DNA of 64,000 bases from Chitinophagaceae bacterium (GTDB lineage Bacteria; Bacteroidota; Bacteroidia; Chitinophagales; Chitinophagaceae). The position numbers and the translations under genes were made by a program. Positions 1-64,000 of this stretch are shown one piece after another (the stretch's first letter is position 1; every line of letters starts with the position of its first letter). Under the pieces are notes generated by a model that was not told the origin of the DNA, searched no databases, and saw nothing but the letters and a program-made list of their open reading frames with translations. The stretch spans positions 1 to 64,000 of the forward strand of contig JAFKGR010000010.1 in the NCBI GenBank assembly GCA_017307735.1, in the 5' to 3' direction.

Positions 1-347
1 TTAGTGCTAAACCTCGTTAAATTAGCGGGGCAGGCACTTGTACGCCTGATAGATTTAAAAAGAAATCAAATTGTAAATTCAGGAAGGTACTTTGTGACAC
101 TATTTTGCAATAGGATGGGGAGGTTGAGTTATTGAGCAAACTCTATTTAGTCAAAGGGTTTCGGTGTGAAACTGAATTCTTTTTTTTGAAATAACAAAGT
201 CGCCAGGATTTCATTTCTTTTCGATAAAGAGTGAAAAAAGCGTTTTCTATTGGAGCGAGTTTATTTTTTAACAAAACCATATTTTTTCACTCTCTTACCT
301 TCACTTTCTATTAAATTAAAACCATTATTTAATTTTTCTACTGTTTT
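1..347. other. Left flank without a complete gene
   Basis: No complete gene is seen here. Frame 1 on the plus strand is open from the window edge to a TGA at 133-135 (44 codons). Its end reads ...RLIDLKRNQIVNSGRYFVTL..., which faintly resembles the last part of a T9SS C-terminal sorting domain, so it could be the tail or a decayed remnant of a gene lying to the left. The remainder (136-347) is AT-rich and non-coding and must contain the promoter of the gene starting at 348; TACCTTCA at about 296-303 is a near match to the Bacteroidota -7 box. Confidence 0.3.
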
Positions 348-1193
348 ATGTTTTTATTTTCAACACACGCCTCAAGGTTTCATTGGAGAGGCCTGATCTT
401 TGGCAGTACCTTATTTTTTCTTTTTTCAATTTCATCAGCGGCGTTTTCTCAGAAAAAAGAATCTTCTTTTTCTGTCCGCCTGATGAATATTGAATCCAAC
501 AACAAGGATCCTTTCCGGTTTAATGCTACCCTGCACAACGGATCTTTTCAGCAACAGGTTTATCAGTTGAATGCACAGGTTCCAAAGGGTTGGACAGTCG
601 TTTTCAATGCAGAAGGAAATCAGGTCGCTGCCCTCCAACTGGATTCCGGTAAAACGGAACCTATCAGTATTGCCATTACCGCTTCACCAATGGCCAAGCC
701 CGGTAAATATGAAATCCCTGTTTCGGCAGTTGCCGGAATGGATTCACTCCAACTAAAACTGGAAGCAGTACTCAGCGGAAGCTATGGCTTGAATGTTACA
801 ACACCTTCCGGTAAGTTGAGTGAAAACGTAACAGAAGGCAACAACAGATCTCTTGAGTTGCTAATTCAAAATACCGGTACACTGCCCCTCAACGGAGTTG
901 AACTTTCTGCACAGGCACCCAATTCATGGAATGCCACATTTGATACGTCCATGATTGCCCGCCTTGATCCGGGACAATCTCAACAAGTAAAAGTAAACAT
1001 TGCTATTCCTGAAAAAACCATTGCAGGGGATTACCTGTTGGTGCTTAATGCCAAGAATGTGAATGCTGACTCATCAGCTTCAATACGGATGACGGTGAAG
1101 ACCTCTCTGTTATCCGGTTGGCTTGGTATCCTCATTATACTTTTGGCAATTGGACTGGTTTATTACCTGATCCGAAAATACGGGAGGAGATAA
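348..1193 (+). CDS. NEW3-domain exported protein of an ABC transporter operon
   Basis: This 281-residue protein starts with a signal peptide or membrane anchor (about residues 12-35, ending SAAFSQ), continues with two Ig-like beta-sandwich stretches of NEW3 (COG1470) character, and ends with one membrane helix (about residues 254-275, GWLGILIILLAIGLVYY) and a basic tail RKYGRR. The NEW3 regions would therefore face the periplasm while the C-terminus stays in the cytosol. NEW3 proteins are often encoded beside ABC-2 transporters and are taken to be extracytoplasmic partners. The ATPase gene begins 3 bp downstream, so the three genes 348-3186 form one operon. The substrate cannot be told from sequence. 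Confidence 0.75.
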   Translation: MFLFSTHASRFHWRGLIFGSTLFFLFSISSAAFSQKKESSFSVRLMNIESNNKDPFRFNATLHNGSFQQQVYQLNAQVPKGWTVVFNAEGNQVAALQLDSGKTEPISIAITASPMAKPGKYEIPVSAVAGMDSLQLKLEAVLSGSYGLNVTTPSGKLSENVTEGNNRSLELLIQNTGTLPLNGVELSAQAPNSWNATFDTSMIARLDPGQSQQVKVNIAIPEKTIAGDYLLVLNAKNVNADSSASIRMTVKTSLLSGWLGILIILLAIGLVYYLIRKYGRR

Positions 1194-1196
1194 GCA

Positions 1197-2234
1197 ATGA
1201 TGGAAAATGCAATCATCGAACTGGAAGGCTTGTCCAAAAACTACGGTTCCGTGAGGGCTGTCGAAGATCTTAATCTCAAAATCAATAAAGGAGAAATATT
1301 TGGTCTTCTGGGTCCTAACGGTGCCGGGAAGACTACGACCATTCTGATGATGTTGGGACTTACCGAGCCTTCTTCCGGGCGGGCAATGGTTTGTGGGATA
1401 AATGCTACCAGAAATCCGATCGATGTAAAACGGAAAGTGGGTTACATGCCCGACAGCGTGGGGTTTTATGATGGGTTGACAGCTTTTGAAAACCTGAAAT
1501 ACATAGGCCGTCTCAACGGAATTCCCGAAGATGAAATAGAAGAACGGGCCTCTTCAATGATGGGCCTGGTGGGATTGGGAAATGAAAAAGATAAAAAGAC
1601 ATCAGTCTATTCACGTGGTATGAAGCAAAGGTTGGGGCTGGCTGATGTGTTGATTAAAGAACCCGAAGTAATTATTCTGGATGAACCCACTCTTGGTATT
1701 GATCCCAGTGGTGTCAGGGAGTTTCTGTCTCTCATTCACCAACTCAGCAGGCAACAGGGATTGACGGTGCTCATTTCTTCACACCATCTTCATCAGGTGC
1801 AGCAGGTTTGCGACCGGGTGGGCATTTTTGTAAAAGGGAAATTGCTTGTGGAAGGAAATATTGAATCCCTTTCACGCAATCTTTTTGGTGAAGAATCTTA
1901 TGTGGTAGTTGTCGATGTAAAAGAGGATCTGTCCGGCAGGAATAATTTTGTTGAAGAATTACAAGGATTGGCCGGCATAAAAAGTGTTGAATTGAACAGG
2001 AGTTCAATACAAGTGTCTTCTGCAAATGATATGACCCCGGAGATTGTAAAATTCTTTGTGATGAATGGACTAAACGTTATGGGTGTACGTAAAAAAGAGT
2101 ATGGGCTGGATGAAATCTATCACCGGTATTTTGAAAATAATCAAACGAATAAAGAGGCAGGGATGAGATCTGAAAATTTATTCCAAAGAGCTTTTTTTAA
2201 GAAAAATGATGCAGGACGAACAAATACCAAATAA
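1197..2234 (+). CDS. ABC transporter ATP-binding protein
   Basis: This 345-residue ABC ATPase has Walker A GPNGAGKTT near residue 38, a signature motif YSRGMKQRLGLA (a SRGMKQ variant of LSGGQ, common in ABC-2/CcmA-type ATPases), Walker B VIILDEPTLGID, and the switch histidine in SSHHLHQV. A C-terminal extension of about 110 residues follows the nucleotide-binding domain, as in NosF/DrrA-type exporters. Two ATGs lie together at 1197 and 1200. Its last 29 bp overlap the permease gene in another frame, which points to translational coupling. It energises the permease encoded at 2206-3186; substrate unknown. Confidence 0.9.
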   Translation: MMENAIIELEGLSKNYGSVRAVEDLNLKINKGEIFGLLGPNGAGKTTTILMMLGLTEPSSGRAMVCGINATRNPIDVKRKVGYMPDSVGFYDGLTAFENLKYIGRLNGIPEDEIEERASSMMGLVGLGNEKDKKTSVYSRGMKQRLGLADVLIKEPEVIILDEPTLGIDPSGVREFLSLIHQLSRQQGLTVLISSHHLHQVQQVCDRVGIFVKGKLLVEGNIESLSRNLFGEESYVVVVDVKEDLSGRNNFVEELQGLAGIKSVELNRSSIQVSSANDMTPEIVKFFVMNGLNVMGVRKKEYGLDEIYHRYFENNQTNKEAGMRSENLFQRAFFKKNDAGRTNTK

Positions 2235-3186
2235 GGCGGGATACCCTTTCTGGGTAATGGTTCGCAAGGAAACGGGAGATCACATCCGCAGTTGGCGTTT
2301 CATTGTGATGCTGATCCTTATTGTACTCACTTTTTTCGGGGCACTGTACATGGCTCTGAAAAATCTGGATACCGCCATATCGAATGTGAATGATCCGAAC
2401 CGCGGATTTATTTATCTGAAACTGCTCACGACTTCGGATGGTACACTTCCCACATTCCATATTTTCCTCGGATTTCTTGGCCCCCTGCTTGGTATTGCAC
2501 TCGGGTTTGACGCCATCAATTCCGAAAGAAATAACGGAACATTGATCAGGCTCATGGCCCAGCCTGTTTACCGCGATAATCTGCTGCTCGCAAAATTTCT
2601 CGGCGCATTGATCGTAGTGAGTGCACTTTTACTTTTTCTGATTTTATTGATGATCGGCGCAGGAATGCTGATTACCGGAGTTCCGATTGAAATGACAGAA
2701 GTCTTTCGGATTCTGGGATTTTTAGTGATGAGTATTTTATATGTCGGTTTTTGGCTGAGCTTGTCAATTCTTTTGTCAGTAAGTTTCAAAAGCGCTGCTA
2801 CATCAGCGCTCACCGCTATTGGGATATGGCTTTTCTTTGCTGTTTTTTACAGACTTATTATCAGTGTTGTCATCAGTTCGATACTTCCGTCACCCGATGT
2901 GCTTGGGCAGGAAGATCTGATGTCGTATAACAATCTGGTTTTAACCCTCCGCAGAATTTCTCCCAATCAATTATATACTGATTCCGTGACCACACTTCTC
3001 ATTCCTTCAGTCCGTAGCCTTGGGCCGCTGACAATGGAACAGATGTCGGGAGCCATACCCTCACCCTTGTCGATAAGAGAAAGTTTTATGATTGTATGGC
3101 CGCAGGTCACCGGATTGGTCGCTTCTACCGTGGTATGTTTTGCTGCCACATATTATCTCTTTATGCGGAGAGAAATCAGGAGTTAG
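2206..3186 (+). CDS. ABC-2 type transporter permease
   Basis: This 326-residue inner-membrane protein has about six hydrophobic segments: one near residues 30-50, four between 80 and 220, and a last one near 295-320. Residues about 95-110 carry the GIALGFDAINSERNNGTL pattern typical of NosY-like ABC-2 permeases. A long extracytoplasmic loop lies between about residues 225 and 290. The gene overlaps the ATPase gene by 29 bp and, with the NEW3 protein, forms a three-gene transporter operon. Its 3' end faces the convergent adaptor gene across about 150 bp in which no clear terminator was found. Confidence 0.88.
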   Translation: MMQDEQIPNKAGYPFWVMVRKETGDHIRSWRFIVMLILIVLTFFGALYMALKNLDTAISNVNDPNRGFIYLKLLTTSDGTLPTFHIFLGFLGPLLGIALGFDAINSERNNGTLIRLMAQPVYRDNLLLAKFLGALIVVSALLLFLILLMIGAGMLITGVPIEMTEVFRILGFLVMSILYVGFWLSLSILLSVSFKSAATSALTAIGIWLFFAVFYRLIISVVISSILPSPDVLGQEDLMSYNNLVLTLRRISPNQLYTDSVTTLLIPSVRSLGPLTMEQMSGAIPSPLSIRESFMIVWPQVTGLVASTVVCFAATYYLFMRREIRS

Positions 3187-3338
3187 AAGATTCTCAGTTA
3201 AAGAGTTTTCTTTTCAGATTGGTTCAAATTGATGTTTCATTGAAAATTCCTCAACCTGTGCAAACGGGAACCAGAAAATTATATCAGCATAAATCATCGG
3301 AAGATAAATCCAGCCCGAAGCAATGTTTGCCCACATAG

Positions 3339-4703
3339 TTATTTTTGTCCATTCTTTTTATCTGTAAACAATTCATTTTTGGGAACTACTTTTACCTTAT
3401 CTCCATCCTTCAGTGTTTTGCTTACCACATCATAAGGCCCGGTGACCACAGTCTCTCCGGCCGTTAACCCGCTTGGGATTTCCATGTAATTGATGTCCTG
3501 TATTCCTGTAGTGACCTTTCGTTTATGAACAATTCCTTTGTCATTAACCACAAAAACCACAATATCCAAATCGTTATCCCCGAAGCCTGAACTATCAGAA
3601 ACATTTAATGAAGCAGAATCCTTTTTCTCCCTTGTGGCAACCGCATTGATGGGTACGCTGAGCACATCGGTTTTGGTTTGTGTTTTTATATCTGCACTTG
3701 CATTCATCCCCGGCCTGAAAGGAAATCTTTTATTACCGCTTTTCCCAATCAGATCCTGATAACTGGAAGGATCTATACGGATATACACTTTGTAATTGGC
3801 CACGTCGGTGGAGGTATTTGAACTTGCGGCCGTGATACTTTGAGCCGCTGCCCCCACGTTGCTGCTGGCAATTTGGGTAACTACCCCTTTGAATTTTCTG
3901 TCGTTATAGGCATCCACTTCAATATCAGCGCTGTCGCCGATTCGCACTTTCGGAATATCGTTTTCACCCACATCCACACGCACTTCAATTTTACTCATGT
4001 CTGCAATACGCATCATTTCTGTTCCGGCCATCATACTGCTTCCAACCACCCGCTCACCTTGTTTTACATTGAGCAATGAAATGATTCCACTCATTGGAGC
4101 AGTCAGTGTGGCGCGGCTGATATCTTTGTCCGCTTTTTCCAATCCGGCTCTGGCGCTGGCAACACTTGCAATGGAACTTTTAATATTTTCTTTGGCGGCG
4201 TTTACATTGGCAACAGCCGTTTGATAGGTTGCAAGCGCAGTATTGTATTCACTCTGTGAAATGACTTTTTCGTCAAACAACTGCTTTTGCATTTTATAAG
4301 TCTTTTTGGCCTGCTCGAGTTGAGCTTCCTGTGCAGCCAGGTTTGCTTTGGAATTGGAAACCATAGCCACCTGCTGATTGACGATGGCGGCAGCCTGGTC
4401 TCTTTGGGTGGCATAAATATCTCCATAAATTTTTGCAAGGGTCTGTCCTTTGTGCACACTGTCTCCTTCCTTGACATTCAGTTCCACTATTTCGCCGCTG
4501 ATATCGGGAGCAAGTGTTATTTCCACTTCAGGATATATTTTACCACTTGCATTTACAGTTTCAACGATGGTTCGATTCATTGCCTTCTCAGCAGAAACAC
4601 GTATCCCTTCTTCTTTGCCAATGACCCCCGTTTTTTTAAGAACGATCAACAGGATGATGATTCCTGCTAAACCGATTATCGTCCATTTTAATGTCTTGTT
4701 CAT
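3339..4703 (-). CDS. Efflux transporter periplasmic adaptor (HlyD/MacA-like)
   Basis: This 454-residue membrane-fusion protein has an N-terminal membrane anchor (about residues 7-24, WTIIGLAGIIILLIVLKK), a biotinyl-lipoyl-like half-motif (IVELNVKEGDSVHKGQTLAKI), a long alpha-hairpin (about 90-200, rich in A, Q, K and N), the returning lipoyl half (GIISLLNVKQGERV), then beta-barrel and membrane-proximal domains. This layout is that of MacA/RND adaptors, which link an inner-membrane pump to TolC. It lies 22 bp downstream of the TolC-family gene on the same strand. No RND or MacB-type pump gene follows, so its pump must be encoded elsewhere, unless it serves the ABC transporter on the opposite strand, which is unproven. 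Confidence 0.87.
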   Translation of the reverse strand: MNKTLKWTIIGLAGIIILLIVLKKTGVIGKEEGIRVSAEKAMNRTIVETVNASGKIYPEVEITLAPDISGEIVELNVKEGDSVHKGQTLAKIYGDIYATQRDQAAAIVNQQVAMVSNSKANLAAQEAQLEQAKKTYKMQKQLFDEKVISQSEYNTALATYQTAVANVNAAKENIKSSIASVASARAGLEKADKDISRATLTAPMSGIISLLNVKQGERVVGSSMMAGTEMMRIADMSKIEVRVDVGENDIPKVRIGDSADIEVDAYNDRKFKGVVTQIASSNVGAAAQSITAASSNTSTDVANYKVYIRIDPSSYQDLIGKSGNKRFPFRPGMNASADIKTQTKTDVLSVPINAVATREKKDSASLNVSDSSGFGDNDLDIVVFVVNDKGIVHKRKVTTGIQDINYMEIPSGLTAGETVVTGPYDVVSKTLKDGDKVKVVPKNELFTDKKNGQK

Positions 4704-4725
4704 TTTCAGATTTTTGAAAAATCAA

Positions 4726-6168
4726 TTATAGTTTGATTCCCTGCCCTTTATAAAATTCCAGCACTTTCATCTTGAAAACATAATCAAACTGGTTTAATAT
4801 GTATTGGAGCTTTGCCTTGAATAAGTTGTTTTGATTGGTAATTTGTTCCAGTGTGGTAAGCATCCCAACCGTATATCGTTTTGTACTGAAATCATACGTT
4901 TGTTGAGCCACATCCACTGCTTTTTTTGAGGATGTAAATTTTTCCATTGCAACAACCGCCGCATTGTATGCCTGATAAATATCCTGTTTCAGATTGGCAT
5001 CGTCGAGTTCCTTCTGATATTCCAGGTTCCGGACATTGAGTTGCGCCCTTTTATAGCCTGCTTTTGCCTGCCACCCGTTGAAGACGGGAAAGCTGATTGA
5101 GATCCCGATTTGTTGTCCGAAGTTGTTGCTGAATTGCGTTCCCAACGGATCGGCAGATACAAACCCTTTTTTACCTCCAATAGTGTATAATGGTCTTTGA
5201 ACATCAATAAACCCTCCAGATCCGTCAGGCACAACCAGTCCGCTGGGACCATACCCGGACAAGACCTGGTCATAAATCGGGGTTCTGAAATATCCGTAAT
5301 TGGTACTTAAAGACCCGTAAGCAGAGATGCTCGGATGCAATGATCCCTTTGCTGCCAATACATTCTTTTTTGCAGCATTGATGTTGTACTGACTTACTCT
5401 TTGTTGCGGCAGGTTCTGCAATGCCAGTGCATACACATGATCTGGTTGTAAATCGGCAATCGGTTCAACCGGAATTTTTTCAACAGGTGGCGTCTCCAAT
5501 TCCAGGGGAGTTGCGGCATCCAGGTTCATATTCGATTTCAGAACATATTTAGCCTGGGTAATATTTCCAATGGCAGTGATGAGGTTTGCGCTGTCGCTTG
5601 CCAATTGTGCTTCCACTTCAACGGCATTCAGTTCGGGCAGGGTTCCTGCATTCACCTGTTTGCGAACAATCTCAAGTTGTGCGCTATCCTGCTGCACCTG
5701 TATCCTGGCAATGTTTTCCTGTTCGATAGCGAGCAACACCTGCAGATAACTATTCGCTACCGTCAGGGCCAAATCATTTTTAAGTTTTTCTACGGATGCT
5801 TTGGCTGACATGGCGCTCCACTCATTGGCAAGAATGGTATTCTTCTTTGAGAACCAGTTAAATATTTCTGCGCTGGATTGAAAACTGAGTCCTACAGAAA
5901 AATAGTTTTGATTTTCGAGGATACCGGTCGAAGGGTTTTGGGATTTTCCAAATCTGTATCCATCATTGTTGTTGAAGTTGGCTGTAGGAATTTGCGACAG
6001 CCGGCTTTGCTTTAAATTGATGTCCGCTACTTTTGCCTGAATGGCAGATTGTTTGACGGTGACATTATTTTGCAAAGCAAAGTTTACGCAATCCTGCAAT
6101 GTCCATTTTTGCTGGCAAAAGCCGGAAAATGAAAGAAATAATGCTATGGAAACAAAGACAATTTTCAT
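4726..6168 (-). CDS. TolC family outer membrane efflux protein
   Basis: An outer-membrane efflux protein of about 480 residues with a signal peptide (MKIVFVSIALFLSFSGFCQQ) and two repeated alpha-barrel halves, one with WTLQDCVNFALQNNVTVKQ near the N-terminus and one after about residue 250 (HVYALALQNLPQQRVSQYNINAAKKNVLAAKGSL). A longer reading from 6228 adds 20 residues that would precede the signal peptide and is unlikely; ATG at 6168 directly begins the signal peptide. It would form the outer-membrane channel of a tripartite pump with the adaptor encoded just downstream. Confidence 0.85.
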   Translation of the reverse strand: MKIVFVSIALFLSFSGFCQQKWTLQDCVNFALQNNVTVKQSAIQAKVADINLKQSRLSQIPTANFNNNDGYRFGKSQNPSTGILENQNYFSVGLSFQSSAEIFNWFSKKNTILANEWSAMSAKASVEKLKNDLALTVANSYLQVLLAIEQENIARIQVQQDSAQLEIVRKQVNAGTLPELNAVEVEAQLASDSANLITAIGNITQAKYVLKSNMNLDAATPLELETPPVEKIPVEPIADLQPDHVYALALQNLPQQRVSQYNINAAKKNVLAAKGSLHPSISAYGSLSTNYGYFRTPIYDQVLSGYGPSGLVVPDGSGGFIDVQRPLYTIGGKKGFVSADPLGTQFSNNFGQQIGISISFPVFNGWQAKAGYKRAQLNVRNLEYQKELDDANLKQDIYQAYNAAVVAMEKFTSSKKAVDVAQQTYDFSTKRYTVGMLTTLEQITNQNNLFKAKLQYILNQFDYVFKMKVLEFYKGQGIKL

Positions 6169-6253
6169 AAGGAGCTTCAAAATTATACGAATATCAATTT
6201 TACCCCTTATGAAAAGGATAAACGGCATCAGATTTATATATGTTTAACAAAAA

Positions 6254-7768
6254 TCAATGACGGAAGTGCCGCATTCCCGTCATTACCATTGCCAATTGAT
6301 GTTGTTTGCAATAATCTATGGAATTTTGATCCCGGATCGAGCCACCCGGCTGGATGAAAGCCTTCACACCGGCTTCATGTCCCAGTTTTACGCAATCATC
6401 AAATGGGAAAAAGGCGTCACTGGCCGCTACGCTTCCTTCAAGGTTCTGACCGAACTGATGCGCTTTTTCAATTGCCTGGCGAAAAGCATCGACGCGTGAT
6501 GTTTGTCCGCATCCCTTGCCCAATAGCTGTTGATCTTTCACAATGCAGATGGCATTGCTCTTTAAATGTTTGCAAATGATGTTGGCAAATTCTAAATCGG
6601 CTTTTTGTATTTCAGTTGTATTCAGGCCTCCGGCTTCTTCCCATTTGCTGTAGTTTCCTTCATCACTGTCTTGTTGCAAAAATCCGTTCAACATGGATCT
6701 CAATCCTGATTTTTGCGAGGGATAGTTTTCCAGTTGCAGAATGATTCTGTTCTTTTTCTCTTGGAGCAACTGAAGTGCTTTTTCATCGTATTCCGGTGCG
6801 ATGATAACTTCAAAGAACATTTTCTTCAAAGCGTCTGCAGTCTGCAAATCCAGTTTACCATTGGTGATCAGGATGCCGCCGAATGCACTTTCAGGATCTC
6901 CGGCAAGGGCCGCTTTAAAGGCTTCAAAAGTATTATCTCTCTGTGCTGCACCGCAAACGTTGGTATGTTTAATTATAGCAAATGTAACAGTACTGCCTAC
7001 ACTAAATTCTGACATAAGAGATAGAGCTGCGGAAATATCCACCAGATTATTGTATGAAATTTCTTTGCCGTGCAACTGGTGGAAGAGTTGATTCAGATCG
7101 CCGGAAAACCATGCCTGCTGGTGTGGATTTTCCCCGTATCTCAAATGCGTTTTTTCACCGGTGAACGGATTTGCAAAGGATGTATGATTAAAATAATTTG
7201 AAATTGCAATATCATAACCGCTGCACACATCAAAAGCTTTTGCGGCATATTTTTTTCTGTCATCGGAAGAAGCAGATCCCTGGTTTTCTTTAAGGAGAGA
7301 TACAAGCCCGGGATAATCTTTTTTGTCAGCCACAACCAGAATGTCTTTGTAGTTTTTAGCGGCAGCGCGAATCATGGAAGGCCCGCCAATGTCAATTTTT
7401 TCAATAATTTGTTTTTCATCATTGGTACTTGCCACCGTTTTTTCAAACGGATACAAATCCACAATGACCAAATCTATTTCCGGAATTTTGTATTCCTTCA
7501 TTTCCTCTGAATCCTGCGGATTATCACGTCTTCCGAGAATTCCGCCAAAAATAATGGGGTGCAATGTCTTTACTCTTCCGCCAAGAATGGACGGGTATCC
7601 TGTCAACGACTCCACCGAAGTGCAAGGATAACCTTTTTCTTCAATGAATTTTTTAGTGCCGCCTGTACTCAGGATGGCGATGTTGAAAGAATGGAGTACT
7701 TCTAAAAGAGGCTCCAACCCCGATTTGTCAAATACCGAGATGAGCGCTGTTTTGATCTTTGTCTGCAT
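6254..7768 (-). CDS. purH: Bifunctional AICAR formyltransferase / IMP cyclohydrolase
   Basis: PurH performs the last two steps of de novo purine synthesis: formylation of AICAR with 10-formyl-THF and ring closure to IMP. The 504-residue protein has the N-terminal MGS-like cyclohydrolase domain (about 1-195, with [29 protein letters not shown] and [13 protein letters not shown]) and the C-terminal AICAR transformylase domain (about 200-504, with [23 protein letters not shown] and [30 protein letters not shown]). The family motif is usually KHxNPCG; here it reads KHTNVCG. Length is normal for the family. The gene starts 19 bp after the comEC stop, so the two may be co-transcribed. Confidence 0.97.
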
Positions 7769-7787
7769 GAAAAATTGAACAAAAAAA

Positions 7788-9863
7788 TTAATAATTGAAT
7801 ACCAGAGCCGGCTGAGATCGGCTGTCTTGCGCCCGCAAATGTAGTTCTTCGCATTCTTTTTTCCAGTTTTGAACTTTTGCGATGTTATTATCCTGTGTAA
7901 AAATGTACAAAGGAGTTTCGAACTGTTGATTTAATTTATGGATCCTCACATCCGCTGAATTGGAAATGATGATGGCATCGAGGTAAATTTTTTTCTGAGA
8001 AATTTTGAATTCAGGTTTGGAATGGATCAGCAGGAAATTCCTTTGTCCTCCATAAAATTCTCCGGCTGTAGATTGAAAAAATGTCAACGCCCTCTGATTG
8101 GATACATTGAAAAAACTGCGGCCTGTTTTTATGATGACAGATTCATCTTCATCAACCGTATTCAGGTCATGAAAATTGAATCCGTTGTAATACTCTATTT
8201 TTGATTGTCCTGAAACGTTGTAAACCAAAAGTGCATCCTGATTGCACTTTTGCCAACGGGAATATGTGTATGCTGAGCAAAGAATGAGCGTGCTGAATAG
8301 GGCGAGTTTGAGTGGGAGAACTTCTTTTGTTTTTCCCCAGGAATAAAGAAAAATTATCAGCAGATATAAAAGAATGACTTCTGCAACCGAAGGATAAAAT
8401 CCCGTCCATAATCCATAGCGGATTGAATCGATGTAAAGGATGAATGAATCGAGAATTAAAAAAATCCGGTTGATGAACATCCCGAGGATCTGCCCGATAA
8501 AAGAAATCCATCCGAAAAATAACAGAAGCATTCCTGCCCACAGCCCGAGGGAAACGAGAGGAATGGCCACAAGGTTGGCGATGATGAAAAGCAATGGAAA
8601 CTGATGAAAATAAAATAGTGAAATGGGCAGGGTGAGTATCTGTGCCGAAAGTGAAACAGAAATCAATTGCCAGGTGTAGTCCAAAAGTTTATTCCCGAAA
8701 AGCAGTTTGGAATAAATTGGTTTTTGCCAAATCAAAATTCCCAACACAGCAGCGTAGCTAAGTTGAAAACCAATATCCCAAAGCAACAGCGGATTAAAAC
8801 ATAGGATTAAAAAAGCGCTGGCCGCCCAAAAGTTATAGGTAACCACTTTTTTGTTTTGAATAATGCCAAGCGACAAAAAGGAAAACATCAATGCTGATCT
8901 CAATACAGACGGCCCGCTCCCTGTCAGCACGGCAAAAAACCATACTCCCGATAACACAAAAAAGAATTGAGGTAATTTCTTCTTTCGAATGCCCGGAAGC
9001 AGGTTTCCCAGTTTGATCAGGAAAAGATAAATCAGCCCGATGTGCAAACCGGATATCGAAAGTACATGTACTACACCTGTGTTTGCGTACGCCTGTACGA
9101 TGTTTTTGTCTATGTCTTTTCGGTCGCCTGTGATCAGTGCCTTCATCAGTGAACGGCTGCCTTCACTCGAAATATTTTTTGAAAAAAGTTGATTTTCATA
9201 AACCAGGGTTTTGGTAAAAAGCTTATCTAAACCGGCGCTTCGATTCCCTGTAATGATCCATTCGTTGGGGGAAAGAATGACCTGATGAAAAATTCCTTTG
9301 TTTGATAAATAATTTTTGTAATCAAATGACCCCGGATTTTTAGGATTGCCGATTTCCCCGACCTTGTTTTTGAAAATCATAACATCTCCTTCCTCCGGTA
9401 ATTTTTCCAAATCTTTTTTTCGGATATAGAGAATGGTTTTGCCAATAGAAGTAAATACAGAGTCGGGAAGAATGACCTTTTTGATTTCCGCAGTGAGTTT
9501 ATACGTTTTCTCTTTTTCTTCCGGCACAGAAATAATTTGTGCCTCAAATGCTTTCGCTTTTTGGAGAAAATGTCCATACCAGTTGTCTTTTTGCTGAATA
9601 TCCGAGGTATAACGGATTAGCATACCTGAAAAAAGGATGAGCAGGAGGAATAAAATTCCGCGCCATTGCAAATGCACGAATCGCCGTGCTATATTTTCCA
9701 GGGAAAAATAGAACAGAAAAAGAATGGCAACCGAGAGGCAGATGAGAATGGTTTTTAAAAAAAGTGGCAGATAATGTTGCAATACAATTCCACCGGCAAG
9801 TGCGGGCAGCAACCTGACAAAAGGCGCTTGTTTCCAAACGTAGGGTTGCACATACCTGGCCAT
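7788..9863 (-). CDS. ComEC/Rec2 family DNA-uptake membrane protein
   Basis: This 691-residue polytopic membrane protein starts with three hydrophobic segments, then a soluble OB-fold-like stretch (about 110-230, DUF4131-type, with GDVMIFKNKVGEIGNPKNPGSFDYKNYL), then the competence core (about 240-510) containing the diagnostic HVLSISGLHIGLIY. ComEC is the inner-membrane channel for single-stranded DNA in natural transformation. The C-terminal 150 residues lack the HxHxDH motif of the metallo-beta-lactamase domain found in Bacillus-type ComEC, so this is a short form in which that domain is absent or degenerate. Whether the strain is competent cannot be told. Confidence 0.88.
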   Translation of the reverse strand: MARYVQPYVWKQAPFVRLLPALAGGIVLQHYLPLFLKTILICLSVAILFLFYFSLENIARRFVHLQWRGILFLLLILFSGMLIRYTSDIQQKDNWYGHFLQKAKAFEAQIISVPEEKEKTYKLTAEIKKVILPDSVFTSIGKTILYIRKKDLEKLPEEGDVMIFKNKVGEIGNPKNPGSFDYKNYLSNKGIFHQVILSPNEWIITGNRSAGLDKLFTKTLVYENQLFSKNISSEGSRSLMKALITGDRKDIDKNIVQAYANTGVVHVLSISGLHIGLIYLFLIKLGNLLPGIRKKKLPQFFFVLSGVWFFAVLTGSGPSVLRSALMFSFLSLGIIQNKKVVTYNFWAASAFLILCFNPLLLWDIGFQLSYAAVLGILIWQKPIYSKLLFGNKLLDYTWQLISVSLSAQILTLPISLFYFHQFPLLFIIANLVAIPLVSLGLWAGMLLLFFGWISFIGQILGMFINRIFLILDSFILYIDSIRYGLWTGFYPSVAEVILLYLLIIFLYSWGKTKEVLPLKLALFSTLILCSAYTYSRWQKCNQDALLVYNVSGQSKIEYYNGFNFHDLNTVDEDESVIIKTGRSFFNVSNQRALTFFQSTAGEFYGGQRNFLLIHSKPEFKISQKKIYLDAIIISNSADVRIHKLNQQFETPLYIFTQDNNIAKVQNWKKECEELHLRAQDSRSQPALVFNY

Positions 9864-10198
9864 GACAATGTTTTTGAGTAAAATACCGGATGGTCAAGGA
9901 TGAATGTAGAGCTTGTTTGGAAATGCGGATAGGGTGTTTTAACGGTATTTTTTGGGGCGAATAACTATGGGAGTAGCGAACTGCCAAATATCTGGCAAAA
10001 CCTTCCAATGATTTGATCTTTTTCTATAGGTTTTGTTATTGAGGATAAGTATGGTGGAGATAGACGATGGATTTTCTCCGGTAAAAGTTTTTTATGAATC
10101 CTGGTTTCGCTCCACCGAATATTCCAAAATATTAAATGCTGCGATTTTTGTATCCTTTGTGTGAGATTTCCCTTCTTATAAAAAACAGGAGTTATTTG
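9864..10198. other. Intergenic region between comEC and the tRNA-Gln genes
   Basis: No convincing gene is seen in either strand of this 335-bp stretch. It should hold the comEC promoter at its left side and the end of the tRNA transcript at its right side; on the minus strand a run of six T (TGTTTTTTAT) follows the tRNA 3' end by about 10 bp, but without a strong hairpin. A short inverted repeat TGCCA/TGGCA lies near 9982-9994. Confidence 0.4.
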
Positions 10199-10269
10199 TT
10201 GTCCCACGAGGATTCGAACCTCGACAAACAGAGTCAGAGTCTGTCGTACTACCATTATACTATGGGACA
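10199..10269 (-). tRNA. tRNA-Gln (anticodon CTG)
   Basis: The minus strand folds as a 71-nt cloverleaf. The acceptor stem is TGTCCCA/TGGGACA with discriminator A at 10199, the anticodon stem ACAGA/TCTGT holds loop CTCTGAC giving anticodon CTG (codon CAG), and the T arm has the canonical GGTTCGAATCC. CCA is not encoded. It lies 81 bp downstream of a second tRNA-Gln and differs from it mainly in the anticodon arm and D-loop. Confidence 0.95.
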
Positions 10270-10350
10270 ATTAATCCTGCCGGAAACAGAAAAACAGATC
10301 CGGCGTATGTCAAATGAAAAATCTGCACTTGTTCAGGCTGATTTTCCTGG

Positions 10351-10421
10351 TTGTCCCACGAGGATTCGAACCTCGACATACAGAACCAAAATCTGTCGTA
10401 CTGCCTTTATACTATGGGACA
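10351..10421 (-). tRNA. tRNA-Gln (anticodon TTG)
   Basis: This 71-nt minus-strand cloverleaf has the same acceptor and T arms as its neighbour. The anticodon stem ACAGA/TCTGT encloses loop TTTTGGT, giving anticodon TTG (codon CAA, and CAG by wobble). CCA is not encoded. It is the promoter-proximal member of the pair, with its 5' end only about 9 bp below the -7 box at 10430-10437. Confidence 0.95.
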
Positions 10422-10429
10422 AAGGTTTG

Positions 10430-10460
10430 CAAAAGTAGGTCTCCGACGCCTATTTTCAAA
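10430..10460 (-). promoter_or_regulatory. Consensus Bacteroidota promoter of the tRNA-Gln pair
   Basis: On the minus strand TTTG (10460-10457), a 19-bp spacer and TACTTTTG (10437-10430) match the Bacteroidota housekeeping promoter TTTG-N19-TAnnTTTG at every fixed position and in spacing. The expected transcription start is one to three bases before the first tRNA-Gln. It is the best promoter match in the window. Confidence 0.8.
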
Positions 10461-10468
10461 AAATGAAT

Positions 10469-13111
10469 TCAGATTTTAGGCTCTCGTTGTAACGTTGTTT
10501 CCGCATCTTCCTTTTCCTTCATCTTCTTCACAAATTCCAGCGCATCAGGCACCACATCGCACATTATTGTGATAATGGAACCGGGAGTCCCATGCTGATA
10601 GGCATAAGTGATTGCGTCACTTTCCTTTGGAATAACATGAACCGGTATCTCCGTGGTTTTTGCTTCGTCAATACCTTCTTCCAGAAGATGGATAATTTCT
10701 TCGGCAGTTCTGCCTCTCAGGTTTTTGTCCTGACGAATAATGATTTCATCAAAGTTGGCGGCGCTGATGCGTCCGATTTCCCTGATATCATCATCTCTTC
10801 TGTCGCCGGTGCCGCTGATGATGCCAACTCTGCGGGTGCAATCCAGTTTGTTGACAAAGTCACAAAGCAGGGTGAGTCCGGCGGGGTTGTGGGCGAAGTC
10901 GACTATGAATTTAAAGTTTTTGAATTCGAAAATGTTCAGCCTGCCCGGTGTTTGTACGGGCGAAGGAATGAAAGAGAGCAGAGCCGATTTGATATTTTCC
11001 AAATCGATTCCTGCCAGATAAGCTGAAAGAACGGAGGGCAATGTATTCATGATATTGTGTACGGCCCTGCCGCCAAAAGTCAATGGAATATCTACTGCAC
11101 GTTCTACCCTGATTTTCCAGTTTCCTTTCATGATGGTGACGTATTCATTTTCATAAACCGCTGCAATCCCTCCATTTTTGCAATGTTGCCGGATTCGCTT
11201 ATTTTTTTCGTCCATGCTGAAGAGTGCGATGTTGCATTCCAGATGATCTCTCATGGCATAAACCAAGTCATCGTCTGCATTCAGAATGGCATAACCGTTT
11301 CTGACGACCGTTTCCGGAACGATGGATTTTACTTTGGCCATTTGTTCCAATGTTTCAATACCGCCAAGCCCAAGGTGATCGGCTGTAACATTGGTTACGA
11401 TGGCGATGTCACATTTTTGAAAAGCAAGCCCGCTTTTTAGAATCCCTCCACGCGCACATTCCAGAACGGCAAAATCGACGGTCGGATCTCTCAATACAAA
11501 TTCGGCGCTGCGCGGACCGGTGCAATCACCCACCATCATCAAATGATTTTGAATATATACTCCGTCTGATGTTGTGAATCCGACTTTGTAACCGCCGTTT
11601 CTGACAAGGTGTGCTGTAAGCCGGCTTGTGGTGGTTTTGCCATTGGTGCCGGTAATAGCAATGATGGGAATTCTTCCTGTTCCTTTCGGAAAAAGCATGT
11701 TGATAACCGGTTCGGCCACATTTCTCGGAATACCAACGGAAGGTTCTACGTGCATTCTGAATCCGGGAGCAGCATTTACTTCGAGAACGGCACCTCCGCT
11801 TTCTCTGAGTGGTGTTTTTAAATCTTTTGCCATCACATCGATGCCACAAATATCCAGCCCGACAATACGTGCAATTCTTTCTGCAAGAAAAATATTGGCC
11901 GGATGCACTTCATCGGTTACATCTTCGGAAGTGCCGCCGGTGCTTAGGTTTGCTGTGGGTTTAAGAAGAATCAGTTTACCTTTTTCGGGAATGCTTTCCA
12001 GCATCAGGTTCTGGTCATTCAGCATTTTCATTGTAAAATCATCCACCGTAATCATGGTCAATACTTTCTCGTGGCCAAATCCTCTTCGCGGATCTTTATT
12101 GGTTTCGTCAATGAGTTGCTGAATGGTATGTTCCCCATCTCCTCTAACGGAGGCGGGTGTACGTAAAGCAGCACAAATAAATTTGTAATTGATTACCAGG
12201 ATACGAAAATCGTAACCCTTGATAAACTTTTCGCAAATCACCGTACGGCTGTAACCCCGCGCGGCTTCCAATGCTTTTTCAACCTGTTCTTTCGTTGAGA
12301 TATTTGTTGTAGCGCCTTTTCCATGGTTCCCGTCGAGAGGTTTGATTACCATTGGAAAACCGACGGAACGAATGGCATCGTCTGCTGTATCATTTTTTCT
12401 GAGCAGGATTCCTTTGGGCACCGGGATTTCGGCTGCGGATAAAAGATTTTTTGTTTCGTCTTTGTCTCCGGCAATATCAACAGCGATACACGAAGTAGTG
12501 CCGGCAATGGTAGCTCTGATGCGCTTTTGAAAAACACCGTAACCCAATTGCACCAGGCTTTGTTTATTCAGGCGGATGTATGGAATGCCGCGGCGGATCG
12601 CTTCGTCCACGATAGCGCCGGTACTTGGCCCGAGCCGTGTATCTTCACGGATTTCGCGCATCTGCTGCACTTCTTTATCCAAATCGTAAGGCGTTCCGTA
12701 AATCAGATATTCGCATAGTTTCACGGCTGATTTGGCAGCGAAGACACCGGCTTCTTCTTCCATATAATCAAATACCACAAAGTATTCTCCTTTTTTACCG
12801 GTACCGCGTGTACGCCCGAATCCCATATCCATTCCGGCGAGAGTCTGCAGTTCGAGCGCCACATGTTCAACCACATGTCCCATCCAGGTACCTTCATCAA
12901 CTCTTTTCAGAAATCCACCCGGCACTCCTTCACTGCATCTGTGGGCGTACAAACCGGGTAATAGTTTTTCCAGTTTTTCTCTGAACCCCTCAATCCTGTT
13001 TGTTGGCTTTTCTTCAAGTTCACCAAGGTTGAGCGTCATTTGAATTAAATTCTTTCTGCGGATGCTCCAGTAATTGGGCCCGCGAAGCACCCTGATTTTT
13101 TCGATCTCCAT
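10469..13111 (-). CDS. cphA: Cyanophycin synthetase
   Basis: CphA builds cyanophycin (multi-L-arginyl-poly-L-aspartate) from Asp and Arg with ATP, without ribosomes. The protein of about 880 residues has the N-terminal CphA domain (beginning MEIEKIRVLRGPNYWS), a central ATP-grasp domain (about 210-470, with MVIKPLDGNHGKGATTNI and GIDVMAKD) that adds Asp, and a C-terminal Mur-ligase-like domain (P-loop GTNGKTTTSRL near residue 490) that adds Arg. ATG at 13111 is chosen because it begins the conserved N-terminus; a reading from 13147 only adds 12 unrelated residues. It is divergent from cyanophycinase with about 170 bp between the starts, so synthesis and breakdown genes are adjacent. Confidence 0.95.
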   Translation of the reverse strand: MEIEKIRVLRGPNYWSIRRKNLIQMTLNLGELEEKPTNRIEGFREKLEKLLPGLYAHRCSEGVPGGFLKRVDEGTWMGHVVEHVALELQTLAGMDMGFGRTRGTGKKGEYFVVFDYMEEEAGVFAAKSAVKLCEYLIYGTPYDLDKEVQQMREIREDTRLGPSTGAIVDEAIRRGIPYIRLNKQSLVQLGYGVFQKRIRATIAGTTSCIAVDIAGDKDETKNLLSAAEIPVPKGILLRKNDTADDAIRSVGFPMVIKPLDGNHGKGATTNISTKEQVEKALEAARGYSRTVICEKFIKGYDFRILVINYKFICAALRTPASVRGDGEHTIQQLIDETNKDPRRGFGHEKVLTMITVDDFTMKMLNDQNLMLESIPEKGKLILLKPTANLSTGGTSEDVTDEVHPANIFLAERIARIVGLDICGIDVMAKDLKTPLRESGGAVLEVNAAPGFRMHVEPSVGIPRNVAEPVINMLFPKGTGRIPIIAITGTNGKTTTSRLTAHLVRNGGYKVGFTTSDGVYIQNHLMMVGDCTGPRSAEFVLRDPTVDFAVLECARGGILKSGLAFQKCDIAIVTNVTADHLGLGGIETLEQMAKVKSIVPETVVRNGYAILNADDDLVYAMRDHLECNIALFSMDEKNKRIRQHCKNGGIAAVYENEYVTIMKGNWKIRVERAVDIPLTFGGRAVHNIMNTLPSVLSAYLAGIDLENIKSALLSFIPSPVQTPGRLNIFEFKNFKFIVDFAHNPAGLTLLCDFVNKLDCTRRVGIISGTGDRRDDDIREIGRISAANFDEIIIRQDKNLRGRTAEEIIHLLEEGIDEAKTTEIPVHVIPKESDAITYAYQHGTPGSIITIMCDVVPDALEFVKKMKEKEDAETTLQREPKI

Positions 13112-13223
13112 ATTAAATCTTTGTGGTGATTGGTTTTTGCGGAACAAAAGTTAAGCAAAGAAAAACAGCCGTTCAAAAAAATTTTTCGTGAATGATAGCC
13201 CGGCTCATTTTTAGTGTAATTAT

Positions 13224-13231
13224 TACCTTTG
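13224..13231 (+). promoter_or_regulatory. -7 promoter box of cyanophycinase
   Basis: TACCTTTG matches the Bacteroidota -7 consensus TAnnTTTG exactly; no TTTG is seen at the expected -33 distance. The box overlaps the TTG codon at 13229 that could otherwise open the reading frame, so translation is far more likely to begin at ATG 13280, about 40 bp below the predicted transcription start. Confidence 0.5.
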
Positions 13232-13279
13232 AGTATTCGATATGTTTCTAAGAAATATTTTTATACCAAATCAGACTTA

Positions 13280-14197
13280 ATGGAAATACCTCGCGGAAAG
13301 CTTCTGGCGATAGGTGGCGCAGAAGATAAAGGAGTGGATCTTGAAAAAGGAAAGATAGAAAGAAACAATCTTAATTTTTTTGAATTAGGTATTCTTAAAC
13401 GGCTGGTTCAGGAAGCCGGTGGCACTCATAAACAAATTGAGGTTATCACCACGGCTTCTATGACACCCGTTGATGTCGGAGAAAATTATCTCCATGCTTT
13501 TGGTAAAATCGGGTGCACCAACGTATCTGTCATTCCAATTAGAAACAGATCGGAGGTAGCCAACCCGGATTACCTTGACAGGATCAGGAATTGTGATGCT
13601 GTCATGTTCAGTGGTGGAAACCAGTTGCGGTTGTCGGCTACTTTTGGAGGAACAGAATTCCTCACAATTCTGACCAACAGGCTGATGGACGAAAGAGATT
13701 TTATCATTGGGGGTACTTCTGCAGGGGCAATGGCAATGAGCAATACCATGATTTATGAAGGGAATGCATCCTCAGCTCATTTGAAAGGTGAAGTGAAACT
13801 GACCACCGGATTGGCTTTCATGAAAGATGTTGTATTTGACAGTCATTTTGAAAAACGCGGAAGATTCGGCAGGCTTGCACAGGCGATCATCTCAAATCCT
13901 TCGACAGTTGGAATCGGGCTCGGAGAAGATACTGGTATGCTTATACGGGAAGGAAATATCATGGAAGCTGTGGGCAGCGGACTCGTCATCATTATTGATG
14001 GACATGATATCGGGTTCAGCAATATTGCCGACATCCCGGACGGCAATCCGCTGAGCGCTGAAAATCTCAAAGTTCATTTCTGTGCCAAAGGAAGCGGTTA
14101 CCTGGTGAGCGAAAGAAAATTTATTCCCGATATGGCGGAATATTTGGCGAAAATCAAATCAGCAGAATCAGAACACAAATCTTCCAAAGGCCACTAA
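13280..14197 (+). CDS. cphB: Cyanophycinase, intracellular type
   Basis: This serine peptidase of the S51 family releases beta-Asp-Arg dipeptides from cyanophycin. It has about 305 residues from ATG 13280 (MEIPRGKLLAIGGAEDKG). Key motifs are MFSGGNQLRL, the nucleophile elbow GGTSAGAMAMS (catalytic Ser in TSAGA) and GIGLGEDTGM. There is no signal peptide, so it is the cytosolic storage-mobilising kind, not a secreted CphE. A TTG start at 13229 would overlap the predicted -7 box. Its stop codon abuts the stop codon of the convergent nucleotidyltransferase gene with no base between them. Confidence 0.94.
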   Translation: MEIPRGKLLAIGGAEDKGVDLEKGKIERNNLNFFELGILKRLVQEAGGTHKQIEVITTASMTPVDVGENYLHAFGKIGCTNVSVIPIRNRSEVANPDYLDRIRNCDAVMFSGGNQLRLSATFGGTEFLTILTNRLMDERDFIIGGTSAGAMAMSNTMIYEGNASSAHLKGEVKLTTGLAFMKDVVFDSHFEKRGRFGRLAQAIISNPSTVGIGLGEDTGMLIREGNIMEAVGSGLVIIIDGHDIGFSNIADIPDGNPLSAENLKVHFCAKGSGYLVSERKFIPDMAEYLAKIKSAESEHKSSKGH

Positions 14198-14914
14198 TCA
14201 AAAAAATATTTCTGAAGCGCGGTTCAGTTTTTCAAGAGTTCCCACATCGATGAATTTATTTTCGGAGTGGTCATAAGCATAGATGTCTTTTACAGGAGCA
14301 AGATCGAGATAAACGTCCACCATAGAAAATTTTCCTTTGCGTTTTATAAGAGAAAAAATTTCTGGTTCTATCACGTGAATACCACTGAAAGCAAGAGAGG
14401 TCATTTCAGTACCGTCTCTTACAATTTTCTTTTCTCCGGTTTTTACATTCTGCCAACCACACAACCGGTTGTTTTCATCAAACATAAAATATCGTGAAGT
14501 ATCCCGCTTTGAGACGGCCAGGGTAGCCAACCCCCCTGTGTCGCGATGTGTTTGAATCATTTTTCCTAAATCCAGATCCGTCAATATATCCACATTCATC
14601 AATACAAACGTTTCATTGCCTTTCAAAAAAGTGGAAGCTCTCATCAATCCGCCACCTGTTTCAAGTACTTCTTCGGTTTCGTCAGAAATATGGAAGGTGA
14701 TGCCATGGTATTTGAAAGAAGTAATAAATTCTTTTATCTGTTCGGGGAAATGGTGCACGTTGACTGTAATATCATCAAAACCATACGAGGCCAGATATTC
14801 AATGTTGCGCTGCAAAAGGGTTTTCCCATTGACAACAGCCAGCGCTTTCGGGTGTTGATCTGTAAATGGTTTCAGGCGTGTGCCCAGGCCTGCAGCCAAA
14901 ATCATTGCCTTCAT
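14198..14914 (-). CDS. murU: NDP-sugar nucleotidyltransferase, probable MurNAc-1-P uridylyltransferase
   Basis: This 238-residue protein is a compact GT-A nucleotidyltransferase. It opens with the NTP-binding signature MILAAGLGTRLKPFTDQHPKAL, followed by NVDILTDLDLG (metal-binding Asp) and a C-terminal FIDVGTLEKLNRA typical of MurU and ManC-like enzymes. MurU converts MurNAc-1-P and UTP to UDP-MurNAc in the peptidoglycan recycling shortcut that bypasses de novo synthesis. The family alone cannot separate MurU from mannose-1-phosphate guanylyltransferase, but the gene directly upstream encodes an AmgK-like sugar kinase, and AmgK-MurU pairs are the known arrangement. The gap is 54 bp on the same strand. 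Confidence 0.75.
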   Translation of the reverse strand: MKAMILAAGLGTRLKPFTDQHPKALAVVNGKTLLQRNIEYLASYGFDDITVNVHHFPEQIKEFITSFKYHGITFHISDETEEVLETGGGLMRASTFLKGNETFVLMNVDILTDLDLGKMIQTHRDTGGLATLAVSKRDTSRYFMFDENNRLCGWQNVKTGEKKIVRDGTEMTSLAFSGIHVIEPEIFSLIKRKGKFSMVDVYLDLAPVKDIYAYDHSENKFIDVGTLEKLNRASEIFF

Positions 14915-14968
14915 AGAACTTTCAAAGTATTTCGTTTGATCATTACTGTTAGTTAGTATATTCTCAAT

Positions 14969-16426
14969 TTAATTAATTCCTATTTTCTCATGAATTCCCT
15001 GTTCAAAATGGTTCAGCTCAATTTTTACTTTAAACTTATTTCGTAAATACCGGGCCAGGGCATCGGCTGCATACACGCTCCGGTGCTGCCCTCCGGTACA
15101 TCCAAAAGAAATCATCAGTGAAGTAAATCCGCGCCGGATATAATCTTCCACACTGATGTCGACTATATTGTAAACCCCGTTGAGAAATTGTTGCATGGCT
15201 GTTCTCTGCTCCAGAAAATCTTTCACGGGTTTGTCCCTGCCGGTCAGATTTTTGTATTCATCAAATCTTCCCGGATTTAAAAGGCCTCTGCAATCAAAAA
15301 CAAATCCACCGCCATTTTCACTTTTGTCTTGCAGGCATTCAGGATGTTTATAAGAAAAGCTGTTGATTGTGATGATGAGTGGCGTATTTTCATCAGCCCG
15401 AAGCGGAACAAACCGGTTAATGATTTCTTCACCTACAATCAGGTGAAGGAGCCGTTCATATTCCGGAACGGAAATGCCGACTGCCTTATTTCCAAGAAAG
15501 TATTTTAGATTTTGTAATGCCAGCGGAATGCTTGTAAGAAACTGTGCTTTGCGCTCAAAAAGGCCGCGGAACCCATAAGCCCCTAAAACCTGGATCAATC
15601 TTATCAGCACATATCCGTTATATTGACTGTTGAATGAGTTCTTGTCGATGGCCTTTCCAAGGATTTCTTCCACGCAATGAATGTAATAATCCAGCAATGA
15701 ATTTTTCCATTCAATACTCAGGTTGGCTCTTGCCTGCCAGAGAAGAGAGGCCACGTCGTAATACAATGCTCCTTTCATTCCTCCCTGATAGTCGATAAAA
15801 TAGACCTGCCCTTCCCGGATATAAATATTACGGCTCTGAAAATCACGGAAGAGAAAATATTTGTATTCCACATGGGTCAGGTAAGTGGCCAATGCTTCAA
15901 AATCATCCATCAGCTTTTCCTTTTCATAAGGGATCTTGAGCGTGTCTAAGAAATAATATTTGAAATACAACAGATCACTCAGGATTGCCTGTCGCCCAAA
16001 TTCTTTACTGGTCAGGCAATAATCGTAATCCAGCTTTGTATCTCCCAGTATTTGCAGATGGGCCAGGGCTTTCAGACTTTTTTGAAACAGGTCATAAACA
16101 TAATCGCTTTCGCCATGTTTCTCAAGCTCATTAAGCAAAGAGATACTGCCCAGATCCTCCTGTAAATACATTTTCCCTGAAAGATCTGTGGAATAAATAT
16201 TCGGTACGGGCGCATTGATTTCGTGAAAATGATTAGTAAACTCGAGGAAAGTACGGTTTTCTTTTATGTTGTAATTGTAAGTGGCTATGTAACTTTTAAC
16301 AGGTGTGCCTATGCGGAAATATATTCTGTCGCCACCGGATTGAGGCAGTTTTTCAAAATAGACAATTTCTTCTTTTACTGCCTTTTTAAAATAGTCGCGG
16401 ATTTCATCTGCCGGTGTTGTTTTCAT
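14969..16426 (-). CDS. AmgK-like sugar kinase fused to a RapZ C-terminal domain
   Basis: Two domains are visible. The first about 340 residues are an aminoglycoside-phosphotransferase-fold kinase: LPQSGGDRIYFRI at the nucleotide loop, YLQEDLGSISL, the catalytic-loop-like FRDFQSRNIYI and the metal-binding VYFIDYQGG. This is the AmgK pattern, a kinase that phosphorylates the anomeric carbon of MurNAc/GlcNAc. The last about 130 residues match the RapZ C-terminal domain: FSYKHPE, VFDCRGLLNPGRFDEYKNLTG and ISFGCTGGQHRSVYAAD. In Enterobacteria that domain binds glucosamine-6-phosphate. ATG 16426 is preferred because family resemblance starts there; ATG 16522 would add 32 residues. It lies directly upstream of the MurU-like gene. 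Confidence 0.8.
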   Translation of the reverse strand: MKTTPADEIRDYFKKAVKEEIVYFEKLPQSGGDRIYFRIGTPVKSYIATYNYNIKENRTFLEFTNHFHEINAPVPNIYSTDLSGKMYLQEDLGSISLLNELEKHGESDYVYDLFQKSLKALAHLQILGDTKLDYDYCLTSKEFGRQAILSDLLYFKYYFLDTLKIPYEKEKLMDDFEALATYLTHVEYKYFLFRDFQSRNIYIREGQVYFIDYQGGMKGALYYDVASLLWQARANLSIEWKNSLLDYYIHCVEEILGKAIDKNSFNSQYNGYVLIRLIQVLGAYGFRGLFERKAQFLTSIPLALQNLKYFLGNKAVGISVPEYERLLHLIVGEEIINRFVPLRADENTPLIITINSFSYKHPECLQDKSENGGGFVFDCRGLLNPGRFDEYKNLTGRDKPVKDFLEQRTAMQQFLNGVYNIVDISVEDYIRRGFTSLMISFGCTGGQHRSVYAADALARYLRNKFKVKIELNHFEQGIHEKIGIN

Positions 16427-16553
16427 AAGTCGGGAAATCTGTCCGGTGATTGGATTTTCAAAATCTGATTCATTTGTATATAAAATATTTCCGGATGGAT
16501 TTTCTCTTTTATAAATTTCCATCCGGAAGATTATTTTTATAAAGATCGAAAAT

Positions 16554-17144
16554 TTATTGGATTACACCGCATCCGATTCTTCCTCCTGCATTTCCGGTAG
16601 GCTGGGTTACATAATCATCGGTCCCGCCATGCACTATGATAGCTCTCCCAAGAATATTTCCATCAGAATCGCCGTCGATATTCCAGAGATTGGTGTTCAT
16701 CTTAAGTGTTCCGTTTCCTTTGCTATCCAACTTTACATTGCCAATGTCTCCGAGATGAAAATGAGAACTTCCCCATTTACCGTGCTTGTCCTTTGTAGGG
16801 TTCCAGTGCCCGTGGGTATTCATTCCCATATTACCACAATCACCGTGCTCGTGAATGTGTACAGCTACTTCCTTATTTGCTTTGGAGGGTATGTGTAATT
16901 TTATTTTCAGATACACATTTCCATTTCTTTTTTCCGTAAAAAAAGCTTTGCCCGATACTGCAGTGTCTTTGTAGGTAGGAGAAATTACTGCGACGGCCTT
17001 ATGTTTCTTTTGAATAGTTATGGAAGTTGTATTTTCAGATGTGCCGGTACCTCCGGAATTATTTCCCAAATTAAATGAGAAGAGAAATATTCCGGGAATC
17101 AGGAAAAGCCAGAAGTTTTTCTTTGACTGAAGAATTTTGTTCAT
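16554..17144 (-). CDS. sodC: Cu/Zn superoxide dismutase family protein
   Basis: This 196-residue exported protein has an N-terminal hydrophobic segment (about 11-28) followed by a Ser/Thr-rich linker. The catalytic domain carries the copper ligands in VHIHEHGDC, zinc/copper ligands in THGHWNP and SSHFHLGDIGN, and the conserved IVHGGTDDYVTQPTGNAGGRIGCGVI, with both cysteines of the structural disulfide present. It would dismutate superoxide in the periplasm or at the cell surface. It lies 127 bp upstream of the kinase-RapZ gene on the same strand (31 bp if that gene starts at 16522), and a -7 box TATATTTG lies about 43 bp upstream. Confidence 0.92.
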   Translation of the reverse strand: MNKILQSKKNFWLFLIPGIFLFSFNLGNNSGGTGTSENTTSITIQKKHKAVAVISPTYKDTAVSGKAFFTEKRNGNVYLKIKLHIPSKANKEVAVHIHEHGDCGNMGMNTHGHWNPTKDKHGKWGSSHFHLGDIGNVKLDSKGNGTLKMNTNLWNIDGDSDGNILGRAIIVHGGTDDYVTQPTGNAGGRIGCGVIQ

Positions 17145-17186
17145 GATTTAATTTTTTTTAAAAGTGAATTTGTTTGTGGGGGTGTT

Positions 17187-17194
17187 CAAATATA
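17187..17194 (-). promoter_or_regulatory. -7 promoter box of sodC
   Basis: On the minus strand TATATTTG matches TAnnTTTG exactly, 43-50 bp upstream of the sodC ATG. No clear -33 TTTG is present at 19-21 bp. This is the likely start of the sodC transcript, which may continue into the kinase and murU genes. Confidence 0.45.
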
Positions 17195-17299
17195 GAATTA
17201 AAAAGGATTCACCGGATAATACCTGCATTCGGCAGGTTTAGTACCTTGATAAATAAGGTTGCCAGACATTCTGATGAACCACTATCTTTAGCAAAAAAA

Positions 17300-17752
17300 A
17301 TGATGTCTGCTTTTAATCTGAAATTGCCTGTTGCCATAGGTTCCGATCACGCAGGATTCCAATTCAAAGAATTTCTTAAATCGTTTCTGGAAAGTGAAAA
17401 TATTCCGTTTAAGGATCTGGGCACTCATTCTCCTGATTCGGTGGATTATCCTGATTTTGCTCATCCGGTTTCAGACGCGGTAGAAAATGGCGCTGCTTCT
17501 TTTGGGATACTGATTTGCGGGAGTGGCAACGGGGTGGCCATGTCGGCTAATAAACACGCGGGCATCAGGGCTGCACTGTGTTGGCAGGAAGAAATTGCGA
17601 AGCTTGCAAGAAAACACAACGATGCCAACGTCATTTGCCTTCCTGCAAGATTTATTTCTATGGATGAAGGGAAAGAATTGGTAAGGGCCTTTATGCTGAC
17701 GGAATTTGAAGGGGGGAGACATGAAAGAAGAGTGAATAAAATCCCTCTTTAA
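17300..17752 (+). CDS. rpiB: Ribose-5-phosphate isomerase B
   Basis: RpiB interconverts ribose-5-phosphate and ribulose-5-phosphate in the pentose phosphate pathway. The 150-residue protein has the family signature PVAIGSDHAGFQFKE, DLGTHSPDSVDYPDFAHPV, the catalytic region ILICGSGNGVAMSANKHAGIRAALC and the C-terminal GGRHERRVNKI. The frame is open from 17174, but the extra 42 residues do not resemble the family; ATG 17300 (or 17303) gives the normal length. It is divergent from sodC. Confidence 0.95.
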   Translation: MMSAFNLKLPVAIGSDHAGFQFKEFLKSFLESENIPFKDLGTHSPDSVDYPDFAHPVSDAVENGAASFGILICGSGNGVAMSANKHAGIRAALCWQEEIAKLARKHNDANVICLPARFISMDEGKELVRAFMLTEFEGGRHERRVNKIPL

Positions 17753-17827
17753 CTAATTATTACATGGATGGCAATTGCATTCTGTCACTTCTTGCTATTT
17801 TTATTGCCTGACTAAATCAATGTTTGA

Positions 17828-19405
17828 ATGAAAAATTTTTTTCTGCTTGCTATCCTCTTTGTATTTACAGGATATTCAACTATGGCCCAGGATGATGAAG
17901 GCTGGAAATATGCTCAAACCATTACAGAGCAAAAATTAAAAAACGTACTTGATGTTATCGCTTCCGCCCAGATGCAGGGCCGTGAAACGGGGACTGAAGG
18001 CCAACGCCGTGCAGCCAGTTACATCGAAAATCAATTTAAGAAAATCGGATTGAAAGCGCCGGAATCTCCTGGCGGGTATCAACAGAAATATTTGTTGTAC
18101 CGTGATTCTGTTACAAATGAAAAAGTCACAATTGGGGGAAAGCCGTTGCAAATAGGAGATGATGTCATTCTGTTGGCAGGGAGTGATTTATCAGGTTCAG
18201 TAAAAGGCAATCAGATTGTATTTGCAGGGTATGGTATCGACGACGCGGCTTATTCAGATTATTCCGGGAAAAACGTCAGGGGAAAAATTGTTGTTGTTCT
18301 CAATGGAGAACCCAAAGTAAATGGAAACTATATCATTAGTGGAACGGACAAAAATTCACCCTGGTCATTTGGGGTCAACCGCAAACTCGCTGCTGCCCAA
18401 AAGTACGGCGCTATTGCATTGGTCTTTATCAATCCGGGAATGGACAAGTTTCCGTCTTACCTGACGAATATGGCCGGAAGAAGTAACCTGTACTTTCCGG
18501 ATCCCGAAGCTAAATCAAGAATCCCTGTGGTATATGGTTTGGGATCATTATTGAATAATTTATTTGGCGATAAAAAAGCAGATCAACTAATAAGTTCATA
18601 TAACAATCTTGCTCCCTTCAATAAAACAATTCTGAATGAAAGAAAAGAAGTGGCTATTGAATACGCTAAGAAACGTTTTTCTGTTCTTGCGTCCAATGTG
18701 ATTGGATATGTGGAAGGTTCTGATTTAAAAGATCAATATGTGTTGGTGACCGGGCATTATGATCACCTCGGAATTCGCAATGGTCAGATTTATTATGGCG
18801 CTGATGACGATGGAAGCGGAACAACGGCTGTGATTGAAATGGCTGCCGCTATGCAACAAGCCAAAAACGAAGGGCATGGCCCGCGCAGAACAGTAGTGTT
18901 TATGACTGTGAGTGGTGAAGAAGAAGGGCTTTGGGGAAGTAAATATTATTCTGAAAATCCGGTGTTTCCGTTGGACAAAACAACTGTTGATTTGAATACG
19001 GATATGGTTGGAAGGCTGGATCCAAACAGGAAAACAGGCGATAGTACCAATTATGTTTACCTGATCGGAAACGATAAGCTGAGCAGTGATCTGGACCCAA
19101 TCAGCAAGGAAGTAAATAAGAAATATCTGAACCTGGAATTAGATTATAAATACAATGATCCCGGCGATCCGGAGAGAATTTATTACAGAAGCGATCATTT
19201 TAATTTTGCCAGAAAGGGGGTGCCGGTTCTTTTCTTTTTTGACGGAATCCATAAAGATTACCATAAACCAACAGACACCATGGAAAAAATCAATTTTGGG
19301 CCGATGATGAAAAGAGTTCGCTATACTTTCCTGCTGGCATGGAATATGGCAAATCGCAATGACATGCTCAAACGGGATATCCCTCTTCCGGAAATGTCGA
19401 GATAA
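17828..19405 (+). CDS. M28 family zinc aminopeptidase, exported
   Basis: This 525-residue protein starts with a signal peptide (MKNFFLLAILFVFTGYSTMAQ). A PA-like insert follows (about 125-260, with IVFAGYGIDDAAYSDYSG and GKIVVVLNGEP). The M28 zinc site is complete: His in VTGHYDHLG, bridging Asp in YYGADDDGSGT, catalytic Glu in SGEEEGLWGS, Asp in DLNTDMVGRLD and His in YRSDHFNFARKGVP. It should cleave N-terminal residues from peptides in the periplasm or outside. The hydrolase gene begins 10 bp after its stop, so the two are probably co-transcribed. Confidence 0.93.
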   Translation: MKNFFLLAILFVFTGYSTMAQDDEGWKYAQTITEQKLKNVLDVIASAQMQGRETGTEGQRRAASYIENQFKKIGLKAPESPGGYQQKYLLYRDSVTNEKVTIGGKPLQIGDDVILLAGSDLSGSVKGNQIVFAGYGIDDAAYSDYSGKNVRGKIVVVLNGEPKVNGNYIISGTDKNSPWSFGVNRKLAAAQKYGAIALVFINPGMDKFPSYLTNMAGRSNLYFPDPEAKSRIPVVYGLGSLLNNLFGDKKADQLISSYNNLAPFNKTILNERKEVAIEYAKKRFSVLASNVIGYVEGSDLKDQYVLVTGHYDHLGIRNGQIYYGADDDGSGTTAVIEMAAAMQQAKNEGHGPRRTVVFMTVSGEEEGLWGSKYYSENPVFPLDKTTVDLNTDMVGRLDPNRKTGDSTNYVYLIGNDKLSSDLDPISKEVNKKYLNLELDYKYNDPGDPERIYYRSDHFNFARKGVPVLFFFDGIHKDYHKPTDTMEKINFGPMMKRVRYTFLLAWNMANRNDMLKRDIPLPEMSR

Positions 19406-19415
19406 AAAATTAAAT

Positions 19416-20663
19416 ATGAAAAAAGCCCTTATTCCGTTTTTCCTGCTGTTGTGCTCATTCTCCTATGGACAAAACTTTTCCGGTGATTGGGAAGGGATGC
19501 TTTCGGTTGGAGGGAATAAACTTCCCCTGGTCTTTCATCTTAAAAATGGAGATACAGATTCTTTGACAGGTACGTGGGACAGCCCGATGCAGGGTGCATC
19601 AGGGCTAAGTTTTACCATGTTAAAAACAAAAGGAGACAGCGTATTTGCCGAAGTGAAGAATATCGGAGCATCGTTTACCGGAAAGCTGGTTTCTCCGGAT
19701 TCTATTTCAGGAGACTGGAGACAGAGCGGGGTTTCATTTCCACTTGGAATGAAAAAAGGGAAAGAAGCCACACAATCACCCAACAAAAATGAGCATGAAA
19801 TCGACATTCCGGCTTTTGGAAAAATTAAATTGAGCGGCTCGCTGATTTCAAAGATTAAAACAAACCCGCTGGTTATTATTATAGCCGGATCTGGTCCCAC
19901 CGACCGGAATGGGAATAGCCCGCTGGGTGTTCACGCTGATACCTATCTGCAACTTGCCAATTCGCTGGACAGCCAGAATATCAGTTCCTTCAGATACGAT
20001 AAAAGGGGCATTGGGAAGAGTGCTTACAGCGGAATGAAAGAATCAGATTTAAGATTTGATGATTATGTGAATGATGTGGACAGTATTGTTCAGTTTTTCA
20101 AGCGAGATGGTTATTCCAGAATATTTTTGGCAGGGCACAGTGAGGGTTCATTGTTGGGGATGATTGCAGCAGCGAAGGAAAAGGTGAATGGGTATATTTC
20201 TGTTTCCGGAGTAGGTGTTCCTGCAGGAGAAATTATCAAGAAACAGCTTTCAGGCAAAGTGGGCGGAATTGCAGATTCTACGATTGATAGGATTGTTGAC
20301 AATCTGGAAGATGGACATGAAGTGAAAAATGTGCCCGCAGCATTGACAAATATTTTCAGGCCATCCATTCAGCCTTACCTGATAAACTGGTTTAGTTATG
20401 ATCCGGCAAATGAGATTAAGAAAGTCAATTGCCCGATACTTATTTTGCAGGGCACCTGCGATATCCAGGTTGGGGTTGACAATGCAAAAGACTTGTATGA
20501 TGAGGCAAAAAATGCAGAATTAAAAATTATTCAGAATATGAGTCATGTATTGAAAGATGCCGGAAAGGATTGTGAGAATCAGCAGAGAACATATATAGAT
20601 AATAGCATTCCTGTTTCTCCTGAACTGATTAAAGTTATTGTGCAATTTGTAAAGATCCATTAA
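19416..20663 (+). CDS. Exported alpha/beta hydrolase with N-terminal beta domain
   Basis: The protein of about 415 residues begins with a signal peptide (MKKALIPFFLLLCSFSYGQ). Residues about 20-125 form a beta-rich module (FSGDWEGMLSVGGNKLPLVFHL) often found ahead of these Bacteroidota hydrolases. The alpha/beta hydrolase fold follows, with oxyanion region IIIAGSGPTDRNGNS, nucleophile elbow AGHSEGS, an Asp in ILQGTCDIQV and the catalytic His in NMSHVLKDAG. ATG 19416 is chosen because it opens the signal peptide; the frame is open from 19359, which overlaps the peptidase gene. Substrate is unknown; ester or peptide hydrolysis is likely. Confidence 0.87.
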   Translation: MKKALIPFFLLLCSFSYGQNFSGDWEGMLSVGGNKLPLVFHLKNGDTDSLTGTWDSPMQGASGLSFTMLKTKGDSVFAEVKNIGASFTGKLVSPDSISGDWRQSGVSFPLGMKKGKEATQSPNKNEHEIDIPAFGKIKLSGSLISKIKTNPLVIIIAGSGPTDRNGNSPLGVHADTYLQLANSLDSQNISSFRYDKRGIGKSAYSGMKESDLRFDDYVNDVDSIVQFFKRDGYSRIFLAGHSEGSLLGMIAAAKEKVNGYISVSGVGVPAGEIIKKQLSGKVGGIADSTIDRIVDNLEDGHEVKNVPAALTNIFRPSIQPYLINWFSYDPANEIKKVNCPILILQGTCDIQVGVDNAKDLYDEAKNAELKIIQNMSHVLKDAGKDCENQQRTYIDNSIPVSPELIKVIVQFVKIH

Positions 20664-20728
20664 AGCGGCGTGAGATAAGTTTAAATTAATTTTTTCAGGC
20701 AGGAATCATGTTTATCGCTCATTTATCC

Positions 20729-20736
20729 TACATTTG
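20729..20736 (+). promoter_or_regulatory. -7 promoter box of rpmE2
   Basis: TACATTTG matches TAnnTTTG exactly. A start about 7 bp further gives a leader of roughly 50 nt before rpmE2, containing the hairpin at 20754-20781. No exact -33 TTTG is seen. Confidence 0.55.
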
Positions 20737-20753
20737 CACTCCTTTTTTAAAAT

Positions 20754-20781
20754 TCATGGAGACCCACCGGGTTAGCCATGA
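20754..20781 (+). promoter_or_regulatory. Leader hairpin of rpmE2, possible autoregulatory site
   Basis: TCATGG (20754-20759) pairs with CCATGA (20776-20781), and inside it ACCC pairs with GGGT around a three-base loop ACC. The two stems are perfect and separated by a small internal loop. The hairpin lies 15 bp before the rpmE2 start in the predicted leader. Leaders of ribosomal protein genes often bind the protein itself; that role here is inference. Confidence 0.45.
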
Positions 20782-20796
20782 CAAAATAAAAATGAT

Positions 20797-21048
20797 ATGA
20801 AAAAAGAAATTCATCCGGGTAATTACAGATTCGTCGTGTTCCGCGATATGAGCAACGGGTTTTCCTTTCTGAGCCGTTCTACTGCAGAGAGTAAGGAAAA
20901 AGTTAAGTGGGAGGATGGCAATGAATATCCGCTTATCAAATTGGAAATTTCGAATATGTCACATCCATTCTACACAGGTAAAAATGTGATGGTTGATACA
21001 GCCGGGCGTATTGATAAGTTCAATAAACGTTACGCAAAGAAGAAATAA
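20797..21048 (+). CDS. rpmE2: 50S ribosomal protein L31 type B
   Basis: The 83-residue protein begins [24 protein letters not shown] and ends [26 protein letters not shown], the pattern of type B L31. It lacks the CxxC zinc-binding cysteines of type A L31, so it is the zinc-independent form. It has its own promoter and leader hairpin and is followed by a terminator-like hairpin at 21086, so it appears monocistronic. Confidence 0.96.
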
Positions 21049-21085
21049 TCAGAAGGGAAATTCTGATTTACTATAAATTGTTTTG

Positions 21086-21120
21086 ATTCCGGATGCGATG
21101 ATTGCTCCGGAATTTTCTTT
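21086..21120 (+). terminator. Intrinsic terminator after rpmE2
   Basis: ATTCCGGA pairs with TCCGGAAT (8 bp, loop of 12) and is followed by TTTCTTTT. It begins 38 bp after the rpmE2 stop codon. Confidence 0.65.
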
Positions 21121-21129
21121 TAACCCAAA

Positions 21130-21278
21130 TTTTGCAGTTGGCTGCAAAACGACTAATAAAGCCTAATGCTCAAATAAAATATTTTCGCAAAGGCTTTCTA
21201 AGTCGGGGTTACCGGGATGCTTCCCATAACCCCTTACGAACTTTGCAGTAGCTTTTAGTGCTACTGCAAAATCCCGGT
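21130..21278. ncRNA. Hairpin-rich noncoding region, candidate structured RNA or palindromic repeat
   Basis: No gene is seen here, but four stems follow one another: TTTTGCAG/CTGCAAAA (21130-21149, loop TTGG), AAAGCC/GGCTTT (21158-21197), GGGGTTA plus GGGA with TCCC plus TAACCCC (21205-21233), and the perfect 11-bp TTTGCAGTAGC/GCTACTGCAAA (21242-21270, loop of 7). A further pairing ACCGGGA (21211-21217) with TCCCGGT (21272-21278) would exclude the third stem and enclose the fourth. The first and last hairpins share the ends TTTGCAG and CTGCAAA. It may be a small RNA, a switch-like leader of the 35-codon gene downstream, or a mobile palindromic repeat; none is proven. Confidence 0.4.
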
Positions 21279-21344
21279 TTAATAATATTCCGGTTCTTAT
21301 TTTGATTTCCAAAGGGATTGCCATAGGTTTATGAAAAATATTCT

Positions 21345-21452
21345 ATGAACCTGATCCCCACCATGGTCTTAATTATTTTATCAATTGCAGGCGGGGCTTT
21401 TTTGTATAAGTTGGTTAAAATAGCTAAGAGAAAGTCAGAAACAGAAAAATAA
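21345..21452 (+). CDS. Small single-span membrane protein, 35 residues
   Basis: ATG 21345 opens 35 codons ending TAA at 21452. The product MNLIPTMVLIIL... has one hydrophobic helix (about residues 5-23) followed by a basic tail (YKLVKIAKRKSETEK), so it would insert with its C-terminus in the cytosol by the positive-inside rule. No known family is recognised. It stands alone between the hairpin-rich region and the GlmU-like gene. From 21453 to 21705 nothing further is seen except TATTTTCG near 21690, a near match to a -7 box. Confidence 0.4.
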   Translation: MNLIPTMVLIILSIAGGAFLYKLVKIAKRKSETEK

Positions 21453-21705
21453 GTTTTTGGTTTTTAAACATCTGTTTTCCCAGACTTGTTTGCAAACGGT
21501 ACAATGCCTGGTCGGGCAGGATAAACGGCAGAAGAATTGTTATAAAATAAATCGGATTGGAAAATTTACATCAGAAAACAAATCGGAAGGATTTTTATTG
21601 AGAGATGGCGGTTAATGAATGCAATCCCAAATTTAAAAATGGTGCCAGGGCAAAAATCAATCAGGCAATCAATCCAATCACTTCTATTTTTATTATTTTC
21701 GTTGC

Positions 21706-22731
21706 ATGACCATTTTGCTGGATGATCTTTCCTGTAAAAAAGATTTTTTTCCCTTCGGACAGTTAAAGAGTGTGGCGCATATCCGGATTGGGATGCTTAC
21801 TATTCTGGAAAAATGGCAGTTTTATTTTGGTCCCCATGTTTTGCTCAAATCAGAAAATCCTGATTTGCAAAAAGCAGATTTCAATATCACCGCCAATCAT
21901 GTTCCTTCATTGTCTTCACTTAAAAAATTAGTTAAAGAAGGAGTATGGAAAGAAGACGGAACCACTCTCAATAACCCGGCCGATATTTTCAAAAACAACG
22001 ATTGGGCATTGCGGCAGGATTTTGCCATGATTACCGAAGGAAAAGAAAGTGAAACGGTTGACAGAGAAATAAAAATTTCGGGCAAGGAAAATGTTTTTAT
22101 TGAAAAAGGAGCACGGCTGTCATTTTGTACCATCAACGGAAACAGCGGGCCGGTTTATATTTCACGTGATTCTGTAGTGATGGAAGGAGCTATGATACGC
22201 GGGCCTTTTTTTTGCGGAAATAATTCGGTAGTGAAAATGGGAGCGAAGATTTATGGAGCTACTACGCTTGGCCCCTGTTGCATGGCAGGCGGAGAGATAA
22301 AAAATTCCGTTCTTATGGGATATTCCAATAAAGCGCACGATGGATATTTGGGAGATTCGGTACTGGGTGAATGGTGCAACCTGGGAGCAGGAACCAGCAA
22401 CAGCAATTTGAAAAATAATGCATCAGAAGTCAGTGTCCGATTTGGGAAGGAAGTGACTTCTGTCCGTGCCGGCATCAAGTGCGGATTGATTATGGGAGAT
22501 TACAGCCGCAGTGCCATCAATACTTCATTTAATACGGGATCTGTCGTTGGCGTATGTTCGAATATCATACAGAAAACACCGGAAAAGTTTACAGATAATT
22601 TTACCTGGGGAAATGAACCTTACGAATTGGACAAAGTGATCCGTGACATTCATAACTGGAAAAAACTGAAAGGTTTTGAAATAACAGAAGAAGAAATTTT
22701 ATCAATTAAAAATTTATACAACAAATCATGA
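21706..22731 (+). CDS. GlmU-like sugar nucleotidyltransferase/acetyltransferase (Bacteroidota type)
   Basis: This 341-residue protein resembles the alternative GlmU family of Bacteroidota. The N-terminal third (about 1-130) is a reduced nucleotidyltransferase-like domain in which the canonical LAAGxGTRM signature is absent (it begins MTILLDDLSCKKDFFPFGQ). The C-terminal part (about 130-300) is a left-handed beta-helix of acyltransferase type with hexapeptide character (VYISRDSVVMEGAMIRGPFFCGNNSVVKMGAKIYGATTLGPCCMAGGEIKNSVLMGYSNKAHDGYLGDSVLGEWCNLGAGT; quoted in pieces across about 145-225). It would supply or modify UDP-GlcNAc-type sugars. The stop overlaps the tpiA start as ATGA. Confidence 0.75.
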   Translation: MTILLDDLSCKKDFFPFGQLKSVAHIRIGMLTILEKWQFYFGPHVLLKSENPDLQKADFNITANHVPSLSSLKKLVKEGVWKEDGTTLNNPADIFKNNDWALRQDFAMITEGKESETVDREIKISGKENVFIEKGARLSFCTINGNSGPVYISRDSVVMEGAMIRGPFFCGNNSVVKMGAKIYGATTLGPCCMAGGEIKNSVLMGYSNKAHDGYLGDSVLGEWCNLGAGTSNSNLKNNASEVSVRFGKEVTSVRAGIKCGLIMGDYSRSAINTSFNTGSVVGVCSNIIQKTPEKFTDNFTWGNEPYELDKVIRDIHNWKKLKGFEITEEEILSIKNLYNKS

Positions 22732-23492
22732 GGAAACAAATTGCGGCAGCCAACTGGAAGATGAACTGCACATTGAATGAGGCCAAAGAATTATTGCAGT
22801 CGTTGGGAAATAAAAAAATAAAATGGAATCCGGATCATCAGTCTGTCATTGCTGTTCCCTATCCGTATCTGCTTATTGCAAAAGAATACCTCGAAAAAGA
22901 TCCTCATTTTTTTGTGTCGGCGCAAAATGTTTACACCAAACATTCCGGAGCATATACCGGCGAAGTGAGCGCAGCTATGTTGCAATCGTGTGGCGTGACA
23001 CACGTAATTATCGGACACAGCGAACGCAGAGGATATTTTCAGGAATCGAATGACATGCTCGCGGAAAAAATGGATGCTTCATTAGCTCACAATTTGATTC
23101 CCATTTTCTGTTGTGGGGAGGCTCTTGACATCAGAGAAGCAGGTGCCCAAAATGATTTTGTGGAAAAACAAATCAGGGAAAGCCTTTTTCACCTGGATGA
23201 AAATCAGATTCAAAAAGTAATTGTAGCCTATGAACCGATCTGGGCTATTGGCACAGGCAAAACAGCTTCATCAGCACAAGCGCAGGAAATGCATGCATAT
23301 ATCCGCTCCGTGATAGCAGAAAAATTTGGAAAAGAAATTTCTGAAAATATTTCTATCCTCTATGGGGGCAGCGTCAAGCCCTCCAACGCTTCCGAAATCT
23401 TTTCTCAACCTGATGTGGATGGAGGTCTTGTCGGCGGAGCATCCTTGAATGCAGATGAATTTGAAAAAATTATCAACAGCCTGAAATCATAG
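22728..23492 (+). CDS. tpiA: Triose-phosphate isomerase
   Basis: TpiA interconverts dihydroxyacetone phosphate and glyceraldehyde-3-phosphate in glycolysis. The 254-residue protein has all landmarks: AANWKMN (substrate Asn and Lys) at the N-terminus, HVIIGHSERRGYF (electrophile His), VIVAYEPIWAIGTGKTA (catalytic Glu) and ILYGGSVKPSNA with GGLVGGASL for phosphate binding. The start overlaps the upstream GlmU-like gene by 4 bp, indicating translational coupling. Confidence 0.98.
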   Translation: MRKQIAAANWKMNCTLNEAKELLQSLGNKKIKWNPDHQSVIAVPYPYLLIAKEYLEKDPHFFVSAQNVYTKHSGAYTGEVSAAMLQSCGVTHVIIGHSERRGYFQESNDMLAEKMDASLAHNLIPIFCCGEALDIREAGAQNDFVEKQIRESLFHLDENQIQKVIVAYEPIWAIGTGKTASSAQAQEMHAYIRSVIAEKFGKEISENISILYGGSVKPSNASEIFSQPDVDGGLVGGASLNADEFEKIINSLKS

Positions 23493-23558
23493 AAAACAAT
23501 TTGGATTAGAACTGTTTTTATTATGATGGCTGACCTTTGAAAAAAGAGGGAAAATGGC

Positions 23559-23588
23559 TTTGATTCAGACATGGATTGTTTATCTTTA
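23559..23588 (+). promoter_or_regulatory. Promoter of the PorP/SprF gene
   Basis: TTTG (23559-23562), an 18-bp spacer and TATCTTTA (23581-23588) match the Bacteroidota promoter except for the final base of the -7 box. The predicted start is about 14 bp before ATG 23609, which supports that ATG over the in-frame codon at 23576 that overlaps the promoter. Confidence 0.6.
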
Positions 23589-23608
23589 ATTTTCTTTTCT
23601 GCCCGGTT

Positions 23609-24622
23609 ATGAAAATAATTGCCCCTCTTACCATACTGATGCTCCTGTGTTTCACTGCCAAAGTCAATGCACAAGATCCGCACTTCTCGCAGTTCTTTGC
23701 TTCCCCCCTGACATTAAATCCTGCATTAACCGGCAAGTTTGATGGCAATTTGAGAGTGGCAGGAAATTACAGAAATCAATGGCCTGCACTGAATAACGTT
23801 TATACCACTTATACGGTAAGTGTGGATTTCAGGATAATGAAAAATCATATACCATCCAATGATACCTGGGGAGTTGGAATCCTTGCATTAAAGGATCAGG
23901 CGGGAGGAAATATCCTGACAGATAATTATGTTGCGTTGAGCACATCATATCACAAAGCATTGGATGAAGACGGATTTCAACAAATAGGTATTGGATTTCA
24001 GGGATCCTATGGGCAAAAGCGTTTGGATCAATCGAAATTGTATTTCGAAGATATGCTCACTCCTTTCGGCTTTACCGGAATTACGCAGGAGGTTTTCAAT
24101 AATCAGAATCTGAATGTAAGTTATCTCGATCTGAATGCAGGAATTTTATATTCCGGTTCAACATCTGACGATAATAATTTTTATGTGGGTGCATCCATGT
24201 ATCATATTAACCGGCCCAGGGAAAGTTTTATGGCTGCCGACTGGAGTATTGGTACCCGTGCAACGGTTCATGCCGGAGGATTTTTTCCGGTAGCTGACAA
24301 TGTCAGGTTTCATGCAAGCGGAATTTTTCAGGTGCAGAATAAAGCTACGGAAACTGTTATCGGCGGGGCATTTGCGGCCGCCATTGATCAGCAAAGTGAA
24401 AATCCTTCCAATGTATATTTCGGATCGTGGTTCAGGTTTAATGATGCACTGATTCCTTATGTCGGGTTGGAATTTTCGGGGATGCGGATCGGGGCAACCT
24501 ACGATATAAACATTTCAAGTTTGCGCCCGGCTTCACAAAGCAGAGGTGGAATGGAATTGTCATTGATCTATGTAAAAAGGCCATCCGAAGGTGGAAGAGG
24601 AATCCCCTGCCCGGTCTTTTAG
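23609..24622 (+). CDS. PorP/SprF family outer membrane protein
   Basis: The protein of about 337 residues has a signal peptide (MKIIAPLTILMLLCFTAKVNAQ) and directly after it the family hallmark DPHFSQFFASPLTLNPALTGKFDGNLRVAGNYRNQW, followed by repeated amphipathic beta-strands to the C-terminus. PorP/SprF proteins sit in the outer membrane, and some anchor T9SS components or adhesins to the surface. Most Bacteroidota carry several paralogues, usually beside the secreted protein they serve; here none of the immediate neighbours is an obvious T9SS substrate. Confidence 0.88.
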   Translation: MKIIAPLTILMLLCFTAKVNAQDPHFSQFFASPLTLNPALTGKFDGNLRVAGNYRNQWPALNNVYTTYTVSVDFRIMKNHIPSNDTWGVGILALKDQAGGNILTDNYVALSTSYHKALDEDGFQQIGIGFQGSYGQKRLDQSKLYFEDMLTPFGFTGITQEVFNNQNLNVSYLDLNAGILYSGSTSDDNNFYVGASMYHINRPRESFMAADWSIGTRATVHAGGFFPVADNVRFHASGIFQVQNKATETVIGGAFAAAIDQQSENPSNVYFGSWFRFNDALIPYVGLEFSGMRIGATYDINISSLRPASQSRGGMELSLIYVKRPSEGGRGIPCPVF

Positions 24623-24702
24623 CGTTTTACTTTCGCAGTTTACAGGAAGAATTTTTGCAGGAAAAGAATTTTTTTGGGATTTATTAAAAACCAGGAACAG
24701 CT

Positions 24703-25188
24703 ATGTACAATTTCAGAGGTTTGATTTTCGAATTTTCTTTTTTGTTGATTTTTCTTGTTGTGGCGATTTTATTTATTAGAACCTTGCAAAATACCTTGCT
24801 GTCTATTTCTCCTGAGAACAGGCAAATAAAACCTCCGGCAGTCTGGCGGATATTAATTCCCATCTATAATTTTTATTTTGTTTTTGTTTTGGTTGACGGG
24901 ATTTCAGATTCAATACAGGCTCACCTCGAAAGTGCAGGTGAAGAAGTAAATAGCAGGCCTGCTCATGAAATCGGAAGGGTTTGGGCCGTGCTCTTTTTTG
25001 TGTTTTATCTATTGCGGATATTCGAGTTGAACCCTTTGGATGAATTGGCTTTGGTGGCCACTTTGGTTTGTTTTATTATTTATTGGAAATCCGTTTCGAA
25101 TTACAAAAAAAAGATTGAGCAGTCTCCTGAATTGTTTTTAGATGCCGAAAAAGAACAAATGCTGTCCGGCGATAACCCGGCTACCTGA
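24703..25188 (+). CDS. Integral membrane protein of unknown function
   Basis: This 161-residue protein is not recognised. It has hydrophobic stretches at about residues 9-28 (FEFSFLLIFLVVAILFIRTL), 45-65 (VWRILIPIYNFYFVFVLVDGI), 88-108 and 112-128, separated by charged loops, and a hydrophilic tail. The segment WRILIPIYNFYFVFVL resembles that of small Bacteroidota membrane proteins of the DUF4328 type, but the match is weak. Its last 8 bp overlap the convergent Rieske gene. Confidence 0.6.
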   Translation: MYNFRGLIFEFSFLLIFLVVAILFIRTLQNTLLSISPENRQIKPPAVWRILIPIYNFYFVFVLVDGISDSIQAHLESAGEEVNSRPAHEIGRVWAVLFFVFYLLRIFELNPLDELALVATLVCFIIYWKSVSNYKKKIEQSPELFLDAEKEQMLSGDNPAT

Positions 25189-25510
25189 AATTGATATAGA
25201 TTCCATCGGCTTCTTTCCTTACCGGATACACCTTCAGGAAATACCCCTCGTTGAAAGCATCTCTTCCCCTTTTCAAATTGAACTTGTAATGATGCCTCGA
25301 ACAGGTGAGGATACAATGGCTGTCGACAGATCCGGTGACTTCCAGCGGAGCGCCTGCATGGGGGCATTTTTCATTGCATGCGTGCAAACCTTCCGTTGTT
25401 TTGATGATGCAGATTTCTTTATTTTCAATGCTGACCAAAGCAATTCCATTTTCATTCCATTGAAGTGAATTTTCATCGTCAGCTATTTTTATCCAATGAT
25501 TCGTTTCCAT
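25181..25510 (-). CDS. Rieske [2Fe-2S] ferredoxin-like protein
   Basis: This 109-residue protein contains the two halves of a Rieske site: CPHAGAPL (Cys and His ligands) and CSRHHYKF (C-x2-H), 18 residues apart. No signal peptide or membrane helix is seen, so it is a soluble cytosolic Rieske ferredoxin, similar in size to NirD-like or dioxygenase-associated ferredoxins. It lies 3 bp downstream of hflX on the same strand and shares its transcript; no partner oxygenase is present nearby, so its electron acceptor is unknown. Confidence 0.85.
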   Translation of the reverse strand: METNHWIKIADDENSLQWNENGIALVSIENKEICIIKTTEGLHACNEKCPHAGAPLEVTGSVDSHCILTCSRHHYKFNLKRGRDAFNEGYFLKVYPVRKEADGIYINFR

Positions 25511-25513
25511 TTC

Positions 25514-26701
25514 TCAGTAAAAGTATTCTACTTTGTAAGGATATTTTTGCCGGTATAATGTCCTCACCTCATTAAGTACCTTTTGCCTGAATCCGTCAAT
25601 ATTCATTTTTTTTGTTGCTGAAATAAAGACAGCATTCCCGCGGGTTTTCTCTATCCATTTGTCTTTTAACTCCTCAAGCAATTGCTCTTTCACTTCCGGC
25701 GAAAGCCATTGATCAAAGTTGTTTTTTTCATAAATATCCATCTTGTTGAAAACGGTGATGACGGGTTTATCCATGCACTTGAGATCCAGCAAAGTCTTTT
25801 CAACAACGGAAAGTTGTTCTTCAAAGTTGGAATGCGAAATATCCACTACGTGCAGGAGCAAATCGGCTTCTCTCACTTCATCCAGCGTACTTTTAAAACT
25901 TTCTACAAGATGAAATGGAAGTTTACGTATAAAACCAACGGTATCACTAAGCAAAAACGGAGTGCTCCCCAACACCACTTTACGCGTGGTAGTATCAAGG
26001 GTTGCAAACAATTTATTTTCTGCAAAAACATCACTCTTGCTCAACAGGTTCATAATGGTACTCTTGCCGACATTCGTGTATCCAACCAATGCCACCCTGA
26101 TATATTCTCCTCTTTCTTTTCTTTGGGTAAAAGCCTGTTTGTCGATATCGGCCAGTCTTTTTCTTAGCAGTGAAATTTTATTTTTTACAATACGGCGGTC
26201 AGTTTCAATTTCTGTTTCACCCGGGCCGCGGCTCCCGATACCACCTCCCTGCCGTTCCAGATGTTTCCACATTCCCTTCAGTCTCGGTAACAGATACTGA
26301 TATTGTGCAAGCTCTACCTGAACTTTTGCCTGTGCCGTCTTTGCGCGTGAAGCAAATATGTCGAGGATCAGATCCGTACGGTCAATGGTGACAATCTGCA
26401 GTTCTTTTTCAATATTCTGAATTTGAGAACCACCCAGTTCGTCGTCAAAAATGACAAGTTGTACATTTTTTCTGTGGCAGTATTCCTTGACCTCCATCAA
26501 TTTTCCTTTTCCGATATAGGTGCGGCTATCCGGATGATCCATTTTCTGAATGAATGATTTAAGCGCAATGGCGCCGGCCGTTTCAGCTAAAAATGCCAAC
26601 TCTTCCAGGTATTCGTTGGTAACCTGCTCGGGTTGGTATTGATTAGTTACCCCAATCAACACAGCATTGATTCTTTCCTGCGTATTTATTTTTCTGTCCA
26701 A
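25514..26701 (-). CDS. hflX: GTPase HflX
   Basis: HflX is a ribosome-associated GTPase that splits stalled or stress-damaged 70S ribosomes. The 395-residue protein has the N-terminal HflX domain (about 1-190, with TYIGKGKLMEVKEY and the glycine-rich linker RQGGGIGSRGPGETEIETDRR) and the G domain with G1 GYTNVGKST, G3 DTVGFIRKLP and G4 NKMD. No ATG precedes the conserved start in frame; translation appears to begin at TTG 26701, which fits a -7 box at 26727-26734 giving a leader of about 20 nt. Confidence 0.95.
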   Translation of the reverse strand: MDRKINTQERINAVLIGVTNQYQPEQVTNEYLEELAFLAETAGAIALKSFIQKMDHPDSRTYIGKGKLMEVKEYCHRKNVQLVIFDDELGGSQIQNIEKELQIVTIDRTDLILDIFASRAKTAQAKVQVELAQYQYLLPRLKGMWKHLERQGGGIGSRGPGETEIETDRRIVKNKISLLRKRLADIDKQAFTQRKERGEYIRVALVGYTNVGKSTIMNLLSKSDVFAENKLFATLDTTTRKVVLGSTPFLLSDTVGFIRKLPFHLVESFKSTLDEVREADLLLHVVDISHSNFEEQLSVVEKTLLDLKCMDKPVITVFNKMDIYEKNNFDQWLSPEVKEQLLEELKDKWIEKTRGNAVFISATKKMNIDGFRQKVLNEVRTLYRQKYPYKVEYFY

Positions 26702-26726
26702 ATAAAATGTACTGTTTTTGAGTATG

Positions 26727-26734
26727 CAAAAATA
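26727..26734 (-). promoter_or_regulatory. -7 promoter box of hflX
   Basis: On the minus strand TATTTTTG matches TAnnTTTG exactly and lies within the 64 bp between hflX and the upstream regulator gene. The implied short leader supports the TTG start of hflX. Confidence 0.5.
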
Positions 26735-26765
26735 AGCATTCGCCGCTGCGTAATAAGTCCATAAA

Positions 26766-27497
26766 TCAAAAGCCGAGGGCCTCTTTGAGTTTTGTATATC
26801 CGGTTTTGCTTACCTGCAATCGCTGGCCGGTATTAAGTAAAACGGTATGGGAATCTTTTTCGAAAGGATCGATTCGGGTAATGAGCTGACTGTTTACAAT
26901 ATAGGAACGGTGTATCCGGATGAAGTGAAACTGAGCGAGGGAATTTTCATAAAAAGACATGGTGCGGTTTTTTAGAAAGGTACCTTCAGCGCTGATAATT
27001 TTTACATAATCGTCGGCTGATTCCAGGTAATAAATTTTTGTTACAGGAATGATTTTTATTTTGGTTCCGTCTTTCACTACGATTCGATTTTGCTGGATGG
27101 GTGAAAGGGCCGCTTCTTCCAAAATGTTTTGTACAGGCCCAACAGAATTTGTTTGTTGAAATTTTTTCAAGGCCTGTTCAAAACGGTCTTTGCTGAAAGG
27201 TTTAAGAAGATAGTCGATGGCGTTTTGGTCAAAAGCCCTGATGGCATACTCATCAAATGCGGTTGTAAAAATGACGGCAGGAGGATTTTCAACCAGTTCC
27301 AACATTTCGAACCCATTGATCTTTGGCATCTGAATATCCAGAAAAATTAATTCCGGCTGGAGTTTTTGAATTGACTTCATACCTTCAAAACCGTCATTGC
27401 ACTCTGCAATAATTTCCACATCATTGTTGGTTTGCAAATATTCTTTTATAATTTCCCGTGCCAGCGGTTCGTCGTCTATAATAATTGCTTTAATCAT
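26766..27497 (-). CDS. LytTR family response regulator
   Basis: This 243-residue protein has a receiver domain (1-120) with acidic pocket IIIDDE, phosphoacceptor Asp in LIFLDIQMP, switch Thr in FTTAF and the conserved LLKPF lysine. A LytTR DNA-binding domain follows (about 140-243, with KIYYLESADDYVKI, RIHRSYIVN and LQVSKTGYTKLKEAL). The start overlaps the kinase stop by 4 bp. It is the output of the kinase at 27494, and the operon also encodes a LiaF-like protein, which suggests a role in sensing the cell envelope. Confidence 0.93.
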   Translation of the reverse strand: MIKAIIIDDEPLAREIIKEYLQTNNDVEIIAECNDGFEGMKSIQKLQPELIFLDIQMPKINGFEMLELVENPPAVIFTTAFDEYAIRAFDQNAIDYLLKPFSKDRFEQALKKFQQTNSVGPVQNILEEAALSPIQQNRIVVKDGTKIKIIPVTKIYYLESADDYVKIISAEGTFLKNRTMSFYENSLAQFHFIRIHRSYIVNSQLITRIDPFEKDSHTVLLNTGQRLQVSKTGYTKLKEALGF

Positions 27498-28531
27498 AGT
27501 TGCGGGATTCGTAATTCGGTGGTGAATAAATTTTCTAATTCGCTGACCTGAACCAAATCTTTCCTTGAATAGAGCAAAAATAATCTCCTTCTGATGGAAG
27601 ACAGGCCGAATCCGGTGCCTCGGGGCCCCCGGCCGGATTCCGGATCATAAGGATTAGTAACCGTAATGATTAGTTGATGATCGTCTAATCGGCCTTTGAT
27701 TGAAATCAGCACTTCATCCAATGTGTCGTAAAGCCCGTACTTAATGGCGTTTTCAACGATGGGTTGTAAAATCATGGGAGGTAACAAAGCATTTTCTTCC
27801 TGTTGGGAATATAAAATTTCCGTTTGCAAACGATGGCCGAACCTGACCTTTTCAATTTCAAGATAAAGATTGAGATATTGCATTTCTGTTTTCAGAGAAA
27901 TGAATTTCTCGTCATCTTTTTTCAACATACCTCTTAAAAATTCACTAAGCTGTTGAATCATCTGCCGTGCTTTTTCAGGACTTGAAGCAGTCAGCGAACT
28001 GATAGAATTCAGGCTGTTGAAAAGAAAGTGAGGTTGCAATTGCTGTCTCAGTTTGGTAAGTTCCGCTTCCCTGTTCAGTTTTTCTGTTTCCGACTGACGG
28101 GCAGTAATTTCTTTTTGGGCCTGTTGGTTGTAAAGCAATAGGCTGAACATGTTTATGCTGCTTACCAGCAGAAATCCTGCACCGAATCGAATGGCATAAG
28201 TTGATTTGTAAAATTGCAGGTATGCATCACCGTCAGGAAAAAAAATATTGAAAACAAGCTGAATTAAAATGAGCCAGATGAAACAAACAATGATACTTGA
28301 AATGATGATGTACCAGTACTTTTCCTCGCGCGGCAGGTAATATCTCATGTTGTTTGCAAGGAAATAACATATCATCCCGAGAATCAGGTTGGATGAAATA
28401 GCATCTGTGAGAATGTGAAAATTGTCAAATGCTTTTTGTCTGATTATGAAATATTGAAATACCGCGGCAATTACCCACCATACCTGGAAGTAGATAAAGA
28501 ATTTTTTTTCTGAAAAGACTGATTCAGCCAA
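27494..28531 (-). CDS. LytS/YehU-type sensor histidine kinase
   Basis: This 345-residue kinase has four membrane helices in the first 150 residues, a short coiled-coil stretch (about 135-165), and the His_kinase domain with the phospho-accepting His in LQPHFLFNSLNSISSL. The ATPase half has PPMILQPIVENAIKYGL (N box) and GTGFGLSSIRRRL (G box). No extracytoplasmic sensor domain is present. No in-frame ATG exists between the upstream stop (28538-28540) and the conserved region, so TTG 28531 is the start. It overlaps its regulator by 4 bp and follows the DUF4288 gene by 9 bp. Confidence 0.92.
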   Translation of the reverse strand: MAESVFSEKKFFIYFQVWWVIAAVFQYFIIRQKAFDNFHILTDAISSNLILGMICYFLANNMRYYLPREEKYWYIIISSIIVCFIWLILIQLVFNIFFPDGDAYLQFYKSTYAIRFGAGFLLVSSINMFSLLLYNQQAQKEITARQSETEKLNREAELTKLRQQLQPHFLFNSLNSISSLTASSPEKARQMIQQLSEFLRGMLKKDDEKFISLKTEMQYLNLYLEIEKVRFGHRLQTEILYSQQEENALLPPMILQPIVENAIKYGLYDTLDEVLISIKGRLDDHQLIITVTNPYDPESGRGPRGTGFGLSSIRRRLFLLYSRKDLVQVSELENLFTTELRIPQL

Positions 28532-28540
28532 TTGATATTA

Positions 28541-28900
28541 TTAATTGATAAAAGTATTTTTTTCCAGACATTTACCCAAAAGGGTGTTTGCTCTTTTATG
28601 GATCCCCTTTATATAATTTTCACAACTATCTTCCTCTTTGATTTGTGAATACAACTCTGTTCCATCAGACAATTCACTCAAAAGAAATAATTCCTGCACA
28701 TCAATAAATTTCCAGATAACAGGTTTCCCTTTGTCATTTTGAAAACTGTCTTCCTCTTTTTCTCCGAGGAGCCTTGCTTTCTGAAAGGCATGAAGGTCGT
28801 CTTCAGCTTCGATCAATCGCAACTGTTCATCAAATTGCGGGGTGTGATTACCATTTCCGCAAACAATACGGTAAACAACTTTGGAAATATACCAGTTCAT
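28541..28900 (-). CDS. DUF4288 domain protein
   Basis: This 119-residue soluble protein begins MNWYISKVVYRIVCGNG and contains FDEQLRLIEAEDDLHAFQKARLLGEKEEDSF and VIWKFIDVQELFLLSEL, the features of DUF4288, a small uncharacterised family of Bacteroidota and some other bacteria. There is no signal peptide. It is embedded between the LiaF-like gene (28 bp) and the histidine kinase gene (9 bp), so it is expected to be expressed with that signalling system; its role is unknown. Confidence 0.8.
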   Translation of the reverse strand: MNWYISKVVYRIVCGNGNHTPQFDEQLRLIEAEDDLHAFQKARLLGEKEEDSFQNDKGKPVIWKFIDVQELFLLSELSDGTELYSQIKEEDSCENYIKGIHKRANTLLGKCLEKNTFIN

Positions 28901-28928
28901 GATTATCAGTTTAAGATGATGAAAGATT

Positions 28929-29705
28929 TTAATAATTAGTAATTTCTACTCCTCCAAAAAGACAACTTCCTTTCAAAAGCAGCGTTTTGCCGGGTTCGGG
29001 AGTCAGCGTGGCTGGGTTGCGTTTGTCATCCACGCCTCCAAATACTGCGCTGATCTCATTTTTGACTTCCCAATTGGAGGGAACAGCAATTTTTGTACCC
29101 CCGAAAACATTATTAATATCGAGGATGATGGGTTGTTGAATGCCTGCCTGAAGCATGTTTAATTCGGCTCCTCCCATAAAGGCAACTACACTTCCTCCTT
29201 TAAAGTTTTTTGAAATAATAAATCTTTTTACGCCGCCGAATATCGAATTGATTTGCACGTATTCTTCTTCAGGGTTATCATGTTCAGTATTATCATGCGT
29301 TTGTGCCTGTTGCCACCGGGTGTTGTCGGCTGGATTTGCAAAACGTTCGAACCTTCTTCTTCTTTGTATCCTTTTGGGCTTCAGTATAATCATCAGACCA
29401 ACGAAAATGAGTATGATCGGAGCTACAAATTTTCTGAGGTTGAATCCGATATCTACCTGCTCAGCCAGAAAAAGGCCGCCCATCAGTATCAGGATCCAGG
29501 ATCCGGCATTTTGAAAATTATCCTTGACACCGATTACGAATCCGATCAGAATCAAAAGCATGGGCCAGGTAAATAACCAGCCGGGCAATGGTAAACCCAT
29601 CTTATATCCCAGCAATGCGAGTCCGGCAAAAAACACAATAATACCCGTCATAATACCGGAGTTTCCCAGAGGGCCCCTGCGTTGAGGTTGATTGCTTGTT
29701 TCCAT
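28929..29705 (-). CDS. LiaF-like membrane protein
   Basis: This 258-residue protein has three to four membrane helices in residues about 17-105 (GIMTGIIVFFAGLALLGY, LFTWPMLLILIGFVIGV, WILILMGGLFLAEQ, IILIFVGLMIIL). A basic Arg-rich linker follows, then a C-terminal beta-helix-like domain of about 110 residues with repeated FGG motifs (SIFGGVKRFI, NVFGGTKIAV, AVFGGVDDK, CLFGGVEI), as in LiaF/VraT and other cell-wall-stress proteins. In Firmicutes LiaF restrains its kinase. As the first gene of the operon with a LytS/LytTR pair, it is a good candidate for the sensor or modulator. Confidence 0.85.
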   Translation of the reverse strand: METSNQPQRRGPLGNSGIMTGIIVFFAGLALLGYKMGLPLPGWLFTWPMLLILIGFVIGVKDNFQNAGSWILILMGGLFLAEQVDIGFNLRKFVAPIILIFVGLMIILKPKRIQRRRRFERFANPADNTRWQQAQTHDNTEHDNPEEEYVQINSIFGGVKRFIISKNFKGGSVVAFMGGAELNMLQAGIQQPIILDINNVFGGTKIAVPSNWEVKNEISAVFGGVDDKRNPATLTPEPGKTLLLKGSCLFGGVEITNY

Positions 29706-29867
29706 CGTTTTTAAAATTTTGATGATATAAAATTATTACCGGCATCCGGAGATAGCAATCCGATATAGGCATAAATCAGAATAAAGTCGGTAAATGCGAT
29801 ATTTTAACCGGTGAAATTTAAGAATTCACTTCCCGTCCAAAGCATATAGTTTTTTACTTTTGCCAGT

Positions 29868-31214
29868 ATGAAAAGAATTGGGCCGGCATCGGTGATTGGG
29901 TTTCTTATTTTTTTTGTGCTGACTTCAACAGTTGTTTATGCCCAGGAGAATTCGCGAGTTGGATTTATGAGGCACAATGATACATCAGGTTTAAGGGTGG
30001 CAGATACATCCGCTTCCGTATTTATGAAACATGTGGACACGGTGTATGTCCAAAGCCCAGATACGGTACTGAGGATTAAAAATTTCAGTCCCTACTTTAC
30101 ACTTCATGTGGACAGTACACTGGATTATAATTTTGAAATAAATAAAGATCCCGGTCAATATTATTGGTATCTGAAAAATAGTCCGGTCGGATTGAAGATA
30201 AATAAAGACAATGGGCTTCTGCATTTCAAAGCAGATAAATCCTTTTTCCTTTCGGGCAGATTGAAATACGACAAAGAATACAAGGTCATGTTGGGGGTTC
30301 AGAATCTGAATAACCCGAAAGACAATGTGGATACCACATTCACCCTTCTTTTTTACAATACGGAAATTATTCCCTCCCGGGTGAAGCCGACCGTCGGGAA
30401 TGAACTTACTATTGAGGAAGGAGATACACTGTTTTTTACGTTGCAATGCGAGGAAGGTAGTTTCCCGATTGAATCCCTGACCTATTATACAAATCTTCCG
30501 GTCAAATCACTAACGTCGATTGAACGTTGTGGCGATACTTTCAAGTGGGTGGCTCCTTACGATTTCATTAAGGAAGATGAAAATATCAAAATAAAAAAAC
30601 TTATTATCAAGTTTGTCGGAGTTGACAAGTTTTTTAATCGGGATACAGCCACAGTTACAGTGAATGTAAAAGAGGCAATTAATTATCCTCAACGTCTGGC
30701 GGAATACAACAAACTTACTTCCAATATTGAAGATTACATTTTTCAACTGAAAGTGACTTTCAGGGATTTGGACAAAAAGATTAAGCATACCCGGAATACA
30801 CGTACCACATTTGACCTTACTGCCGCGTCAACAGCATTGGGTGGCACGATTTTTTCATCTCTTCCAAATGGTGACGGACAAACTACAGGAAAAATTTTGC
30901 CGAGTGTGGGTGTTGCTTTGGTTCCTGTGAAGGAAGCAGTTGCTCCGAATAAGGGTTATGAACAAAATTCGGCATCGCTGGTCAGGAATGATATTAAAAG
31001 ATTGCAATATCTGCTAAGCGATAATATGCTTCTGGGTGATAAGGATCCTGATATAATAAAAAAAACGAGCAAATTGAAAGATGAATTAAAGCAGGTCCAA
31101 TTGCAATTAATTGATGTTCCGATGGTCGAGGAGCCTGCCACCAAAGAAGAAGTTGATAAATATTTCAACAGCCCGAAGGTGAGTAAGAAATATCGCCTGA
31201 AACCGGGTAAATGA
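29868..31214 (+). CDS. Exported protein of unknown function
   Basis: This 448-residue protein has a signal peptide (about 1-26, ending VVYAQ). Two Ig/cadherin-like beta regions follow (about 85-170 and 180-265, the first with GLKINKDNGLLHFKADKSFFLSGRLKYDKEYKV, a pattern seen in cadherin-like repeats), then a helical segment (about 270-310) rich in charged residues. The C-terminal part carries a hydrophobic patch and a second helical stretch. The family is not recognised. A TACTTTTG box ends only 5 bp before the ATG, which would leave almost no leader. Two glycine-zipper lipoprotein genes follow on the same strand. Confidence 0.75.
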   Translation: MKRIGPASVIGFLIFFVLTSTVVYAQENSRVGFMRHNDTSGLRVADTSASVFMKHVDTVYVQSPDTVLRIKNFSPYFTLHVDSTLDYNFEINKDPGQYYWYLKNSPVGLKINKDNGLLHFKADKSFFLSGRLKYDKEYKVMLGVQNLNNPKDNVDTTFTLLFYNTEIIPSRVKPTVGNELTIEEGDTLFFTLQCEEGSFPIESLTYYTNLPVKSLTSIERCGDTFKWVAPYDFIKEDENIKIKKLIIKFVGVDKFFNRDTATVTVNVKEAINYPQRLAEYNKLTSNIEDYIFQLKVTFRDLDKKIKHTRNTRTTFDLTAASTALGGTIFSSLPNGDGQTTGKILPSVGVALVPVKEAVAPNKGYEQNSASLVRNDIKRLQYLLSDNMLLGDKDPDIIKKTSKLKDELKQVQLQLIDVPMVEEPATKEEVDKYFNSPKVSKKYRLKPGK

Positions 31215-31331
31215 TTTGTGAATTGTTAAGGTTCTATTAAACAGAATTCAATTTTTAAACTGTTCCTGTCGTTATATGTCTATCGTGTAATATCAAAAAT
31301 CAATATTTAGAGTTTAAAAAAACTGAAAAAG

Positions 31332-31955
31332 ATGAAAAATATTTTACTCATATTCATGGCATCTCTGGTATTTGCCGCGTGCAGGCAAACAAATAAAGAC
31401 GATTCGGCAAACCGGAACATTCAACTTTTGAATGACAGTTCTACTTATTCCAATAACAATATTTATTCAGATTCCATGGCTGCTGCCAGCAATGAGGCTG
31501 CAAAAGACAATGTAATTCCTGAACAGGGAAATGTAACACCGGCAGCAAAAAACAGCGGGAAAGCACAACCTGCAAAAGTGGTTTATGTAAAAACCGCTCC
31601 TTCAAAGAAGGCGCAATCTTCGACCTCTGCCACTTCCCCGGTTGCACAAACTCCTCCGGTGGTAAGTCCTGCTGCGAAAGACACTACTTCAACGGTATCG
31701 GTTGACAAAGGGAATTCAATTCCGGATGCAGGCACAGCGGGTGAAGGCCAGGTGAAAACAGAAAAGAAAAGGGGTATCAGCAAAGCTGCTGAGGGAGCCA
31801 TCATTGGTGGTGCAGCAGGTGCAGTTGGCGGGGCCATTATCAGCAAGAAAAAGGGAACTGGAGCGGTAATCGGAGGAATCCTTGGTGCAGCAGGCGGATA
31901 CATACTTGGGAAGAATAAGGATAAAAAAGATACCACTACAAGCAATAGACAATAG
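31332..31955 (+). CDS. Glycine-zipper lipoprotein (copy 1)
   Basis: This 207-residue protein has a lipobox-type signal peptide (MKNILLIFMASLVFAAC, Cys at 17). A disordered Asn/Ser/Ala/Pro-rich linker follows (about 20-145), then a conserved basic anchor KRGISKAAEG and a glycine zipper (about 150-195: AIIGGAAGAVGGAIISKKKGTGAVIGGILGAAGGYILG) with small residues spaced for two interacting helices. A Lys/Asp-rich tail ends it. Such proteins are lipid-anchored and may insert their zipper into a membrane. A paralogue follows at 32167 with a nearly identical zipper and a shorter linker. Confidence 0.82.
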   Translation: MKNILLIFMASLVFAACRQTNKDDSANRNIQLLNDSSTYSNNNIYSDSMAAASNEAAKDNVIPEQGNVTPAAKNSGKAQPAKVVYVKTAPSKKAQSSTSATSPVAQTPPVVSPAAKDTTSTVSVDKGNSIPDAGTAGEGQVKTEKKRGISKAAEGAIIGGAAGAVGGAIISKKKGTGAVIGGILGAAGGYILGKNKDKKDTTTSNRQ

Positions 31956-31991
31956 AACATAGAAGAATATTTTAATCCGTACCTTGACTCG

Positions 31992-32020
31992 AAGCCTTCC
32001 GCAAGGGAGGCTTTCGGTTT
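31992..32020 (+). terminator. Terminator-like hairpin between the two glycine-zipper genes
   Basis: AAGCCTTCC pairs with GGGAGGCTT (9 bp with one G-T pair, GCAA tetraloop) and is followed by TCGGTTT. The U-run is short, so termination may be partial. Confidence 0.55.
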
Positions 32021-32166
32021 AAAAAGGATAGACGTTAAACATAGATCTTAAAAAAGTTGTAATCACAAAAAACATTTAAGACTTTTAAGAACTATTTTCT
32101 TTAAACAACAGATTATCACAAAAAATGGCACTATTTTTTCACATACAGAAATTAAAACGAACAGAT

Positions 32167-32667
32167 ATGAAAAGCATATTTCACAACTTGATTTTTTTTG
32201 CTGCGCTGTCTCTCTTTTTCGTCGCCTGCAAAAGCAATGACCAGAACAATGGCCGGAATGTTCAGTTACTCACTGATTCCACTTCTTTCAACAACAATAC
32301 TTCTTCTGATACGGCTACCGCAAACCAGTTAAATAACCAAAATAATTTGAATAGCCAGTCAACGGTTACCCCTAACAGGACAAGCCCAACCAGAAGAAGG
32401 TCTTCATCAGTTGGCAGAACATCTTCTTCGACGGTATCGTCCGGAGGTTCCTCCACATCCCAGGGTACTGAAACGACTAAAAAAAGAGGAATCAGTAAAG
32501 CTGCCGAAGGAGCTATCATTGGAGGCGCTGCCGGCGCAGTTGGCGGAGCCATTATTTCCAAGAATAAGGGTGTTGGTGCTGCTGTTGGCGCTGCTGTGGG
32601 TGCTGCCGGTGGTTATATTATCGGAAGGCAAAAAGACAAAAAAGACGGCCGCGTTAAGAATAATTAA
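32167..32667 (+). CDS. Glycine-zipper lipoprotein (copy 2)
   Basis: The protein of 166 residues from ATG 32167 has a lipobox signal peptide (MKSIFHNLIFFAALSLFFVAC). It shares with its neighbour the NVQLL.DS motif after the Cys, a Ser/Thr/Asn-rich linker, the basic KRGISKAAEG segment and the zipper AIIGGAAGAVGGAIISKNKGVGAAVGAAVGAAGGYIIG. The longer frame from 32125 would put 14 residues ahead of the signal peptide and is rejected. The pair arose by tandem duplication; the linkers have diverged while the zipper is kept, so the zipper is the selected part. Confidence 0.82.
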   Translation: MKSIFHNLIFFAALSLFFVACKSNDQNNGRNVQLLTDSTSFNNNTSSDTATANQLNNQNNLNSQSTVTPNRTSPTRRRSSSVGRTSSSTVSSGGSSTSQGTETTKKRGISKAAEGAIIGGAAGAVGGAIISKNKGVGAAVGAAVGAAGGYIIGRQKDKKDGRVKNN

Positions 32668-32699
32668 TTTTTATGGAATAGTTTAAAAGATATAAAGAG

Positions 32700-32728
32700 A
32701 AGGTTGCTTTTACACGGCGACCTTTTTT
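32700..32728 (+). terminator. Intrinsic terminator after glycine-zipper copy 2
   Basis: AAGGTTGC pairs with GCGACCTT (8 bp with one G-T pair) and runs into TTTTAT. It lies 32 bp after the stop codon. Confidence 0.65.
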
Positions 32729-32847
32729 ATATAATGGGTTGGTAAGAACGAACGAGGTAAAATAAAATCAGGAAAGACATATCCTGTTTTCAGAATATGA
32801 ATCAAAGAGATTTCAGGAAAAAAAACTGACGAGTTCACAAGGTATTT

Positions 32848-33498
32848 TTACATCTGTACTTTGATACCATAAGCAAGATCGCCTGCATCGCCCAATCCCG
32901 GAACAATATAACCTTTCGCCGTAAGTTCATCATCAATATCTCCGCACCAGATGGTTGCATGTGGTGCTGACCGCAAAACATATTCAATTCCGACGGTGCA
33001 AGCAATGGCACATACAATATGCATTTCTGATGGCATGCCCACATCCCTGATAAACTGGATGGTTTTTACAAGGGAAGAACCGGTTGCCAGCATTGGATCA
33101 GAAATGATAACTACCCGATTTTCCATTGCCGGGCAACTGATATAATCCAGGCTGATTTCAAAACTGCCGTCATGTTTGTGCTTGCGAAAGGCGCTGATAA
33201 AAGCATTGTCTGCCCTGTCATAAAATTTCAGTAGCCCGTGATGCATGGCCAGTCCGGCGCGGAGGATAGTAGCCAATACCGGCTGTTGGGCCATCACCTT
33301 GCATTTGGCGGTACCCAGCGGAGTAGCAACTTCTTTTTCAACCCATGCCAGTTTTTTACTTATCTCGTAGGCCGCCACAGAAGCAATGTTTTCCAGATTT
33401 TGCCTGAAACGCATTCTGTCTTTTTGAATCTCAACATCTCTCAATTCGCTGACCCAGTTGCTGACAAGAGAATGTTCTTTGCTAAGGTTAATGACCAT
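32848..33498 (-). CDS. upp: Uracil phosphoribosyltransferase
   Basis: Upp salvages uracil, joining it to PRPP to give UMP. The protein of about 216 residues begins MVINLSKEHSLVSNWVSELRD, as in Bacteroidota homologues. It has the PRPP loop VIISDPMLATGSSLVKTI and the C-terminal uracil-recognition region YIVPGLGDAGDLAYG. The frame also allows a start at 33522 (MPENKSNF), eight residues longer; ATG 33498 fits the family better. It is divergent from anmK, and the -7 boxes of the two genes lie 2 bp apart. Confidence 0.95.
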   Translation of the reverse strand: MVINLSKEHSLVSNWVSELRDVEIQKDRMRFRQNLENIASVAAYEISKKLAWVEKEVATPLGTAKCKVMAQQPVLATILRAGLAMHHGLLKFYDRADNAFISAFRKHKHDGSFEISLDYISCPAMENRVVIISDPMLATGSSLVKTIQFIRDVGMPSEMHIVCAIACTVGIEYVLRSAPHATIWCGDIDDELTAKGYIVPGLGDAGDLAYGIKVQM

Positions 33499-33507
33499 GA
33501 AGTTGGA

Positions 33508-33540
33508 TTTGTTTTCAGGCAAATGATTGCCTTAATTTTG
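33508..33540 (+). promoter_or_regulatory. Promoter of anmK
   Basis: TTTG (33508-33511), a 21-bp spacer and TAATTTTG (33533-33540) match the Bacteroidota promoter. The predicted start near 33547 falls inside the -7 box of the opposing upp promoter. Confidence 0.6.
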
Positions 33541-33542
33541 GA

Positions 33543-33550
33543 CAAAACTA
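33543..33550 (-). promoter_or_regulatory. -7 promoter box of upp
   Basis: On the minus strand TAGTTTTG matches TAnnTTTG exactly. Its predicted start near 33536 lies in the anmK -7 box, so the two promoters cannot be occupied together. No -33 TTTG is seen at the usual distance. Confidence 0.5.
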
Positions 33551-33567
33551 AAAAATCTTGATAGAAT

Positions 33568-34650
33568 ATGATTTATAATGCAATCGGGATGATGAGTGGG
33601 AGTTCATTGGATGGGCTGGATATCGTTTATGTGGAGTTTCAGGAGGTGAGTGGCAAGTGGACTTTTGAAATTAAATCTGCAGAGACAGGTTCATTCACGC
33701 GGGCATTACAAAAAAGACTGATGAATGCAACCCAACTTCCGGCAAGGGAATATTTGAAGCTGGATTTCGATTTTGGAAAGTACTGCGGAGAAAGTGTAAA
33801 TGCATTTTTGAAGAAGAATCGGTTGTCAAAAAAAACCGATGTTATCGGATGCCATGGTCACACCACATTTCATGAACCTCATAAAGGAATCGAACATCAG
33901 TTGGGAAATGGCGCCGTAATGTCGGCGATAACAAAAATTCCGGTGGTGACTCAATTGCGTTCAATGGACGTTGCATTGGGCGGGCAGGGCGCACCCATTG
34001 TTCCGATCGGCGAAAAACTCTTGTTTGGTGAAAACCGGTACTATCTGAATATTGGCGGTATTGCCAATGTTTCTGTACATGATAAAAAGAAAATTATTGC
34101 TTTTGATATTTGTGCGGCAAACAGGATTCTGAATATGCTCTCTGCACAATTGCATAAGAAATATGACAAAGGCGGACAAATGGCCTTGAGAGGAAAATTG
34201 AATCAGCAATTATTAAACAAACTGAACAAACAGAAGTATTACAGTCATGCATATCCGAAAAGTTTGCCGAATAGTTTTGGTACAGATATTATTTTCCCGA
34301 TTATTCGGAAATCAGAGATAGATGTTCGTGATGCATTAAGCACCTATACGGAGCATATTGCACAACAAGTAGTGAAAGCGATCCTTCCTTTCAGAAGAAA
34401 ACAAAGAGATATGATGGTGATAACCGGAGGTGGCGCTTTGAACACCTATCTGGTCAGCCGGTTAAACAGTTATCTGGAAAAAATAAATGTGGGGATTGTA
34501 ATTCCGGAGAAAGAAATTATTGAATACAAAGAGGCGCTGATAATGGCGCTGATGGCTGTCTTACGTTTGAGAAATGAGAACAATGTGCTTTCGAGTGTTA
34601 CCGGGGCCGGCAGAAACAGTGTAAACGGCGCTTTATGGTTTGGGAAATAA
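33568..34650 (+). CDS. anmK: Anhydro-N-acetylmuramic acid kinase
   Basis: AnmK hydrolyses the 1,6-anhydro ring of anhydroMurNAc and phosphorylates it to MurNAc-6-phosphate in cell-wall recycling. The 360-residue protein begins with MIYNAIGMMSGSSLDGLDI, the family signature, followed by GCHGHTTFHEP, ALGGQGAPIVPIGEKLLF, NIGGIANVSV (ATP phosphate site) and TGGGALNTYL. Length is normal. With the AmgK/MurU-like pair near 15 kb, the genome offers two MurNAc routes. Confidence 0.96.
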   Translation: MIYNAIGMMSGSSLDGLDIVYVEFQEVSGKWTFEIKSAETGSFTRALQKRLMNATQLPAREYLKLDFDFGKYCGESVNAFLKKNRLSKKTDVIGCHGHTTFHEPHKGIEHQLGNGAVMSAITKIPVVTQLRSMDVALGGQGAPIVPIGEKLLFGENRYYLNIGGIANVSVHDKKKIIAFDICAANRILNMLSAQLHKKYDKGGQMALRGKLNQQLLNKLNKQKYYSHAYPKSLPNSFGTDIIFPIIRKSEIDVRDALSTYTEHIAQQVVKAILPFRRKQRDMMVITGGGALNTYLVSRLNSYLEKINVGIVIPEKEIIEYKEALIMALMAVLRLRNENNVLSSVTGAGRNSVNGALWFGK

Positions 34651-34689
34651 AAAGAATCGAATTAATTTCAACATTCCAAAATAAATTTT

Positions 34690-35112
34690 ATGAAGCCATC
34701 CTGTCTTCTTTTCATTTTTGTTTTCATATCATTCGTTGCCTGCAATTCCAAAGAGAGCCGGGCTGAAAAGGAAAAAGAAAGCTATGAAAAGACAAAAGCC
34801 GCTCTACTCGGGAAAGAAGAAAATAATCCCGCAATGTTTATCCACATAAAAGGTGAAAATAAAAAAAACCTGATCGGCCAGACGGTCATAAAAGGAAAGA
34901 TTTCAAGCAGTGCCACCGTAGCTAAGTATAAGGATATTGACATAAAACTCAATTTTTATAGCAAGACACAAACATTGCTTGAGTCGGATGATGAAACCAT
35001 TTATGTGACACTCGTTCCGGGTGCGACTGAAAAGTTCAAGACCAAATATTTTGCACCAAAAGGTACGGATAGTGTGGCAATTAGTTTTGTCAGGGCAAAA
35101 GTGTTGAAATAG
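34690..35112 (+). CDS. Small lipoprotein of unknown function
   Basis: This 140-residue protein has a lipobox signal peptide (MKPSCLLFIFVFISFVAC, Cys at 18) and a charged helical stretch (about 20-45, KESRAEKEKESYEKTKAALLGKEE; shown in part). A beta-sandwich-like domain follows (about 55-140, with GQTVIKGKISSSATVAKYKDIDIKLNFYS and a C-terminal strand DSVAISFVRAKVLK). This fold is common among Bacteroidota periplasmic lipoproteins, but no family is recognised. It begins 39 bp after anmK and may share its transcript. Confidence 0.7.
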   Translation: MKPSCLLFIFVFISFVACNSKESRAEKEKESYEKTKAALLGKEENNPAMFIHIKGENKKNLIGQTVIKGKISSSATVAKYKDIDIKLNFYSKTQTLLESDDETIYVTLVPGATEKFKTKYFAPKGTDSVAISFVRAKVLK

Positions 35113-35311
35113 CCACACGCTGAATATGGTAATCTAAAACAAACCAAAGACAAACAGTGAATGCTGTAAAGCAGCAATAAATGTTTGGAATTTTAATTAT
35201 TTCACAAACACCAATGGCTTGATTTTACAATGTTGGCATTTTTAATTTCGTAAATAATCATAGATTGGCATCGACCGGAAGAATGAATGTGGGATAATTA
35301 ATGAATTACTA

Positions 35312-36166
35312 ATGACAGAAATTGAACATGGAAACAGCAACGTTGCATTGATCGTACACAGTTGCGACAGATATGAATTTCTTTACCGGGGATTTCAATT
35401 CTTTTTCGAAAAATTTTGGAATTTCAACACCAACTGCAATTATTATTTCGCAACCGAGGAAAAAGCTTTTTCATTCAATCACTTTAAAAATATTCAATCG
35501 GGGAAGGGTGAATGGGCAGACAGGCTGGCTTTTCTTTTAAGAGAAAAAATCAGGGAAAAATATATTCTTTATTTTCAGGAAGACATGTGGCTCAACAAAA
35601 AAACGAACTCCGGCTTTTTTAACCAACTCTTTAGTTTAACAGAAGAAAATAACTGGAAGCAGGTGAAATTGCATAGTTCTCACGAGTATAAAACAATTGC
35701 AACCAAATACTTTGTTGAGGGGTTTAATATTTCTTTACTTGACAATGCCCATTCTGATTTCTTAATGTCGCATCAGGTTACGCTGTGGGATAAAGAATTT
35801 CTTTTGACCCAGCTCCACAAAAAAGAACATCCGTGGAGAAATGAAAGGCGGGGTACAAAGAGGCTAAGAAAACTGAATCCGGAAATTTTTCAGGCCGACT
35901 ATTTTGCAGAGAACGGGCAAATGGAGAATAATAAAAACGACAATCCCGTTTTGCGAAGCGGATATCATACGATTTCTATGAATGGTGTTTTACAGGATAA
36001 TGTAATTCCTTACATTCAGGAGTTGGAGAAAAGCGACAATGCTAACAAGGAATATGGAGAAAAGCTGGAATATCATTACAAAAATAAACTGACACACGAC
36101 GGGCTTCCCAAACCCATGAAAGTTGACATCTTTAAGAGGACAAAAAACTGGCTTCAGGGAAAATAG
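35312..36166 (+). CDS. Glycosyltransferase-like protein
   Basis: This 284-residue soluble protein is not firmly identified. It starts NVALIVHSCDRYEFLYRGF, like the first strand of a GT-A fold, and has ADRLAFLLREKIREKYILYFQEDMWL, where the acidic ED near residue 93 sits at the end of a hydrophobic strand as a DxD-type metal site would. HQVTLWDKEFLLTQL and HPWRNERRGTKRL follow. The layout resembles short GT-A transferases acting on surface glycans. There is no signal peptide or membrane helix, and it stands alone between unrelated genes. Confidence 0.55.
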   Translation: MTEIEHGNSNVALIVHSCDRYEFLYRGFQFFFEKFWNFNTNCNYYFATEEKAFSFNHFKNIQSGKGEWADRLAFLLREKIREKYILYFQEDMWLNKKTNSGFFNQLFSLTEENNWKQVKLHSSHEYKTIATKYFVEGFNISLLDNAHSDFLMSHQVTLWDKEFLLTQLHKKEHPWRNERRGTKRLRKLNPEIFQADYFAENGQMENNKNDNPVLRSGYHTISMNGVLQDNVIPYIQELEKSDNANKEYGEKLEYHYKNKLTHDGLPKPMKVDIFKRTKNWLQGK

Positions 36167-36291
36167 TTTATGTAAATGGATAGTTCTCTGCTGAGTTTTT
36201 CATCCACGTAATGCGGCCTCCCGTTTGCCGAAGGTCTTTTCTGAACAGACCGAATAGTTTAGTTTAAAAGCGGATGACAAATACGCTTTGT

Positions 36292-36783
36292 TCAGCTTTT
36301 CATATTGACATATTGAAAAGCAATCCCCAGGCTCCAGCCTTTGGATGCCTGAATCACGGCCTGCAATTCATCAATTTTTTTTGAAGTTACACGGACCATA
36401 TCTTCCATGATGGAGGCTTGTACTTTGTAGCCGCTTTCTTTGATCAGTTTGACAATCTTCTTTGCATCTTCCTGTTTGATACCGTTTTTTACAGGGACTT
36501 CCTTTTTGACAATCTTCCCGCTCAATTGTATTTCTTTGGATTGGTCATAAATCTCTGCTGATAATCCCTGTTTCAGCGTTTTACTGATCAGCACATCAAT
36601 CATCTGGTTCAGCTTCATGTCTGTATCTGCTTCCAGATTCAGAATGAAATCTTTTTTATTGAGTTCAATAACCACGTGGTTTCCCTTGAAATCATAACGG
36701 TTTTTGATTTCTTTCGATGCATTGTTGACTGCATTGTCCAGTAGCTGGATGTCCACTTTGCTGACAAGATCAAAAGACGGCAT
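36292..36783 (-). CDS. YajQ family nucleotide-binding protein
   Basis: This 163-residue protein has the full YajQ/UPF0234 pattern: MPSFDLVSKVDIQLLDNAVNNASKEIKNRYDFKG at the N-terminus, LNLEADTDMKLNQMIDVLISK in the middle and VKKEVPVKNGIKQEDAKKIVKLIKESGYKVQASI, ending GWSLGIAFQYVNMKS. Some members bind cyclic di-GMP, others nucleotides or tRNA; the role here is not determined. A -7 box TATCTTTG lies 23-30 bp upstream. Confidence 0.95.
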   Translation of the reverse strand: MPSFDLVSKVDIQLLDNAVNNASKEIKNRYDFKGNHVVIELNKKDFILNLEADTDMKLNQMIDVLISKTLKQGLSAEIYDQSKEIQLSGKIVKKEVPVKNGIKQEDAKKIVKLIKESGYKVQASIMEDMVRVTSKKIDELQAVIQASKGWSLGIAFQYVNMKS

Positions 36784-36805
36784 GGCTTTTCGATTTAGTA
36801 TTTAT

Positions 36806-36813
36806 CAAAGATA
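36806..36813 (-). promoter_or_regulatory. -7 promoter box of the yajQ homologue
   Basis: On the minus strand TATCTTTG matches TAnnTTTG exactly, giving a predicted leader of about 16 nt. No -33 TTTG is seen. Confidence 0.5.
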
Positions 36814-36851
36814 AAATTTACTATCGTTTAAAAGTAAAAAGGGATTTCTTT

Positions 36852-37472
36852 TTAAGTGTGCAAATAGGTGAGGATCATCTTTCCGAATGAATGGTATTGA
36901 ATCGTCAGGTTTTCTTTTTTTTCTTTTCTGAATAAAGTGGAAAGAGTTCGTTCTTTTTCATGGATGGCCGACACAATCATGTCTTCCCTGAAATCCACTT
37001 TTCCTTTTTGATACCATTTAAACATGGTTTCTTTCGAGCTCCAGCAAATGCACAATAACTTTCGAAGGGGAATGGAATGATTGGCAGACAGCAGATGCTG
37101 AAGTTCTCCATCCGTCATGTATTTTTTTTGCAGAGTTTCCAACTTTTCAGCTTCCCCTTCAATGTCAATTCCAACCCGCTGGCTTCTGCTTACAATCGCT
37201 GCCGCAAAATTTTGCCAATGCGAAATGGAAAAATAGAAATGATTGTTTTTCAGATAAGGCCGGTTGCCATCGAGCAAAATGTCAGCGACCGGAAAATCAG
37301 GGTCAAGAACTTTTAATAAATACCTGCCCGCATAATGTTGCAACCGCTTGTGGGGATGGGTGATTTCTTTCTGAATAGCAATTCCGTTTTTAAAGAATTC
37401 TTCATTCTCTGTGATATGCCAAATACCCAGGCGGCTGTCTGCGTTAATATTATGTTGATAAAATAAAGCCAT
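36852..37472 (-). CDS. 4'-phosphopantetheinyl transferase superfamily protein
   Basis: This 206-residue protein has the Sfp/AcpT-type catalytic motifs: FSISHWQNFAAAIVSRSQRVGIDIE (metal Asp and Glu in GIDIE) and ICWSSKETMFKWYQKG (WxxKEA-like, here WSSKETM). It transfers phosphopantetheine from CoA to a carrier protein. The length fits the Bacteroidota form. No carrier-protein or synthase gene lies nearby, so it may serve fatty-acid ACP or distant clusters. It is divergent from dcd with 41 bp between the starts. Confidence 0.85.
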   Translation of the reverse strand: MALFYQHNINADSRLGIWHITENEEFFKNGIAIQKEITHPHKRLQHYAGRYLLKVLDPDFPVADILLDGNRPYLKNNHFYFSISHWQNFAAAIVSRSQRVGIDIEGEAEKLETLQKKYMTDGELQHLLSANHSIPLRKLLCICWSSKETMFKWYQKGKVDFREDMIVSAIHEKERTLSTLFRKEKKENLTIQYHSFGKMILTYLHT

Positions 37473-37479
37473 TCTTATT

Positions 37480-37487
37480 TAAGTTTG
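37480..37487 (+). promoter_or_regulatory. -7 promoter box of dcd
   Basis: TAAGTTTG matches TAnnTTTG exactly, with GTTG at 37454-37457 (22-bp spacer) as a partial -33 element. The predicted leader of dcd is about 20 nt. The -33 element lies inside the divergent phosphopantetheinyl transferase gene. Confidence 0.55.
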
Positions 37488-37513
37488 CTGCTCTTAAAAC
37501 GCCTGCAAATAAA

Positions 37514-38050
37514 ATGATTTTATCAGATACGAGGATTCTTGAAGAAGTGGAAAAGGGTTCCATTGTCATTTCACCGTGGGATCGCAGCCAGCTCGGAAGC
37601 AATAGTTATGATGTACATCTTGGTGAATGGCTTGCCATTTACAAAGATGCGGTGCTTGATGCAAAGAAGCATAATGAAATCGCCTATTTCAAAATTCCTG
37701 AGGAGGGATACGTGCTTCAGCCCCATCAGCTTTATTTGGGCGTAACGCAGGAATACACTGAAACCCACCATCACGTGCCCTTTCTCGAAGGGAAATCTTC
37801 TACCGGGCGGTTGGGAATTATCATTCACGCCACAGCAGGAAAAGGTGATATTGGTTTTTGCGGAAACTGGACACTCGAAATCAGTTGCCATATCCCAGTC
37901 AGGATTTATTGCGGTATGCCCATCGGGCAATTGATTTATTTTCCTCTCGAAGGAGATGTGTCTGTGACCTATGACAGAAAGAAAAATGCCAAATACAGCA
38001 ACCAGCCGGACAAACCGGTGGAAAGTATGATGTGGAGGAATAAATTTTGA
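37514..38050 (+). CDS. dcd: dCTP deaminase
   Basis: Dcd deaminates dCTP to dUTP, feeding thymidylate synthesis. The 178-residue trimeric-dUTPase-fold protein has SQLGSNSYDVHLG at the N-terminus, the catalytic FLEGKSSTGRLGIIIHATAGKGDIGFCGNWTLEI (Ser, Arg and Glu residues of the active site) and YCGMPIGQLIYF. Length is normal for the family. Confidence 0.95.
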   Translation: MILSDTRILEEVEKGSIVISPWDRSQLGSNSYDVHLGEWLAIYKDAVLDAKKHNEIAYFKIPEEGYVLQPHQLYLGVTQEYTETHHHVPFLEGKSSTGRLGIIIHATAGKGDIGFCGNWTLEISCHIPVRIYCGMPIGQLIYFPLEGDVSVTYDRKKNAKYSNQPDKPVESMMWRNKF

Positions 38051-38100
38051 GGTATTTCTGATTTGCTGTATTGAGAAATTTTCCTGATAATTTTTTTCTA

Positions 38101-39450
38101 TTATTTTATAAAACTTCCTGACCACTTGTGTTCACCGGATTGTATATTCATGTAATAAATACCGGCTGACAAGGATGGAAGCGTTATCCACTGCGAGCCA
38201 TATTCTGCCTGCCGGTTCATCAGCAGGCTTCCCTTTGCATCGTATATTTTGATCTGCATTTCTTTCAATGGAAAATTTCCTGTCTGGATATATATTTTGC
38301 CGGCAACTGAAATATTTGGGTATAAGTTTTTAATAAACACGGATGATGCCTCAGGCCTGATGACTGTGATGTTAGAATAATTGGCTTTGCCATTGATGTC
38401 CACCTGCTTTAAGCGATAGGTAATGATTCCTTTAGCCGAATTTGCGGGATCTGTCCAGGAATATTGAATAGTATTCTGCGAATTACCATTTTGTGCATTT
38501 GACTGTTTTCTTCCTACCGTTGTGAATGACAAATCATCTGTATATTTCCTTTCTATATCAAAATAGCTGTTGTTGATCTCCGTTTGTGTTTGCCATTGCA
38601 GCCATGAAGCATTGTTTTTCCATTGGCCGGAAAGTTGCAGGCCGGTAACGGGCAGGGCCACATCGGGCTGGCTGATGGTAAACCTTCGGGGAAGTGTGAT
38701 GGCGGATTGCTCTACCCAGTTGGTTGTCGTGCTGCGTGTGCCACCCAAATCCGTCCAATCCGTGTTATTTTGGCTGCTAAAAAGCACGAAGCTGTTTTCA
38801 TCCAAACCGTTCTTTTCCGCGTCCCGATAACTCATGCGCAATGTGATGGCAACACCGGTAGTATTAACCGGAACAATATCAAAATATCTTTGAATGCTGT
38901 TACCTGTTCCGTGTCCATTGGTTTGAGCGACATGGCCGCGATAAATATTTACTTCGCCGATGCTGGCGGGAAAGGTAATGACCGCGCCTAAATTTCCCGG
39001 ATTGACTGTTGAGGGACTGTTGAGTGAAGCCTGAATGCTTATTCTTCCTCCGCCGGTTCCGGTGATCCTGCTGGTTTCACTCTCTCCTTCAAGGATACCA
39101 TTTCCCAAATCAATATTGTAATTATTTAAATCAATTTGATTGGATGTGAAAATGATTTTACCGGTAGCCTTAATATCATTTTTCAGCAACAATTTGCCGG
39201 TACCGCTCTTGGCAATTTCCAATTCGTTGAACACCGTAACTGATGAGCCGGAGATATCGTTGTCGGATGTTCCGGTAAAGACAAATCGTCCATTGGGGGC
39301 GTTGGATATATTTCCATTATTGACCAGGTCGGCATTATGTAAGGTCACGGTGCCGCCGATGTGAAGCGTGGCACCGCTTTGTACATATAACTGTGCCGGT
39401 AGCAATGTGTGCAGGCAAAGGAATGCGGAAAGAATAAATATTTTTTTCAT
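38101..39450 (-). CDS. Secreted protein with T9SS type A sorting domain
   Basis: This 449-residue protein has a signal peptide (MKKIFILSAFLCLHTLLPAQ). A beta-helix-like repeat region follows (about 22-200, with GATLHIGGTVTLHNADLVNNGNIS), then a beta-sandwich (about 235-345). The C-terminal T9SS sorting domain spans about 365-449: NLYPNISVAGKIYI, MQIKIYDAKGSLL and LPSLSAGIYYMNIQSG. It should be exported through the outer membrane by T9SS and attached to or released from the surface. It is the last of three same-strand exported-protein genes (42369 to 38101), with 27 bp to its neighbour. Confidence 0.85.
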   Translation of the reverse strand: MKKIFILSAFLCLHTLLPAQLYVQSGATLHIGGTVTLHNADLVNNGNISNAPNGRFVFTGTSDNDISGSSVTVFNELEIAKSGTGKLLLKNDIKATGKIIFTSNQIDLNNYNIDLGNGILEGESETSRITGTGGGRISIQASLNSPSTVNPGNLGAVITFPASIGEVNIYRGHVAQTNGHGTGNSIQRYFDIVPVNTTGVAITLRMSYRDAEKNGLDENSFVLFSSQNNTDWTDLGGTRSTTTNWVEQSAITLPRRFTISQPDVALPVTGLQLSGQWKNNASWLQWQTQTEINNSYFDIERKYTDDLSFTTVGRKQSNAQNGNSQNTIQYSWTDPANSAKGIITYRLKQVDINGKANYSNITVIRPEASSVFIKNLYPNISVAGKIYIQTGNFPLKEMQIKIYDAKGSLLMNRQAEYGSQWITLPSLSAGIYYMNIQSGEHKWSGSFIK

Positions 39451-39477
39451 GATAAGAAAGTTTAAGATTTTGATACT

Positions 39478-40521
39478 TTAATTTTTTAGACAAAAGGGCC
39501 GGGCAATGAATGATAAATAATTGAACAGGCAACAGTTTATCATTAAATCCACCGCCCCGACGGTTTGTCCTCCATTTATATTATTAATCACGTTGTCACT
39601 ACCCCCGCCAATGGCTTTGCCGACAATGCCGCCTGAGCCGCTGCCTATCCCTGTACCATTCTGTCCGGGATTTGCTATACCTCCTCCATTTCCTCCTGCG
39701 CCTCTATATCCTGCTCCCCCGGTTCCACCGGTGGTAGTAGTGCCGGGTTGTCTGTTTGATGCGCTAATGTTTTGGCAGTTGTTGCCTCCTAAACCAGCCA
39801 AGCCCCCTTTCCCTGATATCAGGCTTGCACCACCACCACCGCCACCACCTAATTGTGTATTGGCATCAGACCGGCCACCTCCACCACCTCCTCCTCCGCC
39901 CCCTGCTATAATCCCATAGTTTTTTATAGTAATTTTTACGAGACTGTTCGTTGTGATAGCATTACCGCCCCGCAATCCGTTCTGAGCGGGAAAAACAGGG
40001 CAGGAAACACTATTAGTGCCGGAAGCGCCATTTCCGCCAAATCCGGCAGTACCATAAATAAATCCGTTATTAATAATTGAAATTTCATAATTGTAGGAAG
40101 CAGAAGGGATGGTGCTAAAATCAATCCCACCGCTAATCGTTACACTGTCGTCAATCAGAATGTTGAATTTATTTTTACCCGGTAATGTATTGGTATAAGT
40201 GCTGAAATCAATAGCGTCTGTACTTTGCGAAATTCTAATGGTTGTTATATAATTACAATAGGAATTCCACAAATTAAAAGCAGTATCATAAAAATTGAGG
40301 CACTGCTCATCCGTATTGAAAATATGCAGGCCATTAGGGGGATCCGCTATGCCATTTCGCTGAATGGTGGTAAGCGATGGAAACAGAACGCCCTTGTCGT
40401 TTGCCCTTATATCCAATATGGCTTTTTCATTTGGCGATGCAGTGCCAATACCCACATTGTTCTGTGCCTGCATTTCCAATATGGATAAAAAGAGGATGAG
40501 AATGAAGAAAGCTTTTTTCAT
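39478..40521 (-). CDS. Exported glycine-rich protein with tail-fibre-like N-terminus
   Basis: This 347-residue protein has a signal peptide (MKKAFFILILFLSILEMQAQ) and then NNVGIGTASPNEKAILDIRANDKGVLFPSLTTIQRNGI, a module shared with the next gene upstream. A beta-rich stretch follows (about 95-160). A glycine-rich region (about 165-320) has runs such as GGGGGGGGGG and many GG-A/S-N repeats, like glycine-rich tips of phage tail proteins. The end (CCLFNYLSFIARPFCLKN) is hydrophobic and Cys-rich and carries no T9SS domain, so its export route beyond the periplasm is unclear. It is 24 bp from the S74 gene. Confidence 0.72.
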   Translation of the reverse strand: MKKAFFILILFLSILEMQAQNNVGIGTASPNEKAILDIRANDKGVLFPSLTTIQRNGIADPPNGLHIFNTDEQCLNFYDTAFNLWNSYCNYITTIRISQSTDAIDFSTYTNTLPGKNKFNILIDDSVTISGGIDFSTIPSASYNYEISIINNGFIYGTAGFGGNGASGTNSVSCPVFPAQNGLRGGNAITTNSLVKITIKNYGIIAGGGGGGGGGGRSDANTQLGGGGGGGASLISGKGGLAGLGGNNCQNISASNRQPGTTTTGGTGGAGYRGAGGNGGGIANPGQNGTGIGSGSGGIVGKAIGGGSDNVINNINGGQTVGAVDLMINCCLFNYLSFIARPFCLKN

Positions 40522-40545
40522 AATCTTTAAATATTAAATCGTTGA

Positions 40546-42369
40546 TTAATTATTCTTCTTTTCCAGTATTTCAATTCTTCTTATCAATTCACCTATTTTG
40601 TCGCTCTGTATTTTATTGTCTTTCCTTAGAGTTTCAATCTCTTCCTGCTGCTCCTGCACGGCTTTTACCAATGGCACTACAAAATCGGCATACCGCAGTC
40701 CATAAGTATCATGATCATTTTTAGGAAGATCAATGCCGCTGAAATCAAATCCCAATGATTTTGCAAGGGTTTCCACTTCCTGGGCTACAAACCCGGTATA
40801 GATTATTTTCTCTTTTTCTAACAGGCCTGCCTTTTGAAAACCTTTAGCCATGGGGCTTGCAGAATCTTTATGGTTGCGATGAATAAATGCATCCAATGCG
40901 GTAGCATCAATATTATAAGTAACGGGCCGGAGTTTGGTAATAAAGGAAAGGCCGGGCACATTTTCGCGGACATTCTTTTTATAACGCCCGTCGCTGATAT
41001 TGCTCCAGTTGGCATATACCCGATATGAGTTGTTGCTTGGGTTTCCTATGGTTACCTGGTTGGAAGCAGCAGATATAGCTTCATTGCCGATCACAATCAT
41101 ATTGTAATTTCCGGCTGAGCCGCCCTTGGTGTTGGAGCCCAGGAACGTATTATTATATCCAAAAGTGAAGTTTCCTCCGGCATAATAACCGATTGCCGTA
41201 TTGAATTGTGAAGTTGTATTTCTATATACCGCCTGAAACCCAACCGCTGTATTATAATGCCCGCCATTATTTAAATAGAGGGAACTAGATCCGATAGCTG
41301 TATTATTTAATCCGGTGCCATTGGTTCTCAGCGCATCGCTTCCTAAAGCAACATTATAGTTTCCGGTAGTGTTTTTGTGCAGAGAATAATTACCTGCAGC
41401 CGTATTGTATGCTCCTGTAGCATTGAAAAAAAGGGATTCATTACCAATGCCAACATTTTGGTTATCGGAGATATTTTGATATAGAGCCTTATTACCAAAG
41501 GCTGAATTATTGGATCCGGTAGTATTAATATATAACGCACTCGGACCTACGGAAGTATTATAATTACCGGTAGTATTGGCAAATAAATTCAAATAGCCGA
41601 TACCCACATTATAATTTCCACTTTTATTTTGGTCCATCGTCGAATTGCCTATTGCTATATTGTCGTGACCATCTATGTTGGATACGAGGGATCGAAAACC
41701 CAAAGCAAGGTTACCCGACGCAGTTGTATTATTTTGCAGGGCGCTGACTCCCATTGCAAAGTTGTAAATACCTGTTGTATTTGAGAAAAGCGCCTTGTAG
41801 CCAATTGCCAGGTTTGGTGATCCTGACTGATAAAAATGAAGGGCAGAATCACCAATTGCTATATTTAGGGGGCTGCTTGCATTTGAAAAAAGCGCCCCTC
41901 TGCCGACAGCCACGTTGGAATATCCGGTTGTATTATTCTTACCCGCATTAATCCCCCAAAATATATTCCCTGTGCCAGGGTTCAGTTGCCCCGCAGTTTG
42001 GTTATTTATTTTGAAAATTAAAGGTTGATTATCCGTAGTGCCAATGAAATCGCTGGACGGATTTGTATTTGCATTTCCATTGAGCTGCCAGCCGGTTGAA
42101 GCGGCACCTGCAATTGATTTCCACGCTGAGCCATCGTAATAATAAAATCCAGCGGTGTTATCCGTTTGATAAATTAATAGCCCTGTTGCCGGGGAGGTTA
42201 TCGCATTTCGCTGTGTCAGCGTCATCCGCGGTACCAACACACCACCGGAGGTGCTGGTAATATCAAGCTTTGCGGTGGGGTCCGGGTTTGTAGTTCCGAT
42301 TCCTACATTCTGTGAAAAAACATGCGGCGTAAACCAACATGTCATAAAAAGTAAAAATAATTGCTTCAT
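40546..42369 (-). CDS. Tail-fibre domain protein with C-terminal S74 intramolecular chaperone
   Basis: This 607-residue protein has a signal peptide (about 1-19) and [37 protein letters not shown]. About a dozen head-type repeats of roughly 24 residues follow (about 135-430, pattern NTAxGxxAL...TTGxYN), as in YadA-like trimeric heads. The S74 chaperone of endosialidase begins at [29 protein letters not shown] (about 465), and a coiled coil ends it (about 565-605, [35 protein letters not shown]; shown in part). Phage fibres with this domain trimerise and autocleave. Here it is a chromosomal, exported, probably trimeric surface fibre. Confidence 0.83.
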
Positions 42370-42642
42370 AAACCACTTTTAGAGGTTGAGAAATGGACGG
42401 ACTTTGGTAATGTGGTTTTTCTGATGTTGTAAATTGAATGTAGAACTGATATTCTAAGAACCGGGGTAGTATTGTTTTTTCGGCTGTCTTTCTTTCATAA
42501 CCGGCAAGAGGGATAAAGATTTTTTTTGGAATTTTTCCCTTTGAACGGCTGCATTTGAGTAACAACCGGAGGGTATTGGCTTTTCAGCGGCGGGTAGTTC
42601 AAAAAATGCCCAGTGGCAGTGTATTTATTGAATCTAACAAGG

Positions 42643-42650
42643 TAAATTTG
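42643..42650 (+). promoter_or_regulatory. -7 promoter box of the propeller sensor gene
   Basis: TAAATTTG matches TAnnTTTG exactly, 16 bp before ATG 42667. The -33 element is not clear. Confidence 0.45.
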
Positions 42651-42666
42651 AAGTAACGGTAAGCTT

Positions 42667-44289
42667 ATGGAAAGAGGATTCTTTCATATCATTCTTTGTC
42701 TCATCCTTTCACAATTTGCTTTTGCCCAGCAATACGATGAATCGTCCTTTAAATATTTTACCATTAAAGACGGACTGTCTGACAATTATATTACCGGTAT
42801 TGCCCAGGATTCAACGGGAAATATCTGGATCGCTACCGAAGCCGGCCTCAACTTGTATGATGGCAATGCCATTCAAAAAATCCCTTCTGTGTTGCAGGGA
42901 ACCAGAATTCCTTCCAACATCAGAAATCTTAAATCTTTTCGGCCCAACCAATTGGCGGTAATCACCAATGAAGGGGTGATTCTGCTGGATACCAAAAATT
43001 ATACAAGTAAAAAATACCTGGTGAGTGAAAATACTCCATTTTCTGTTTTCCAAAATAAAGGATGGGATGCTGTACCATTGCCAGGTGAATCATTGGCAGT
43101 TACAACAGCCACAGGTTTTTATGTGTTTGATTCTTCCCGCAAATTGATTTTCCGGCATGACGCTTACACCGAAAATGATTTTGACAAAAGAACCATACGT
43201 TATGGCAGAGAAATCTTTCCGCTCAACGATGCTCTATACCTGGTTCAGATTCAAGAAGAAGGTGTTGCCGTATTCAACAATGCCAAGAAAGAATTTATCG
43301 TAAAGGGAAAAGGAGATAAAAAGTGGGATTTTTTTTCATTGGGATTTCAGTCCGGGATGAAGGCCTGGATCACAAAATTTCAACTCGATCCGGACAGATT
43401 CCTTTTTATTGAAATTGGTATTGATTCTGTTTTTTATTATCAGCATCAATCGCGAAAAATCATTAAAAGCCCGTTGCCTTTTCACCCGGCAGATGAATTA
43501 AACTGGACATCAAAAATCACGATGGTAACCGACACCTCCTTCGTAATCAATGGTGGCAATGAGGGTTTTTGGTTATTACATTTCAATCCGAAAAGTGGGA
43601 GCATAACCGGAAATAAGAAAAAATATTTACCGGGTTTTAAGATCAACTGTATTTTTAGTGATAGAGAAAAACGTCTTTGGATAGGAACAACGGAAGGGCT
43701 TTTTCAGCAAAAATTATTTCCTTCGGCTATAAAAACATTTTCATATACACCGGAAATGTTGAAGGATTCTGTTCAAAAGGAAATCTCATCTGTTTATCGT
43801 TACAAAGATCGTTTATATGTAGGCCGTTTCGCCCGTCAATCGGGATTGATGATTCTTGATACTGCCACGATGCTTCCTTTGGCGAACCTGAGTTTCTATG
43901 GTAACAACAGCCAGTTTAATGAAGTTTTATCCATTCAAATGTATCACAATGACACCCTGTGGCTCGGAACATTCGGAGGTTTGATTTGGTTAGATACAAA
44001 AACCCATCATTACGGGAAAGTGTCATTGAATCAATCGTCCCCATTGCGTTTGAATGTGCTTTCCCCGATTGGCAAGGATGGAAATGCGTGGCTTCTTCGG
44101 TTTGGATCAGATTTAGCATCGCTTTACAATCCTGCAAAACGGGAGATTGTGAATTATTCAAAAGAAAGTTCGCCATTGCTACCTCTGCCGCATGTAAATA
44201 TTGCTGCCGGCGATGCAAAAATTATTGCAGATCAATTGTCCGGATGTCAGGGTCATTGCCACCTTCAACGATCCGGTTCGGGCGGTTAA
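42667..44289 (+). CDS. Truncated two-component regulator propeller protein
   Basis: This 540-residue protein has a signal peptide (about 1-20, ending FAFAQQ) and periplasmic beta-propeller repeats of the Reg_prop kind: DGLSDNYITGIAQDSTGNIWIATEAGLNLYDG, NCIFSDREKRLWIGTTEGLF and LSIQMYHNDTLWLGTFGGLIWL. Related sensors run to about 1000 residues, with a Y_Y_Y domain, a membrane helix and a histidine kinase after the propeller; all are missing here. Sense ends near 44195 (about residue 510). The last about 30 residues (AAGDAKIIADQL... to GSGG) are the following regulator read in another frame. It cannot signal as a kinase. An internal deletion is the simplest explanation. Confidence 0.75.
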   Translation: MERGFFHIILCLILSQFAFAQQYDESSFKYFTIKDGLSDNYITGIAQDSTGNIWIATEAGLNLYDGNAIQKIPSVLQGTRIPSNIRNLKSFRPNQLAVITNEGVILLDTKNYTSKKYLVSENTPFSVFQNKGWDAVPLPGESLAVTTATGFYVFDSSRKLIFRHDAYTENDFDKRTIRYGREIFPLNDALYLVQIQEEGVAVFNNAKKEFIVKGKGDKKWDFFSLGFQSGMKAWITKFQLDPDRFLFIEIGIDSVFYYQHQSRKIIKSPLPFHPADELNWTSKITMVTDTSFVINGGNEGFWLLHFNPKSGSITGNKKKYLPGFKINCIFSDREKRLWIGTTEGLFQQKLFPSAIKTFSYTPEMLKDSVQKEISSVYRYKDRLYVGRFARQSGLMILDTATMLPLANLSFYGNNSQFNEVLSIQMYHNDTLWLGTFGGLIWLDTKTHHYGKVSLNQSSPLRLNVLSPIGKDGNAWLLRFGSDLASLYNPAKREIVNYSKESSPLLPLPHVNIAAGDAKIIADQLSGCQGHCHLQRSGSGG

Positions 44290-44926
44290 ATTTTTGTCTG
44301 ACACTGCGCCGGATATTATCTTCCTGGATATTGTCATGCCGGAAATGAGTGGCCTTGAATTACTCAAAGCATTAAAAGATATTTCGTCTGAAGTTATTTT
44401 TATAACAGCCCACAATCAATATATGATTGACGCATTTCACTTTAGTGCATTGGATTACTTGCTGAAACCTGTAGAAGATAATTTACTGAGAGATGCCGTT
44501 GCCCGTGCAAGAAAAAAAATTCAATGGAAGGCCGGGAATAAAAATGTGGAAACATTTGTGTACAATTTGGGCCAGCAAAATAATTCTCAAAAACAAAAAT
44601 TGTGTATTCCCACTCAAAAGGGCTTTCAGGTGGTAAGCCTGGAGGATATTATACACATTACCGCTTCCGGTAATTATTCCAACATTTATTTTCTGAATAA
44701 TAAAAGTGAATGCACCACCAAGCCCATCAATGAATATGAAAGTTTATTGCAGGACGTGGGATTTGTAAGGATTCATAAATCGTGCATCGTAAACATCATG
44801 CATGTAAAGGAATACCGGCGTGGCGAAGGGGGAGTGGTTCGTCTGACAAACGGACAAGAAATGGAGGTATCAAGACGAAAGAAGGATCTGCTTATAACCA
44901 AAATAAGAGAGCATTTCAAATACTGA
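44201..44926 (+). CDS. LytTR response regulator lacking its N-terminal acidic pocket
   Basis: The reading frame opens just after a stop at 44195-44197, at TTG 44201 or ATG 44213. It begins LLPAMQKLLQINCPDVRVIATF, which corresponds to helix 1 of a receiver. The first strand with its DDE metal-binding residues, about 11 residues, is missing. The phosphoacceptor Asp (IIFLDIVMPEMSG), FITAHN and LLKPVE are kept, as is the whole LytTR domain (about 135-240, IIHITASGNYSNIYF, RIHKSCIVN, EVSRRKKDLLI). Without the acidic pair phosphorylation should fail. It overlaps the truncated sensor by 89 bp in a different frame. Confidence 0.75.
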   Translation: MLPAMQKLLQINCPDVRVIATFNDPVRAVKFLSDTAPDIIFLDIVMPEMSGLELLKALKDISSEVIFITAHNQYMIDAFHFSALDYLLKPVEDNLLRDAVARARKKIQWKAGNKNVETFVYNLGQQNNSQKQKLCIPTQKGFQVVSLEDIIHITASGNYSNIYFLNNKSECTTKPINEYESLLQDVGFVRIHKSCIVNIMHVKEYRRGEGGVVRLTNGQEMEVSRRKKDLLITKIREHFKY

Positions 44927-45372
44927 TATCCAGATATTTTTCCTGCGAATAATTTCAATAAGACAGCGCACCTTGTCTGATCAACCGGAAAATATGATTT
45001 CTGTGCCATTTGGCATGGAGGCACCGCCGTTAATGAAATGGCGTTTATAGCAACTATGCTTAATAGTTAAGTTTGAGTAAACAATAAAAAAGGAATAGTA
45101 AATAAATACTTTTTTACCGGTTTGATCCTTTTTCCTGTTAAACCCATCTGAAAAAATCCAACTATTTTTTGTATAAACAGAAGAGCTTATTGAATTGTTA
45201 TTGGTAATCTTTTTATGCTGATTTGAGAGAGCGCTTATGAAAAAGGGCTTAATAAAAAAGATACCCGGATACCTGATAAACCTGCATAACCCCCATAAAG
45301 AAGTTGAATGACTTTGGAAAAAGTGATGAATAAATAAATTTCAAAGGGGTTAAAAAATTAAAACTAAAAGTT
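44927..45372 (+). other. Long intergenic region upstream of the propeller/HYR gene
   Basis: This 446-bp stretch holds no clear gene. TTTA at 45044-45047, a 20-bp spacer and TAAGTTTG at 45068-45075 form a fair promoter, about 300 bp before the next start codon, implying a long leader. Within it AAAAAGGA (about 45087-45094) can pair with TCCTTTTT (about 45126-45133), and a 24-codon frame (ATG 45237 to TGA 45311) reads MKKGLIKKIPGYLIN..., possibly a leader peptide. An inverted repeat GTGCC/GGCAC lies near 45003-45024. Functions are unknown. Confidence 0.4.
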
Positions 45373-48300
45373 ATGAAAAAGAACTTCACAAAAAAAGCGC
45401 TGCTATTCGTACTATTGCTTTCCACTTTTGCGAGTTATGCACAGGTGCAGGAAGTTTGGACACGATCCTTTAGCTATAATAACGGAAGTAATGATGTGGC
45501 CGAAGTAATTGCGGTAGACATGGCTGGCAATGTATACGTAGCCGGAGCAAGTTCACCACGGTTTGAAAATTATCTTACTATAATAAAGTATGATGGGGCT
45601 GGAAATGAAATATGGCGAAAGGTATTTGGTGACCGCGATGATTCATATTATTGGCAAATTCATCCTGTTGAAATTTTTGTGGACAATAACTACGTGTATG
45701 TTGCTGCTACAAGTAATGCTGACGGTAATGTTTTTACAGTCGTAAAGTATGATTTGGATGGCAATTTCAGATGGTTGAAACGATTCGCAGGTGTGGGTAA
45801 TTTTGATTGGGGCCATGCCACCGATATGTCAGTGGACTTGTCGGGATATGTTTATGTTACAGGTTACATAGCCGAAGAGGCTTCTTTAGTTCCGCTTACC
45901 CAGATTTCAAATTATTTCACAGTAAAACTTGATGGACAATCAGGGGATCAACTTTGGGTAAGAACCTATAACGGAGCTGATCCGGGTAATGGTACTAATA
46001 TCCCATCTTCAATGGTTGTTGATCCAACCGGCAACGTTTATATCACAGGCACAAGTCTTCTAAATGGCCAGTTTGACATCGCCACAATAAAGTATAGTAC
46101 AACTGGTGTTTTACTATGGATTCGACGGTATGCCGGAGCATTAAATTCTGACGATGGCGGTAATGACATAGCACTAGATGCAAACAATAATGTTTATATA
46201 ACAGGTTACACCACCGAGACCGATGATAACATAAATTTTATTACAATTAAGTATAGCGCCGATGGCGACCAGCAATGGTTACGGACCTATAATGGTTACG
46301 AGAAGTATATTGACCGGGCTTTGGTCATGACGATCGATGGAGATAATAATGTTTATGTCGCGGGTATCACTCACGAATTGGCAACAACACAGGGTAATTC
46401 TGATTTTTTGACGATTAAATATAATACAGACGGCGCACAGCTTTGGACCAGCAGGTACAATGGTAGTCTCATCGAAGGCCCTGATGATATAGTGCTAGAT
46501 GGGAATAATAATATTTATATAACAGGCCAAGCCTACCCTTCAAAAATTGTGACCTTTAGGTTAAACTCTGGAGATGGGTCCCAATCCTGGGTTAAAGAAT
46601 TTACTCCGAGAGCGGGTGACTTTCTTTTTCTGTTTACTCCTAAAGTTTCGCTGGCGGTAGACGCAAACGCTAATGTGTTTGTATGTGGGGGAGTGAAACC
46701 GTCAGTTGAAAATGAAAATTGTGATTTTATTACAATAAAGTATTCCCAATGTGCCATCACCTGTCCGGATAATATTACCGTTAATGCGGCTTCCGGAACC
46801 TGTAGCGCCGTAGTAACTTACCCCGAAGCAACAACTTCCGGCGCCTGCGGATCGGAGATCACCTACAGCCACGCATCCGGATCAAGCTTCCCGGTAGGCA
46901 CCACAACAGTTACTGTTACTTCCACAGAAACCGGAGCGACTTGCACATTTGACGTAACGGTTGTGGACAACCAACCGCCCGTTTTCACCAATTGCCCTTC
47001 CAATAAAACCGTCAATACCGATGCAGGTGTTTGTTACGCCTCAGTATCCAGTGTAAATGCCGGTACAGCTACCGCAACAGACAATTGCAGTGTAACGGTA
47101 ACGCCTGTACGAAGCGATAGCTTAACCATGACAGATAATTTCCCTGTGGGTATCACTACCATCACCTGGCTGGCGATAGATGCAGCTAATGACACGGTTA
47201 CCTGCACCCAAACCATAACAGTGGTTGACAACATACCACCAACCATTTCCGGAGTTTCGGTAAGTAAAACCGTATTATCGCCACCCAATCATAAAATGGC
47301 AGATGTGACCGTTGATTTTACGGTGACAGACAACTGTTCTGCAACCACCACCGTTACGGTTACCAGCGACGAAGCGGAAACAGGATTGAGCAATGGCGAC
47401 AAAGGGCCTGATATTATCAAGATTGATGACAAGCACTGGCAACTGCGTGCTGAACGGGATGGAAAAGGAGACGGCAGAGTGTACACCATTACCATTACTG
47501 CAACGGATGCATCCAACAATGTTACGACAGAAACACGCACCGTTGTTGTAGCACACAACATTGGTTCGCCACATTCAGGAGCAGCGTTTAAGGTGGGCAG
47601 TACCGTAAACTTTGCAGGTACCTTCTGGGATGTAACCGGTAATAAACATACAGCTCAATGGCTGATTGATGAAAAGACCACTGCAAAAGCCACGGTATCA
47701 GAGCCGTCGGGTATGAAGAACGGAACAATAACAGGTTCTTATAAGTTTACAACACCCGGAGTGTATAAACTGCAGATGAATATTACCGACCAGAAAGGTG
47801 TAACCACAACTACCAATACCAACGGCGATCTTCAGGCCACCGTGGTTGTGTATGATCCCAACGGCGGCCATACTTTCGGCGGCGGTTATTTTGCCTCTCC
47901 TGCTGGCGCTTTGAAAAACAATCCGGCCGTTGCCGGCAATGTCAGCTATGGTTTTACAGTGAACTATTTCAAAAGCGCCACCTATCCCAAAGGCGAAACA
48001 CAGTTAGATTTTCAATTGGGCGATTTTGAATTCAATGCACTGAACTTTGATTACCTCGTCATCTCCAGCGTCAAAGCCCAGTTTAAAGGAACAGGAAAAA
48101 TTACCGGCGACCAGGGCGGATATGCCTTTATCATGACAGTAATTGACGGACTACTGGACGGCAGCGGTACAGATAAAGTAAGGATGAAGATATTCAACAA
48201 AAACACCGGCGACGTTATTTATGATAACCAGCCGGGCGTAGGCGATGGGGATGATCCTGTAATGCCTGTAGGTGAAAACAGTATTGTGACCATTAGTTCT

Positions 48301-48639
48301 AATTCAACGAAGAATAGAATTAGTAACACGGCATCAGTTACAATAAATAATAAAACAAATAGCACTGAAACGGAAGTAAATCTCACGTCAACTGAACTTG
48401 AAATGAATGCCTATCCAAATCCAACCAGCTCCTGGTTTAACCTGAAAGTTAAAAGTCCAAACCATAAGGACAGGATCGTATTGCAGGTAACAGATTTAAA
48501 TGGTAAGGTGATAGAAACCAGGGCAATAGTACCAGGTCAAAATATCACAATAGGACAGACCTACAGGCCAGGAGCTTATTTTGTCAGGATTGTGCAGGGC
48601 AAAGAACAAAAACAAGCGAAGCTGATTAAGTTGAATTAA
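45373..48639 (+). CDS. Large T9SS cargo: beta-propeller repeats plus HYR domains
   Basis: This 1088-residue protein has a signal peptide (about 1-24, ending ASYAQ). About seven SBBP-type propeller repeats of some 55-60 residues follow (about 30-455, recurring GNVYVAG/ITG, TIKYxxDGxxLW and RYNG). HYR-type Ig domains come next (about 458-740: ITCPDNITVNAASGTCSAVVTYPEA, PPVFTNCPSNKTVNTDAGVC, VVDNIPPTISGVSVSKTVLSPPNHKM; shown in pieces). A mixed beta region (about 745-990) and a T9SS sorting domain (about 1010-1088: MNAYPNPTSSWFNLKV, QVTDLNGKVIETR, RPGAYFVRIVQG) complete it. It should be a secreted surface adhesin or scaffold; no catalytic motif is seen. Confidence 0.87.
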   Translation: MKKNFTKKALLFVLLLSTFASYAQVQEVWTRSFSYNNGSNDVAEVIAVDMAGNVYVAGASSPRFENYLTIIKYDGAGNEIWRKVFGDRDDSYYWQIHPVEIFVDNNYVYVAATSNADGNVFTVVKYDLDGNFRWLKRFAGVGNFDWGHATDMSVDLSGYVYVTGYIAEEASLVPLTQISNYFTVKLDGQSGDQLWVRTYNGADPGNGTNIPSSMVVDPTGNVYITGTSLLNGQFDIATIKYSTTGVLLWIRRYAGALNSDDGGNDIALDANNNVYITGYTTETDDNINFITIKYSADGDQQWLRTYNGYEKYIDRALVMTIDGDNNVYVAGITHELATTQGNSDFLTIKYNTDGAQLWTSRYNGSLIEGPDDIVLDGNNNIYITGQAYPSKIVTFRLNSGDGSQSWVKEFTPRAGDFLFLFTPKVSLAVDANANVFVCGGVKPSVENENCDFITIKYSQCAITCPDNITVNAASGTCSAVVTYPEATTSGACGSEITYSHASGSSFPVGTTTVTVTSTETGATCTFDVTVVDNQPPVFTNCPSNKTVNTDAGVCYASVSSVNAGTATATDNCSVTVTPVRSDSLTMTDNFPVGITTITWLAIDAANDTVTCTQTITVVDNIPPTISGVSVSKTVLSPPNHKMADVTVDFTVTDNCSATTTVTVTSDEAETGLSNGDKGPDIIKIDDKHWQLRAERDGKGDGRVYTITITATDASNNVTTETRTVVVAHNIGSPHSGAAFKVGSTVNFAGTFWDVTGNKHTAQWLIDEKTTAKATVSEPSGMKNGTITGSYKFTTPGVYKLQMNITDQKGVTTTTNTNGDLQATVVVYDPNGGHTFGGGYFASPAGALKNNPAVAGNVSYGFTVNYFKSATYPKGETQLDFQLGDFEFNALNFDYLVISSVKAQFKGTGKITGDQGGYAFIMTVIDGLLDGSGTDKVRMKIFNKNTGDVIYDNQPGVGDGDDPVMPVGENSIVTISSNSTKNRISNTASVTINNKTNSTETEVNLTSTELEMNAYPNPTSSWFNLKVKSPNHKDRIVLQVTDLNGKVIETRAIVPGQNITIGQTYRPGAYFVRIVQGKEQKQAKLIKLN

Positions 48640-48731
48640 TATTTGGAAATCTGATAAAACGTATTCTTTAGTTACTTATAATTATTTTTTAGAGAAGGCC
48701 TGTTTTTCATGACCAAATATAAAGCCACAAA

Positions 48732-48765
48732 AAAATCTGACAACTTTTATAAGTTGTCAGATTTT
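48732..48765. terminator. Bidirectional intrinsic terminator
   Basis: AAAATCTGACAACTT and AAGTTGTCAGATTTT form a perfect 15-bp stem around the loop TTAT. The A- and T-rich ends give a U-run on both strands. It lies between the convergent genes ending at 48639 and 48809 and should stop transcription from both sides. Confidence 0.85.
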
Positions 48766-48808
48766 GCATTGTTGGAATATCGATGAAATTGGAGAAGCCG
48801 TTTGGAAA

Positions 48809-50233
48809 CTATTTCAAAAACTTTACTTTTTTGTCAACATTTTGGGCTGTTTTTATTCCCTGATTTATTCCTTCTTCTACGGCCAGCCGTGTGTGAATAC
48901 CGCCGTAAACTCTCGAAATAGCAATATCATTTGCAAGCGCATAAAAAGAATTATAATCATAGGTACCCATATCTATGGTATTGCCATCAATAGTTATCTG
49001 TTGACCTTTGTAGGTGCCGTTGATGAAATGGACATTATCACCAAACACAGTTGTGAGGGCGTGTGTAAAGGATCCTGCAAAGGTGGCATGGTTAGCAGGA
49101 AAATCGGAATAAGGAGGTGTGCCGATCAATGGTTTCCACCAGGTAGCCGGGTCTGTAGAGGGTTCAATGACACGGCGAATGAATTGAAAAGGCCTTTCCT
49201 GCATGATTGTATATTTCGCTTTCATTGAGCCAATGGTGGCATCCATCAGGCTCATACCCGTTTTTGCAAAGGCAAATGCGGCTACATCAAGCATGGGATT
49301 CAACTGATCCAATATTTGTTTGAATACCGGAATATAACTCGCACCTCCTGGGTAACCATTTACCATTGGATCATTATAATAAAGTGCAAGGCGTTTTTGT
49401 TGAAAAGTCAGATTTTTTGAAATGTCATATACCTCCTGAAAATCTTTGTAATAAGGGGAATTTTTATCAACGTCGTTGTATGTATAGGGTTGTGAAGTTA
49501 CATTGTCGATACTCCCGGGTACAATGGTTCGTGTATTACCCCAATAGGCAAGCGGATTGGGCATTACCGGATTATTATTTTCCGGCCACCATTTACCGGG
49601 GGAATTGTCAGTCAGCACCATTTGCGGCCACGAGCTCCATGGATGATCTGTTGCTGCCCACTCCGCAATTTTCTGAGCTACCGCTTTGCCAAATTCTTTT
49701 GAACGTTCAAATATGGCTGCATTCCCGATCTCTGCCTCAAAGGCTGTGTTTAATCTGTCTTCGGTCTCCTCTATTGAATGGTCGGCAGCTTCCCTGAAGG
49801 TGAACAATTGCCTGGTTATTTCTGCCAAGGCAGCATTGGCACAGGTTGGCCAGTGATAGGCTTTTCCCGGTTCTGTTTTAGGCATGGCCGGCATTTCATT
49901 CAGTTGGCCTGAAAGGCTTTGGTATGCAGGCATACCGGGTACGACTGCTTCGTACAAGGCAACTCCGGAGTAGGCCATATATCTTCCTGCATTTACTCCG
50001 AAAGATTTTTTGGGTGAGTATAGCATTGACATTTGGGTTTCCAGCCATTCTTTCACCACATCGCTGGAAAAAGTTTTTGCCTGTTTCAGATGGCCGTTTA
50101 AATCGTCCTTTCCGTTCAATCCACTGTTTTCCATTTTTGACATCAGCGAAGGCCTCATCTCTTTTTTGCACGATAAGAAAACAGATGCAAATAGCAAAGG
50201 CATGATTACGGCACAAATTGTTTTTGATTTCAT
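48809..50233 (-). CDS. Vanadium-haloperoxidase/PAP2-like lipoprotein
   Basis: This 474-residue protein has a lipobox signal peptide (MKSKTICAVIMPLLFASVFLSC, Cys at 22). The C-terminal half carries the vanadate/phosphate pocket pattern of the PAP2-haloperoxidase superfamily: KYTIMQERPFQFIRRV (Lys and Arg), SDFPANHATFAGSFTHAL (equivalent of PSGHA with the catalytic His) and SRVYGGIHTRLAVEEG (Arg and vanadate-binding His). It would be lipid-anchored and may be a haloperoxidase or an acid phosphatase; sequence alone does not decide. It appears monocistronic. Confidence 0.82.
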   Translation of the reverse strand: MKSKTICAVIMPLLFASVFLSCKKEMRPSLMSKMENSGLNGKDDLNGHLKQAKTFSSDVVKEWLETQMSMLYSPKKSFGVNAGRYMAYSGVALYEAVVPGMPAYQSLSGQLNEMPAMPKTEPGKAYHWPTCANAALAEITRQLFTFREAADHSIEETEDRLNTAFEAEIGNAAIFERSKEFGKAVAQKIAEWAATDHPWSSWPQMVLTDNSPGKWWPENNNPVMPNPLAYWGNTRTIVPGSIDNVTSQPYTYNDVDKNSPYYKDFQEVYDISKNLTFQQKRLALYYNDPMVNGYPGGASYIPVFKQILDQLNPMLDVAAFAFAKTGMSLMDATIGSMKAKYTIMQERPFQFIRRVIEPSTDPATWWKPLIGTPPYSDFPANHATFAGSFTHALTTVFGDNVHFINGTYKGQQITIDGNTIDMGTYDYNSFYALANDIAISRVYGGIHTRLAVEEGINQGIKTAQNVDKKVKFLK

Positions 50234-50523
50234 AAAAAATGTTTTAAAAAGTTGAAAAATGATAACCGGATATTTATTCAGGGCTAAAATAAAATGGAGA
50301 TATCCTTTCTTTTTTTACAAATCGCTTAAAGAAAATTTTTGAAGAAATAAAGCTGTATTTTCTGATGTATGGCTCTTACAGTCATGTTGATGTCGTTTGT
50401 CGGAAAATGTAACGCCTGGTCTTTTTATATGAAATAAATATTTTATGAATGTTTATCTTCGGGTATTGAAAATATTTATTATATGTCTCTGCTTGTATGG
50501 CTGAGATAAAAAAATGAAAAACT

Positions 50524-51663
50524 TTGAAATCCATCAATGACTTTTTGTACAATGATTTTATTTTCTCTTCCCGCTGCAGGGTGTGGCGGCACATAGTGTA
50601 CTGGATTATTCATACGGTAATATGGGCTGAGATATGGGTACTATTGGGTTCTCCCGGGTCCTTTAGCCGTGAACTGATCAACATGACAATGTGGTTGCCT
50701 GTTTTTATTTTGTATGGTTATCCCATGGCTTATTGGGCAGTACCAAAATTACTGATGAAAGGAAGGTTGATTCAGTTCTTGCTTCTGATTTTTGCCTGGG
50801 GCTATGCAGGTTTGTACATTGACCTGTTGTACAGGTCTTACATTTATATCCCTATGCAGGAAGCCATGGGAATGAAAGATGTCCTTCCCAGAGGCCCGTT
50901 GACTTTCTGTTACCTGTGCCTTACTACTTCGGCTGCGGTGCCCATGGTCATCAAGTTTTTTAAATACTGGAACAAGAAACAACAGGACTGGCTAAATGCG
51001 CAGGAAGAAAGGATGGTAGCCGAATTGCAATTACTCAAAGCGCAGGTGCATCCGCATTTTTTATTTAACACACTCAATAATATCTACTCTTTTTCACTGG
51101 AAAATTCTCCCAAAACACCCGGTCTGATTCTGAAACTGTCCAATTTGCTCAGCTATATGCTTTATGATTGCCGGTCGGCAGAAGTACGTTTGGAAAAAGA
51201 GCTCGAGATCATGAAGAACTATATTGAACTGGAACGTGAACGCTATGACAAGCGAATTGATATTTCGTGGAAGGTGAGCGGGGAAGTCCGCAATACTTTT
51301 ATTGCCCCATTAATGATGCTGCCGTTTTTAGAAAATGCTTTTAAACATGGCACCTCTGAACAGATTGAAAAATCATGGCTTAGTGTGGATATTGCAGTGA
51401 CAGGAAACAAACTGAAAGTAAAAATTGCCAACAGCAAAAACGAATTTTCTAAATACTACAATCACGGAATCGGGATCGCCAATATCAGAAAGCGATTGCA
51501 ATTTATATATCCGGATAATCATGAACTGAAGATCAGTGATGAAAGTGATTTTTTTGTAGTGGCGCTTAAGATCCGTTTGTCCGGCCTGGCAGTACCCCAG
51601 CGATCATTCAATCCGGCAATCATACAATCCATTAAACATGATGCTACAGTGCCTGCTTATTGA
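50524..51663 (+). CDS. LytS/YehU-type sensor histidine kinase
   Basis: This 379-residue kinase has four membrane helices (about 23-150, starting WRHIVYWIIHTVIWAEIWVL), a linker helix, the phospho-accepting His in VHPHFLFNTLNNIYSFSLEN, the N box PLMMLPFLENAFKHGT and the G box HGIGIANIRKRLQFIYP. No extracytoplasmic domain is visible. A stop lies at 50515-50517 and no ATG precedes the first helix, so TTG 50524 is the likely start (GTG 50581 is an alternative). It overlaps its regulator by 26 bp and converges on the glucan utilisation locus. Confidence 0.9.
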   Translation: MKSINDFLYNDFIFSSRCRVWRHIVYWIIHTVIWAEIWVLLGSPGSFSRELINMTMWLPVFILYGYPMAYWAVPKLLMKGRLIQFLLLIFAWGYAGLYIDLLYRSYIYIPMQEAMGMKDVLPRGPLTFCYLCLTTSAAVPMVIKFFKYWNKKQQDWLNAQEERMVAELQLLKAQVHPHFLFNTLNNIYSFSLENSPKTPGLILKLSNLLSYMLYDCRSAEVRLEKELEIMKNYIELERERYDKRIDISWKVSGEVRNTFIAPLMMLPFLENAFKHGTSEQIEKSWLSVDIAVTGNKLKVKIANSKNEFSKYYNHGIGIANIRKRLQFIYPDNHELKISDESDFFVVALKIRLSGLAVPQRSFNPAIIQSIKHDATVPAY

Positions 51664-52354
51664 TGATGAACCACCGGCATTGAAAGTATTGTCGCGATAT
51701 ATTTCCGATATAGGGGGCATGGAAGTGGTAGGACAATGCAAAAATGCCATTGAAGCCATTGAAATTTTGCGCAATCAAAGGGTGGATGTCATTTTTCTTG
51801 ATATTAAAATGCCCCGCATTGTTGGCACCGATTTTTTAAAAAGCCTTTCTCATCCACCCAAAGTAATTTTTGTGACAGCTTACCGGGAATTTGCAGTGGA
51901 TGGTTTTGAATTAGATGCTGTGGATTACCTGGTAAAACCTGTTTCCTTCGAAAGATTTCTGAAGGCAGTCACCAAATTGAATCGAATAATAGGACGGGAT
52001 GTGTCTTACACCGGGAATTCAACTTCCGCTGTTGCAGATGCTTTTGTGTACCTGAAAGTGAATAAGGACATGAAAAAAATTTTCATTGACCAATTACTTT
52101 ATATAGAAAGCTGTAAGGATTACGTGAAAATATTTTTGACAGATGGTAAAAGTTTTTTGGTGAAGCAATCCATCACTGCCATGGAAAATTTATTTTCCGA
52201 TCAGAATTTTCTAAGGGTACACCGTTCCTACATTATTTCAATGGATAATATTTCAAGCTATAATGGAATTTCGATTCGGTTGGGAAAGACAGAGATACCC
52301 ATTGGCCGCTTGTATAAACATAGTGTATTGGAGAGATTGCAGGGAAGGAGTTAA
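51638..52354 (+). CDS. LytTR family response regulator
   Basis: This 238-residue protein has a complete receiver (acidic pocket LLIDDEPPAL, phosphoacceptor Asp in IFLDIKMP, switch Thr in FVTAY, VKPVS) and a LytTR DNA-binding domain (about 135-238: LLYIESCKDYVKIFL, FLRVHRSYIIS, IPIGRLYKHSVLERL). The start overlaps the kinase gene by 26 bp. It converges with the GH30 gene 143 bp away and is the nearest regulator to the utilisation locus. LytTR proteins bind pairs of short direct repeats about two helical turns apart, which fits the repeat found upstream of susC. Confidence 0.92.
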   Translation: MMLQCLLIDDEPPALKVLSRYISDIGGMEVVGQCKNAIEAIEILRNQRVDVIFLDIKMPRIVGTDFLKSLSHPPKVIFVTAYREFAVDGFELDAVDYLVKPVSFERFLKAVTKLNRIIGRDVSYTGNSTSAVADAFVYLKVNKDMKKIFIDQLLYIESCKDYVKIFLTDGKSFLVKQSITAMENLFSDQNFLRVHRSYIISMDNISSYNGISIRLGKTEIPIGRLYKHSVLERLQGRS

Positions 52355-52496
52355 AATGAGCGGAATGAAAAAATAATTTCTCCGACAGTTCAGGAAAAGG
52401 GATTTCACGCCTGCATATTTTACCCATTGTTCTGCAAATTGATCCATTGTTGAATCGGTTTCATGACAAAGTAATCCGGCCGTATAAACCTGTACG

Positions 52497-53960
52497 CTAC
52501 CATATAAAAGTACCTACCGCTCCGGCATCCAATGAAACAGCGGCTCTTTTATTTTTAAAATTGATGTTGAATGATTGTGGTGAACTTCCATCATTCACGG
52601 CGATCAATACTTTTTTCCCATCGGGACGCAAAAAAGCTACGTTGTAAATATTCCCCGCGATATTACTTGAAATCCGCACCGATCCCGCAGGAACAAATTT
52701 TGAAGCATGGGCGATAATGTAATAGCCGACATTTCGTACGATTCCTGAAACAATTGTAATTCCACCTTTACATGTGGTGCACCCCCCTGGTGTGTGAATA
52801 GAATAATTCGGGTCGCTTGCAAGGTTCCATTCCAGTGCATTGCGGCTCCAGTTTCTCATAGATCCGATGATTATATTTTTCAGATGCCATACCAGATCTC
52901 CGGCAAAGGTTCCGCCTGAAGAAGTGTATTGTTCGGTAAAATAAAGATTCTTATTTGGATATGCATTGTGTACTGTCGTCAAAGCGCTTATATCTCCATT
53001 GTATAAATGAAAAGCAGACCCGTCAATATATTGCCGTGCATCCTGATCGTTCAGAATGGTTATTGGATATTGCGGATTATCTGCATTATGATCCCAGACT
53101 ATAATTTTAGTTTTTATACCTGCATGCTGAAATGCGGGGCCCAGGTTATTTTTTATGAATGCAGCTTCTTCAGTCGCCTGCATTACCATACTCGGATTGT
53201 TACCTCCGTGCAGTGGTTCATTTTGAATCGTAACCGCATCAATGGTTATACCTTCCTGTTTCATTGCCTGAATGTACTTTACAAAATAATTGGCGTATGC
53301 TTCATAATATTGTGGCAACAGGCTTCCGCCCACAGAACTGTGATTATCCTTCATCCACAAAGGAGCAGTCCAGGGTGAACCCATCAATTTTATGGCTGGA
53401 TTAATCGCCAATATTTCTTTTAATGCCGGTATCACCATGCTCATGTCTTTTCTCAGATCAAAATGTTCCAGATTTATATCTGTTGATCCTTCCGGCATAT
53501 CGTCGTAGGTATAAACTGAGGCGCTTAAATCAGACGCTCCCATGCTCAGTCTTAGATAGCTGATACTTATTGAGGCGCTGTCATTTCCAAATAATTCATT
53601 CAACACATTTTTGCGGATTCCGTCAGGTAGGCCCATAATCAGTTGAGCACTTCCGTCGGTTAATGTAAAACCAAAGCCATCCACACTTTGATAAGTTTTG
53701 GTAGAATCTATTATAATTTCCGGATTGCCGTTACTGCCATCTTTGAATTGAATAGGATAAGACTGTTTTTGCAAAAGAGCAGTCTGATCTCCTTTGGTGA
53801 GGTAGAATGAAATATCTGAATGTGGTGGTGGATTCTGATTTCCTCCACCACCTCCCGGATTATCATTCCCATCATTGTTTTTATGACAATCTATAAACCC
53901 AAATGACAGGATAAAGCAGCTTATCAGTATTACAATATTTTTCAGAAAGGTATTTTTCAT
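52497..53960 (-). CDS. GH30 glycoside hydrolase, lipoprotein
   Basis: This 487-residue enzyme has a lipobox-like signal (about 1-25, SFGFIDC), a Gly/Asn/Pro-rich linker (about 30-48) and the GH30 catalytic barrel with its beta-side domain. TYQSVDGFGFTLTDGSAQLI opens the domain, the acid/base Glu is in TIQNEPLHG and the nucleophile Glu in LYFTEQYTSS. The lipid anchor and linker suggest display on the cell surface. GH30 enzymes of such loci usually cut beta-1,6-glucan or beta-glucosides. It is the last gene of the locus, 22 bp after the second GH30. Confidence 0.9.
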   Translation of the reverse strand: MKNTFLKNIVILISCFILSFGFIDCHKNNDGNDNPGGGGGNQNPPPHSDISFYLTKGDQTALLQKQSYPIQFKDGSNGNPEIIIDSTKTYQSVDGFGFTLTDGSAQLIMGLPDGIRKNVLNELFGNDSASISISYLRLSMGASDLSASVYTYDDMPEGSTDINLEHFDLRKDMSMVIPALKEILAINPAIKLMGSPWTAPLWMKDNHSSVGGSLLPQYYEAYANYFVKYIQAMKQEGITIDAVTIQNEPLHGGNNPSMVMQATEEAAFIKNNLGPAFQHAGIKTKIIVWDHNADNPQYPITILNDQDARQYIDGSAFHLYNGDISALTTVHNAYPNKNLYFTEQYTSSGGTFAGDLVWHLKNIIIGSMRNWSRNALEWNLASDPNYSIHTPGGCTTCKGGITIVSGIVRNVGYYIIAHASKFVPAGSVRISSNIAGNIYNVAFLRPDGKKVLIAVNDGSSPQSFNINFKNKRAAVSLDAGAVGTFIW

Positions 53961-53982
53961 GGCAGGTGGTTATTAAAAGGGA

Positions 53983-55431
53983 TTAGTCAAAAGTATTAAA
54001 AACCAATGTGGAGATTGAGTGGGGAAGGCTTTTCACCTTTGCCGATTTACCCCGGTAGCAGAGGTAGTAATCCATCGGATTTTCGCCGGAATTCATTACC
54101 ACAACCGCAATATTCCCGTCTTTATTTTTGAAAGCCGTCGCCGACAATGCATTCCTGGTGGCCGATGCATTTATTCTCACAGCGCCCGGTCTGATAAATT
54201 TGGAAAAATGCCCGATGTAATAATAAGAATTTGTGTAGTGCAGCTCTTTTCCATAAATTGAATGCACGGGTGCAAAGCAAAAATTGCCTGCATGATTTGG
54301 CCCTCCGTTTTCGTCCAGAAGAATGTTCCAATCAGTCCAGGCGACGGTTCCGTTGTTGAAGTCATGGATCATTGAGTTGCCATACACTTCTCCTAATGAC
54401 CAATGATCAATTCGATCTTTATTGAAACTCTCTGCACATCCTTCGGTAAAAATCAGGTTTTTGCCAGGAAATGTCTCATGTACCTTTCTCACGTTGTCGA
54501 ATTGCATCGGCCCGCCGGTCCATGTTTCATACCAATGGTATCCGATTCCCCAAACATACCTGGCTGCTTCAGGATCATTAAGGATAACTTCTGATCTTTG
54601 AAAAACAAGGTCCCTGTTGTGATCCCAGGCAATGAGTTTTTTGTCAGCCATTCCGTTTTTTAAAAGAGTAGGACCGATGTAATTTTTGATAAAATCTCTT
54701 TCCTCCTCTGCGGTGTAAACACAGGACTCCCACTTCTGAACCGCCATCGGTTCGTTTTGCACGGTTATTCCCCAAATGGGTAAGCCGTGTTTTTCGTATG
54801 CCTGAATAAATTTAATGTAGAAGTCGGCCCATGATTGGTAATATTCCGGAAGAAGAGTGCCACCGTGCAGCACATCATTGTTGGTTTTCATCCAGGCGGG
54901 TGGCGACCAGGGGCTTGCATACAAAATCATGTTACCCGTTTTTGAAAGAATCTTTTTTAAAAGTGGTATCCGATATGCTTCATCGTGCCTTACACTAAAA
55001 GTCTTCAATTCTTTATCTCCATTTTCCACATAGGAATAACTGCTGCTTGAGAAGTCGCAACTTTGGATATTTGTTCTGGCGAGCGTATAACCGATACCAT
55101 GTACAGAATCATAATAAGCGTTGAGCAGTTGCTCCTGCAACGCTGGCGTTAATTGTGCAAACACTTCGGCAGATGCATCAGTGATGGCGCCGCCAATTCC
55201 CAACATGGTTTGAAAGGTGTGTGAATCGTCCACAAAAATAAACGGCTCCTTTTCGGTGATTACTACTCCTTTTTCAAAAAGAAGATCTTTTTCGGGCGAC
55301 ATTCTCAGGGAAGTATTTTGGGCAGTCGTAATTACCTTAATAACAGAAGGTGTTTTCGGTAAATTGTTCTGTGCTATTGTGTACGGAATTGTAAAAAGCA
55401 GGAATGCAAAAACCAAACAATTTATTTTCAT
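53983..55431 (-). CDS. GH30 glycoside hydrolase, periplasmic
   Basis: The protein of about 482 residues has a cleavable signal peptide without lipobox Cys (MKINCLVFAFLLFTIPYTIAQ), so it is periplasmic or secreted. GH30 marks are FQTMLGIGGAITDASAEVFAQL, the acid/base Glu in GITVQNEPMAVQ and the nucleophile in LIFTEGCAESF. ATG 55431 is chosen; an upstream TTG at 55437 is in frame but less likely. Together with the lipid-anchored GH30 it gives two locations for the same activity class. It starts 14 bp after GH16. Confidence 0.92.
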   Translation of the reverse strand: MKINCLVFAFLLFTIPYTIAQNNLPKTPSVIKVITTAQNTSLRMSPEKDLLFEKGVVITEKEPFIFVDDSHTFQTMLGIGGAITDASAEVFAQLTPALQEQLLNAYYDSVHGIGYTLARTNIQSCDFSSSSYSYVENGDKELKTFSVRHDEAYRIPLLKKILSKTGNMILYASPWSPPAWMKTNNDVLHGGTLLPEYYQSWADFYIKFIQAYEKHGLPIWGITVQNEPMAVQKWESCVYTAEEERDFIKNYIGPTLLKNGMADKKLIAWDHNRDLVFQRSEVILNDPEAARYVWGIGYHWYETWTGGPMQFDNVRKVHETFPGKNLIFTEGCAESFNKDRIDHWSLGEVYGNSMIHDFNNGTVAWTDWNILLDENGGPNHAGNFCFAPVHSIYGKELHYTNSYYYIGHFSKFIRPGAVRINASATRNALSATAFKNKDGNIAVVVMNSGENPMDYYLCYRGKSAKVKSLPHSISTLVFNTFD

Positions 55432-55445
55432 AGTCAATTTTATTT

Positions 55446-56639
55446 TTATTGCTGAAATACTCTGATATAATCTACTATCATCCTTTGGGGAAATTGTGTT
55501 GTAGCATCAGGGTTGCCGGGCCAATTGCCTCCTACAGCTACGTTGAATATAAAAAAGAAAGGTGTATTGAAAGGATAAGTTGAACTACCCACATCCGATT
55601 TTTTGAATTCAAGTTCGGGGTTGTCATCTACATACACTTTGATGGAGTCTTTTATCCAGATCATTGAAAACACATGAAACTTATCATAAAATGTACTGCC
55701 ACTTAAAGTGTAAGAGTTTCCATTGGATCCGTGATTGGCTGTAGTTCCATAGTGCAGGGTGCTATACGTTTTGGATGGTTCATGCCCCAACAATTCCATA
55801 ATGTCAATTTCTCCGCAGCCCGGCCATGGAGTAGTATTGATATTACTTCCCAACATCCAAAGCGCCGGCCAAATCCCTTTTCCTTTTGGTAGTTTGGCCC
55901 TGATATCCACTCTTCCATACTGGAAGTTTTTTTTATTCTGGGTCGTAAGTCTTGCCGATGTATAGCTGAAATTTCCGGTTGCTTCTTTCCTTGCTTCAAT
56001 GATCAGGTTCCCGTTGGATACAAAAACATTTTTTGTGCTGTTAGTGTAGTATTCAAGCTCATTATTTCCCCATCCGCCTGATCCATTTCCGGTTTCATAA
56101 TTCCAGAATCCATCATTCAGGCTATTTCCCGAAAATTCATCACTCCACGCTAATGTGTATCCCGGATAGGTTGTGGGTGTGGTATATCCTTCATCGGCTG
56201 TCACAAAGTTGGTTCCGTTTTCCGTGATGATGATGCCTTTTGCTGTAGCGGTGGCCAATGAACCATTTTGTGGATTGCTAAGTACTACAGAAAATTCCAG
56301 GTTATCTTCTCTGGTATTTGTCGGGTCACCGGAAATCCGGACACTCAAATCTGCTCTGGCCTGATTGGGAGGAATGGTTATTGTTCCCGAGGCAGAGGTA
56401 TAATCTTTGGGAGCTGTTGCAGTTCCATTCTGCAGGGTGTAATTCACGGAAACGGGGACATTAGTTGTTTTGTCCAGGGAAATGGTAAAGTGCATTTGTG
56501 CAGCAGCAGTAAGTCTTTCCTGCGAAGAGTTTTCAATCTTGATTGCAGGCTTCACCGCAGGAGGGGGCGGGGAAGCCTTTTTCTTACTGCATGCTGTACA
56601 GCAAACTACTACCATGAAGAAATATAAAGCAATACGCAT
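55446..56639 (-). CDS. GH16 beta-glucanase lipoprotein with Calx-beta domain
   Basis: This 397-residue protein has a lipobox signal (about 1-18, VVVCCTAC). A Calx-beta-like domain follows (about 35-140, with TNVPVSVNYTLQNGTATAPKDYTSASGTI). The GH16 jelly-roll (about 165-397) has LAWSDEFSGNSLNDGFWNYETG, the catalytic ExDxxE in GEIDIMELLGHE (nucleophile and acid/base Glu) and a C-terminal MIVDYIRVFQQ. GH16 enzymes of this form are endo-beta-1,3-glucanases (laminarinases). Surface anchoring fits the first cut of a large glucan before import. Confidence 0.93.
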   Translation of the reverse strand: MRIALYFFMVVVCCTACSKKKASPPPPAVKPAIKIENSSQERLTAAAQMHFTISLDKTTNVPVSVNYTLQNGTATAPKDYTSASGTITIPPNQARADLSVRISGDPTNTREDNLEFSVVLSNPQNGSLATATAKGIIITENGTNFVTADEGYTTPTTYPGYTLAWSDEFSGNSLNDGFWNYETGNGSGGWGNNELEYYTNSTKNVFVSNGNLIIEARKEATGNFSYTSARLTTQNKKNFQYGRVDIRAKLPKGKGIWPALWMLGSNINTTPWPGCGEIDIMELLGHEPSKTYSTLHYGTTANHGSNGNSYTLSGSTFYDKFHVFSMIWIKDSIKVYVDDNPELEFKKSDVGSSTYPFNTPFFFIFNVAVGGNWPGNPDATTQFPQRMIVDYIRVFQQ

Positions 56640-56718
56640 CCAATGATTTATTTTTTTTTAAAAGATTGCCACTGTTGTACAATTTTGCACAACATCACTG
56701 GAAAAACAGTTGGTTTAT

Positions 56719-57651
56719 TTAATTGGCCTTCAACTTAAGATACCAGGCATTTCCTGTTTCCGTTCCCTGTACCCTCAGATACATATCCGTTGGTGTAATA
56801 CTCATAATTTCATATTCTTTTTGCACTGCACCGTAACCAATATAAGTGTTTACTCCGGACAATTTGATGGAAGTGCCTGTAGTGGGTGCACTTGACGGAA
56901 TCCCTGAACTGGATGGTACGAATGAGAAACTCGAAGTGCCACCGGCATAATCATAGCAAGCTTCAGCGCCTGATGATGGGATGCCCGGCAAACCACCGGC
57001 TAAGGAACCGGTTTTTGTAAATGCACCATCCGGAGTAGCCACCGCCAGAGAAAATCCGGAAGGGGTTTGGGTGAATGTAAAAGTTGCTGTATAGAAGCAA
57101 TTGCAGCAAGCTACTTTTTCATTCACTGCGGCCGACCACCATTCGGGAGTGACCGAACTTGTACTCCATGGGCCAACTCCAAAATGCCCGGCAACATCTT
57201 TGTTCACGATCCAGGTTTTAGATGCATTATTGGTAAGGTCGGTTACGATTGCCGGATCGGGTGTAAAATTACTTTGCACCTGAATATCCTTAACGACGGT
57301 TGTTGCAGAAGCTCCTGCGCCATACGCTACTACTGTAATTCTGTAAGTATTTAATCCGAGAGTTGTATATTTTTTTGTCGCCGTACTTTTTCCGAATAAT
57401 TGCAGATCGATACCATCTGATGCGTCATAATCGATCATGTAAGCAATTACATTTTTTCCGGAAAGTGATATGGTCACGTCGCCCGAGCCATCGCCATTTG
57501 GATGATTGGCATCAACTCCTGCAATGGTGGTATTGATTACGACATCGGTCGGAGCTGTGAGTGCTCCCATCTGATAATCCTGTTTTTTACAACTTCCTAT
57601 AAAAAGGATGACAGAAAAAACGAGAATAATATTATTTAATAAACTTTTCAT
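56719..57651 (-). CDS. PKD-type surface lipoprotein, probable glycan-binding protein
   Basis: This 310-residue protein has a lipobox signal (MKSLLNNIILVFSVILFIGSC, Cys at 21). An Ig/PKD-like domain follows (about 35-130, with GDVTISLSGKNVIAYMIDYD). The C-terminal half (about 150-310) has NNASKTWIVNKDVAGHFGVGPW, a lipocalin-like beta-barrel seen at the end of many SusE-position lipoproteins. It holds the place of a surface glycan-binding protein downstream of SusD. No enzyme motif is seen. A 79-bp gap with an A/T-rich tract separates it from GH16. Confidence 0.75.
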   Translation of the reverse strand: MKSLLNNIILVFSVILFIGSCKKQDYQMGALTAPTDVVINTTIAGVDANHPNGDGSGDVTISLSGKNVIAYMIDYDASDGIDLQLFGKSTATKKYTTLGLNTYRITVVAYGAGASATTVVKDIQVQSNFTPDPAIVTDLTNNASKTWIVNKDVAGHFGVGPWSTSSVTPEWWSAAVNEKVACCNCFYTATFTFTQTPSGFSLAVATPDGAFTKTGSLAGGLPGIPSSGAEACYDYAGGTSSFSFVPSSSGIPSSAPTTGTSIKLSGVNTYIGYGAVQKEYEIMSITPTDMYLRVQGTETGNAWYLKLKAN

Positions 57652-57663
57652 TTTGATTAGTTT

Positions 57664-58764
57664 TTAATTGGTTTGGCGAAAGTTGTCAACATATATTACA
57701 GCGCCTGCTCCGTCTTCTACATCATCGAATCTGAGTACCAGTTGTCCAAATGTTTCGGTGGACGGGATAGCTGCAATGGTACTGTAATCAAATACCAGTT
57801 CCTCCCATACACCCGATGTGGTAACCGGAACTTTCAATACGGCCACTCCATTGGACAGGGAAGAACCGGATTCCAATTCTACATTTAATTTTTTTCCTAT
57901 GGAAGCAGGATCAGGATTATAAACATACACCCTGATTATTTTTCCCTGTGACATGTCTATTCGATTGTTAAGCGGGCTATAGGTACCGCTCCATCCCTGG
58001 TTGCCTCGTACAAATTTTCCAACTTTATCAGAAGTGTTGAGTCCTGATTTGTTTGGATTATCAACAATAGTAAACTGCTGGTTGTCTCCAAAAGTTCCGA
58101 AGAAATAATTAATAAAGGGCTGGTCAAATGTGATTGGCAATCCGAATGGATCCACTGCGGTTACTTGTACTGTTTTCTGTGTAGTCGCAACACCTCCGCT
58201 AAGCGCTACTACTTTCAGGTTGTAATTTCCGGCTGTAGCATAGGTATGGGTTAACTCAGCGCCTGTTGAAAGTGGCGTACCGGTTTCATTTGCGACATCA
58301 CCAAAATACATCAGGTAGGAAGCTGCATATAGCGCAGTTGCTTTCACCTTCAGGGTGTGCATGGATATGTTAGTAGTGATATCCAGATTTTCAGGTGCTC
58401 TGTAGGTAATTTCAAGCGGGTAGGTATTTGTTACTGCCTGCCCGGAAATGCTATTGGAGGTAATGGTTACGGTATATTTTCCTTCGGGATAGAAGTGAAC
58501 TGCACTGTGCCCCGGATCTACTTCTGCAGAAGATGAGCCGCCCGTACCGTCCCCAAAGTTGATGACAAAGGAAGAGGCTCCTTCCGCAAGAGGCGTGATG
58601 GTTACCTTTCCTGAATTGTCATTTGTAATGTCGAAGATTTTATCTGTTGTTTTGACTTGTGCACTCTTTATAAAAGAAGTATCACTATCGATTCCATCTT
58701 TCTTGCAACCCATCTGGAAGATTGTTGCAGCGAACAGAAGGAAAAGGAAGATGTTTGATCTCAT
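57664..58764 (-). CDS. PKD-domain surface lipoprotein, probable glycan-binding protein
   Basis: This 366-residue protein has a lipobox signal (MRSNIFLFLLFAATIFQMGC, Cys at 20). Two PKD-like repeats follow (about 45-120, FVINFGDGTGG and YPEGKYTVTITS; about 130-210, YLMYFGDVANETGT and YATAGNYNLKVVAL). A C-terminal beta-sandwich of carbohydrate-binding type completes it (about 215-366: GNQGWSGTYSPLNNRIDMSQGKIIRVYVYNP). It lies directly after susD with 12 bp between, the usual place of surface glycan-binding proteins. No catalytic residues are evident. Confidence 0.8.
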   Translation of the reverse strand: MRSNIFLFLLFAATIFQMGCKKDGIDSDTSFIKSAQVKTTDKIFDITNDNSGKVTITPLAEGASSFVINFGDGTGGSSSAEVDPGHSAVHFYPEGKYTVTITSNSISGQAVTNTYPLEITYRAPENLDITTNISMHTLKVKATALYAASYLMYFGDVANETGTPLSTGAELTHTYATAGNYNLKVVALSGGVATTQKTVQVTAVDPFGLPITFDQPFINYFFGTFGDNQQFTIVDNPNKSGLNTSDKVGKFVRGNQGWSGTYSPLNNRIDMSQGKIIRVYVYNPDPASIGKKLNVELESGSSLSNGVAVLKVPVTTSGVWEELVFDYSTIAAIPSTETFGQLVLRFDDVEDGAGAVIYVDNFRQTN

Positions 58765-58776
58765 AATTGATAAGTT

Positions 58777-60285
58777 TTAATAATTAGGGTTTTGCACCAA
58801 TTTTGTTCCTTGCAATTCATGCGCCGGTATAGGAAGTATTTCATTTTTTCCCGCCACAAAGCCCCTGCCTGCTAATTTAGTTGTGGCGTCTCCCCACCGT
58901 ACCAGATCAAAAAACCTGTGCCCTTCTCCGGCAAGTTCCAGTCGTCTTTCTGTTTTGATGGCATCCATGGAAACAGGTACTGATGGCAATCCTACACGGG
59001 CACGAACTGCGTCCAACAGGGCTTGTGCCCTTGAACCTGTTGCTCCCAATGCTTCTGCTTCCATCAGGTAACAATCGGCCAGCCTGATGATGTAGTCATT
59101 CTGTTGGAAGTTGAGTTCTACAGCGCCTCCGCCTGTACGTACATCAGACATTCTTGGAATAAACTTATTCAGGAAGTAACCTGTATTCATGTATCCTTCT
59201 ATATACTTAGCCTGATTATTCGATTCCAATGTTTTTAAGTCCAGCACGGTCGCCGGAAACCTCGGATCACTTTTTATCAGGTCATAAAAATCCTGTGTCC
59301 ATACATTAAAACTCCAGCCTGATGGGATATCCGGTGCATCGGGTCCGGTTTTTTGATAGCTGCGTGGGCCTACCATTTGATTAACTGTGTTTCCTTCATC
59401 AGCGCTGCTGCCCCAAAACCCCCAGTCTGCATTGGATTTATCTGTATGAAGGCATTCCAAAATGGATTCTGCATTAAACTTATTTGTGAATACCCATAAA
59501 TCTGAAAATTTCGGCAAAAGGTAATTCCCATATTGATTGGGTTGCCCGGGAGTTGTGCCATTTACCTGCGCAAGCAGAGCGGCCGCCTCTGTTTTCTTGT
59601 TATCGTATAGATATACTTTTCCCAACAGGGCCTGTGCAGCAACCTTAGTTAACCTGCCTGCTTCAGTGGCCAGGTTTAAAGTGGGAGGCAGATCAGAAAT
59701 CGCTTCTCCGAGATCTTTTTCAATCTGGGCATAAACAGCGGCAGGGTCAGCCTGCGTTACATTGTAGATGTCTGATGTTTTCAGTGGCTCTGTAATCAAA
59801 GGAACATTTTTGAACAAACGTACCAGGTTAAAATAATAGATCGCTCTCAATGCTTTGGCCTCTGCTGTGAATCTGGCTTTTTCACCTGCATCCATATCCA
59901 CACCGGGTAATTTACTCAGCAGGATGTTGGTTCTGAAAACCCCCTGATAGTGGTCGCTCCAGAAACTTCCGGGCATGGTATTGGGGTTAATGGTATAATT
60001 GCTGAATCCCTGGATTCCAGCGCCGTCTGTTGCCCCACCACCGCCGGCGTAGTTGTCGTCCGACCCGGCATTCATCATAGTGATCATATTTTCAAAACCT
60101 CCGGCATTTTTTCTTAGCAAATCGTATGCGGCAACCAATCCGGAATAAGCCTGATCTCTGTTGGCATAATAATTCTCTGTCAGAAACTGCCCTTTGGGTG
60201 TTAGATTGATGAAGTCCTTTTTACAAGAACTCACAAATATTATGAGTGCTATGACCGATAAATATTTGAATTGAATTTGTTTCAT
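58777..60285 (-). CDS. RagB/SusD family nutrient-uptake lipoprotein
   Basis: This 502-residue SusD homologue has a lipobox signal (MKQIQFKYLSVIALIIFVSSC, Cys at 21) and the family start KKDFINLTPKGQFLTENYYANRDQA. TPR-type helices span about 60-210 (AEAKALRAIYYFNLVRLFKNVPLI), and the C-terminal RagB/SusD motif includes DYIIRLADCYLMEAEAL and RRLELAGEGHRFFDLVRWG. It sits as a lid on the SusC channel and captures glycan fragments. It starts 20 bp after susC. Confidence 0.95.
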   Translation of the reverse strand: MKQIQFKYLSVIALIIFVSSCKKDFINLTPKGQFLTENYYANRDQAYSGLVAAYDLLRKNAGGFENMITMMNAGSDDNYAGGGGATDGAGIQGFSNYTINPNTMPGSFWSDHYQGVFRTNILLSKLPGVDMDAGEKARFTAEAKALRAIYYFNLVRLFKNVPLITEPLKTSDIYNVTQADPAAVYAQIEKDLGEAISDLPPTLNLATEAGRLTKVAAQALLGKVYLYDNKKTEAAALLAQVNGTTPGQPNQYGNYLLPKFSDLWVFTNKFNAESILECLHTDKSNADWGFWGSSADEGNTVNQMVGPRSYQKTGPDAPDIPSGWSFNVWTQDFYDLIKSDPRFPATVLDLKTLESNNQAKYIEGYMNTGYFLNKFIPRMSDVRTGGGAVELNFQQNDYIIRLADCYLMEAEALGATGSRAQALLDAVRARVGLPSVPVSMDAIKTERRLELAGEGHRFFDLVRWGDATTKLAGRGFVAGKNEILPIPAHELQGTKLVQNPNY

Positions 60286-60305
60286 ATTATTTTGATTAGA
60301 GATTA

Positions 60306-63300
60306 TTAAAAGGATAATTGAATACCACCGAGGATAGTGCGTGCCTGAGGATACTGGCCTTTGTCTATTCCAAAAACATTACCACCTACTTCAGGATCGT
60401 ACCCTGTGTATTTGGTAAGAGTGAACAGATTTTCTGCAGTGACATAAATTCTTGCACTATTCAATCCGGCCTTTTTTATCCAATTTGATGGAAGCGAATA
60501 TCCTACCTGCATTATTTTCAACCTCAGATAGTCGCCGTTTTCAAGATAGAAAGAAGACATCCTGCCGAAATTTCCATTGGGATCTGAATCCGTCAGTCTT
60601 GGGAAATCTGTAGAAGTTCCTTCCCCATGCCAGCGGCTCATAGCCCTGGTGGAATAATTTCCTGTCAGAATATCCAGCCTTCTTAAGCCCTGGAATATTT
60701 TATTACCTGCTGCACCCTGTGCAAAAATCATAAAATCAAATCCTTTGTATTCCAGGTTTACATTGAAACCAAACGTATATTTCGGAATATTGCTGCCGAG
60801 AAATGTCTTATCAAGGTCATCGCTGGAAATAGTACCATCTCCATTAAGATCAGCCCATTTAAAATCACCCGGCCGTGCATTCGGTTGAATCAGCCCTCCT
60901 GATTTGTTGGTATATGCGTCAATTTCCTGTTGATTCTGAAAAATACCCAGAGATTTATATCCAAAGAAGCTGTTGTAAGATTGGCCTACCTGGATGCGGG
61001 TAACAGATCCCATGGATTGAAAGGATGCTCCACCTCCGAGAAAGTTGGTATCTGCGGCTACATAGGTTACTGTGTTCTTTAAATAAGAACCGTTTGCATT
61101 TATTGAAATATTCAAATCGCCGATTCTTTTTCTGTACCCAAGTTCCAATTCTACTCCTGTATTTTTCATGTCGGCAACATTGCCATACGGATCGGAGGAT
61201 ACTCCCACGTATCCCGGGATGGCTACCGGCCGTAATATGCCAATTGTTTTCTTGTTATACCAGTCAAAGGATACAGAAAAGTCGTTGAATAATACAGCAT
61301 CGAAACCTATATCTGCAGATCTGGTTTCCTCCCAATGTAAGTCGGGATTATCCAGTGTTTCAGGAGCATAACCCGTAGTGACAGCTCCGGATGATCCGAC
61401 AGGATAATTGTATCCGCCCACCACCGTTGATAAATATCTGAAATCGGGTAGGGCATCATTTCCTACTACTCCATAACCCCCTCTGATTTTTAGAGAAGAC
61501 ACCACACTGTTATCAATCCAGAATTTCTCTTTGTGTACATTCCAACCTGCAGAAAAGGAAGGGAAAACTCCATATTTTTTGTTTATGCCAAACCTGGTTG
61601 ATCCGTCTCTGCGGATGATTCCTGTAAAGAGATATTTGTCTTTAAATGCATAGTTGAGCCTGCTGAACAAAGAATAAATTTTGTGTTCAATGTTCTCTCC
61701 CGAATAACCATCCCTGTTAGCAAGCCCTACATCAAAACCAAATGAAGCATCTTTATAACTATCAATAGGTAAATTATAAAATGTCATTCCTACGTTTCCA
61801 CCGATGTTTTCCACATAAGCTCCCTGCCCGACCAGGAATGTAATATCGTGATCGCCGAAACTATTGTCGTAGGTGACAGTATTTTCAACATTCCAGTTGA
61901 ATACGCGATTCTCTCCTTTTGAATAGCTGTTTTTATTAGTGGATACTGTGTTACTCAAAAAGTAGAGTGGCGTAAAGCCTATGTTTCCCCAATAAGCTTT
62001 CTTTACACCTACGGATGATTTTATTTTCAAAGATTGTATTGGCGCAACTTCGAGGAAGGCATTACCGACAATATCATCAGACCATGCATAGCTGCCCAAT
62101 CTGGTTTGGATATACGCCAACGGATTTGTCATTTCCTGACCCACATAGGGTGAAATACCATAAGGCAATCCCTGTGGATCGAGAATAATTCCCTTGTTGT
62201 TGTAAACACTGGCGTTGGGCTGTGAGGATATATCTGATACTACCAATGGAGTAATAGGATCCAGATTGATTGCAGAACTTAATGGACCTCCAAATTCACT
62301 GTTGGTGTTTCCTAATCCCGCACTTTTCTGACGGGTATAACCTAATGTCTGGCCGAAAGTGACATATCTTGAAATTTTGTGTGTCGAATTCAGCCTCATA
62401 TTTATTTTTCTGAAGTTGGATATTTCGGTTGCCACAATACCATCCTGATATTGCATACCACCTGACAGGTAAAAGGTCGATTTATCATTACCTCCGCTAA
62501 GGCTCAGTTCAGTGGAATATCTTTGGGCGGCATCATTGAAAATGGCCTTTTGCCAATCGGTTCCCTTTCCAAGTCCGGTTACATCAGGAAATGGAATTCC
62601 ATTGCCCGCTGCAACGGAACTTTCGTTTCGCAGCACCGCATATTCGGTGGCATTGAGAAGTTTCAATACTCTTTCGGGAGATGAGGTTCCATAATAGCCA
62701 TTGAAATTCGTCGTGAGTTTTCCTCTGGCCCCTTTCTTTGTAGTTACCAGAATTACTCCGGCTGCTGCACGGGTACCATAAATGGCCGCTGAAGCGGCAT
62801 CTTTTAAAACTTCTATGGAGGCTATATCTGATTGGTTGAGATAGCCAATGCCTCCGGCATCTACGACCACTCCATCTACCACCCAAAGTGGATTGTTATT
62901 ATTAAAGGTGGTAATGCCTCTGACTCTGATGGTAGAAGGAGATCCTGGTTGCCCGGAATTTTGCATGATGGTAACACCCGCAACCCGGCCCTGCAAGGCC
63001 TGTTCGATTCTTCCGTTAGGAATGTCCTTCAAATCGCTTGCTTTGACCGATGAAATAGCTCCGGTAACATTCGATTTTTTCTGGGTGCCATATCCTACCA
63101 CGACTACCTCCTGGAGGTTATCCGTAGAACTGGCAAGTTGAACGTTGACAGTTCCATTTGAGGGCACGGCAATTTCCTGTGACCTCATGCCGATAAAAGA
63201 TATTATAATAAAGGCATTTGGGCCGGGAGTATTTATTTTGAAATATCCGTTGTCGTCCGTAGAGGTTGCGGTAGTAGTGCCTTTGATTAATACAGTGGCA

Positions 63301-63431
63301 CCTGATAAAGGTTCTCCGGTTGCCTGGGAAGTTACTCTTCCGGTTACCTCAATACTTTGCGCCCATGCTGTACCGATTATCAATTGAAACAGTACAAGGA
63401 CAAAAGCATAGATTGGAATTTTTCGATTCAT
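60306..63431 (-). CDS. SusC/RagA TonB-linked outer membrane protein
   Basis: This 1041-residue protein has a signal peptide (about 1-24, GTAWAQ), a carboxypeptidase-regulatory-like domain (about 28-105, IEVTGRVTSQATGEPLSGATVLIKG), the plug with the family hallmark LQEVVVVGYGTQKKSNVTGAISSV (about 107-130), and a TonB-dependent beta-barrel ending in ARTILGGIQLSF. There is no N-terminal STN domain, so control through an anti-sigma/ECF pair is not expected. With SusD it imports oligosaccharides with TonB energy. The 112 bp upstream hold a 12-bp direct repeat. Confidence 0.96.
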   Translation of the reverse strand: MNRKIPIYAFVLVLFQLIIGTAWAQSIEVTGRVTSQATGEPLSGATVLIKGTTTATSTDDNGYFKINTPGPNAFIIISFIGMRSQEIAVPSNGTVNVQLASSTDNLQEVVVVGYGTQKKSNVTGAISSVKASDLKDIPNGRIEQALQGRVAGVTIMQNSGQPGSPSTIRVRGITTFNNNNPLWVVDGVVVDAGGIGYLNQSDIASIEVLKDAASAAIYGTRAAAGVILVTTKKGARGKLTTNFNGYYGTSSPERVLKLLNATEYAVLRNESSVAAGNGIPFPDVTGLGKGTDWQKAIFNDAAQRYSTELSLSGGNDKSTFYLSGGMQYQDGIVATEISNFRKINMRLNSTHKISRYVTFGQTLGYTRQKSAGLGNTNSEFGGPLSSAINLDPITPLVVSDISSQPNASVYNNKGIILDPQGLPYGISPYVGQEMTNPLAYIQTRLGSYAWSDDIVGNAFLEVAPIQSLKIKSSVGVKKAYWGNIGFTPLYFLSNTVSTNKNSYSKGENRVFNWNVENTVTYDNSFGDHDITFLVGQGAYVENIGGNVGMTFYNLPIDSYKDASFGFDVGLANRDGYSGENIEHKIYSLFSRLNYAFKDKYLFTGIIRRDGSTRFGINKKYGVFPSFSAGWNVHKEKFWIDNSVVSSLKIRGGYGVVGNDALPDFRYLSTVVGGYNYPVGSSGAVTTGYAPETLDNPDLHWEETRSADIGFDAVLFNDFSVSFDWYNKKTIGILRPVAIPGYVGVSSDPYGNVADMKNTGVELELGYRKRIGDLNISINANGSYLKNTVTYVAADTNFLGGGASFQSMGSVTRIQVGQSYNSFFGYKSLGIFQNQQEIDAYTNKSGGLIQPNARPGDFKWADLNGDGTISSDDLDKTFLGSNIPKYTFGFNVNLEYKGFDFMIFAQGAAGNKIFQGLRRLDILTGNYSTRAMSRWHGEGTSTDFPRLTDSDPNGNFGRMSSFYLENGDYLRLKIMQVGYSLPSNWIKKAGLNSARIYVTAENLFTLTKYTGYDPEVGGNVFGIDKGQYPQARTILGGIQLSF

Positions 63432-63453
63432 AAAGCTTTCATTTTGATTTTAG

Positions 63454-63488
63454 AAAATGAGTATGATTTAGATTATAAAATGAGTATG
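63454..63488. repeat. 12-bp direct repeat upstream of susC, candidate operator
   Basis: AAAATGAGTATG occurs at 63454-63465 and again at 63477-63488, a 23-bp period, 23-57 bp upstream of the susC start codon. A palindrome GACTTTAAGTC lies at 63510-63520. Perfect short repeats about two helical turns apart are typical of activator sites; which protein binds is inference. Confidence 0.5.
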
Positions 63489-63543
63489 GTCATTAAATTT
63501 TTTTAAATAGACTTTAAGTCATTTTTCAGAATTGTTTGGTCTG

Positions 63544-64000
63544 TTATTCAATTAGTTTTTCGGTTATCCTGATGTCTTTAAATTCAAATCCACCTTTCTC
63601 TGCAAGAACCCTGATTATATTCTTTCCCTGAGAAAAGTTTACAGAAGGAAGTGAAATCTCACTCCAACTATTTCCGATGGGAACCTCCACTGTAAACAAA
63701 CTTTTCCCGTTTAATTGGAAATTAATTTGCCCTCCGCTTTTCAATCCACGAACAATAAACTTTAGGTGGTATTTGTTTTGGTTCGGTGAGTTGACGGTAT
63801 ATTGCAACCATTCTCCGCTTTCTATATTAAAGACATAATAATTATTAGAATTGCTGCTTCGTATTATATCTACCCCATCATTTCTGTAAACTTTTCCCTG
63901 GTTACCACCAGTGCTTTCATCTGAAATATGGTAATCTGTGGTATCTGTATCCATATAGGCAATACGGTTCCCACCCAAATCATAATCAACTGCATGAATG
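63544..64000 (-). CDS. C-terminal part of a CBM6-type carbohydrate-binding protein (cut by window end)
   Basis: The frame runs from the window edge to the stop at 63544, about 151 codons. It reads HAVDYDLGGNRIAYMDTDTTDYH..., then VYRNDGVDIIRSSN, VFNIESGEWLQYTVN and FKDIRITEKLIE, which is the layout of a CBM6 beta-sandwich as found at the end of Bacteroidota glycoside hydrolases (usual start EAEDYDxGGEGVAYHD). The catalytic part, if there is one, lies outside the window. It is the gene just upstream of susC on the same strand and may belong to the same utilisation locus. Confidence 0.8.
   Translation of the reverse strand, partial: IHAVDYDLGGNRIAYMDTDTTDYHISDESTGGNQGKVYRNDGVDIIRSSNSNNYYVFNIESGEWLQYTVNSPNQNKYHLKFIVRGLKSGGQINFQLNGKSLFTVEVPIGNSWSEISLPSVNFSQGKNIIRVLAEKGGFEFKDIRITEKLIE

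Follow-up and report, generated by a model that had tools for sequence, protein, structure and literature searches.

The hairpin-rich stretch downstream of rpmE2

The window analysed here, a stretch of 64,000 nucleotides from a Chitinophagaceae genome (G000), carries a run of hairpins sited between rpmE2, the gene for the type B ribosomal protein L31, and a glmU-like gene, the spacer between the two genes being 657 bases long. A preliminary description had reported four consecutive stems at this place, together with a rival long-range pairing of ACCGGGA (21211-21217) with TCCCGGT (21272-21278); all of these are present in the sequence, and the folding goes beyond chance as judged against shuffled sequences. 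The stretch 21100-21300 folds at -71.2 kcal/mol (z -7.8) and its opposite strand at -83.3 kcal/mol (z -9.5), and in neither case did any of 200 shuffles equal the value. An Rfam scan of the window recovered only two tRNAs above the gathering score, and a lax threshold at the hairpin locus gave eight sub-threshold matches, the best with an E-value of 0.44. By position, strand and nature, the features of the locus are:

20797..21048, + strand: rpmE2, encoding type B 50S ribosomal protein L31 (128.7 bits with NF002462, cut-off 86), a neighbour lying outside the element
21086..21121, + strand: terminator-like hairpin of rpmE2 with T-rich tail, arms ATTCCGGA (21086-21093) and TCCGGAAT (21106-21113)
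21119..21123, no strand: left 5-bp target site duplication TTTAA, where the T-rich tail of the rpmE2 terminator ends
21124..21277, + strand (orientation arbitrary): very probable 154-bp MITE, a non-autonomous transposable element (192.8 bits with covariance model R1, this copy being itself among the 18 used to build the model)
21124..21138, + strand: left terminal inverted repeat CCCAAATTTTGCAGT, about 15 bp
21130..21149, + strand: hairpin 1, arms 21130-21137 and 21142-21149, TTTTGCAG-TTGG-CTGCAAAA
21150..21205, + strand: hairpin 2, arms 21150-21164 and 21191-21205, alone in showing clear cross-genus covariation
21205..21233, + strand: hairpin 3, arms 21205-21210 and 21228-21233, with an inner GGGA/TCCC stem
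21242..21270, + strand: hairpin 4, arms 21242-21252 and 21260-21270, overlapping the right terminal inverted repeat
21263..21277, read on the - strand: right terminal inverted repeat CCGGGATTTTGCAGT; ACTGCAAAATCCCGG is the right end of the element
21278..21282, no strand: right 5-bp target site duplication TTTAA (from the sequence and a tally over 18 copies)

The TTTGCAG/CTGCAAA ends shared by hairpins 1 and 4 are part of the terminal inverted repeats, each of which is internally mirrored; the left and right repeats differ from each other at 4 of 17 positions. The coding potential of the 154-bp element is confined to overlapping ORFs of 49 and 53 aa (the only ones of at least 40 aa), and it contains no transposase gene. 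It is short, occurs in multiple copies, and combines terminal inverted repeats with target duplications, as is characteristic of MITEs.

A dispersed family of copies in the genome

A BLAST search of the own genome and of 58 relatives with 21100-21300 as query recovered, among the candidates scored, the window's own place, 12 other places in the own genome and a short antisense match, and one match each in the congeners G017 and G006. The aligned copies start with CCCAAATTTTGCAGT and finish with ACTGCAAAATCCCGG, or close variants of these, and are 152-155 bp long. A covariance model built from 18 copies (17 own and one of G017), with matches counted at E-values up to 0.001, found 29 matches in G000, namely 18 full-length copies, one of which measures 205 bp with an insert included, and 11 partial or rearranged ones. 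The alternative offered in the preliminary description, that the TTTGCAG/CTGCAAA ends mark a dispersed palindromic repeat, is borne out by this count; as for the exact scattered copies that it named as favouring a mobile repeat, the copies are scattered but near ones, the 12 other places being 89-95% identical to the window's. Among the 20 genus genomes the same model gave one match in G017 and two at overlapping places in G006, and nothing in the remaining 17.

The 5-mers flanking the 18 full-length own copies are identical on both sides in 12 cases, differ by one mismatch in five and by three mismatches in one (L090), and mostly follow the pattern WTNAW. When the 18 flanks were randomly re-paired the mean number of exact duplications was 1.9, and none of 100,000 trials reached 12. 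Four partial copies were tested likewise: none has an exact duplication, one has a duplication with a single mismatch and three have no matching duplication. None of the 18 full-length copies is spanned by an ORF of at least 100 aa; two extend over the margin of an ORF of that size (101 and 109 aa), and the genes that they adjoin are various and not only rpmE2. A strict terminator scan at the insertion sites scored one of the 18 own copies, which is why we claim no preference for terminators; the scan misses the window case, where the 12-base loop of the terminator-like hairpin exceeds its loop limit.

Minimal forms of 32 bp, consisting of barely more than the two inverted repeats, were seen at L058:1032-1063 and L060:945-976, flanked by an exact TTGAA duplication and a duplication with one mismatch, respectively. 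Such forms could have arisen by deletion of what lies between two direct copies of CTGCAAAA.

The rpmE2 locus in congeneric genomes

The rpmE2 gene was found in 17 of the 20 genus genomes, the own one included. The covariance model has no element match in the 17 foreign rpmE2 loci, which come from 16 congeners and include two partial ones (a weak partial match in G014 and a match that ends early in G019). The spacer was inspected in 16 of these loci, L282 of G014 being left aside. The glmU-like gene follows rpmE2 after about 75-215 bases in 14 of them; it lies farther away in G005, and none was seen in G019. Judged by eye, the congeneric spacers between rpmE2 and the glmU-like gene carry a hairpin and a T-run at the equivalent place, and in our judgement the terminator-like hairpin of rpmE2 predates the insertion of the element. 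Orthologous sites are in this sense empty, a comparison that concerns the rpmE2 locus alone, the congeners being too distant for base-by-base alignment of the flanks.

Shared ends and candidate parental transposons

The end pattern TNAWCCNRRATTTTGCAG, which includes bases on the side of the target duplication, was detected in 54 of the 394 family genomes sampled and in 35 of 101 genera, the own ones included, figures that overstate the spread of the element, since an identical TGATCCTGAATTTTGCAG, perhaps coding sequence, recurs among the single hits of five genomes (G132, G301, G258, G207 and G113). The pattern occurs twice or more in 23 genomes; a reversed control pattern gave single hits in four. 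Certain contigs break off just within such an end, where an ORF starts, and a search of 20 genomes with that ORF start gave matches in six and led to two full autonomous elements, one of 1397 bp with a 446-aa ORF (G024:C168) and one of 1398 bp with a 442-aa ORF (G141:C47). Their transposases are 77% identical to each other, score 212.5 and 230.4 bits, respectively, against the NCBIfam IS1380 cut-off of 180, and match PF13701; the G024 transposase has no match by sequence among solved structures. The first 17 bases of the window element are those of the left end of the G024 element (17/17), and the other end comparisons give 13-15 of 17. It is this agreement of the ends, together with transposases above the family cut-off, that assigns the repeat to the IS1380 type.

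In G000 itself neither PF13701 nor a search with the G024 transposase detected an IS1380-family transposase (the assembly is 99.58% complete, in 37 contigs), so that we make no claim of present mobilisation there. The congener G017 carries an IS1380-family transposase 45% identical to that of G024, within an element of 1398 bp that has TTTAA at its left and reaches the contig end. The two ends of this element coincide at 15 of 18 positions; compared with the left repeat of the window they coincide at 11 of 15, which makes it a cousin with diverged ends. As the G024, G141 and G017 elements all touch contig ends, no complete pair of duplications can be read from them. No interior common to the MITE and the IS came to light, and we do not claim descent by internal deletion.

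Several other candidate parents were set aside. In the 20 genus genomes PF13701 marks six places in five genomes, with ends not close to the repeat (the diverged G017 element among them), and in six repeat-bearing genomes it gave eight weak hits, all below the cut-off. A multicopy IS of G229 lacks such ends. A pair of ends 2.1 kb apart in G000 (C13:62711-64835) encloses a long ORF that is not transposase-like and presumably encodes an RmuC-like protein. Plasmid and phage records had no blastn match to the element, and viral contigs none to the exact pattern; among named genome contigs the exact pattern matched one, a Chitinophagaceae MAG.

CTGCTTTGCAG occurs close to the 3' end of each of the two IS1380 transposase genes; CTGCNNNGCAG occupies a central position in the 160-185 bp MITEs of G130, G180 and G386 and is absent from the 132-bp ones of G189 and G247 (loci compared: L252, L260, L220, L242 and L250). 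These two may perhaps be a trace of origin.

Conservation of pairing and the question of a regulatory switch

The preliminary description had further suggested a switch or attenuator, in which hairpin 3 and the ACCGGGA-TCCCGGT pairing would form two mutually exclusive folds; such a device would act in cis on the rpmE2 region. Both pairings are indeed in the sequence, and the fold of the 18-copy consensus favours the long-range one, which is paired in 96% of cells; the long-range pairs are also well retained, with means of 6.7 of 7 in own copies and 5.9 of 7 in eight foreign rows. Against this, the long-range pairing has no double change in the 18 copies and only one in 26 rows across genera, a number reached by 149 of 500 shuffles, and its covariation score in these 26 rows was reached by 44 of 500. 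The sole double change, at one of the seven pairs, is in a foreign element of G422. Moreover, the 3' arm of the long-range pairing consists of the terminal repeat plus one base of the target duplication, and would be conserved for another reason. Hairpin 3 has three double-change pairs against 2.1 in shuffles (matched by 173 of 500; for paired cells, 22 of 500), its retained pairs averaging 9.2 of 10 in own copies as against 5.75 of 10 in the eight foreign rows. For hairpin 4 there is one double change (172 of 500 shuffles; paired cells 12 of 500). The cross-genus alignment (A7) was made without near-identical or interrupted G422 copies, the G006 copy with its 3' part deleted, the G144 repeats and G328. 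Neither the 18 copies nor the 26 rows give the two exclusive folds a clear covariation signal beyond shuffles. With hairpin 3 ill-kept abroad and the rival pairing lacking clear covariation, a switch is not supported; given also that the element is missing from the 17 foreign rpmE2 loci and that its copies adjoin other genes, we regard a regulatory function of this kind as highly improbable.

The situation is different for hairpin 2. An alignment of 23 rows, 22 of them distinct, drawn from six genomes has double changes at 9 of its 17 pairs; shuffles give 2.4, and none of 500 is as high. A second alignment of 16 further hits at 15 loci has 37 double-change cells against 13.5 (0 of 500 shuffles) and nine double-change pairs against 5.8 (1 of 500), the alignment being one fitted to the model in which near twins of model rows (L288 and L298) were retained. 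The 15 loci were drawn from 22 non-own hairpin 2 places, six of which were left out as they or their near twins are in the model, and one of which, in G229 (L291), was dropped because its 5' half seemed unrelated; two antisense hits were lost on a stricter threshold. The compensatory changes that the preliminary description proposed to seek in relatives are thus present in hairpin 2, between unrelated sites, and absent at orthologous rpmE2 loci.

These changes allow a reading, compatible with a MITE, in which the element, as a mobile cassette, would preserve hairpin 2 for some function at the level of RNA or single-stranded DNA, for instance in protecting transcripts or aiding transposition, and would not be a mere passenger. 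The excess of double changes in both alignments speaks for it, as does the presence of hairpin 2 in repeats of G144 that have other ends. Yet the whole fold stays near chance in the 18 copies of alignment A3 (17 own and one of G017), with four double-change pairs against 2.2 (70 of 500 shuffles; paired cells 11 of 500); the further hits were tested on a model-fitted alignment that includes near twins of model rows; related sequences may beat shuffles without any structure; and template switching inside palindromes can produce paired changes without selection. The covariation could stem from selection on the fold, from template switching or from the rows being related, and a functional hairpin 2 seems to us possible, if on balance doubtful. 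More tentative still is the proposal that hairpin 2 is a transferable structured module, its fold maintained by compensatory change, which is carried both by IS1380-type MITEs of several genera and by a second, differently-ended repeat family; if true, functional structures of RNA or single-stranded DNA would be carried about in the Chitinophagaceae by short transposable elements.

Nature of the element and relationship to known systems

The above observations lead us to conclude, with a probability of about 0.9, that the four-hairpin stretch is an IS1380-type MITE inserted in the terminator tail of rpmE2, and most likely no switch of that gene. The dispersed-repeat option of the preliminary description was the right one and becomes more precise as a MITE whose ends are of IS1380 type and whose target duplications measure 5 bp. 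An IS1380-family transposase, since lost from G000 or unassembled there, would have recognised the ends and pasted the element into a TTTAA where the terminator tail stops. If rpmE2 or the gene downstream is affected at all, this would be a by-product of the spacer behind the terminator having become longer. The serial hairpins, the moderate copy number and the positions of the copies outside long ORFs might recall REP/BIME-like palindromic repeats, dispersed by a Y1/RAYT transposase or by recombination without DDE transposition; such an origin is contradicted by the 5-bp target duplications and by inverted ends that match those of a DDE-type IS, and there is very little chance that it applies here. 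To our knowledge, RAYT-type movement leaves no such target duplication.

Within the IS1380 family, duplications of 5 bp for ISPsp9 and 4 bp for ISPa33 (PMC4133298) and of 5 bp for ISEcp1 (PMC2887853) are described. The window element resembles ISEcp1 and ISPsp9 in the 4-5 bp class of its duplications, and shares its ends with the 1.4-kb elements of two related genera, but differs from such IS in being only 154 bp long and lacking a transposase gene, none having been found in G000 either. As described in PMC11578231, MITEPye1 of Paracoccus yeei is likewise small and without a transposase gene, with IS-like inverted ends, direct repeats, mainly intergenic sites and predicted stem-loops; however, its ends are of IS1182 type and it has 1-3 chromosomal copies, as against IS1380-type ends, 18 full copies and serial hairpins here. 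BrickBuilt and other MITEs of Porphyromonas gingivalis are similar in belonging to the Bacteroidota, in being intergenic with predicted stem-loops and in their roughly 10-20 copies, according to PMC4596501, whereas BrickBuilt has ends nearest to the IS5-family ISPg1/ISPg9, tandem 23-nt repeats and irregular duplications. The Tn3-derived TIMEs (PMC4133298) are also non-autonomous, with duplications of 5-6 bp, and differ in their length of 262 bp and their 38-bp Tn3-type ends.

The element is therefore ordinary in kind, and a new family in this group as far as the literature was searched: the titles and abstract openings covered, with subscription journals largely outside, mention no IS1380-type MITE in Chitinophagaceae or Bacteroidota. 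Recognising it disposes of a spurious candidate for regulation, and the repeat can now be named and linked to a probable motor.

Diversity of interiors and other repeats

In G072, elements of about 140, 185, 227 and 263 bp have the same ends with different strings of near-perfect hairpins inside, and G130, G180, G189, G247 and G386 have further types behind these ends, of 132-185 bp. Shared ends with interiors differing from genus to genus make up a natural series bearing on the origin of MITE interiors and on selection of hairpins. Conversely, the G422 elements keep hairpin 2 with different end hairpins, and G144 has seven copies (L288, L295, L299, L303, L306, L309 and L312) of a differently-ended repeat with a closely similar hairpin 2. 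Four copies on the single contig of G422 (L105, L121, L298 and L302) have flanking DNA in common, about 40 bp at the left and about 25 bp at the right, indicating that the element is there part of a larger repeat.

Another short repeat, TACCGAAAGGATATCCGTAATAG, is nested in one full copy of the element (L052:1360-1420, G000:C37) and also adjoins element pieces in C13 (L047:10760-10900), its placement indicating that at least one further repeat family is present. A tandem array with a period of 21/42 bp containing CCGTATGTTGTACAACA was seen at L061:7573-8076, with a similar sequence towards the ends of L065 and L066; GCGGGATTTTGCAGTAGC, which adjoins this array, resembles the end of the element.
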